Shown in pieces: positions 1-33,892 of a DNA stretch of 33,892 nucleotides (position 1 is its first letter; the number at the start of each line of letters is the position of its first letter). The DNA is from Acidobacteriota bacterium (GTDB lineage: Bacteria; Acidobacteriota; Terriglobia; Terriglobales; Acidobacteriaceae), in contig QIAU01000177.1 of assembly GCA_003225055.1 (NCBI GenBank), positions 24,177 to 58,068 of the forward strand, in the 5' to 3' direction. Both the position numbers and the translations under genes were made by a program. Below the pieces are notes generated by a model. The model did not search any database, was not told where the DNA came from, and saw only the letters and a program-made list of their open reading frames with translations.

Positions 1-1
1 A

Positions 2-313
2 GCCGAGCTCGAAGCCCGTAAACTGGGCTTTGATTACCTGCTGCGTTACGAGCACATCATTGGCGAGAATGAAGGCATCGAGGAAGTGCGCTCAGTCTTT
101 ATCGAGCTTCCGGAAATCACGCAATCACACCGGCTACCCTCCAAGTTGCACACCCGCTGCGCCAGCTGTGGCGAGTCGGCTATCCATGATGAAGCGTGGC
201 GAGCAGAGGTCTGGGCCGATATCCATGAATTCGAGCATTCCCATCACCTGGTGCGCCTCTTCGAACAGACTCCGAGCGCAGGTCTGAAGGAAATTGCCAA
301 CTGGCGGGGTTAA
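2..313 (+). CDS. 3' end of an unidentified protein
   Basis: An open frame runs from the first bases of the window to a TAA at 311-313, so the 5' end lies outside. The visible 103 residues are soluble-looking and rich in His, Glu and Arg. They contain a CASC pair (CxxC) and a stretch beginning HEFEHSHHLVRL. The CxxC and clustered His residues could bind a metal, but that is only a guess. I do not recognise the family. A shorter in-frame ATG exists at 86, but the frame stays open upstream with similar composition, so truncation by the window edge is more likely than a short gene. Confidence 0.5.
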   Translation, partial: AELEARKLGFDYLLRYEHIIGENEGIEEVRSVFIELPEITQSHRLPSKLHTRCASCGESAIHDEAWRAEVWADIHEFEHSHHLVRLFEQTPSAGLKEIANWRG

Positions 314-446
314 CGGCGGCGGTCACGGCGGTGCCCTGGCGTTTGTATGAGAGAACCTCGTTTTGCTAGTCTATTTCCGCAATGGTGGGGTGGTTATTCG
401 CTGACATAAGCACTCCACCGGTTTCCCCAATTTTCCGGAAAAACCT

Positions 447-893
447 ATGCTCCTAATCATATCGCTCGTGCTGGCGTTCGTCCCACTGTTGGGCATCGTC
501 TCGATACTCGTGAAGGGCTCGATGACAACCGTGGACGGCCTGTTCATGTCCCTCATCCTGCTCGCCATTTCGGGCGTTTTTGGGCTGAACGGTTTGTGGG
601 AGTTTCAACGCCTTCGACGCCGGGCCGCTGCCGGTTCCACCCGCGCCCTGGCCATGGCTGGAGCGAACGGAGCTGCTGTCGTTCGAGGCAGGGTAGAGAG
701 TGTTCAGTTTTTTGAAGCCCATGTCGGCCACCCCAATAAGTCGGTAGTGACCCTATCCAGCGGGTCCGGCGCTTCCCGCATTCTGGTGCTGGAGGGCGAC
801 TTGCGGAATCGATTGCCTGCCGGCAAGAAGGCTGAGCTGATCTTCCGCGACGAAAACGGCGTAAAGACTCTGGTTTCGGCCGACTACGCCTGA
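447..893 (+). CDS. Small membrane protein of unknown function
   Basis: A 148-residue protein. Two hydrophobic segments lie near residues 2-22 and 30-50, followed by a basic stretch (FQRLRRR) that would sit on the cytoplasmic side. The C-terminal ~85 residues are soluble, beta-rich in appearance, and end in a segment like an oligonucleotide/oligosaccharide-binding or NfeD-like small domain; that likeness is weak. The upstream Shine-Dalgarno is poor. The 12-bp perfect palindrome TTTTCCGGAAAA at 431-442 lies directly before the start and could be an operator. Flanked by a truncated gene and a GGDEF pseudogene, so context gives no function. I do not recognise the family. Confidence 0.55.
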   Translation: MLLIISLVLAFVPLLGIVSILVKGSMTTVDGLFMSLILLAISGVFGLNGLWEFQRLRRRAAAGSTRALAMAGANGAAVVRGRVESVQFFEAHVGHPNKSVVTLSSGSGASRILVLEGDLRNRLPAGKKAELIFRDENGVKTLVSADYA

Positions 894-955
894 ACGGCTG
901 CTTTTCTTTTTGGGTAAGGTCCTGTGGATTTCCACGCCCGTCTTAGCCCTATGAC

Positions 956-1421
956 GATCCCCGGCCCCAGCTTTTCAACCCGCGCGCTCTCGATCCGATG
1001 CTTGCCCGCCAGGTGGCTCAGGCCAGCCGTTCGGAGCCCAGCCTGAGTTTCATCGTTACTGAGGTTGATGGTCTTCGCCAAATCAATGCGCATTTTGGAA
1101 GCCTGGTCGGCGATGAGCTCCTGGCAGATGTGGCAAAGCTCTGGAAGAGCACCTTCTGGTGGCGGCGATATCGTTTTCCGTTATGCAGGCGAAGAGTTCA
1201 AGGTGGTGCTTCCGAGACGACAGAGGAACAGGCGGAGCGTCCGGTCAAGCGCCGGTTGCGAGCCGTCGAATTCTGGAATCTCAACAGCGCCAGGCGCTAC
1301 GAGACAGGCTTCAGCTGGGGCTATTGCTTCCTACCAGGCCGGATCCGATGTGGCCTATGTTCTGCGGGCGGGGGATGGCAAACTGTACCGGAGAAGACAC
1401 AAGCGGATACCGATTTTTTGA
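956..1421 (+). pseudogene. Decayed GGDEF (diguanylate cyclase) domain
   Basis: Pieces of one GGDEF domain appear in order but in two frames. Frame 2 from about 956 gives LFNPRALDPML, matching the GLxNRRAL entry motif, then VTEVDGLRQINAHFGSLVGDELL, matching DxDxFKxxNDxxGHxxGDxxL. Frame 3 then carries DIVFRYAGEEFKVVLP, the signature GG(D/E)EF region with AGEEF in place of GGEEF. Frame 2 resumes near 1210-1260, and frame 3 ends with YVLRAGDGKLYRRRHKR, the usual ADxALYxAKxxGRN terminus. At least two frame changes and the altered signature indicate a non-functional remnant. A stop at 944-946 also separates it from any N-terminal sensor part. Intact homologues make cyclic di-GMP. Confidence 0.75.
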
Positions 1422-1530
1422 CCTGCAAGCGGGAGAAGGGAAATAATCGGGCTGACAGCTGCAATCGAGGATTGGCGGTGTCGCAAATCCCCGGCCTCGC
1501 ATTGCCCGCCCCCATATCGTCCGTCCAGGA

Positions 1531-3072
<1,542 letters not shown>

Positions 3073-3123
3073 CGATACCCTCAGAAAAGGTGAACAGAAC
3101 GGGCCAGGCGTCAGGACTTGGGA

Positions 3124-4116
3124 CTACTTCCTTACGCCGGCTAATTTCGGCTCCACGTGTCCACCGAATTTCTGCCGCATGGCGGAAAGAACCTTTTCTG
3201 CGAAGGTGTGTTCCTGCCGGGAACGGAAACGGGTGTACAAGGCAGCCGACAGCACTTCGGCCGGTACTGCCTCTTCGATTGCCGCCTGAATCGTCCAGCG
3301 TCCCTCACCGGAATCCTCGACGAAGCCGCCATATTCGGACAGCGTAGGATTCTCGGCCAACGCCATTGCCGTCAAGTCCAGCAACCACGAACTGACTACG
3401 CTGCCGCGCCGCCAGACCTCGGCAATATCGGCGAGATTCAGGTCATAGCGCTGGTCTTCCGGCAAATCCTTGCTGTTGGCGCCGCGAAAGATATCGAAGC
3501 CTTCGGCATACGCCTGCATGAGTCCGTACTCGATCCCGTTGTGGACCATTTTGACAAAATGCCCGGCGCCTGAGGGGCCGCAGTGCACGTAACCCTCCTC
3601 CGCCGTCCCGGGCATCTCCTGGCGGCCCGGGGTACGGGGAACGTCACCCCGTCCGGGCGCTAGCGTCTTGAAAATTGGATCGAGTCGCTGTACCGCTTCC
3701 TTGGGACCACCAATCATCATGCAATAGCCGCGCTCGAGCCCCCATACGCCGCCGCTGGTTCCGGCGTCGACATAATGAATTCCTTTTTCGCCGAGTTGTT
3801 TGGAACGGCGGATATCGTCTTTGAAGTAGGAATTCCCACCGTCGATGATGATGTCGCCCTTTTGAAATCGTTGTGCCAGAGCTTGAACGGTCTGTTCCGT
3901 CGGACCTCCCGCGGGGACCATGAGCCAGGCCACGCGCGGTGCCGCGAGTTTCGTGGCAAACTCATCTAGCGACGCGGAGGCTACCGCTCCTTCGCTCGCC
4001 AATTGCTTCACACCGTCGGCACTTAGATCAGTTACAACGACTTCGTGCCCGCCCCGGATCAGCCGACGCGTCATATTGGCGCCCATCCGGCCCAACCCGA
4101 CCATCCCCAGTCGCAT
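3124..4116 (-). CDS. gnd: 6-phosphogluconate dehydrogenase, decarboxylating (short form)
   Basis: Converts 6-phosphogluconate to ribulose 5-phosphate and CO2. The Rossmann start [19 protein letters not shown] is at residue 1, and the [10 protein letters not shown] substrate motif follows near residue 90. The catalytic Lys lies in [14 protein letters not shown] (about 183-196). At 330 residues this is the short GndA/YqeC-like type, often NAD+-dependent, not the ~470-residue E. coli type. A stretch around residue 150-165 (rich in Gly, Arg and Pro) looks like a family-specific insertion. SD AAGGA precedes the ATG. It lies between tal-pgi (88 nt upstream in transcription) and zwf (51 nt downstream). 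Coenzyme preference is inference. Confidence 0.93.
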
Positions 4117-4204
4117 AGTCTTCCTTGATTAATCTGCAGAAGTAGCGCCGGCGGCTGGCCGGCTGTCGCGAGGGCATCCTGCCGCTCGCACCCGAATTTG
4201 CGAA

Positions 4205-7084
4205 CTACCCGAGAGCCTGTTTGATCGCCGCTTGCAGTGTCTTGAATCCACCCGCCACGTTTTTGCCGACATGTACCCGCAGCACCCGGCGATTCCTCTC
4301 CGCTAGCACCTGGAAATCGCCTCGCGCCTGCGCAGCTTTGACCACTCCAAAGGTGTATTTCTGTCCCGGCACGGGCAAGTCGCTGGTATCGTCACAGGTC
4401 ACTTGCAGGAAGACACCCGAATTTGGTCCGCCCTTGTAAGCTTGTCCGGTGGAGTGCAGGAAGCGTGGTCCAAAGCCCAGACAGGTGGCAACATGCTTTT
4501 TGTCGCGCACGACATGGCGCACCTTCTGCAACTGTTCTTCGTCGAAGTCATTCCTCTCTACGTAGGCGAGCAGAGCGAAGTAGTCGCGCTCCCCGAGCCG
4601 ATTCAGATGCGCCCGCAAGTAACCCACAAGTGACCGGTCACCAGCCTTGGCCAGGGCATCAGTATTCTTGGAATCGGTAAAGAGCTTGATCCCGTTTTCT
4701 TCGAGGATTGGCTTCTCCGGGGGCAGAGAACCACGCTTCTCGTATTCGGCCGTCAGGTTTCGAGTCGCCACTTTGGAAGCTTCGACATCCGGCTGGTTGA
4801 ACGGGTTAATCCCGAGGATCGAGCCCGCCCCTGCCGTCGCAATTTCCCAGCGGAAGAATTCCTGGCCGAGGTCGTAAGCATCGCCCATCGAAATTCGAAC
4901 CACCGGGTGGCCGGCTTTCTCCAAAGCCGCAACCTTTTCATCCTGTGCGGGGTCCGGCCCAGTCTCGAGCCGGATGTAAGCAAAGATGCGGTCTTGGCCG
5001 TACCTCTCCGGAGATGTCAGCTCTTCGCGGTCGATGGGGATGATACCCTTGCCGTCCTTGCCGGTGGACTCGGCGATCAGTTGTTCCAGCCACGCACCCA
5101 AATCCGAAATCCCAGGCGAAGTGACAATCGTGAGCTTGTCGCGTCCGTTCCTGGCCGCGTTACCGAGAACGATTCCTAAAACCACGCCCGGATTTTGCTC
5201 CACCGGCACGCAGGAAGCACACGCCTCGACCATCTCCTCGGTTCGGTCCAGGAACTTCGCGGTGTCGACTCCCATGACGGCCGCCGGCACCATGCCGAAA
5301 TTGGAGAGCGCCGAATATCGTCCACCAATGCTGGGCACGCCGTAAAAGATGTTCCTGAAATGATCACCCTCGGCCACCTTCTCGAATTTCGACCCCGGAT
5401 CGGTAATCGCGATGAATCGGCTGCCTACTTCTTTCTCTCCCACCGCTGCTTTCACCCGCTCCCCAAAATACTGCTTGAAGATATTCGGTTCGAGTGTGCT
5501 GCCTGACTTGCTGGAAACAATGAACAGCGTTTTGGATAAATCGACCTTCTTTTCGAACGCCTTGACCTGAGCCGGGTCGGTCGAGTCCAGTACGTCGAGT
5601 GCGGGGAAGCCGGGTATTTTTCCGAAAGTAGTCGCCAATACTTCTGGGCAAAGACTCGATCCTCCCATTCCTAACAGCAACCCGTGAGTGAACCCCGCCT
5701 TTTTCACGTCTTCCGCAACCCGACCGAGCTCCTGGCTCTGGGCCATCTGGTCATCCGTTACCGCCAGCCAACCCAGCCAGGCTGCCTCGTCGGTGCCCGT
5801 CCACAAGGAGGCATCGCGCTGCCACAGCCGGCGCACTTTCCCGCCCGCGCGCCAGTCATCAATCCCGCTTTTTACCGCGGCACTCAATTCCTGCGGCAGC
5901 TGGTAGCTCTGCTGATTCACCTTGGGCGTGACTGCGCGCTTCGCGCTCTTCTCGACCGCTTCGAGCAGCTTGTCGAACGCGTCGGCAAATAGCTGTACGC
6001 CCTCGTCGGTGAGCTTGTCCGTAACCTGCATTATGGAGATTCCCGCCTTGGCCAGATCCTTCATGGTCTGCTTTGCCGCCTCGACATCTTCGGTCAGACT
6101 CTCCCGCAGCCGCCCATGATCGCGGAATGCGTCCAGGGTCGCGGGCGGGACGGTGTTCACGGTGTCTTTTCCAATCAACTCTTCGACGTACATGACGTCG
6201 CGATAGCTGGGATTCTTTGTGCTCGTGCTGGCCCAAAGTACGCGCTGGGTTTGTGCGCCTTGCGTAGCCAGAGCCTGCCAACGCGGGCCGCTGAAGATTC
6301 TGAGATACCGTTGATAGGTAAGCTTCCCGTTCGCGATAGCAACCTTGCCGAGCAAGCTTTTCAGCAACGCCTGCTGGTCGGGATCGGAAGTTTTCTTCAA
6401 CTTATCGTTGGCTAATGAATCGACCAGAGTGTCGATGCGGCTGATAAAGAAACTGGCCACGCTCGCCATCTTGCTGACATCCCCGCCTCGTGCGGCAAGC
6501 TGCTCCAGTCCGGCGAGGTAAGCCTCGGCCACCTTCTCGTAAACTTCCTGTGCGAACAGCAAAGTGACATTGATGTTGATGCCTTCGCTGATCAGTTGCT
6601 GAAAGGCGGGAATGCCTTCCGAGGTCCCGGGCACCTTGATCATGATGTTGGAACGTGCAACCGAGCTCCACAGGCGGCGCGCTTCTTCGATCGTGCCCCG
6701 GGTGTCGCGCGCCAGGTAAGGCGATACTTCCAGGCTGACATAGCCGTCGCGGCGCTTAGTGCCGTCGTACACCGGACGCAAGATGTCGGCGGCATCCTGG
6801 ATGTCACGAATGGCCAGCAACTCATAACGTGCTTTGGCATCCAGATCGGTGCGGGAATTCAGGGAGGCCAGGAAATCCGTGTAGTCGGTGCTTGCCGTAA
6901 TCGCCTTCTCAAAAATGGCAGGGTTCGAGGTCATCCCCTTTAAGCCATCATCTTCTATAAGGCGTTTCAATTCGCCGCTGGTAAACAGGTTCCGGCGGAT
7001 GTAGTCCAGCCACACCGACTGGGCGTACTTGTCGAGATCTTTGACTGGGTTGGTAGCCTTGGCAGTATCAAGAATTCCGGGCAT
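4205..7084 (-). CDS. tal-pgi: Bifunctional transaldolase / glucose-6-phosphate isomerase
   Basis: A 959-residue fusion. The N-terminal ~370 residues are transaldolase B-like, with [14 protein letters not shown] near 45-60 and the Schiff-base Lys in [11 protein letters not shown] near 149. The remainder is phosphoglucose isomerase: [10 protein letters not shown] near 471, SKSGSTLE near 524, and [14 protein letters not shown] near 875 with the catalytic Lys. It would link the non-oxidative pentose phosphate branch directly to glycolysis. The ATG at 7084 was chosen over an in-frame start at 7138 because GGAGAA lies 5 nt before it and the family N-terminus begins there. This start overlaps the 3' end of rpiB by 17 nt, suggesting translational coupling. 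Such fusions are known in several bacterial phyla. Confidence 0.94.
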
Positions 7085-7526
7085 ATCGTTTCTCCATGGC
7101 CTTAACTTTTTCAAGCCGGCGGCGATGCCGCTCTTCATTCGTAAAACTGGCTTCTATAAACGCGCGGACCAGCTCTTCCGCTAACGCATAAGCCACCACG
7201 CGCGCGCCTAGAACCAAAACATTCGTGTCATCGTGCTCGACACCCTGATGGGCGGAATAAGTGTCATGACACAAGCCGGCGCGGATGCCGACCATCTTGT
7301 TGGCAGCAACCGATGCCCCCACCCCGCTGCCGCAAATCAGAACTCCACGTTCAGCACGGCCGTCCAATATCGCTTTCCCGAGCGCCTCGGCGTAGTCCGG
7401 GTAGTCGACCGGTTCCGTGCTATCGGTGCCGATATCCAGAACCTCGTGTTTCCGTTCGCTCAAGTACGCCGCGATGTGCTTTTTGAGTTCGAATCCGGCG
7501 TGGTCCGACCCAATCACAATGCGCAT
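7068..7526 (-). CDS. rpiB: Ribose 5-phosphate isomerase B
   Basis: Interconverts ribose 5-phosphate and ribulose 5-phosphate. The 152-residue protein begins [15 protein letters not shown], the RpiB/LacAB hallmark with the substrate Asp-His pair. The catalytic Cys65 lies in ICGSGVGAS, and the conserved [19 protein letters not shown] segment follows at about 86-104. Length is typical. It starts 3 nt after the tkt stop codon and its 3' end overlaps tal-pgi by 17 nt, so it is firmly inside the operon. RpiB also can act on allose 6-phosphate in some bacteria, but the context argues for the pentose pathway. Confidence 0.96.
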
Positions 7527-7529
7527 GCC

Positions 7530-9614
7530 TTACCTGACTCGTGCTATCGCCCGCCGCGCGGCCTCGACGACTCGATCTGGCGAGAACCCAAATTTCTTTT
7601 GCAGTTCTTTGAGCGGTGCGGAAGCGCCAAACGTGTGCATTCCAATCACCACTCCGTCCAGCCCCAGGTATTGCGACCAGCCAAAGGTGGAAGCCTGTTC
7701 TACCGCCACACGCGCCTTGACACCGGGCGGGAGCACTTGTTCCCTATAGTCCTGGTCCTGATGCTCAAACAGGTCCCATGACGGCATGCTCACCACACGC
7801 GCCTTGATCCCTTCCGCCTTCAGCTTCTCGTAGGCATCGACACATAGAGCAACTTCACTGCCTGATGCCATCAGGATCACATCGGGTCTAGCTCCCGGCG
7901 CGTCGGCAAGAATATAGGCTCCCTTGGCTACTCCGGAGGCGGGAGCATATTGGGAGCGGTCCAAAGTCGGCACGGCCTGCCGCGTCAACACCAGACCCGC
8001 CGGCTCGTGGCGAAGCTTCATGATGACCTTCCAGGCCTCCACCACTTCATTGGCGTCCGCAGGACGCATAAGGGTCAGCCCCGGGATCGCTCGCAAGGAA
8101 GGCAGCTGCTCTACCGGCTGGTGCGTAGGCCCATCTTCTCCCAGGCCGATAGAGTCATGCGTCCAAATGTAGATGACGGGAATTTCCATGATTGCGGCCA
8201 GACGAATGGTCGGCCGCATGTAGTCGCTGAAATTGAAGAAGGTGCCACCATAGGCCCGGAGCTTGGACAACGCCATCCCGTTGAGGGCCGCTCCCATCCC
8301 GTGCTCGCGCACGCCAAAATGGAAATTGCGGCCTCCATAATTGCCCGCCTGGAAATCTCCGGCACCTTCGAATTTGAGGGTGGTTTTGTTCGAGGTGGCC
8401 AGGTCGGCCGAGCCCCCCATTAGCCATGGAACATTTTGCGCGAGGACATTCAGCACCTTGCCCGAGCTCTCGCGGGTCGCGATTCCTTTCGGATCGGGCG
8501 GGAAAGAAGGCAGGTTCTTGTCCCAGCCATCGGGAAGCTGGCGATGCTGCATGCGATTGAGATGATCGGCTAACGCGGGATATTTCTTCTCGTACTCGTC
8601 GAACAGCTGCATCCATTTCTTGCGCAGCTCATGTCCCCGTTTGCCGATGCCTTCGCGGAAATGTTCGCGCACTCCATCGGGGATAAGGAACTTTGCCTCT
8701 TCCGGCCAGCCGTAGAACTTCTTTACCAGACGGACTTCTTCTTCGCCGAGAGGCTCACCATGCGCCAGATTGGTGTCCTGCTTGTGCGGCGATCCGTACC
8801 CAATATGGCTGTCGACAATAACCAGGGTTGGCCGGTCGTTGGTCGCGAGGAAATTCTGGAACGCCTCCGCCAGAGAACCCATGTCGTTGGCGTCGGAAAC
8901 GCCGGTCACGTTCCAACCATAGCCCTTGAAGCGGGCGCGCACATCTTCACTAAATGACCACTCCGCGGGCCCATCGAGCGTGACTTGATTCGCGTCGTAG
9001 ATCCAGCACAGATTAGGAAGCTTGAGATGTCCCGCCAATGACGCGGCTTCACTGGAGACCCCTTCCATCATGTCGCCGTCGCCGCAAACAGCGTAGACGT
9101 TGTAGTTGAACATCTCCAAGCCAGGCCGATTGAAGTGCGCCTCCATCCACTTCCCCGCGATCGCCATACCGACGCTGTTCCCCACCCCTTGGCCGAGTGG
9201 TCCAGTCGTCGTTTCCACTCCGGAAGTCAGTCGATATTCGGGATGCCCAGGCGTTTTGCTGTTGATCTGGCGAAAGTGCTTGATGTCTTCGAGGGTGACG
9301 GCGTATTCGCCAAGGCGCTCGTATTTGGGATTTACCGCGCGCACACCCGCCAGGAACAGCAGAGAATACAGCAGCATGGACGCGTGTCCATTGGAGAGAA
9401 CAAAACGGTCGCGGTTCGGCCAGATCGGATCTTCCGGGTCGTAGCGCAGGAACTGCTGCCAGAGCGTGTAGGCTACCGGGGCCAGCGCCATCGGAGCGCC
9501 TGGATGGCCTGAGTTGGCCTGCTCGACCGCATCCATGGACAGGGTACGAATGGTGTTGATGGACAACAGATCCAACCGACTGCCGGTGGCCACCGACTGC
9601 TCGCTCGTCACCAT
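7530..9614 (-). CDS. tkt: Transketolase
   Basis: Transfers two-carbon units between sugar phosphates using thiamine diphosphate. The start at 9614 (MVTSEQSVATGS, 694 residues) is preferred over an in-frame ATG at 9662, because GAGGAG lies 5 nt upstream of it. Visible signatures are NSGHPGAPM near residue 36, the ThDP/Mg motif GDGDMMEGVSSEAASLAG near 172, the DANQVTLDG segment, and DSIGLGEDGPTHQPVEQ near 485 with the pyrimidine-domain residues. First gene of the tkt-rpiB-tal-pgi-gnd-zwf operon. The 9615-9821 gap upstream should hold the operon promoter; an AT-rich stretch lies at 9714-9750, but I could not assign clear -35/-10 boxes. Confidence 0.96.
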   Translation of the reverse strand: MVTSEQSVATGSRLDLLSINTIRTLSMDAVEQANSGHPGAPMALAPVAYTLWQQFLRYDPEDPIWPNRDRFVLSNGHASMLLYSLLFLAGVRAVNPKYERLGEYAVTLEDIKHFRQINSKTPGHPEYRLTSGVETTTGPLGQGVGNSVGMAIAGKWMEAHFNRPGLEMFNYNVYAVCGDGDMMEGVSSEAASLAGHLKLPNLCWIYDANQVTLDGPAEWSFSEDVRARFKGYGWNVTGVSDANDMGSLAEAFQNFLATNDRPTLVIVDSHIGYGSPHKQDTNLAHGEPLGEEEVRLVKKFYGWPEEAKFLIPDGVREHFREGIGKRGHELRKKWMQLFDEYEKKYPALADHLNRMQHRQLPDGWDKNLPSFPPDPKGIATRESSGKVLNVLAQNVPWLMGGSADLATSNKTTLKFEGAGDFQAGNYGGRNFHFGVREHGMGAALNGMALSKLRAYGGTFFNFSDYMRPTIRLAAIMEIPVIYIWTHDSIGLGEDGPTHQPVEQLPSLRAIPGLTLMRPADANEVVEAWKVIMKLRHEPAGLVLTRQAVPTLDRSQYAPASGVAKGAYILADAPGARPDVILMASGSEVALCVDAYEKLKAEGIKARVVSMPSWDLFEHQDQDYREQVLPPGVKARVAVEQASTFGWSQYLGLDGVVIGMHTFGASAPLKELQKKFGFSPDRVVEAARRAIARVR

Positions 9615-9821
9615 GAGATCTCCTCGTTCGGGTGTTCCAGAGCTTTCGCCGGTCCCCACCATGTCTCAACCTCAAAAGCAAGGTACAAACGGCTTCCCGG
9701 GATCACCACATCTTAGAAAAGTCTATAGATTATTGCATTCTAATGTTTGGATGATCCTCAAGCGAGGCAGGATACAGCTTGGAGAGAAGAAAGCGGTTTG
9801 GAAATATTGAGGGGCTGGGGT

Positions 9822-10490
9822 TTAGCGCTTCAGTTGCGCCAGATAGTTGTGCTGCTCCTGGTAGCCCTTAGTTGTGCTTTCCACAAACTTGAGGAATTGC
9901 CGCAGCGATTCGCGCTCGGCCGGTCCCATTTCGCCGAACTTGACCCGGATTCCGAATGAAGGAGTGCTCTTGGTGACCACTCCATGCAGCACGAGGCCTT
10001 TAACCCAAATCTTTCCGCTGCTGACCCAGAGGCCGATTTGCACATCGGCGCCCGCACTGATGGGCGCCACAGACTCCACGAAACACCCTCCCATGCTGGT
10101 ATTCGCCAGGTTTCCCCAGATCGGAGTGGGCGAGTCGCTGACGTCGAGTTCGACCGCCACGTAACACTTGATGCGCGGGTACTTTCTGCGATCCTGTCCC
10201 CAGGCAGGCGTGAAGATGTCCGGCTGAAAGGGGGGAACTGTGGGAGCGGGCGCGCTGGCGGCGGCTGCCTCTACGCTCATCTGAGCGGCCGACGCGGTGG
10301 AAGTGGGCGCGGTCTTGCCGCTTCCGCTCTTGATTTCCCGCATGGCATCCAGGAGGGCCTGTTCGCGTTTCTCCGGAGGTGCATCGCGATACGTTTGAAG
10401 CAGCTTCCCCAAGTTGCGAATCAGATCGGGATCGGTGAGCAGGTGGGTCCAGTCGGCCGACGCTGCCGGGGAGCGTTTTGAATCATTCAT
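9822..10490 (-). CDS. PilZ-domain protein (possible cyclic di-GMP receptor)
   Basis: A 222-residue soluble protein. The first ~55 residues are charged and helical (DPDLIRNLGKLLQTYRDAP). Residues 60-95 form an Ala/Pro/Ser-rich linker. The PilZ domain starts at RRKYPR (101-106), which carries the RxxxR c-di-GMP motif. The second motif is NTSMGG (130-135), fitting (D/N)xSxxG. Both halves of the ligand site therefore look intact, so binding is plausible, though the target is unknown. No SD is obvious. It lies on the same strand and upstream of tkt, with a 207-nt gap to the tkt start, so it may be a separate unit. The GGDEF remnant at 956-1421 cannot supply its ligand. Confidence 0.85.
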   Translation of the reverse strand: MNDSKRSPAASADWTHLLTDPDLIRNLGKLLQTYRDAPPEKREQALLDAMREIKSGSGKTAPTSTASAAQMSVEAAAASAPAPTVPPFQPDIFTPAWGQDRRKYPRIKCYVAVELDVSDSPTPIWGNLANTSMGGCFVESVAPISAGADVQIGLWVSSGKIWVKGLVLHGVVTKSTPSFGIRVKFGEMGPAERESLRQFLKFVESTTKGYQEQHNYLAQLKR

Positions 10491-10563
10491 AGAAGAACTG
10501 GTAACTTGCCAATAAGATGGCGTGGTCTTGGCATAGCTTGAAGTAACGGAGGACCGCGAGCAA

Positions 10564-10579
10564 GATGACCAAAGTCATC
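10564..10579. repeat. Small hairpin in PilZ-gene upstream region
   Basis: GATGAC (10564-10569) and GTCATC (10574-10579) form a 6-bp perfect stem with a CAAA loop. It lies in the 269-nt non-coding stretch between the PilZ gene start and the LacD-type aldolase stop. It could be a weak operator or terminator, or chance. Nothing else in 10491-10614 is assignable. Confidence 0.3.
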
Positions 10580-10614
10580 CTGGCGCGTAACACGCGGGCA
10601 GATAAAGAGATGTC

Positions 10615-10640
10615 TGTCATCCCCAGCGAAGCGGAGGATG
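10615..10640. repeat. Intergenic palindromic repeat, copy 1 (degenerate)
   Basis: TGTCATCC, then AGCGAAGCGGAGGATG, forms a partial inverted repeat (CATCC...GGATG). It resembles the GATCCTGAGCGAAG/CGAAGGATC type seen again at 19546-19582 and 22479-22514. All three copies lie between genes. This one sits upstream of the PilZ gene and downstream of the aldolase gene. Confidence 0.5.
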
Positions 10641-10717
10641 TATAGATATAGATGATGTTGGTGGGGGGACGTATCTTTGACCCATGGCGCCTTTCCCCGT
10701 TCCGCCCATGGGCATAA

Positions 10718-10740
10718 AGGCGTGCCGCCTGGGCACGCCT
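10718..10740 (-). terminator. Probable terminator hairpin of the LacD-type aldolase gene
   Basis: AGGCGTGCC (10718-10726) and GGCACGCCT (10732-10740) form a 9-bp perfect stem around a 5-nt loop. On the minus strand this comes 20 nt after the aldolase stop codon and is followed by a short T-rich run (TTTAT). Position and strength fit a Rho-independent terminator, although the U tract is short. Confidence 0.6.
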
Positions 10741-10759
10741 AAAGCAACTTTCTCCGGCT

Positions 10760-11767
10760 CTATGCGCCGACTGTGACCGGCTCGAGACCGTAAACTTCGT
10801 ACCAAGAAGTGGCTGCTTTCAGCCGCTGATTCACGTTATGGATATTCTTCACCCCTTGGTCCTGCAGCCACTTGCGGAACGCGTCAGGGCCCTGCTTGGC
10901 ATAGACAGGAATTCCATCCTTCCAGGTGGCGCGGCCGCAGAGCACGCCATTGAATTTCACGCCGGATTCAGCAGCCAATTCAAGAGCTTCGGTGAACTCC
11001 GCATTGCTCACGCCCGCCGACAGATAGATAAACGGCTTGGTGGCGACACTGGCGGCTTCACGGAATAAATTCATGGCTTCCTGCTTCGAGTAGGCTTTCT
11101 GCCCGGCGTAAGCCCGTGTGCCTTCCACGAACTTCATATTCACCGGCACTTCGACTTTCATGACGTCTAGGCCGTAGCGTTCTTTCGTGAACTCACGCAT
11201 GCTCCCGATGACTGCCGGCGGCTTCTTCTTTGCAAACTCAAAACCTTTTTCGTCAACGCCTTCCTCGTAGGCGACAAATTCCAGGAAGAAAGGAATGTCG
11301 TTAGCGCGGCACTCATCTCCCAAGCGCTCGACCCAGGCATGTTTTTGGTCGTTGATGTCTTTGGGATCGAAAGGAGTGTAATAAAGAAGGACCTTGATCG
11401 AGTTCGCTCCCGCCTCTTTCAAGCGCCGCACCGACCAGTGATCCAACAGGTCCGGCAGACGGCCCGGCCCAGTCTTGTCGTAGCCGGTCTTCTCATAAGC
11501 CAGCAACAGGCCGGCATTCGGAGCTCGCCGCTTGGAAGCAGGCAGGCCCCACTCCGGATCGAGCAGGATCGCGCTGGCGTGGGGTGTGAGAACTTCGGTG
11601 ACCAGGGACTTGAACTCTTCCATCATGGCGTCGTTCACTGCGCTGCCTTTTTCTTTGGCCAACGACTTCTGGAGCGAACCACGCTGATCCATGGCCGCGG
11701 CGGCGATCACACCGCGCTCGTTCGATACGGCCTTTAAGCCGGCTAGTTTCCCGGGGGTGAGCTTCAT
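10760..11767 (-). CDS. LacD-type class I aldolase (tagatose/fructose 1,6-bisphosphate)
   Basis: A 335-residue class I aldolase of the LacD family, cleaving tagatose or fructose 1,6-bisphosphate to dihydroxyacetone phosphate and glyceraldehyde 3-phosphate. The Schiff-base Lys is in DVMKVEVPVN (Lys204). Lys125 (SIKVLLYYTPFD) and Glu163 (FFLEFVAYEEG) fit the other catalytic positions known in LacD. The start MKLTPGKLAG has a strong SD (GGAGGA, 6 nt before ATG). No tagatose pathway genes (lacA, B, C) are nearby, whereas sugar-phosphate metabolism genes are, so use as the glycolytic fructose-bisphosphate aldolase is likely but inferred. It follows rph by 88 nt on the same strand and has its own terminator-like hairpin. 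Confidence 0.88.
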   Translation of the reverse strand: MKLTPGKLAGLKAVSNERGVIAAAAMDQRGSLQKSLAKEKGSAVNDAMMEEFKSLVTEVLTPHASAILLDPEWGLPASKRRAPNAGLLLAYEKTGYDKTGPGRLPDLLDHWSVRRLKEAGANSIKVLLYYTPFDPKDINDQKHAWVERLGDECRANDIPFFLEFVAYEEGVDEKGFEFAKKKPPAVIGSMREFTKERYGLDVMKVEVPVNMKFVEGTRAYAGQKAYSKQEAMNLFREAASVATKPFIYLSAGVSNAEFTEALELAAESGVKFNGVLCGRATWKDGIPVYAKQGPDAFRKWLQDQGVKNIHNVNQRLKAATSWYEVYGLEPVTVGA

Positions 11768-11855
11768 AAAATTCCTCCAATGATTACGCAGGTTTGCTGA
11801 CCAACACGGATCGTCCCGGTGACCAGGGCGGTGGATAATTGTAATACCTTTTCGT

Positions 11856-12593
11856 CTACTCGAGCAGCGTGAACTGGCTGAGAATCGCCTGCTGCTTGGA
11901 AATAAGCGAATCGATGCCGGCCCGGGCCAGCGCGATCATGTGGCTGAGTTGCTGCTCGTCGAATACGCGGTGCTCGGCCGTGGCTTGAATCTCGACGATC
12001 TTGTGTCCGGCCGTCATGACAAAATTCATATCAACTTCGGCGCGAGAATCTTCCTCATAGCTCAAGTCGAGCATGATTTCGCCATCCACGATGCCGACGC
12101 TGACCCCGGCGACAAAGTCGCGCAATGGAACCGAGGTCAAGGTGCCGGCGTCGACCAGTTTCTCCAGCGCCAGACCCAACGCCACGAATCCGCCGGTGAT
12201 GGATGAGGTTCGAGTGCCGCCATCAGCCTGGATCACATCACAATCCACCCAGATGGTGCGTTCGCCCAGCCGAGTCAGGTCAATCACAGCCCGCAGCGAG
12301 CGGCCAATTAATCTTTGGATCTCGTTTGTCCGTCCGCTGGGACGTCCTTTATTAACGTCGCGTGTGGTTCGGGTCAGAGTAGAGCGCGGCAGCATCCCGT
12401 ATTCCGCGCTGACCCAGCCCTTACCTGTGTTGCGCAGGAATTGTGGAACAGCCTCTTCCACCGATGCCGTGCAGATGACGCGCGTGTTCCCGACCTCAAT
12501 CAGCGCCGAGCCCTCCGCGGTAGGGATGTAATCGGGAGCGATTTTTATGGGCCGGAGTTGGTCAGGCGCCCGGTGGTCGCTGCGGTAGACCAT
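11856..12593 (-). CDS. rph: Ribonuclease PH
   Basis: A phosphorolytic 3'-5' exoribonuclease that trims tRNA 3' ends. The 245-residue length is typical. Family marks include the N-terminal [15 protein letters not shown], the phosphate-binding [17 protein letters not shown], and the catalytic segment [20 protein letters not shown]. The C-terminal helix carries [17 protein letters not shown]. The ATG at 12593 is chosen over the adjacent TTG at 12596. No clear SD is seen, but the upstream gene ends only 22 nt before, so coupling is possible. It is the distal gene of the DUF1015-amidase-GerMN group. Confidence 0.95.
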
Positions 12594-12615
12594 CAATTGC
12601 GATTGTAAATGATCG

Positions 12616-13218
12616 CTACTGACCTGCGGCTGCCCACTGATCCGACGCTTTACTTATTGCCAAGGTGTCATAGAAATCGGACAAATCGGCATGACCCGCC
12701 AGGGTATCGCGCTCTTTACCCTCTACCAGGATTTTCACGCGATTGATTCCGGGAATGTTTGCCGCCAAGGTCCTGACCAGAGAGGCAATCGTCAACTCTT
12801 CGACGAGTATGCCGGAGCGATGGTTGTCGGCGAGAACGGAATTCGTATCAATCACCGCCAGGCCGGGATCCACTATGTAGACGTCGCGCACCTCGGCTCC
12901 GGTAGGGAAAGGATGGGGTGAATTCTTATCCAGATAGATTCCCAGCAGAGCTCGCAGAAGCTCCTGCGCACGTTGCTGCCGTCCGGCGGGCAGGGGAACG
13001 CGCGCTGATTGCGCGCGCAGTAGGCCGGCATCATCATAGGCGACGTAGAGAATGACCTGCTCGGTCGGTCCGGCTACCGGCGGGGCCACCGGCCGCGTGT
13101 CGGCAACGCGCACGCCTGTTTCGGCCGCACGTCCTTTCATCCGGTGGACATAGAACGCCATCATCAGGACGGCAACCAGCAACACCCCCATTCCGATCTC
13201 GAGATGACGAGGTATCAT
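12616..13218 (-). CDS. GerMN-domain protein, membrane-anchored
   Basis: A 200-residue protein. Residues 8-24 form one hydrophobic N-terminal segment (signal anchor), followed by a Pro/Ala/Val linker to about 50. The rest is a GerMN (sporulation/germination GerM-like) domain, with [23 protein letters not shown], then [32 protein letters not shown] as its typical end. GerMN proteins act at the cell envelope; the family has a role in spore cortex, but non-spore-formers have it too. Its ATG overlaps the stop of the upstream amidase gene (ATGA, 4 nt), so the two are likely translated together and may work on the same wall substrate. Exact function is unknown. Confidence 0.8.
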
Positions 13219-14633
13219 CGCGAAGACTCCAGTTGGTCGCGCACGGCCGCCAGCGCGGTAACAATCGAACTGGCAACGAGTTGCTGGTAGTTCGACGAGG
13301 TCAGGTCGGCCAGATCCCCAGTTTGCGGAGCGACCTCGATCGCGATCGCTGCCGAGGTCACGTTGTTCAGCGGGCGCAACGGTGCGGCCAATATGCGAAC
13401 AGCAATCGTCTTGCGCAGTTCTGCGGCGACGCGCAAGGCGGCGGTCTGGCTGGCCGACAAGAACGGCGCCTGGGCTGCGTCCCAGGCGACGAAAGGCCCG
13501 CGGTTCTCCCTCGCAGAAGGCAACAGTGCCGTGTATACACGCACACCGATGCCCTCACTGGTCGCGTGAACGCTTATATAGATTGCGGGGTGGGCGCTGT
13601 TGGCATTGGACGCGCGCTGGTCAACGGTCAGAGTCGAGTCAGAATCGCGCAGCATGAGAGCGGCAATTCCGCGGCTCCCCAGTTCTTGGCCGATGTGCTG
13701 CGCAAAAGCCAGCGAGACATCTTTTTCCGCCAGCTTGTCGCTGAGGGCTGCACCCCGTTCGTCGCCGCCGTGGCTTGCGTCGACCACAGCGAAGTAGCGA
13801 GGCGTAGCTGCCGGCATTGGCGAAGGTGGGGCGGAAGGAGCCGTCCCGGCAACCGGCGCTGGCGGAGTGGCCGTCGGTGGGGCGGCGAGTGGAGCGGGGG
13901 TTATCGAGGAAGCGGGCGAAGGCGCGGGCGCGATCGTGATCGTCCGGCCATCGTTGCTGAAGCTCGCCAGCAGCGGCACCGGGCCGTTGACGGTAACCTC
14001 CACGGCGCCGTTGTTTTCTTTGAAAGTGGCAGAGGAGATTGCCTTGTCGTTGAAGTTGACCGTCTCGGGGCCGGAAGGAACTAAAGGATCGCGGAGGAAG
14101 ATCATAGTCAGCTTTCCCGGTTCGGTGCCAATTGTGGGATTGACCGGAGAGCTGAAATTCAAGACCAGCTTGGGAGGGGTGGTTTTCTTGAGTTCTGTCT
14201 TGTACGTTGTCCCCGCCTCGCTGATGAAGAGCCTGCGCGCTGTGGTGTGAAAGACGACCGGGATGCCCAGGAAATTTGGCAGCAGAGTCACCAGCGAGTC
14301 CACCGGAACCAGGCCGCGATTGTTTTCCAGGAGGAAGCGCCCCGTCAAATCTACATCCCGGCCCCGAATCCGCGCCTTATTGCTGTCTGGGGTGAACTGA
14401 GCATCGCTGTCGTTGAAACGCAGTTGCCACTTCTGGCCCTCGATCTTCGCGGTTACACCGCCGAGCGGCTCCAGGATTTCCAGCAGACCGACATAGTCCT
14501 TGCCTTCACGCTCCGTGACGCTCAGAGAGTAGTCGGCCGCCGGGGAATAAATCGAGATACGCTTCTCCTCCGGAGTGGGCGCAGGGATCGCCAGCAACCA
14601 GCATCCCGCCAGCACGAAGCTAATCCAGCGCAT
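13215..14633 (-). CDS. N-acetylmuramoyl-L-alanine amidase (Amidase_3), exported
   Basis: A 472-residue zinc amidase that cuts the lactyl-peptide bond of peptidoglycan. Residues 1-20 form a signal peptide (WISFVLAGCWLLAIPAP). Residues ~25-250 are beta-rich and resemble a copper-amine-oxidase-like/AMIN binding region, followed by an Ala/Pro linker at ~250-280. The catalytic domain begins VVDASHGGDERGA, a variant of the usual VIDPGHGGxDxGA. Its His, the Glu of KLAEKDVSL, the His of ISVHATS and the late Glu of AIAIEVAP are all present, so zinc binding should be intact despite three unusual flanking residues. It overlaps the DUF1015 gene by 14 nt and the GerMN gene by 4 nt. Confidence 0.87.
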   Translation of the reverse strand: MRWISFVLAGCWLLAIPAPTPEEKRISIYSPAADYSLSVTEREGKDYVGLLEILEPLGGVTAKIEGQKWQLRFNDSDAQFTPDSNKARIRGRDVDLTGRFLLENNRGLVPVDSLVTLLPNFLGIPVVFHTTARRLFISEAGTTYKTELKKTTPPKLVLNFSSPVNPTIGTEPGKLTMIFLRDPLVPSGPETVNFNDKAISSATFKENNGAVEVTVNGPVPLLASFSNDGRTITIAPAPSPASSITPAPLAAPPTATPPAPVAGTAPSAPPSPMPAATPRYFAVVDASHGGDERGAALSDKLAEKDVSLAFAQHIGQELGSRGIAALMLRDSDSTLTVDQRASNANSAHPAIYISVHATSEGIGVRVYTALLPSARENRGPFVAWDAAQAPFLSASQTAALRVAAELRKTIAVRILAAPLRPLNNVTSAAIAIEVAPQTGDLADLTSSNYQQLVASSIVTALAAVRDQLESSR

Positions 14634-15966
14634 AAATGGTGAGACCGGTCAGGAGTTTGGGATAGAAATCAGTGGACTTCTGGGGCAGGACCTCGCCGGC
14701 GAAAGCGATGTCGCGAACTTGCTCCATGCGCACAGGATTCATCAGAAAAGTGATATTCGCTCCGCCGCAGCGAACTCGGTCCAAGGCTTCTCGGGCATCG
14801 CGCAGGTACGAAATATTCTCCTGATTGCGAATGGACTCTTGCGACAATCCCAACACAGTTTCGAGAAGCACTTTGTGCAACTGAAGGACGTCGAGTGCCT
14901 GTTGCCGCCGGGAAAAACCTGCGAATAAGGACTCACTGGCGCGCGGCGTGTGCAGCAGGAAATTGCGGTTTGTCATAGCCGCCAATAATGCCGTGCCACG
15001 GCGGCCCGTCTCCCCGAGTAGACTCGTTGCTCGCGCCGCGTCCAACCCGGAATCGATCGCATCCACGGTGAAGTATTGGCGCGAGCGAGCCAGAAATTCC
15101 TCTGCCGAGAACGAACTCAGCCCGTGCACGACGCGATGCGTTGGCAGAATCAGCAGCCCTGCGCTGTTCATGTTGACGAAGGTCATCATGACCAGCTCAT
15201 AGGGTGCAAGCTCCGCCGGTTCACGATCGAACATAACCTTAGCCGAGGAGCGCTCCCGCGGGATGCCCGGTGCCCCTCCCCCAGCCGCTCGCCGTTCATT
15301 GCGATAATTCAGGGCCGTTTCGTAGCGATGATGTCCATCGGCGATGAGGAGCTTTTTGTCCCGCATCTTGCCGCAGATCAGCTCAATCAGCGCCGGGTCA
15401 GAGACTTTCCAGACACGGTGCTGGACGCCATACTCATCTTCCACGTCGACATCTGGCGAAGCGCTGCTGCCCAGCAGGTTGTCAATTTCACCAGCATCGC
15501 TGTAGAGCATAAAGAGCTGCCCGAAATGCGCCCGGGTGGCTCGCAACAACTCCAACCGGTCGGCTTTTGGCTTAGCCAGGGTCTGTTCGTGCCGGAAGAC
15601 CACCCCGGCGGAATAATCTTCAATTTTCCCCAAGGCGATGAAACCACGGCGCTCATCCTCGGTCAGTGCGCCCGGCGCGGTGAAACGCTGAGAATAGGAA
15701 TAGAGAGAAGGTTGCGGATCTTCGAGGAAAATGCCCTCGCGCCGCCAATCCCGAAAAAAGCCTGCGGCCCGGGTGTAGACGTTGTCGCCTTCGCGGCAGG
15801 GCTCGCGTTTGCCAAGCACGATGCGTACCAGGTTATAGGGGCTGGTCGCGTAGTAGCGTTCCTGCATCTGAGGTGTAATCTTGTCGTAGGGTTGTGTAAC
15901 CGCCTGCGAAACCTCGACCCGGAGCGGGTCATAACGCAGGGCGCGAAACGGTGCGAGATAAGCCAT
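14620..15966 (-). CDS. DUF1015-family protein
   Basis: A 448-residue protein matching the DUF1015 family: the N-terminus MAYLAPFRALRYDP, then VTQPYDKITPQMQERY near residue 25, and the hallmark LIADGHHRYETALNYR near 203. The C-terminus ends FYPKLLTGLTIYALD, also typical. The biochemical function is not established; the conserved His-His-Arg motif hints at a hydrolytic or nucleotidyl role, which is inference. The ATG at 15966 was chosen because the family N-terminus starts there; an in-frame start at 16044 would add 26 unrelated residues. It is first in a minus-strand group with the amidase, GerMN protein and rph, and divergent from the first VWFA gene. Confidence 0.85.
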   Translation of the reverse strand: MAYLAPFRALRYDPLRVEVSQAVTQPYDKITPQMQERYYATSPYNLVRIVLGKREPCREGDNVYTRAAGFFRDWRREGIFLEDPQPSLYSYSQRFTAPGALTEDERRGFIALGKIEDYSAGVVFRHEQTLAKPKADRLELLRATRAHFGQLFMLYSDAGEIDNLLGSSASPDVDVEDEYGVQHRVWKVSDPALIELICGKMRDKKLLIADGHHRYETALNYRNERRAAGGGAPGIPRERSSAKVMFDREPAELAPYELVMMTFVNMNSAGLLILPTHRVVHGLSSFSAEEFLARSRQYFTVDAIDSGLDAARATSLLGETGRRGTALLAAMTNRNFLLHTPRASESLFAGFSRRQQALDVLQLHKVLLETVLGLSQESIRNQENISYLRDAREALDRVRCGGANITFLMNPVRMEQVRDIAFAGEVLPQKSTDFYPKLLTGLTIYALD

Positions 15967-16137
15967 GATTTCTCGAAGGCTTCGATTGTAGCAAGGACGA
16001 ACCGTCATCTTCCGTGTCGAGCCTGCGTGCAGCCCGAAATGCAATTTTTTACCTATTTTGTAGAAAACTTGGGACTATAAAAAGGTTGGAATTCCGTGCT
16101 GAATCCTGTGTTACTATCACGGACCAGTGAGGCTTTT

Positions 16138-17241
16138 ATGGCCCGCCTTGGTGGGCGCGGGTCATCCCGTCCGAAACCCGAAATCCGGAGTATTCCCTTG
16201 ACCCCTTCCAGGACCTGGAACCGTACCCTGCGGTCTTGCGCCACGCCGTCATGGGTCCTGTCGCTATTGTTGGTCTTTCTCGGGAGCCTGCTGTCCGCGG
16301 CGGCCTGGGGACAAAACACTGCCGACGACGTACATATCAATCCCCGTATAGAACCGTCCAAGCCCAGGCGAGACGTGATCGAGGACCCTTCCCTCCGCAC
16401 CCATACCAAGCCGTTCAAGACTGATGTGGACCTGGTCCTGGTGCCCGTGACCATCACCGATCCGATGAACCGCCTGGTCACCGGCCTGGACCGCGAAAAC
16501 TTCCAGGTCTACGAAGGCAAGGAAGCGCAGGAGATTAGGCATTTCTCCAGTGAAGATGCTCCTGTCTCGCTGGGTGTGATTTTCGACATGAGCGGCAGTA
16601 TGAACAGCAAGATCGAGCGGGCCCGCGAAGCGGTGATGGAATTTTTCAAGACCGCCAACCCGCAGGATGAATTCTTCATGGTCACCTTTTCCGACAAGCC
16701 GGAGGAGGTTACTGACTTCACGCAGTCGGTCGAAGAGATCCAAGGCAAGCTGATCTATACCGTTCCCAAGGGCCGCACGGCACTGCTGGATGCCATCTAT
16801 CTCGGCATCAGCAAAATGCGGCAGGCAAAATACCCCAAAAAGGCACTGCTAATAATTTCTGACGGCGGTGACAATCACAGTCGCTACACGGAAGGCGAAA
16901 TTAAGAATCTGGTAAAAGAGGCGGATGTCCTCATTTACGCCATCGGCATCTACGATCACTATTTCCCCACCGAAGAGGAACGGCTAGGCCCGCAACTTTT
17001 AGGCGAAGTCACCGAACTGACCGGTGGCCGCGCCTTCACTATCGATAATCCCAATGACTTGGCGGATGTAGCTACAAAAATTGGTATTGAGCTGCGCAAC
17101 CAATATGTACTCGGGTACCGTCCAAAGAACCCAGTACGAGACGGCAAATGGCGTAAGATAAAAGTTAAACTCAATCCCCCTAAGGGATTGCCGCCTCTAA
17201 AGGTATATGCCAAGACGGGATACTATGCACCTTCGGAATGA
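16138..17241 (+). CDS. VWFA-domain protein, acidobacterial type (first of pair)
   Basis: A 367-residue exported protein. Residues ~43-60 form a signal-peptide core ending SAAAWGQ, behind an unusually long basic N-terminal region. Residues ~95-140 match the pre-domain of acidobacterial VWFA proteins (LVLVPVTITDPMNRLVTGLDRENFQVYEG). The VWA domain has an intact MIDAS loop DMSGSMN near 150, a Thr site near 207 and ISDGGDN near 240. It ends with the family signature IELRNQYVLGYRP...KTGYYAP. The ATG at 16138 follows GAGG at 5-6 nt; a GTG at 16096 has no SD. It probably binds protein partners outside the cytoplasm through a metal ion. It overlaps the next VWFA gene by 17 nt. Confidence 0.88.
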   Translation: MARLGGRGSSRPKPEIRSIPLTPSRTWNRTLRSCATPSWVLSLLLVFLGSLLSAAAWGQNTADDVHINPRIEPSKPRRDVIEDPSLRTHTKPFKTDVDLVLVPVTITDPMNRLVTGLDRENFQVYEGKEAQEIRHFSSEDAPVSLGVIFDMSGSMNSKIERAREAVMEFFKTANPQDEFFMVTFSDKPEEVTDFTQSVEEIQGKLIYTVPKGRTALLDAIYLGISKMRQAKYPKKALLIISDGGDNHSRYTEGEIKNLVKEADVLIYAIGIYDHYFPTEEERLGPQLLGEVTELTGGRAFTIDNPNDLADVATKIGIELRNQYVLGYRPKNPVRDGKWRKIKVKLNPPKGLPPLKVYAKTGYYAPSE

Positions 17242-18493
17242 TCGTGTTCTCCGCCCCCTAGTACTCCTCGTATTCCTATGTACAGGTAGTTGGGCGATTG
17301 GCCAGAATTCTGGCCAGTCAACCGTGCCGCCGCCTAACCCGGCGCCCTCGACGGCTTCGCCCGAAACGAGCGCGCCGCCCGAGCAGGCTCCCTCGACTCC
17401 GAGGTCCATCGGCCAGCAGCAGGCGCCTGCGAGTTCTTCTGTCGGCGCGGGCTCGACTCCGTCACAGCCGCCCGCTCCCATCGCTCCCAAGCCAGGCGCC
17501 ACGCAGCAGGAACCTTCAAGCACGCCACAGCAAGCGTCACCCAACGGGCAGCAGCCTCCGGCGTCGGAACAACCGGGAACTGCCGCGGGACAAGAGCAGC
17601 CGGGCCAGCAGAGTCAGCCGGGGCAACAGCCCGAGAACGAGGGCGGCGCCTTCGTTTTCAAAAAAGAAGTAGAAGAAGTGATCCTGCATGCGACCGTGCT
17701 CGATGAGAAGCAGCGGATGGTCACCAATCTCGACCGCGGCGCTTTCACTATTCTCGAGAACAACCAGCCGCAGACGATCAAGACTTTTCGTCATGAAGAT
17801 ATTCCGGTTGCGTTGGGCATTGTCATCGACAATTCCGGCTCCATGCGCGAGAAGCGCGACAAGGTCAACAAGGCGACCCTGAATCTGGTTCGAGCCAGCA
17901 ACCCGGAGGACGAAGTTTTCGTCGTGAACTTCAACGACGAGTACTACCTCGACCAGGACTTTACATCGAATATTGGCCAGCTGAAGGAAGCGCTGGAGAA
18001 GGTCGAGTCGCGGGGAGGCACCGCGCTTTACGACGCAATTGTCGCCTCGGCGGATCACCTGAAGAAAAATGCCAAGCTCGAAAAGAAAGTGCTGTTCCTT
18101 GTGACTGATGGCGAGGACAACTCCAGCCGGGAGTCTCTGGAAGAGGCGGTCCGGCGCCTGCAGGCGGAAAATGGCCCCACCGTATACGCCATTGGCTTGC
18201 TCGGGGAAGAGAAACAGAGACGCGCCCGACGCGCCTTACAGGAAATTGCAGCCAGCACGGGTGGAGTGGCCTTCCTGCCGCGCACGCTGGATGAGGTGGA
18301 CGAGATCAGCAGCAGCGTGGCTCATGACATTCGCAACCAGTACACCATCGGGTACAAACCCACCACGCCCAAGAGCGCAGGCGGATATCGCAGCGTTCAC
18401 GTTGAAGCCCGCGCTCACGGCTACGGCCGTTTGACGGTGCGTACACGCAGCGGCTACTACGCCGGGCAAGAACAAGGCGGAGGCGGTCATTAG
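17225..18493 (+). CDS. VWFA-domain protein with Pro/Gln-rich linker (second of pair)
   Basis: A 422-residue exported protein. A signal peptide (RPLVLLVFLCTGSWAIGQ) is followed by about 110 residues of low-complexity Pro/Ser/Gln/Ala sequence. Then come the VWFA pre-domain (EEVILHATVLDEKQRMVTNLDRGAFTILEN) and a VWA domain with MIDAS DNSGSM near 202, TALYDAI and VTDGEDNSS. The end, DIRNQYTIGYKP...VRTRSGYYAG, matches its upstream neighbour, so the two are paralogues from tandem duplication. The start at 17225 was chosen for its signal peptide; an ATG at 17207 is an alternative. The linker suggests the VWA domain is held away from the membrane or wall. Partners are unknown. Confidence 0.87.
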   Translation: MHLRNDRVLRPLVLLVFLCTGSWAIGQNSGQSTVPPPNPAPSTASPETSAPPEQAPSTPRSIGQQQAPASSSVGAGSTPSQPPAPIAPKPGATQQEPSSTPQQASPNGQQPPASEQPGTAAGQEQPGQQSQPGQQPENEGGAFVFKKEVEEVILHATVLDEKQRMVTNLDRGAFTILENNQPQTIKTFRHEDIPVALGIVIDNSGSMREKRDKVNKATLNLVRASNPEDEVFVVNFNDEYYLDQDFTSNIGQLKEALEKVESRGGTALYDAIVASADHLKKNAKLEKKVLFLVTDGEDNSSRESLEEAVRRLQAENGPTVYAIGLLGEEKQRRARRALQEIAASTGGVAFLPRTLDEVDEISSSVAHDIRNQYTIGYKPTTPKSAGGYRSVHVEARAHGYGRLTVRTRSGYYAGQEQGGGGH

Positions 18494-18583
18494 CAACGGC
18501 GTGGCATCTTCAACCGATGTTCATTCGTTGTGCCGGCCATCGTTGACGCTCCCACACTGGCTTCCCTACCCTGTACGGTGCGA

Positions 18584-19531
18584 ATGAAAACCATCGAAGG
18601 TGCTCGCCCACGCGTTGCCGAGGACATCACCCAACTGGTTGGCGAAACCCCAATCCTGCGATTAAAGCGGCTAGCCGAGCCCCCCTCGGCGGATGTTTTT
18701 GCCAAACTCGAGTATCTGAATCCGGGCGGCAGCGTGAAGGATCGCGCGGCCATCGGCATCATTAAGCGGGCCGAAGAGGAAGGGCGCCTGGGTCCGGGTT
18801 CGATCATCGTGGAAGCGACGGCGGGAAACACTGGTATCGGTCTCGCCCTGATGGGAGTGAATCGCGGCTATCGCGTCATGCTGTTCGTGCCGGAGCGCTT
18901 TTCGGAGGAAAAAGTCATGATCATGCGGGCCCTCGGCGCCGAGGTCACCCGCACCCCGGATGCGGAGGGCATGGAAGGAGCTATTCGAAAAGCCCAGGAA
19001 CTGGCGGCGACGAATCGGAAGGCCTTCGTGGCTGGCCAGTTCGAGAATCCAGCCAATCCTGACTACCACTACGAGACCACCGCCCGCGAAGTCTTCGAAC
19101 AGATGGAAGGAAATATCGACGCCATCGTGATCGGGGCCGGAACAGCCGGCACGTTCACCGGCGTAGCTCGCTACATTAAGGAGCGTCGACCCAAGGCGTT
19201 AACCGTTGTAGTCGAGACCCAGGGTTCGGTTCTGGGAGGCGGTAGACCGGGGAAGCACAAAGTTGAAGGCATTGGCACCAGCTTTGTCCCGCCGAATTTC
19301 GATCGCTCAGTGTGCGATGAAGTCTTCATGGTGACGGACGCGCAGGCATTCGACACCGTGAAACAATTAGCTGCCCGCGAGGGAGTACTGGCAGGCTCAA
19401 GCGGTGGCGCCAATGTTTTTGCTTCCCTGGAAATCGGACGCAGATTGGGCTCCGGCAAGCGGGTGGTTACGATGATTCCCGATTCTGCGGAACGCTATCT
19501 GTCAAAGAAGATTTTTGAGGGCGGAATTTAG
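18584..19531 (+). CDS. Cystathionine beta-synthase / cysteine synthase (PLP)
   Basis: A 315-residue fold-type II PLP enzyme. Lys52 in NPGGSVKDRAA binds PLP; TAGNTG holds the substrate carboxylate; GAGTAGTFTG holds the PLP phosphate; GSSGGAN completes the site. Several stretches read like cystathionine beta-synthase: GIGLALMGVNRGYR, FSEEKVMIMRALGAEVTRTP and KVEGIGTSFVPPNFDRSV. The regulatory CBS domains of eukaryotic enzymes are absent. A cystathionine gamma-lyase-like gene follows, so conversion of homocysteine plus serine to cystathionine is favoured over O-acetylserine sulfhydrylase activity. The distinction rests on pattern memory and context. ATG 18584 fits the family start; a GTG at 18530 would add 18 residues. 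Confidence 0.85.
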   Translation: MKTIEGARPRVAEDITQLVGETPILRLKRLAEPPSADVFAKLEYLNPGGSVKDRAAIGIIKRAEEEGRLGPGSIIVEATAGNTGIGLALMGVNRGYRVMLFVPERFSEEKVMIMRALGAEVTRTPDAEGMEGAIRKAQELAATNRKAFVAGQFENPANPDYHYETTAREVFEQMEGNIDAIVIGAGTAGTFTGVARYIKERRPKALTVVVETQGSVLGGGRPGKHKVEGIGTSFVPPNFDRSVCDEVFMVTDAQAFDTVKQLAAREGVLAGSSGGANVFASLEIGRRLGSGKRVVTMIPDSAERYLSKKIFEGGI

Positions 19532-19545
19532 ACGCTCCACCGGTA

Positions 19546-19582
19546 TGTCGTCATCGTGAGCGGATGGTCCGCGAAGGATCCC
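19546..19582. repeat. Intergenic palindromic repeat, copy 2
   Basis: In the 103-nt gap between the two PLP-enzyme genes, GCGGA (19560-19564) and TCCGC (19568-19572) pair around a 3-nt loop, flanked by TCATCGTGA and GAAGGATCC. The arms relate it to the copies at 10615-10640 and 22479-22514. Confidence 0.55.
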
Positions 19583-19634
19583 GCATGCAAGATCCAGCGG
19601 CTTAATTTTTGCTAATTTCGTCCGTCGCAGAACG

Positions 19635-20792
19635 ATGCTCAGCAAAAAACACCCCGGCTTCGCCACTCGCGCCATCCACGTTGGTCAAGAAGCCGATCCC
19701 TTGACCGGAGCGATCGCCGTTCCGATTTACGCCACTTCTACCTATCTCCAGGAAGAACTGGGCAAGAACAAAGGCTACGAGTACGCCCGTGTCTCCAATC
19801 CGACGCGTACCCGGCTTGAAGAAAACCTGGCGGCACTTGAAGGCGGCATCGCGTCGCGCGTGTTCGCCAGCGGCATGGCGGCCATCCACGCGCTTTGTAC
19901 CCTGTTCAAGTCAGGCGACCACGTGGTCTCCGGTCATAACCTCTATGGCGGCGTGCCTCGCCTGTTCAACCAAATCCTGGTCAATTACGGACTGGAATTT
20001 GCCTACGTCGACACCTCTGATGTAACCGCAGTTGAAAAGGCCATGCGCAAAAATACCCGGATGGTGTACGTCGAGACGCCGACCAATCCTCTGATGGCGC
20101 TGAGCGATATACGAGCTATCAGTGAAGTGACGCGGCGCAAGAAGGTCGATCTGGTTGTGGACAATACTTTCATGTCTCCCTACTTTCAGAAGCCGCTCGC
20201 ACTCGGCGCAGACATGGTTGTGCACTCGACCACAAAATTTCTTAACGGACACAGCGACGGACTGGGTGGCGTTATTGTGTGCAGCAAGCCCCAACAGGCG
20301 GAGCAATTCGCATTCATTCAGAAGGCCGCCGGCGCGATTCTCTCGCCGTTCGAATGCTGGCTGGTGTTGCGAGGGGTGAAAACCTTGGCGGTCCGGATGG
20401 AGCAGCATGATAAGAACGGCCGCGCGGTGGCTGATTTCCTCTCCAAGCATAAGAAGGTGAGGGAAGTGTTCTATCCGGGGCTGCCCAGCCATCCCCAGTA
20501 CAGGCTGGCGCAGCAACAGATGACGGGCTTCGGCGCAATGATCACTTTCGAGACCGGCTCGCTCTCCAATGCCAAGAAGATGCTCAAGAAAGTTAGAGTC
20601 TGCTCACTGGGAGAATCGCTCGGCGGAGTGGAGACCCTCATCTCCCATCCCGCAACCATGACTCACCTGGCTTTGGGCGAGAAAGGGAGGAAAGCCATCG
20701 GGATAACCGATGGCATGGTGCGTATTTCGGTCGGCATCGAAGATGTGGATGACATCCTTGCTGATCTGGACGAAGCGCTGACTGCGATCTGA
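19635..20792 (+). CDS. Cystathionine gamma-lyase/gamma-synthase family enzyme
   Basis: A 385-residue fold-type I PLP enzyme of the Cys/Met-metabolism family. N-terminal FATRAIHVGQEADPLTGAIAVPIYATSTY and YEYARVSNPTR are family hallmarks. PLP-binding Lys201 is in HSTTKFLNGHSD, and the C-terminus has SLGESLGGVETLISHPA and VRISVGIED. With the preceding beta-synthase-like gene it would complete reverse transsulfuration, cleaving cystathionine to cysteine, 2-oxobutyrate and ammonia. Family members that make cystathionine or degrade methionine share these motifs, so the direction of the reaction is inferred from context. A palindromic repeat lies in the 103-nt gap upstream. Confidence 0.88.
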   Translation: MLSKKHPGFATRAIHVGQEADPLTGAIAVPIYATSTYLQEELGKNKGYEYARVSNPTRTRLEENLAALEGGIASRVFASGMAAIHALCTLFKSGDHVVSGHNLYGGVPRLFNQILVNYGLEFAYVDTSDVTAVEKAMRKNTRMVYVETPTNPLMALSDIRAISEVTRRKKVDLVVDNTFMSPYFQKPLALGADMVVHSTTKFLNGHSDGLGGVIVCSKPQQAEQFAFIQKAAGAILSPFECWLVLRGVKTLAVRMEQHDKNGRAVADFLSKHKKVREVFYPGLPSHPQYRLAQQQMTGFGAMITFETGSLSNAKKMLKKVRVCSLGESLGGVETLISHPATMTHLALGEKGRKAIGITDGMVRISVGIEDVDDILADLDEALTAI

Positions 20793-20894
20793 GAAAGGTA
20801 ATCTCACCGTCAAGCGCGCCGAGGTCGCCGAGAAGGCCTTTCTCTGCATCATCAGCGGCAAAAATAGACAGCAGATCGAGCATGAGGCCAAAGG
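20793..20894. other. Non-coding gap with low-complexity remnant
   Basis: A 102-nt gap between the lyase and methyltransferase genes. It contains a purine-rich GCGCCGAGGTCGCCGAGAAGG stretch in a short frame without its own start or SD. This resembles the degenerate GCCGAGG/GCGAAG-type intergenic repeat tracts common in such genomes. I see no gene. Confidence 0.35.
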
Positions 20895-21695
20895 GTGAGT
20901 AAGCCGAGGCGATCGCGCGAGTGGGATTCCGCTGCTTACGAGCGCGTCTCCGGACCCCAGTTCAGTTGGGGGAAGAAGGTAGTGGATCGCGTCTTGGCAC
21001 GCGGGGACGAGATCGTCCTGGATGCAGGGTGTGGTACCGGGAAGCTTACGGCCGAATTATTGGGGAAATTGCCGCGCGGCCGCGTGGTGGCCGTCGATCT
21101 CTCCGAAAATATGCTGCGAGCTGCAGGCGAGCAGTTGACTCCCAGATTCGGCGACCAAATCCTGCTGGTGGCCGCCGATCTCGAAGACTTGCCGTTTAAT
21201 CAATGCTTCGACGGCATCTTCAGCACGGCGGTCTTTCACTGGGTCCCGGATCACGACCGTCTTTTTCGGAATCTCTATCACTCCCTAAAACCCGGCGGAT
21301 GGCTCGTTGCCCAGTGTGGCGGCGGACCGAACTTGAATCGGCTATTGAAACGCGTCGCGTCTCTTTCGCGAACCTCCCCTTTCGCGCCCTACCTCGCCGA
21401 TTACAAGCACGCTTGGGTGTACTCGGATGCTGAAACGGCAGCCCAACAACTGCGGAGGGCAGGATTCGTGAATGTCGACACCAGCCTGGAGCCGACGCCA
21501 ACCTGCCTTGAAGACGCGCAACGGTATTGTGAATTCGTGAGCAAAGTGATTCTGCACCGTCACCTCGAACGTGTTCCCGATCCCAACCTCCAGCGCCAGT
21601 TTATCGAGGAATTATCCGGCCAAGCTCGAAAGGACGATCCCCCGTTCCAACTCGACTATTGGCGACTCAATCTTAACGGGCGCAGGCCAGCGTGA
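20895..21695 (+). CDS. SAM-dependent class I methyltransferase
   Basis: A 266-residue soluble methyltransferase. Motif I is VLDAGCGTGKLT (residues 41-52), followed by VVAVDLSENMLRAA and the motif II/III region VAADLEDLPF. FHWVPDHDRLFRNLYHSLKPGGWLVAQCGG is characteristic of Methyltransf_11 proteins close to trans-aconitate methyltransferase and BioC. The N-terminal WDSAAYERVSGPQFSWG also fits that subgroup, which acts on free carboxylates, but the substrate cannot be read from the sequence. It starts with GTG at 20895, preceded by an AGG-containing stretch; no in-frame ATG gives a full domain. It follows the lyase gene by 102 nt on the same strand. Confidence 0.8.
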   Translation: MSKPRRSREWDSAAYERVSGPQFSWGKKVVDRVLARGDEIVLDAGCGTGKLTAELLGKLPRGRVVAVDLSENMLRAAGEQLTPRFGDQILLVAADLEDLPFNQCFDGIFSTAVFHWVPDHDRLFRNLYHSLKPGGWLVAQCGGGPNLNRLLKRVASLSRTSPFAPYLADYKHAWVYSDAETAAQQLRRAGFVNVDTSLEPTPTCLEDAQRYCEFVSKVILHRHLERVPDPNLQRQFIEELSGQARKDDPPFQLDYWRLNLNGRRPA

Positions 21696-21871
21696 CACAT
21701 CTCGAGCCCGTGGAGTCTGTCTCCCTGACAGCAGAGCGCTTTGCGGCCACTCTGTTAAGCAAGTACGTAGCTTCATTGCTCCAATTTTCTTCCTGGGAAA
21801 CCCGAAACTTTCCCTAGATGTCTGTGTTCATACCGGCGTACGCGGTAGCTGACTGACCTAGGAGGGTAACC

Positions 21872-22399
21872 ATGCGACGAAGCCTTCTCGGCCTGGCTTT
21901 TCTGTTATTAGTCTCGGGGTGTGTTTTTGCGCAAAGCACGCCTCCTTCGAGCGACACCATTCAGGATCGGAAGGATCTCAGACAAGATGTACGAGACCGC
22001 AATCGCGATCAGCGCGACATCAACCGTGATCGCCGAGATCTGAACCAGGATCGGGCCGATCGCAATGCCGACCTGGGCGATGCACGCCGCGATCAGCGCG
22101 GCATTAACGCCGACCGCCGGGATTTGAACCGGGACCGTGCCGATCTGCGCCGCGACTTGAGCAATGGGGACAAAGCCGATGCCGCGAAGGACCGCCGCGA
22201 CATTCGCGCCGACCAGCGCGATATCAACCGCGATGTTCGTGACCGGAATGCCGATCGCAGAGACGCACGCAAAGACCAGCGCGACATTAACCATGACCGG
22301 CGCGACTTAAGCAAAGACCGGCGCGACCGCAATAAAGACAATCGTGACATCCGCGCCGATCGCCGCGACCTCCGCCGAGATCGCCGTCGGGCTCACTGA
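21872..22399 (+). CDS. Secreted DRRD-heptad repeat protein of unknown function
   Basis: A 175-residue protein with a signal sequence whose LLLVSGC is a possible lipobox (VSGC); cleavage after VFA is the alternative. From about residue 32 nearly the whole protein is a seven-residue repeat, consensus D-R-R-D-[ILR]-x-x: about nine units, a 12-residue spacer (DLSNGDKADAAK), then about ten more. Each unit has two Asp and two Arg in fixed places and at most one aliphatic residue, so a canonical leucine-type coiled coil is unlikely; a charge-paired single helix or polyampholyte is more plausible. A very strong SD (AGGAGGG, 5 nt before ATG) suggests high expression. Ends in a short Arg/His tail. I recognise no family. 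Confidence 0.75.
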   Translation: MRRSLLGLAFLLLVSGCVFAQSTPPSSDTIQDRKDLRQDVRDRNRDQRDINRDRRDLNQDRADRNADLGDARRDQRGINADRRDLNRDRADLRRDLSNGDKADAAKDRRDIRADQRDINRDVRDRNADRRDARKDQRDINHDRRDLSKDRRDRNKDNRDIRADRRDLRRDRRRAH

Positions 22400-22421
22400 T
22401 GCCCGACGTTCGGTTGTGAAA

Positions 22422-22443
22422 AGCGGCGGCAGCTCCCGCCGCT
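22422..22443 (+). terminator. Hairpin after the DRRD-repeat gene
   Basis: AGCGGCGG (22422-22429) and CCGCCGCT (22436-22443) form an 8-bp GC stem with a 6-nt loop, 22 nt after the stop codon of the repeat-protein gene. No U run follows, so it may be a processing/stability hairpin and not an intrinsic terminator. Confidence 0.45.
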
Positions 22444-22478
22444 GCGATCGGTGTGCCGATTGGTGAGTCAGGAATGTT

Positions 22479-22514
22479 GTGATCCTGAGAAGGGCTTATT
22501 CTTCGAAGGATCAC
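22479..22514. repeat. Intergenic palindromic repeat, copy 3
   Basis: GTGATCCT (22479-22486) pairs perfectly with AGGATCAC (22507-22514). An inner GAAG/CTTC pair extends the stem beyond a GA/GA mismatch. It lies between two convergent genes (DRRD-repeat protein and cutA), 17 nt from the cutA stop. The arms relate it to the repeats at 10615 and 19546. Confidence 0.65.
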
Positions 22515-22531
22515 GCGTGTGCCGCTCAAGT

Positions 22532-22852
22532 TCATGCTCGTACTGAATCGCTAATCCACGTCAGATAGTCAGCGCCGCCATCTTCGATCGAAAGCAACAG
22601 GCACTCCGGCAGTTCGTAGGAATGCAGTTCGCCTATCACCGTCCGAACCCGCCCGAACGCCGCTTCCGTGGTCTTGATCACCAGCATCCATTCCGGGGCA
22701 GTCTCAACCTTCTCCTTCCAGCGATAAACCGATTCCACCGAGGGCAGAATGTTGACGCACGCCGCCAGCCGCCGCTCCAATAAAGCGTGAGCGATCTTGC
22801 GGGCCTCCTCCTGAGATCCGGCAGTAGTGAGGACGATTTTCTGTTCGCTCAT
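22532..22852 (-). CDS. cutA: Divalent cation tolerance protein CutA
   Basis: A 106-residue protein matching CutA1, a trimeric ferredoxin-fold protein linked to copper tolerance and stress, with no proven enzymatic role. Signatures are VLTTAGSQEEARKIAHALLERRLAACVNILPSVES, then YRWKEKVE and ELHSYELPECLLLSIEDG. Length is typical. The start lies at 22852 with a weak upstream SD. It is a lone minus-strand gene, divergent from the phosphohexomutase. Confidence 0.95.
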   Translation of the reverse strand: MSEQKIVLTTAGSQEEARKIAHALLERRLAACVNILPSVESVYRWKEKVETAPEWMLVIKTTEAAFGRVRTVIGELHSYELPECLLLSIEDGGADYLTWISDSVRA

Positions 22853-22934
22853 ATAAAATCAGCTTTTCGGCCACTAGCTTTTTCGGGCCGGTAAAATCCA
22901 GTGTAACAAGTCGCCGTCACAGAATCGGAATGGT

Positions 22935-22958
22935 AGAGACGCGGGTTGCCGCGTCTCT
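22935..22958. repeat. 10-bp perfect hairpin in phosphohexomutase leader
   Basis: AGAGACGCGG (22935-22944) and CCGCGTCTCT (22949-22958) form a perfect stem with a GTTG loop, ending 16 nt before the ATG of the next gene. The GTAGAGACGCGG...CCGCGTCTCT form resembles palindromic repeats known to be scattered in many bacterial genomes, so it may be a mobile REP-like copy. Because it lies in the 5' leader, it could also affect translation. Confidence 0.6.
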
Positions 22959-22974
22959 CTGAGCGGGAATCGCT

Positions 22975-24384
22975 ATGGCAACTCAAATTAAGTTCGGCAC
23001 TTCAGGATGGCGGGCCGTTATGGCGGAGGAGTTCACCTTCGCCAACGTGCGCCGCGCGGTGACCGGGATTGCACGCTACGTGGCCTCGCAGAACCCGGCT
23101 GGAGCTCGCGTCATCGTGGGGCGCGACCCGCGCTTTTTAGGCGAGACCTTCTGCGCCATGGCAGCCGAGATTCTGGCCGGCCACGGGATCACTGCTCTGG
23201 TAATTGCGGAAGCCGCGCCTACGCCGACGATCGCTTATGCCGTCCTACGCGAGCACACCGATGGGGCTATCAACTTCACGGCGTCTCACAATCCTCCTGA
23301 GTACAACGGAATTAAGTTCTCGACGCCCGATGGCGCGCCCGCTCTGCCCGAGGTCACGAAGAAAATTGAAGCCGAGATTGCAGCTTTGGACGCAGTCGGC
23401 GGCTCGACGCCAGGCTCCAAACAGAATCCTTCAGCCAAGTCGCTTGATCCTAAGCCCGCCTATATGACACGGTTGAAAGAAATCGTGGACTTGAAGTCAA
23501 TTCAACGCGCGGGAGTGCGGGTTGTCTATGATCCTTTCTGGGGAGCGGCTCGCGGCTACCCCGACCACCTGCTTCGTGAAGCTGGAGTGGATGTTTCCGT
23601 GATTCACGATTGCCGGGACGTCCTGTTTGGCGGCCATGCGCCGGAACCGGATGATCACCTTTTAGGAGCGGCACGAGCAAAAATGCGGGAGAAGCGGGCA
23701 CACCTTGGCATTGCCACGGATGGTGATGCGGACCGCTTCGGAGTCGTCGACGAAGACGGTGCCTTCGTTCAACCAAACTACATCATCGCGCTACTGTTCG
23801 ATTACCTAGTCGAGAGTCGCGGCTGGAGAAACGGTGTCGCCAAGTCAGTCGCCACGACCAACCTCATCAACGCGCTTGCCCGGTACCACAAAGTGGAACT
23901 GCATGAGACGCCCGTCGGGTTCAAGTACATCGGTGAGCTGATCAAACAGGACAAGATCGTGATTGGCGGAGAAGAAAGCGCGGGATTGTCGATCCGCCAT
24001 CACGTTCCCGAGAAAGATGGTGTGCTTGCCGGTCTGCTGTGCTGCGAAATGGTGGCCCAGCGTGGAAAATCACTTGGCCACCAACTAAAGGAGCTATTTG
24101 CCAAAGTTGGTTCCTTCTATCCGCGTCGGGAAAATTTCCGCTTGACGCCTGAAGTCAAAGAGAAGTTTACTGGAAAGTTGGAATCCGATCCCCGAGATTT
24201 TGCCGGTCACAGAGTGGGAGAGGTCGTGCGCAAAGATGGTTTGAAACTGATTTTCGACGATGGCTCCTGGGTGTGCTACCGGTTATCGGGTACCGAACCG
24301 GTGGTGCGGGTGTACTCAGAAGCTCGCAGCGAAGATGGACTGGAGAAGTTGAACGCAGCGGCTAAACAATGGATTTTCGACTAA
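22975..24384 (+). CDS. Phosphoglucomutase/phosphomannomutase (alpha-D-phosphohexomutase)
   Basis: A 469-residue enzyme that moves phosphate between C1 and C6 of a hexose. It starts IKFGTSGWRAVMAEEFT. The phosphoserine is Ser104 in TASHNPPEYNGIKF; the Mg loop is DGDADRFG (249-256); the sugar-binding GGEESAGLSIRHHVPEKDG loop follows near 330; and the phosphate-binding RLSGTEPVVRVYSEA is near the C-terminus. All four functional loops are intact. Preference for glucose, mannose or glucosamine phosphate cannot be decided by eye; the GEESAG sugar loop suggests glucose/mannose forms. Its 3' end overlaps the FtsB-like gene by 16 nt. Confidence 0.93.
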   Translation: MATQIKFGTSGWRAVMAEEFTFANVRRAVTGIARYVASQNPAGARVIVGRDPRFLGETFCAMAAEILAGHGITALVIAEAAPTPTIAYAVLREHTDGAINFTASHNPPEYNGIKFSTPDGAPALPEVTKKIEAEIAALDAVGGSTPGSKQNPSAKSLDPKPAYMTRLKEIVDLKSIQRAGVRVVYDPFWGAARGYPDHLLREAGVDVSVIHDCRDVLFGGHAPEPDDHLLGAARAKMREKRAHLGIATDGDADRFGVVDEDGAFVQPNYIIALLFDYLVESRGWRNGVAKSVATTNLINALARYHKVELHETPVGFKYIGELIKQDKIVIGGEESAGLSIRHHVPEKDGVLAGLLCCEMVAQRGKSLGHQLKELFAKVGSFYPRRENFRLTPEVKEKFTGKLESDPRDFAGHRVGEVVRKDGLKLIFDDGSWVCYRLSGTEPVVRVYSEARSEDGLEKLNAAAKQWIFD

Positions 24385-24839
24385 ACCCACTGGCCAAGAT
24401 TCGAATCCTCCCGACACCGGAAGACGGTCTCCGGGCGGTGGTGGACCGTGCCCCACAGGCGGAAGAAGCGCTCGACCAGCTTACCGAGCGCTTGCGCCCT
24501 ACGTGGAACTTGCTTTATCGATTACGCCGCCGCATCGCGACCGCTGCTGTGCTGGTCCTCACCGCCTGGCTGTTCCTCCATGTCACCTTCGGCGCGAATG
24601 GCATGGTAGTGTACAAGCAAAAGCGCGCTGCGATTAAAGATCTGCAGCAGCAAGTGGACGCCCTGCAAAGGGAGAACGAGCGCTACACCGATCAGATCAA
24701 GGCCCTGAAGAGCGACCCGCAAGCCATCGAAAAAGAAGCGCGCGAGCAGCTGCACTACGCCCGCCCGGGCGAAGTGGTCTATGTTCCTCCGGCCACGGCA
24801 GCTCCTCAAAAGCCGGACACGAAGGCGGCGAGCAAGTAA
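24369..24839 (+). CDS. FtsB/DivIC-like septum formation protein
   Basis: A 156-residue bitopic membrane protein. About 55 cytoplasmic residues are followed by one membrane segment (IATAAVLVLTAWLFLHVTFGANG, about 57-78). Residues ~80-115 form a coiled coil (KQKRAAIKDLQQQVDALQRENERYTDQIKAL), then the family's EKEAREQLHYARPGEVVYVPP. This arrangement is that of FtsB/DivIC, which joins FtsL and FtsQ/DivIB at the division site. The cytoplasmic part is longer than in E. coli FtsB (about 100 residues in total). It overlaps the phosphohexomutase gene by 16 nt, implying coupled translation. Confidence 0.85.
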   Translation: MDFRLNPLAKIRILPTPEDGLRAVVDRAPQAEEALDQLTERLRPTWNLLYRLRRRIATAAVLVLTAWLFLHVTFGANGMVVYKQKRAAIKDLQQQVDALQRENERYTDQIKALKSDPQAIEKEAREQLHYARPGEVVYVPPATAAPQKPDTKAASK

Positions 24840-24982
24840 GGCTGTGGTGGGTATAGATCTGGTGCTCTAGCTAGCCGGATAAGTTGTAACCATTCCGTTC
24901 TGAACAGAGTCTCTTGCCAGTGCCTCGGGGGGCAATGAAATCCATTTTGCCGGGCCGCAGCCATTGAGGAGGAGAGATCGCG

Positions 24983-25318
24983 ATGAAGAAACTGCTGCCG
25001 ATTTGGCTGGCCTTCGGTCTCGTGTTCTTCTATGTCGCGATTGCGTCGGCCGGCTCGGAGGCGGGAAAGAGTGAGACCGTGAGTGGCTGGGTGACCGACG
25101 CGAACTGTGGCGTTAAAGGAGCACACGCCGGTGCCGAAGAATGCCCCAAGAAGTGCCCCGAAAAAGGGGACAAGCTGGTTGTGGTCACCGACACCGCGGA
25201 GAAGGTCTTGACCGTGGACAATCCCGATGCCCTGAAAGATCATGTCGGACATCGCGTGGCGGTGACCGGCACGATAAGCGGGGAATCTATCCACGTTGCC
25301 AGTGCCAAGATGCTTTGA
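24983..25318 (+). CDS. Small secreted protein, DUF5818-like
   Basis: A 111-residue exported protein. A signal peptide (LLPIWLAFGLVFFYVAIASA) is followed by a beta-rich domain with the sequence order GWVTDANCGVKGAHAGAEECPKKCPEKGDKLVVV, then VDNPDALKDHVGHRVAVTGTISGESIHVASA. Three Cys residues (NC, EEC, KKC) could form a disulfide or bind metal. The pattern matches small acidobacterial secreted proteins annotated as DUF5818, an OB-fold-like domain; this is recall, not a search. A strong SD (GGAGGAGA) precedes the ATG, and a terminator follows, so it is probably its own transcript end. Confidence 0.75.
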   Translation: MKKLLPIWLAFGLVFFYVAIASAGSEAGKSETVSGWVTDANCGVKGAHAGAEECPKKCPEKGDKLVVVTDTAEKVLTVDNPDALKDHVGHRVAVTGTISGESIHVASAKML

Positions 25319-25337
25319 GCCGGAGCCCATTGCGAGG

Positions 25338-25361
25338 AGGCGGGCGACACGCCGCCTTTTT
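25338..25361 (+). terminator. Rho-independent terminator
   Basis: AGGCGG (25338-25343) pairs with CCGCCT (25352-25357) with a further CG/CG pair inside, followed by TTTTT. It lies between the convergent DUF5818-like gene (stop 20 nt upstream) and thiG. Confidence 0.72.
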
Positions 25362-25371
25362 GGCGCTCGGA

Positions 25372-26142
25372 TTACTTTACGACTCCTTCGAGAGGAGAGC
25401 TGGCCGTCGCATACAGCTTCTTGGCCATACGCCCAGCCATGTAGGCCTGCCGTCCGGCGATTACCGCATGCTGCATGGCTTCGGCCATGAGCACGGGATC
25501 CTGAGCGTTGGCGATACCGGTGTTCATGAGAACAGCATCGGCGCCCAGTTCCATCGCAATGGTCGCGTCCGAAGCGGTGCCGACTCCTGCATCAACAATG
25601 AGCGGCACGCCGGTGATCACTTCGCGCAGAATGCGAATATTGGCCGCGTTCTGAATGCCTAGACCGCTTCCGATCGGCGCCCCCAAAGGCATGATCGCAC
25701 TGGCGCCGGCGTCGAGCAGGCGTTTGGCAAAAACCACATCATCGGAAGTGTAGGGAAGCACGGTGAAACCTTCCTTCACCAGCACGCGCGTGGCTTCCAG
25801 GGTTGCCTGCACGTCGGGGTAAAGCGTGGCCTGATCACCGATCACTTCCAGCTTGACCCAATCGGAAAGCCCGACCTCGCGCCCCAGGCGCGCCGTGCGC
25901 ATCGCTTCATCAGCGGTATAGCAACCCGCCGTATTGGGCAGAAGGAAATAGCTTTTGGGATCGATGTAGTCGAGCAGCGATTCCTTGCTGCGATCGAGAT
26001 TGACCCGGCGCACCGCGACCGTGACCATCTCCGCGTTGCTGGCCTCCAGTGCGCGCGCCGTCTCCTGAAACGATTTGTACTTTCCGGTGCCGACAATCAG
26101 CCGGGAACGGAACTGCCTGCCGCCGATGATGAGCGAATCCAT
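25372..26142 (-). CDS. thiG: Thiazole synthase ThiG
   Basis: Forms the thiazole phosphate of thiamine from deoxyxylulose phosphate, dehydroglycine and thiocarboxylated ThiS. The 256-residue TIM barrel starts [18 protein letters not shown]. The Schiff-base Lys97 lies in WVKLEVIGD. The phosphate site [26 protein letters not shown] and the C-terminal end ([25 protein letters not shown]) are typical. No thiS, thiF, thiO or thiC and no recognisable TPP riboswitch lie nearby, so its partners must be elsewhere. It is 50 nt downstream of the acyl-CoA synthetase on the same strand. Confidence 0.95.
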
Positions 26143-26192
26143 GCCACTATTGTAATGAAATCCCTGTCAGAACGGGTATTCGGCGGAAAGGC

Positions 26193-28124
26193 TTAATCGG
26201 CGGGCATCGAGTCGGCCTGCGCATACAGGCGATCAATCTCCTGCTGGTAGCGCTCTTCTACGACTCGCCGGCGAAGCTTCATACTGGCAGTCAGTGTCCC
26301 ATCTTCCGGCGAAAATTCATCGGGCACGACAATGACCTTTTTCAGTTTCTCGAAGCGGGCCAACGTTTGATTCAGATCGGCGACGATGCCTTCGTACAAC
26401 GCTTGCACGCTGGAGTGATCCACCAGTTCCTTTCGGGAAGTGAAGGGAATGTGGTTGGTGCGCGCCCAGTCTTCGAGCAAGGGGAAATGCGGCGCGATGA
26501 GAACCGCTGGAAATTTTCTCTTATCGCCCACGAGCACGGCTTCCGCGATCAGCATATTGTGCTTGAGCGAATTTTCGATGGGCTGCGGGGCGATAAACTT
26601 CCCGCCAGAGGTCTTGATCAAGTCCTTCTTGCGATCGGTGATCGACAGGAACCCATCGGCATCGATGTTGCCGATATCCCCAGTCTTGAACCAGCCGTCC
26701 ACAAATGCGTTCCTGGTTTCCTGGGGACGGTTCCAGTAACCTTTGAAGACGGACGGACCGCGGACGAGAATCTCGCCATCTTCGGCAATTCGCACTTCCA
26801 GATTGCGTAGCGGCTTGCCGACGGTTCCAAGCTTGTGGGCTCTCAAGTCGTTAACCGCAATCACGGGCGAGGTTTCTGTAAGCCCATAGCCTTCATGGAC
26901 GCGAATTCCAATAGTCGCGTACCACTCCCCCAATTCACGGCCCAGAGGCGCTCCGCCAGAAATGAAAAGCACGGTTTGGCCGCCCAACGCCGCCTTGACC
27001 TGCGAATAAACCAGCCGGTCGGCGAGCTTCCAGGCAAGGGAACCTGGCTTTTGTGCTGAAAGAATTTCTTTCTTGTGACGGCGCCCCACCCACAACGCCC
27101 AGCGGTAAATCGCGTTTTTGAGGAAGGACTTTGTCTTCTGAACGACCTGGTTGTAGATCTTTTCGTAAACCCGCGGAACCCCGACAAAAATGGTGGGCCG
27201 AACTTCCAGCAAGGCGCGAGGAAGTTGTTCGATGAACGGGCAATAGGCCAGGGTCACGCCGTGATACATCATCGCGAAATCCGCATGGCGCGCGGTTACA
27301 TGGGAGAGCGGCAGGAAAGAGAGACTAATCTGCCCGGGCCGCACGTCGAATCCTTGCAAAGAACACGAGAGGTTCGACGCCAGGTTCCCGTGGGTCAGCA
27401 TGGCGCCCTTGGGAGTCCCGGTAGTGCCGGACGTATAAATTATGGTGGCGAGATCATCCGGCACAATCTCCAGGGCCCGAGAGTCGACCTGGGGATCACG
27501 CTGGTTCGGCCCGTCGTGCATCAAGCGATGCATATCGAAGGCGTGCGCCGTTTCGACGGCGTCCATCACCACTACTTTTTCCACCTGGGTTCGAGCCTGG
27601 ATGGCGAGCAGCTTCTTTAGTTGCTCCTCGGTAGAAACAAAGGCGACGCGAGCTCCGGAGTCCTCCAGGATATAAGCAGTTTGCTCATCGGTCAGCGTCG
27701 AATAGACCGGCACAACCACTGCGCCCAGCAACAAGGTGGCGAAATCAGCCGTGCTCCACTCGGGGCGGTTTTCGCTGAGGATGGCGACACGATCACCTTT
27801 CGCGAGGCCCCAGCTTTCCAGCGCTCGCGTCACGGCGACCACGCTGCGGTAAAGCTCCTGCGATGAGATCGAGACCCACTCAACCGCCTGGCGATGCATC
27901 ATCACTCTGACTTCACCGCGCCCAACCATCGAGAAGAATACGTCATTGACTGTGCGCAGAGTCCTTAGCGTGGATAGTTCGCGAGGAGAGACACTGTCAA
28001 AGGACGTTTCGATGCGGTCGCAGCCGAGTTCGGCGGCACTACGCTCCCTGGTGGGAACGGCTTCTGGAAGTTCGGAAGGGATGCCTGGTCTAGCCACTCG
28101 TTTGGTCCGACATCGGCCTGACAA
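26193..28124 (-). CDS. Long-chain acyl-CoA synthetase (AMP-forming)
   Basis: A ~640-residue member of the ANL superfamily that activates fatty acids to acyl-CoA through an acyl-adenylate. The P-loop-like motif is [20 protein letters not shown] near residue 230-250. [14 protein letters not shown] and [41 protein letters not shown] follow, carrying the hinge Asp and catalytic Lys region; the end is [13 protein letters not shown]. All core motifs are intact. The start is uncertain: the frame opens with TTG at 28124 and the homologous part begins near [13 protein letters not shown] (about residue 51), with no in-frame ATG before that. A later GTG start is possible. Fatty-acid chain length is not readable. 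Confidence 0.88.
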
Positions 28125-28177
28125 CTATTGTACCGCCGGGGAATGTGCAGGCTGCCGTCGTGCCCAAGGAATCTTAC

Positions 28178-28204
28178 GTCTGGCGCGTCTGGCGCGTCTG
28201 GCGC
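28178..28204. repeat. 9-bp tandem repeat, left flank of the peroxiredoxin gene
   Basis: Three perfect copies of GTCTGGCGC stand head to tail in the divergent gap between the acyl-CoA synthetase and the peroxiredoxin-like gene. Another 9-bp-period repeat sits on the other side of that gene (28872-28906). Their origin is unclear; replication slippage in an intergenic spacer is the simplest reading. Confidence 0.7.
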
Positions 28205-28273
28205 GTTTCCACATTGACGCTGTTCCGGCTTGGGCGTACTCTTTGCCTGCTTGTGGATGGTGGGGTGAATGGC

Positions 28274-28855
28274 ATGAAAAAGGCTTTTTGGACGATGCTG
28301 GGAATGTGGATGCTGATCATGGCGGCGATCTCGCCAACGCTCACAAGTCCTGTCCTCGCCGACGAGAGGAAACCGGCCCGGCCCGCGCCCAGCCTCGGGG
28401 TCGGCGACGTGGCTCCCGACTTCAAGTTGCAATACTTCGATGGAAAGGAATTGAAACACGTCTCCCTCAGTGACTACCGGGGGAAAAAGAATGTAGTCCT
28501 GGCGTTTTATGTTTTCGCGTTCACAGGCGGTTGAACGCAGCAGATGAAAAACTTCCAGCAGAACCTGCAAAAGCTGGAAGCCACCGACACCCAGGTCCTG
28601 GGTGTGAGCATGGACAGCCCCTTCGCCAACAAGGCCTTTGCCGACCAGATCGGAGTCACCTTCCCGCTGTTGAGCGACTGGGGCGGTGAAACGACACACA
28701 AATATGGTGTCTACGTGGACGAATACAAGGCTGCCCGTCGCGTGAACTTCCTGATCGGTAAGGATGGAAAGATTCTGGAAGAACAAGTCGACAAAGAAGC
28801 CATCGATCCCAGCAAAATCGTCGAAGCCTGCGAACGCCCGAAGATGAAGAATTGA
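28274..28855 (+). CDS. Exported peroxiredoxin-like protein with predicted selenocysteine (in-frame TGA)
   Basis: A 193-residue AhpC/TSA-fold protein if the TGA at 28532-28534 is read as selenocysteine (Sec87). Residues 1-29 form a signal peptide ending PVLA. The thioredoxin-fold core follows: [33 protein letters not shown], then FAFTGG-Sec-TQQ, where peroxiredoxins have FTxxCT. After the TGA the frame stays open and homologous: [37 protein letters not shown]. The only Cys in the mature protein is Cys186 near the C-terminus, a possible resolving partner. A perfect stem-loop starts 17 nt after the TGA. The gene's true stop is also TGA. A nonsense mutation at this codon is the alternative. It would reduce peroxides outside the cytoplasm. 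No sel genes are in the window. Confidence 0.82.
28552..28580 (+). promoter_or_regulatory. Candidate bacterial SECIS stem-loop
   Basis: CTTCCAGC (28552-28559) pairs perfectly with GCTGGAAG (28573-28580), 8 bp, with a 13-nt loop beginning AG. The loop starts 25 nt after the TGA at 28532-28534. A short stem, a G in the first two loop positions and this distance agree with the published consensus for bacterial selenocysteine insertion elements. An inner GCAG/CTGC pairing offers a second fold. It lies inside the coding sequence. Confidence 0.7.
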
Positions 28856-28871
28856 CGGTATGCAATCTGAG

Positions 28872-28906
28872 CGGAGTAGCGGAGTGAACGGAGTGAACGG
28901 AGGCGC
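28872..28906. repeat. 9-bp-period tandem repeat, right flank of the peroxiredoxin gene
   Basis: Two perfect CGGAGTGAA units (28880-28888, 28889-28897) are flanked by imperfect CGGAGTAG and CGGAGGCGC units. It lies between the peroxiredoxin stop and the tRNA gene and mirrors the 9-bp repeat upstream of that gene. Confidence 0.65.
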
Positions 28907-28947
28907 GGACGTTTGACGCCCCGAGGCTGCGGTTGTTATCATTCAAT

Positions 28948-29024
<77 letters not shown>

Positions 29025-29139
29025 ACCTTTTCAATCAGTTGCGCGGTTCGAGGGCTGACCGGCAAACCCCCAAAAACCCCCATTAACAAGAAAACGAGCC
29101 TTGAGAAAGGGGTCGCGTCGTGCACCGGGTTCTCGTTTC

Positions 29140-30333
29140 TCACCTAGCCGCGATGGCGGGCGCGACCTCTCGGGGAAGAGGAGCGCCTCTTAAAGCCATC
29201 TCGACCACTTTACTGTTTGCCTCACGCTTGCTTTTAAGCATCGCCTGCCCGTACACGTTCATCGTGGTCTGAATGCTGGCGTGCCGCATGAGCTCCTGTT
29301 GCACCTTCATGGGTGCACCGGTTTCGTCCAACCACGAACGATACGAATGACGAAACGTGTGCCACCCGATTTCCGCACCGAGGCCGGCTTTCTTCCCGGC
29401 CTCGCGCAGGTGAGCCTTCTGGATATGTTCCTGGTAGTACGGCTTTCCCGTTATTGGGCTGCCGAACACCCAGTCGGTATCGCCTCGAAAGGGCGCCCGC
29501 TCTCGCCATTCGAGCAGAATGTGAGCCAGATCGGGATGCAGCGGCACCTCATCGCGCGAGTACTCGGTCTTCACCTCGTCGACGCGCGCTTTGACCGCAC
29601 TCCTCTCGACCAGCAGTGTCAGCCTTTCGAAATCGAAATCACTCCATCGCAGTGCGACGATCTCGCTCACGCGCAAACCGAGGCATTGTGCGGTGATCAC
29701 CATCGTTCGATAAGGCTCTCGGAGAAACGGCAGAAGTTTGTAAAATTCCTCTACCGTCAACACGCGAGGCCGCTTCAGCCGTTTGGTACAGTTCTTCACC
29801 CGAACCAAGGCGATTGGGTTTCTGCCAGTCTCCATCAGCTCCCATCGTTCCGCACAGCGGAACAGAAGGTGCATGAGGCTTCGGATGTGCGCCTTCGTTT
29901 TGGGTGCCAGGTCAAGCTGTTTCAGCCAATCTTCCGCAACCATCGCTTTCACCCGATCCAAAGGGATATCGCCCCACTTCGGTTTGATGTGCCGGTTGAG
30001 AAGTGAAAGATACGACACCCGCGTGGAATATCGTTCCGGCAATTCCTCTTGGATGTACCGATCCATCAGCGTTCCCAACGTCAGCCCCACCAATGCCCTT
30101 TGTGGAGCGTCAGAGTTAATTTTCAAAAGAAGAGCCTGCACGGCCTTTCGCGCAGCAGCTGCGGTTGGATACTGGCTCGCTCTTCCCACCGTGATATAGC
30201 GGCGAATCCGCTTGCCGCCGGTATCCTCATAAAATCGGAACTCCCACGCATCGGGTCCGTTGGCCCTCTTCTTCGTTCGCAAACTACCAAACTGGAATCG
30301 TGCTCGCTTAAACAAAAGGTACGCTCCTTTCAT
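29140..30333 (-). CDS. Tyrosine recombinase / integrase
   Basis: A 397-residue phage-type integrase. The N-terminal ~70 residues form the arm-binding region (DUF4102-like, with RRYITVGRASQYPTAAAARK). Residues ~85-180 are the SAM-like core-binding domain. The catalytic domain has Arg221 (CLGLRVSEIVALRWSDFD), a Lys in the beta-hairpin near 255, His325 and Arg328 (HTFRHSYRSWL), His351 (RHASIQTTMNVYG) and nucleophile Tyr361. All are present, so it may be active. Its 3' end faces tRNA-fMet, and it begins directly after the stop of an AlpA/Xis-like gene (TAAATG). The neighbourhood fits a genomic island or prophage remnant. Which tRNA it targets is unproven. Confidence 0.93.
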   Translation of the reverse strand: MKGAYLLFKRARFQFGSLRTKKRANGPDAWEFRFYEDTGGKRIRRYITVGRASQYPTAAAARKAVQALLLKINSDAPQRALVGLTLGTLMDRYIQEELPERYSTRVSYLSLLNRHIKPKWGDIPLDRVKAMVAEDWLKQLDLAPKTKAHIRSLMHLLFRCAERWELMETGRNPIALVRVKNCTKRLKRPRVLTVEEFYKLLPFLREPYRTMVITAQCLGLRVSEIVALRWSDFDFERLTLLVERSAVKARVDEVKTEYSRDEVPLHPDLAHILLEWRERAPFRGDTDWVFGSPITGKPYYQEHIQKAHLREAGKKAGLGAEIGWHTFRHSYRSWLDETGAPMKVQQELMRHASIQTTMNVYGQAMLKSKREANSKVVEMALRGAPLPREVAPAIAAR

Positions 30334-30588
30334 TTAGCGGCACGAGTGGCAAACTGAATGTACCGAAGTACGGAGCCACTCGTCCAGTTCTGAAATCCGA
30401 AATCGCCAAAGGGTGCCGATGCGATGCGCGGGTACACGTCCATCCCGCGCCATCTTCTGCAGCGTTTTCGGATGAACACCCAGAAATGCAGCGGCCTGAT
30501 CGCTATCACACAAAGGATCAAAGTGGCCGAAACAATTCGCGCGTGGCGCTTGAGAGTTCTGTGCGACTGGATGCCGATCGATGCCCAT
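30334..30588 (-). CDS. AlpA/excisionase-family helix-turn-helix protein
   Basis: An 84-residue protein with the HTH_17/excisionase pattern LCDSDQAAAFLGVHPKTLQKMARDGRVPAHRIGTLWRFRISELDEWLRT. Such proteins bind att or promoter DNA and direct excision or control integrase expression. ATG at 30588 was chosen because GGAG lies 7 nt upstream; the frame continues open to 30807 without homology. Its stop codon abuts the integrase start, so the two are one operon. The N-terminal 25 residues are unremarkable. Confidence 0.85.
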   Translation of the reverse strand: MGIDRHPVAQNSQAPRANCFGHFDPLCDSDQAAAFLGVHPKTLQKMARDGRVPAHRIGTLWRFRISELDEWLRTSVHSVCHSCR

Positions 30589-30738
30589 TTCTTTTCTCCG
30601 ATTTCTTCCAATACTCAAGTGGGTAATCCGGTTCGTCGTTACCGAACGGACGCAATGGCAATGGAATGGGTCACAAGGGCTATGGGGAAATGGGTTAAGG
30701 GAATGGAGTCCGCACTGTGAATCGCGAAGGGAGACGGC

Positions 30739-30768
30739 GGACGCGGCGGCCTGCTGGCCGCCGCGTCC
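30739..30768. repeat. 13-bp perfect GC palindrome
   Basis: GGACGCGGCGGCC (30739-30751) and GGCCGCCGCGTCC (30756-30768) form a perfect 13-bp stem with a TGCT loop. It lies between the Xis-like gene and the truncated winged-helix ORF. No U run follows on either strand, so it may be a terminator-like block or a protein/recombination site. Confidence 0.75.
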
Positions 30769-30803
30769 TGGGCGGTTGCCGTCGGGTTTGCTGTTGTTCG
30801 GTT

Positions 30804-31061
30804 TCATTCTGTTTGCTTTAGGAATTCGCGGAAGAGCGGATGGTAGAGCTTGTATCGTCCTCGTCCAGTTCGGATGAGCAGACCTTTTTCAGCCAGGCGT
30901 GCGAAATATTCCGTTTGGAACTTCCCGGTGAAGTGGTGAGTTGCAAGTTCGCCTGCGCCCAGGTTGGCGAATTGATGGATGAGTTCGAGTTCCTTCCCGC
31001 TGAGCTGGGCCACATCGGAGCGGAATTGGCAGAGCTGAAAAGGCTGGCGTCGGCGGTTCAA
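30804..31061 (-). pseudogene. Truncated winged-helix C-terminal fragment fused to tRNA-derived sequence
   Basis: An 85-residue frame. From about residue 20 it reads like a winged-helix C-terminus of a larger ATPase or regulator (LSGKELELIHQFANLGAGELATHHFTGKF, FARLAEKGLLIRTGRGRYKLYHPLFREFLK). The first residues are encoded by the antisense of the tRNA-Phe-like fragment at 31035-31079, so the real N-terminal part was lost at that junction. No SD is clear. It is best seen as a broken gene left by an integration or deletion event. The parent family is not certain. Confidence 0.55.
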
Positions 31062-31079
31062 CTCCGTCCCTGGCCACCA
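31035..31079 (+). other. 3' half of tRNA-Phe: probable fossil attachment site
   Basis: From the anticodon loop CTGAAAA (anticodon GAA) the sequence runs through the 3' anticodon stem GGCTG, a 5-nt variable loop, the T arm GGCGG-TTCAACT-CCGTC, the acceptor strand CCTGGCC, discriminator A and CCA. The 5' anticodon-stem half CAGCC is missing, and no full acceptor partner lies upstream (GGCCA at 31008 pairs only in part). A tRNA 3' half starting at the anticodon loop is what many tyrosine integrases leave as att. A tRNA with a 7-nt deletion (31008-31079) is the alternative. Confidence 0.65.
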
Positions 31080-31087
31080 TCATTCCA

Positions 31088-31209
31088 AAGGACTTAACAG
31101 CATCGCGTCTTGCCCTCCCAGTCCGCTATTTTTCGGCGAGATCCGGTTCGGTTGATGGTGAAGGACTTAAACTCGAATTGCTTCTCGCTCAGTCCGCTTT
31201 CAGTCCGCT
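31088..31209. repeat. Direct repeats beside the tRNA-Phe fragment
   Basis: AAGGACTTAA occurs at 31088-31097 and 31161-31170, and CAGTCCGCT at 31120-31128, 31190-31198 and 31201-31209. The same order recurs in two units about 73 bp apart. They could be integrase arm-type sites or a decayed duplication. The rest of 31080-31259 shows no gene. Confidence 0.5.
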
Positions 31210-31259
31210 TCTGTTGGCGGCGTGGCTGAAAATCGCTATCAAAATGCTGAAGATGCTGA

Positions 31260-32496
31260 TTACGACCGCTCTTCGGGAGGCGGAACGGCTACAAACGCCC
31301 TATAGAGCAAAAGGTCGTAGACGATTTTCAGCGTTCCCGCTATAAAGAAAGGCGCGTTGATCAGAGAGGGCCGAGCAAACATGAAGCCCACAAACAATGG
31401 ACTAATGGCGGCACCGGTCGTTCGTGCTACGCCGGTTATTCCCGCGGCTCCGGCTCGTTCTGTACGACTGCCTGGTCGGCACATCCATTTGACTGATACT
31501 GAAGCGCACCAACAGAACCAACACCGCTGATGAGAGGTTTGGCATGAGCGGCACAAGAATGAGAAGGATGTTCGAGGGCAGGTGCGTGGCAACCATGGTG
31601 TTGATAAGACCGAAGCGGGAGGCAAGCCGCGATGCCAGCAACGACGAGATGCCAGCAAAGATGTTCGCCCAAAAGAAAATGCTGCCGAGTGTTCCGGGGT
31701 CGACGCCGAAACGCAGATAGAACCAATACGCGGCGAAGCTCTGCACCACGAAGCCCCCCGCGAAGGAGTCGAGAGCGAACAAGCTCGCGAGCTTAGCCAC
31801 AACATGGCGTGAGCGGCTGATTCCTAAGAAACTCGGGGAGGCGGTTTCTTCTCCAGGTGCAGTGACTTCCGCAGCGGACGAAAGGCGGGTAAAAACGAAC
31901 GCCAACATAACACCCAATGCGGCATAAAGAATAACCACAGCGCGGTAGCTGGCCACGGGCCTCATTACGGTCTTCTGCAGCGCGTGCGTGACAGCCCCTC
32001 CGCATAGCGCACCGATCGCGGTTGCCAATGAGCCGGCGAAGGTGTACCAGGCAAACACCTCCGTTCTGATCCGAGCAGGAACAACATGAGAGAGCGCGGC
32101 TTGCTCAATCGACAGAAACGGTCCCACTTCATTGCCACTGGGGCTTATGACGCCAATGGTACCCGCGAGAATCAGATGTAAGAAATTGCTTGTGCAGGCG
32201 AAGGCTAGACCGGCAGCAGCCATGAGAATTGCGCCAACGACAAGCATGCGCCGTCGTCCAATCCGATCGGCGCGGGTAGTGAGATAGAGGGAGACGACAG
32301 TATCGCCCACCAACGTCAGCGTTAGGAGCAGACCCGTTTGGGACTCGCTCAGGCCGAGGCTAATCAGATAGAAAACCAACACTACGGATAGCGAGCCATA
32401 AGCGAACAAGCGCACGAATCGTGTAAGGAACAACAGCCACCCATCACGCGTGAGAGTTCTAAGCGGGGAGGGGATTGAGTCGATGGTCAGCATCAT
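31260..32496 (-). pseudogene. MFS transporter broken by a deletion/frameshift
   Basis: The first 345 or so residues are an intact-looking major facilitator: about ten membrane segments, with the cytoplasmic loop DRIGRRRMLV after segment 2. The frame is lost near 31461, after QMDVPTRQSY. The protein resumes in the next frame with ERAGAAGITGVARTTGAAISPLFVGFMF and ends FVAVPPPEERS. Between the tyrosine codon and the glutamate codon only one base remains, where homologues would have about eight residues, so roughly 23 bp were deleted. Substrate unknown. A sequencing or assembly error cannot be excluded. Confidence 0.8.
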
Positions 32497-32598
32497 TCAT
32501 CTATACGTGCCGCGTTCCGGCGCCAAGATCGACAGTGAGGCAAAGCCGCCTCAATCTAAGGAGACCTGAAAGAGGCTGCCATTTATTCCGAGTGTTCA

Positions 32599-33630
32599 CT
32601 ACCTGGTGGTTGGCTCCATTATTCGCAGCAGCGGATGCCCATCGATGTTCTCCAAAGGAAAGTAAACAAAATGGGTATTGGGATCAACGCATACCGTGTG
32701 AGCATGGGGAATTGACATGGTCCCTTCCAGAACAAGTGATTTTCCATTTTCACGGAACACGAAAACATTGCCGGACTCGGCGGATACGTACAGCCTCTTC
32801 AGTCCGGGATCAAAGGCCAGCACGTCAGGGTCTTCTCCAACAGGATGTGTCGCCAAGACCTTCATGGTCGTCAGGTCTACGACGGCCAGCATGTGATTCT
32901 CTTCTCCCACTACAAACGCGAACCGTTCCGACACGTCCAGTGCGATTCCATGTGGACTCTGAATGCCGGTCATCGGGTAGCGGCCAATGATCCGCATGGT
33001 TGCCGGATCGATTGCCACCACTTCGTTCTTCTCGTGAACCGCAACCAAAATGTGGCCGGAACCAGAATCGTAGACCGTGTTCCCGGCACCGCCTCCGAGC
33101 GGGATGCTCGCTACCAGCGAATTCGTTTTCGTATCTATGACTGCATCCACGTTGCCGTGTTCATCGGACACGAAGATACGTTGGGGCCCGGGTGCGTATG
33201 CAATACCGTCCGGATAGTTAATGGGTCCTACGCGGGCAAGCGTTTGTAGTGTTTTCATATCCACAGCGGCAACTTTATGCTCTCCCGTCACCGACGCATA
33301 GACTCTGCCCAGTTCCGGAACTGCCCACACTCCATGGACTCGACGAAAGCCGTCGAGGTTTGCCACGACTACTCGTTTCTTGGTATCGAAGACCACAAGT
33401 TGGTCGGCGTTCATGTGGGCGATGTAAAGACGCCCTTGCGAGGGATCGAGGCTCTGATAGTCGAAACGAACGGCTGGGCCGGGCATGGGAATATCGGCGA
33501 CCTTCTTGAGAGGGACGCGATCTGAGCTTGCGGAGGCTGCTTTCGCAGGGTGGACTGCCTCTCGGCCGACTGCGAAGAAAAAAAACGCTAGCGTCAAAAC
33601 CCTACTCATGCGGACTACTCGTGTTTGCAT
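32599..33630 (-). CDS. Exported YncE-like beta-propeller protein
   Basis: A 343-residue protein with a signal peptide (VLTLAFFFFAVGREAVHPAKAA). The rest is a seven-bladed-type propeller with repeats such as GRLYIAHMNADQLVVFDTKK, GRVYASVTGEHKVAAVDMKTL, RIFVSDEHGNVDAVIDTKTN, GHILVAVHEKNEVVAIDPAT and KRLYVSAESGNVFVF. YncE/YVTN propellers are periplasmic, of unclear function, some binding DNA or metals. A good SD (GGAGG, 6 nt before the ATG at 33630) supports this start. It follows the MFS remnant by 102 nt; a functional link is not evident. Confidence 0.82.
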   Translation of the reverse strand: MQTRVVRMSRVLTLAFFFFAVGREAVHPAKAASASSDRVPLKKVADIPMPGPAVRFDYQSLDPSQGRLYIAHMNADQLVVFDTKKRVVVANLDGFRRVHGVWAVPELGRVYASVTGEHKVAAVDMKTLQTLARVGPINYPDGIAYAPGPQRIFVSDEHGNVDAVIDTKTNSLVASIPLGGGAGNTVYDSGSGHILVAVHEKNEVVAIDPATMRIIGRYPMTGIQSPHGIALDVSERFAFVVGEENHMLAVVDLTTMKVLATHPVGEDPDVLAFDPGLKRLYVSAESGNVFVFRENGKSLVLEGTMSIPHAHTVCVDPNTHFVYFPLENIDGHPLLRIMEPTTR

Positions 33631-33702
33631 TCGATGCCTCCAGAGAACGAGTTCAGGTTAGAGAAGAACGATCAAATTTAGGCGGTAACTCGCAAGCCGG
33701 CT

Positions 33703-33891
33703 TCACTGTCCCTGTCTTTGAACGTATGCGTACAAAGCATCATAGACAGGGAACTGCCTCGCGAGTCGATCCTCATCCGACAGACCCATCGCAGCAAACC
33801 CTTGAGCGATGGAGCGCAAACCGATGCCTTCGGCGGCCACGCTCTCCTGCCCTTTGATGTCGGCAGCACGGACAATCTGTGACAGTCGGAT
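33703..33891 (-). CDS. 3' end of an unidentified protein
   Basis: The last 62 codons of a minus-strand gene that enters from beyond the window and stops with TGA at 33703-33705. The residues include ESVAAEGIGLRSIAQGFAAMGLSDEDRLARQFPVYDALY, a soluble helical sequence. It reads well in composition and the frame is open to the edge. It lies 72 nt upstream of the YncE-like gene on the same strand, so the two may be co-transcribed. I do not recognise the family. Confidence 0.5.
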   Translation of the reverse strand: MRLSQIVRAADIKGQESVAAEGIGLRSIAQGFAAMGLSDEDRLARQFPVYDALYAYVQRQGQ

Positions 33892-33892
33892 C

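Follow-up and report, generated by a model that had tools for sequence, protein, structure and literature searches.

The stretch of DNA analyzed here, 33,892 nucleotides long and called the window, carries on its plus strand a gene (21872 to 22399) for an exported protein of the charged-hairpin type. Our preferred reading is that this protein is an envelope-stress-induced polyampholyte hairpin of the periplasm, probably acting as a charge-based protectant or chaperone, and we put the chances of that reading as a whole at about even. The coding sequence, the export signal, the family, a turn flanked by matched arms, and a promoter box shared with the gene for a sigma factor are the computed parts of this reading.

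The gene begins with ATG, has 175 codons, and stands as a single gene with its own promoter box. Its product starts with a signal peptide, after which come about 19 DRRDLNK-type heptads in two blocks spanning residues 28 to 94 and 107 to 172. A Shine-Dalgarno sequence, AGGAGGG, precedes it at 21860 to 21866 on the same strand; its AGGAGG (21860 to 21865) bears out the strong ribosome-binding site claimed in the preliminary description, and a purine-rich sequence of similar kind was seen by eye before many family members. The claim of some 19 DRRD-type units in two blocks was confirmed as well. Specifically, Asp recurs in the window protein at a lag of seven residues 35 times versus 9.7 expected (z = 10.9), and none of 2,000 shuffles reached 35. 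Among 621 units from across the family, selected for D/E at positions 1 and 4 and, where another unit follows, at its first position as well, Asp makes up 96% of position 1 and 86% of position 4, R/K makes up 69% of position 2 and 75% of position 3, and position 5 is L/I/V in 76%. The mature window protein is 59% charged with a net charge of +0.07 per residue, which agrees with the polyampholyte first proposed. A strict alternation of acidic and basic residues, proposed at the same time, was not borne out. Because positions 1 and 4 form a single stripe along a helix, Asp would face one way and Arg/Lys mostly the others.

The family is so far known only from the Acidobacteriota, as judged by similarity and profile searches inside that phylum and by exact patterns beyond it. 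Exact peptide patterns run across all genome contigs returned 17 loci, 16 in Acidobacteriota MAGs and one in a Planctomycete. The 16 Acidobacteriota loci read as relatives, including two fragments (L015 and L017). The Planctomycete locus (L016) was rejected as a member, since it reads as a different repeat, DQRGVNA; this heptad repeat (L016:639-959) overlaps a SecDF-like ORF in another frame and is probably unrelated. At E 1e-5, 23 of 100 relatives gave a match, with the source genome included and one match made through two pieces of one gene, while the single same-genus genome searched (G001) gave none. A profile search of 396 genomes of the phylum matched 24 at E 1e-6; 17 of these were accepted by eye, with L069 and L074 as doubtful forms among them. 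Distribution within the phylum is patchy. Our working set comprised 47 members, of which the near-identical L003 and L004 were both retained. It was reached after dropping duplicates (L020, L021, L024, L039, L041, and L065), the two fragments, one locus with an ambiguous start (L068), second pieces of loci already counted (L089 to L091), and nonmembers (L016, L072, L073, L076, L084 to L088, L092, and L093).

Comparison with databases placed the family close to nothing that has been characterized. The window protein and 10 further members had no match above the cut-offs of Pfam and NCBIfam, and the window protein had none of note among PDB sequences and none on plasmids. The best PHROGs match was weak (phrog_20590, E 0.0019), the best NCBIfam match was that of member L081 to NF033175 (E 0.00048, 20 bits versus a cut-off of 55), and matches of the SMC, OmpH, DUF1090, FapA, and T2SSF types were weak and fell short of whatever cut-off applied. 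A search by title and start of abstract, in a literature mostly outside subscription journals, returned no paper on the family. The statement that no known family fits therefore stands, given that none of Pfam, NCBIfam, PHROGs, or PDB holds a credible match. We regard the family as new and unnamed and its construction as new, serving what may be a known kind of role, that of a stress-induced periplasmic protein.

The window ORF is a real coding gene, and it is under constraint. Differences between homologues concentrate at third codon positions (14 pairs), and dN/dS was 0.07 to 0.23 in 11 of the 14 pairs; dS was not computable in the other three and exceeded 1 in five of the 11. These ratios support coding; evidence against translation had been named in the preliminary description as a ground for refuting it. 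They also bear on the view that the ORF arose by chance or that a hydrophobic ORF antisense to it (21908 to 22294), whose 128-amino-acid frame is open, is the true gene. Third-position substitutions in the sense frame and its low dN/dS refute the antisense gene, and the Shine-Dalgarno sequence, the promoter box, and the signal peptide all fit the sense strand, so that the view as a whole is vanishingly improbable. Because dN/dS is low in the sense frame, the open antisense frame is best seen as a by-product. The repeat itself looks old and kept by selection, because its units differ in codons and none are identical in DNA: among the 18 units of the window gene, 0 of 153 pairs of 21-mers were identical, and 55% of the identical amino-acid pairs between units use different codons. 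A recent tandem repeat of DNA was rejected on the same grounds, and TRF gave short partial arrays only.

The signal peptide covers approximately residues 1 to 21 (21934 being its last nucleotide, from 21872), with a cleavage predicted by motif at VFA|QS or VFAQ|S, which is of the signal peptidase I type. A signal-peptidase-I-like x-[AG]-[QKE] site is present in 41 of the 47 members and the strict form [AV]x[AG]Q in 31, which supports the export originally claimed. The possible lipobox that was claimed with it fared less well. Were the family one of surface lipoproteins, as the VSGC at residues 14 to 17 of the window protein, its 14.9 bits with Pfam LPAM_1, and an LLAC in L036 might suggest, a lipobox with Cys at +1 should be common; such a motif occurs in 2 of 47 members, namely these two, and the LPAM_1 score lies under the cut-off of 20. 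The family was accordingly not classed as lipoproteins, even though the window protein is one of the two carriers, and we find this alternative very improbable. A lipid on the window protein itself, as the carrier of VSGC, remains conceivable.

Structure prediction folds the mature protein into two helices of similar length. For the window protein, AlphaFold drew a helix over residues 26 to 97 (the N-arm, 21947 to 22162, about 9.5 heptads), a break at residues 98 to 100 (the turn NGD, 22163 to 22171, within the conserved hinge LRRDLSNGDKADAAKDRRDI), and a second helix over residues 101 to 174 (the C-arm, 22172 to 22393, again about 9.5 heptads), with a mean pLDDT of 83.0 and a pTM of 0.45. Member L001, which has the other hinge subtype, was predicted with helices at 35 to 124 and 129 to 213 (pLDDT 80.6, pTM 0.55). 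Charged repeats are readily drawn as long helices, and pTM reached only 0.45 to 0.55, so the helicity that was first proposed is upheld as a prediction. Foldseek gave 0 matches at E 0.001, and VIA-align gave Z scores of up to 9.8 over 64 residues to generic helical arrangements.

Between the two blocks, a 12-residue spacer had been noticed. The spacer is present, but it is not a mere interruption: it is a conserved turn that recurs in the family. Much of the family shares a hinge of approximately the form [LIM]xxD[LIR][KR]xG[DN]xxADAxK[DE]RxDI, and the group-2 lineage has the form [FY]GANSxQxxADRKDL. We located hinges by the change in phase of the Asp register, a procedure that uses no midpoint information. 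With a log-likelihood gain of at least 20, a hinge was detected in 34 members, with a shift of +5 in 22, +6 in 10, and +4 in 2. In the window protein, the change falls at about residue 97 (shift +5) and is independent of the AlphaFold break. Phase-neutral hinges, which give no phase fit, occur in L002, L003, L004, L006, L007, L009, L012, and L013. Nine hinges of the group-2 type were placed by motif, for a total of 43 of 47 locatable; L002, L067, L070, and L074 have no clear hinge, L002 carrying a YGANS motif that lies outside the pattern used.

The arms on either side of the hinge tend to stay equal while total length varies. Across the 43 members, the mean difference between N- and C-arm was 5.5 residues, versus 21.8 in 20,000 permutations (minimum 13.5), a statistic in which the members share ancestry and are not independent points. 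For the 34 hinges detected by phase alone, the mean difference was 7.0 versus 19.3 permuted (minimum 11.9), with a Spearman correlation of 0.87; the arms agree to within one heptad in 23 of the 34 and differ by more in 11. Among the largest differences are those of L029, L031, L030, L071, and L034. In L029 the phase method took an earlier break, and the SGDTDD turn would give 85/85. An antiparallel helical hairpin is thus what the predictions for two members and the match in arm length both describe, and for the hairpin taken alone we consider the model likely to be right. Member L040 (L040:1345-1728) has Cys 75 and Cys 83, one on either side of the turn, as if placed where a disulphide staple would need them. 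The degenerate L069 (same place as L039) has the FGA[SN]S hinge twice, at residues 64 and 126, and is possibly a three-arm form.

Variation in length also bears on a structural role, in which the protein would bridge the outer membrane, peptidoglycan, or exopolysaccharide as a spacer or polymer binder with its length set by the number of heptads, as is the case for Lpp. Alignment indels are mostly multiples of seven (by eye), length varies with the arms kept alike, the predicted shape is rod-like (arms of 70 residues would measure about 10 nm, taking 0.15 nm per residue), 31 of the 47 members end in K/R/H, and G-[KHR] occurs within the last four residues of 19 of the 47. Yet the two arms together span anywhere from 52 to 197 residues, a nearly fourfold range that is unlike a fixed spacer. 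Moreover, 45 of 47 members have no lipobox, the C-terminal Lys is not conserved across members, and the window protein and 10 others have no peptidoglycan-binding domain. We therefore rate a spacer as unlikely.

The same turn and matched arms suggest a defined fold, which weighs against a disordered protectant of the hydrophilin or LEA kind that serves in desiccation or osmotic stress and turns helical only on drying. A high fraction of charged residues (0.37 to 0.72 across members), few aromatics in most of them, and the apparent origin of several hosts as soil MAGs would suit such a protein. Group 3 LEA proteins have an 11-residue repeat, however, and the window protein has a period of 7 (z = 10.9 versus 3.2 at lag 11); assignment to group 3 LEA was rejected for this reason. 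Its Gly content (3 of 154 mature residues) is below the hydrophilin limit of 6%. A protectant of this kind seems quite unlikely.

Charge order offers a further clue to how the helices may be used. In an electrostatic model that is coarse (averaged charges over the 621 units, ideal helices, one dielectric), the natural heptad comes 686th among 720 orders for interactions within a helix, 53rd for antiparallel pairing, and, about as well, 64th for parallel pairing. The direction of this result is clear in the model: the order suits a partnered helix and not a lone one, and the matched arms suggest that the partner is the other arm. Helical hairpin and charge pairing are in this sense both model predictions. 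The charge-zipper idea of the preliminary description survives as a zipper between two arms, but not as a lone charge-stabilized helix, given that rank and the over-representation of D-D pairs at i+3 and i+4 in the window protein. Single alpha-helices of the ER/K type are likewise long charged helix-forming repeats, but they place opposite charges at i and i+4 where this family has like charges at i+3 and i+4; the type was rejected. A canonical coiled coil was rejected too, since position 5 is the only mainly aliphatic one and one pair of positions with 3-4 spacing is D/E. The near-neutral net charge (median +0.057 per residue over 47 members) weakens the suggestion that the protein binds polyanions.

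Alternatively, the Asp stripe might gather periplasmic Mg, Ca, Fe, Al, or polyamines, with the protein folding on binding as SilE folds on binding silver. Electrostatically, such a stripe is disfavored in an isolated helix and would call for counter-ions; many units contain D-x-N-x-D, and some members are His-rich (0 to 19 His per mature protein). The family gene in the window also adjoins a gene for CutA, a divalent-cation-tolerance family. Against sequestering of cations, Glu partly or mostly replaces Asp in some distant members (D/(D+E) falls to 0.33), a substitution that speaks against a strict Asp-Asn-Asp calcium site. Most of the Asp pairs have two Arg/Lys between them, just 2 of 47 mature proteins contain Cys, and CutA lies on the other strand and accompanies the family gene at 3 of the 30 phosphoglucomutase loci surveyed below. 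Such a function has, in our judgment, a low probability.

Our analysis of the upstream region points to an extracytoplasmic function (ECF) sigma factor. At 21802 to 21831 on the plus strand, matrix and homologue alignment identify an ECF-sigma-type box with the -35 element GAAACTT (21804 to 21810), the -10 element GTGTTC (21824 to 21829), and the core AAC-N17-GTT; there was no match to a sigma-70 promoter in 21690 to 22540. Upstream alignments of both lineages, one of which includes L047 and L049 in shortened form among nine sequences, mostly have GAAACTTT or GCAACTTT, N12, and G[GT]GTT. In the source genome (7.4 Mb) there are six box sites versus three for a reversed control. One is that of the window gene, and another precedes an ECF sigma gene with Pfam Sigma70_r2/r4 (Sigma70_r2 at 1.1e-19). 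The best PDB relatives of this sigma are the "sigma-H factor" 6in7 (4.5e-28), which we take to be AlgU, along with SigW and RpoE. Its gene is followed by one for a protein that has an HLLSCASC motif (HxxxCxxC) and no Pfam match, a putative membrane zinc anti-sigma-like protein, and then by one for a DUF3106 protein.

The box before the sigma gene recurs across genomes. We searched 11 of the 23 member-bearing genomes for the sigma and recovered an orthologue in 10. All 10 have GCAACTTT-N12-GGGTT, lying some 50 to 160 nt ahead of the region matched, and chance can hardly explain one ten-base match repeated in ten of ten sigma upstreams. A matrix made from these 10 sigma-gene boxes alone scores 11.2 at the window gene (p = 0.010 versus 300 shuffles of its own upstream). 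With this matrix, 29 of 47 family genes have an upstream score of at least 10, in every case at -94 to -52, versus 11 of 562 other upstreams, 5 of them at -105 to -50 (Fisher p = 2e-28 for 29/47 versus 11/562, with relatedness ignored); the sigma boxes were first noticed by their likeness to the family box, and the two sets are not wholly independent. Keeping one of eight close group-2 relatives left 23 of 40 family genes at that score. The 562 controls contain three doubled loci (L005/L044, L011/L043, and L014/L063) as well as a single family box that precedes a mis-called ORF in L056. By shuffling, 37 of 47 family upstreams reach p ≤ 0.05; the 10 with no significant box (L031, L067, L069, L070, L074, L075, L078, L080, L082, and L083) are mostly the most distant members.

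Genome-wide counts are uneven. A stricter pattern gave 15 rows in 12 genomes versus 4 for the reversed control, and nine of the 15 precede the sigma gene (six, one site twice) or a family gene (three). With the looser pattern, the excess over control was clear in G010 (11 versus 2) and G015 (13 versus 4), and there was little or none in G006 (6 versus 5), G029 (5 versus 4), G051 (2 versus 4), and G078 (2 versus 1). What marks the family as a probable target is a shared box at a near-fixed distance from the start. ECF control of the family gene appears very likely. Because the sigma query gave 33 first-look candidates in the source genome, the regulator could instead be a different ECF sigma that shares this -35. 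PMC8103513 gives AAC at -35, a co-transcribed anti-sigma, and autoregulation as hallmarks of ECF sigmas. RpoE/AlgU/SigW-type regulons resemble the present case in the -35 AAC, a sigma gene with its own box, an anti-sigma-like gene next to it, and several exported targets. They differ in their targets, which are other proteins here, and in the -10, which is [GT]GTT here versus the textbook CGT (PMC8103513).

Other genes behind such boxes, each seen in one or two genomes, are candidate targets, and several pattern matches in coding or ambiguous places are likely due to chance. FecR/DUF6600 exported proteins occur behind it in two genomes of different families (L146 and L147), and DUF1800 protein genes start behind it in two genomes (L129:1563-3023 and L148:2-1489). 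Two genomes encode tiny exported proteins whose C-terminus is almost only His/Arg (L165:1253-1456 and L178:1565-1750); these have no Pfam match, and the box lies 63 to 70 nt before them. Further exported proteins are found in L156, L170, and L177. The gene in L144 reads as a dehydrogenase and looks cytosolic, and L154 and L173:1148-1375 hold the same small, apparently cytosolic protein (76 to 81 amino acids) in two genomes, with the box about 150 nt before.

The family gene has no fixed companions. In the window, by ORF readings, it lies between a methyltransferase gene and CutA on the opposite strand, followed by phosphoglucomutase. There was no conserved same-strand operon partner across lineages, and an operon partner by association was rejected because neighbors vary. 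Since the nearest neighbors differ between lineages, we take CutA and phosphoglucomutase as positional. We surveyed the best 30 phosphoglucomutase loci among 59 genomes, the source genome included. The family gene is present at 4 of the 30, and CutA (by motif) occurs without it at 11. Of the 26 genomes without the family gene at this locus, 7 carry a member at another place. Occupancy of the locus varies, and therefore the gene comes and goes or moves; the promoter box accompanies it in differing neighborhoods and tends to travel with it. Elsewhere in the window, a tRNA gene (28948 to 29021), the only match to Rfam-type RNA families, is followed by a 397-amino-acid ORF like a tyrosine-type site-specific integrase (29140 to 30333) and a small helix-turn-helix-like ORF (30334 to 30807); the region from 28948 to 30807 is likely an integrated element. 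At 4205 to 7138, a 977-amino-acid ORF reads as a transaldolase fused to glucose-6-phosphate isomerase.

In the account that we favor, the regulator would most likely be an RpoE/AlgU-like ECF sigma that envelope stress sets free, and the operon of this sigma, its putative anti-sigma, and the DUF3106 protein would carry the box common to the family gene. Given the strong Shine-Dalgarno sequence, the product of the gene could then fill the periplasm as a rod-shaped protein that is dense in charge yet close to neutral overall. This exported, soluble (periplasmic or secreted) product would form one long antiparallel alpha-hairpin with helices of about 70 residues and an NGD turn, and pairing across the arms between the Asp stripe and the Arg/Lys faces would stand in for a hydrophobic core. 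By swapping salt bridges, the hairpin may bind charged segments exposed in unfolding envelope proteins, or membrane surfaces, and such binding would prevent aggregation of clients, much as reported for Asr (PMC10746267). It is the particular sigma, the induction by stress, the abundance, and the action as chaperone or protectant that we infer here.

Known systems offer partial parallels. In the periplasm, Skp/OmpH grips unfolded outer-membrane proteins with its antiparallel helical arms, an architecture resembling that predicted for the family, but L077 alone gave a hit to its profile, a weak one (PF03938, E 0.029, 15 bits versus a cut-off of 32.4), and nine other members and the window protein had no match. 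Chaperones of the Spy/CpxP (LTXXQ) group are helical, small, envelope-stress-induced, and bind clients by charge; the family is likened to them on predicted and inferred properties, and it differs in having about one aliphatic residue per heptad and, for the window protein and 10 members, no LTXXQ match in Pfam. Asr of Escherichia coli is small and charged. It is described as an intrinsically disordered periplasmic chaperone that supports outer-membrane integrity (PMC10746267). By this description it resembles the family as an exported stress protein, and its disorder and induction by acid contrast with the strict heptads, turn, matched arms, and ECF box found here.

We also entertain, as a tentative and rather doubtful extension, that the family is a new kind of core-less protein, a charge-zipper hairpin with arms that co-evolve in length one heptad at a time, serving as an electrostatic switch. 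It would stay zipped at rest and be opened by a change in pH or ionic strength, exposing its stripes to clients or membrane, and would be supplied on demand through a phylum-wide ECF envelope-stress regulon. Arms of matched length with hardly any hydrophobic core would offer a natural test of charge pairing as the sole force that keeps a hairpin together, a point of interest for protein design. More generally, a strange repeat becomes testable as a family for which a defined fold is predicted, a regulator is inferred, and partner genes are put forward as candidates. The Acidobacteriota are a major soil phylum with little genetics, and the shared box sketches candidate targets of their envelope-stress response.
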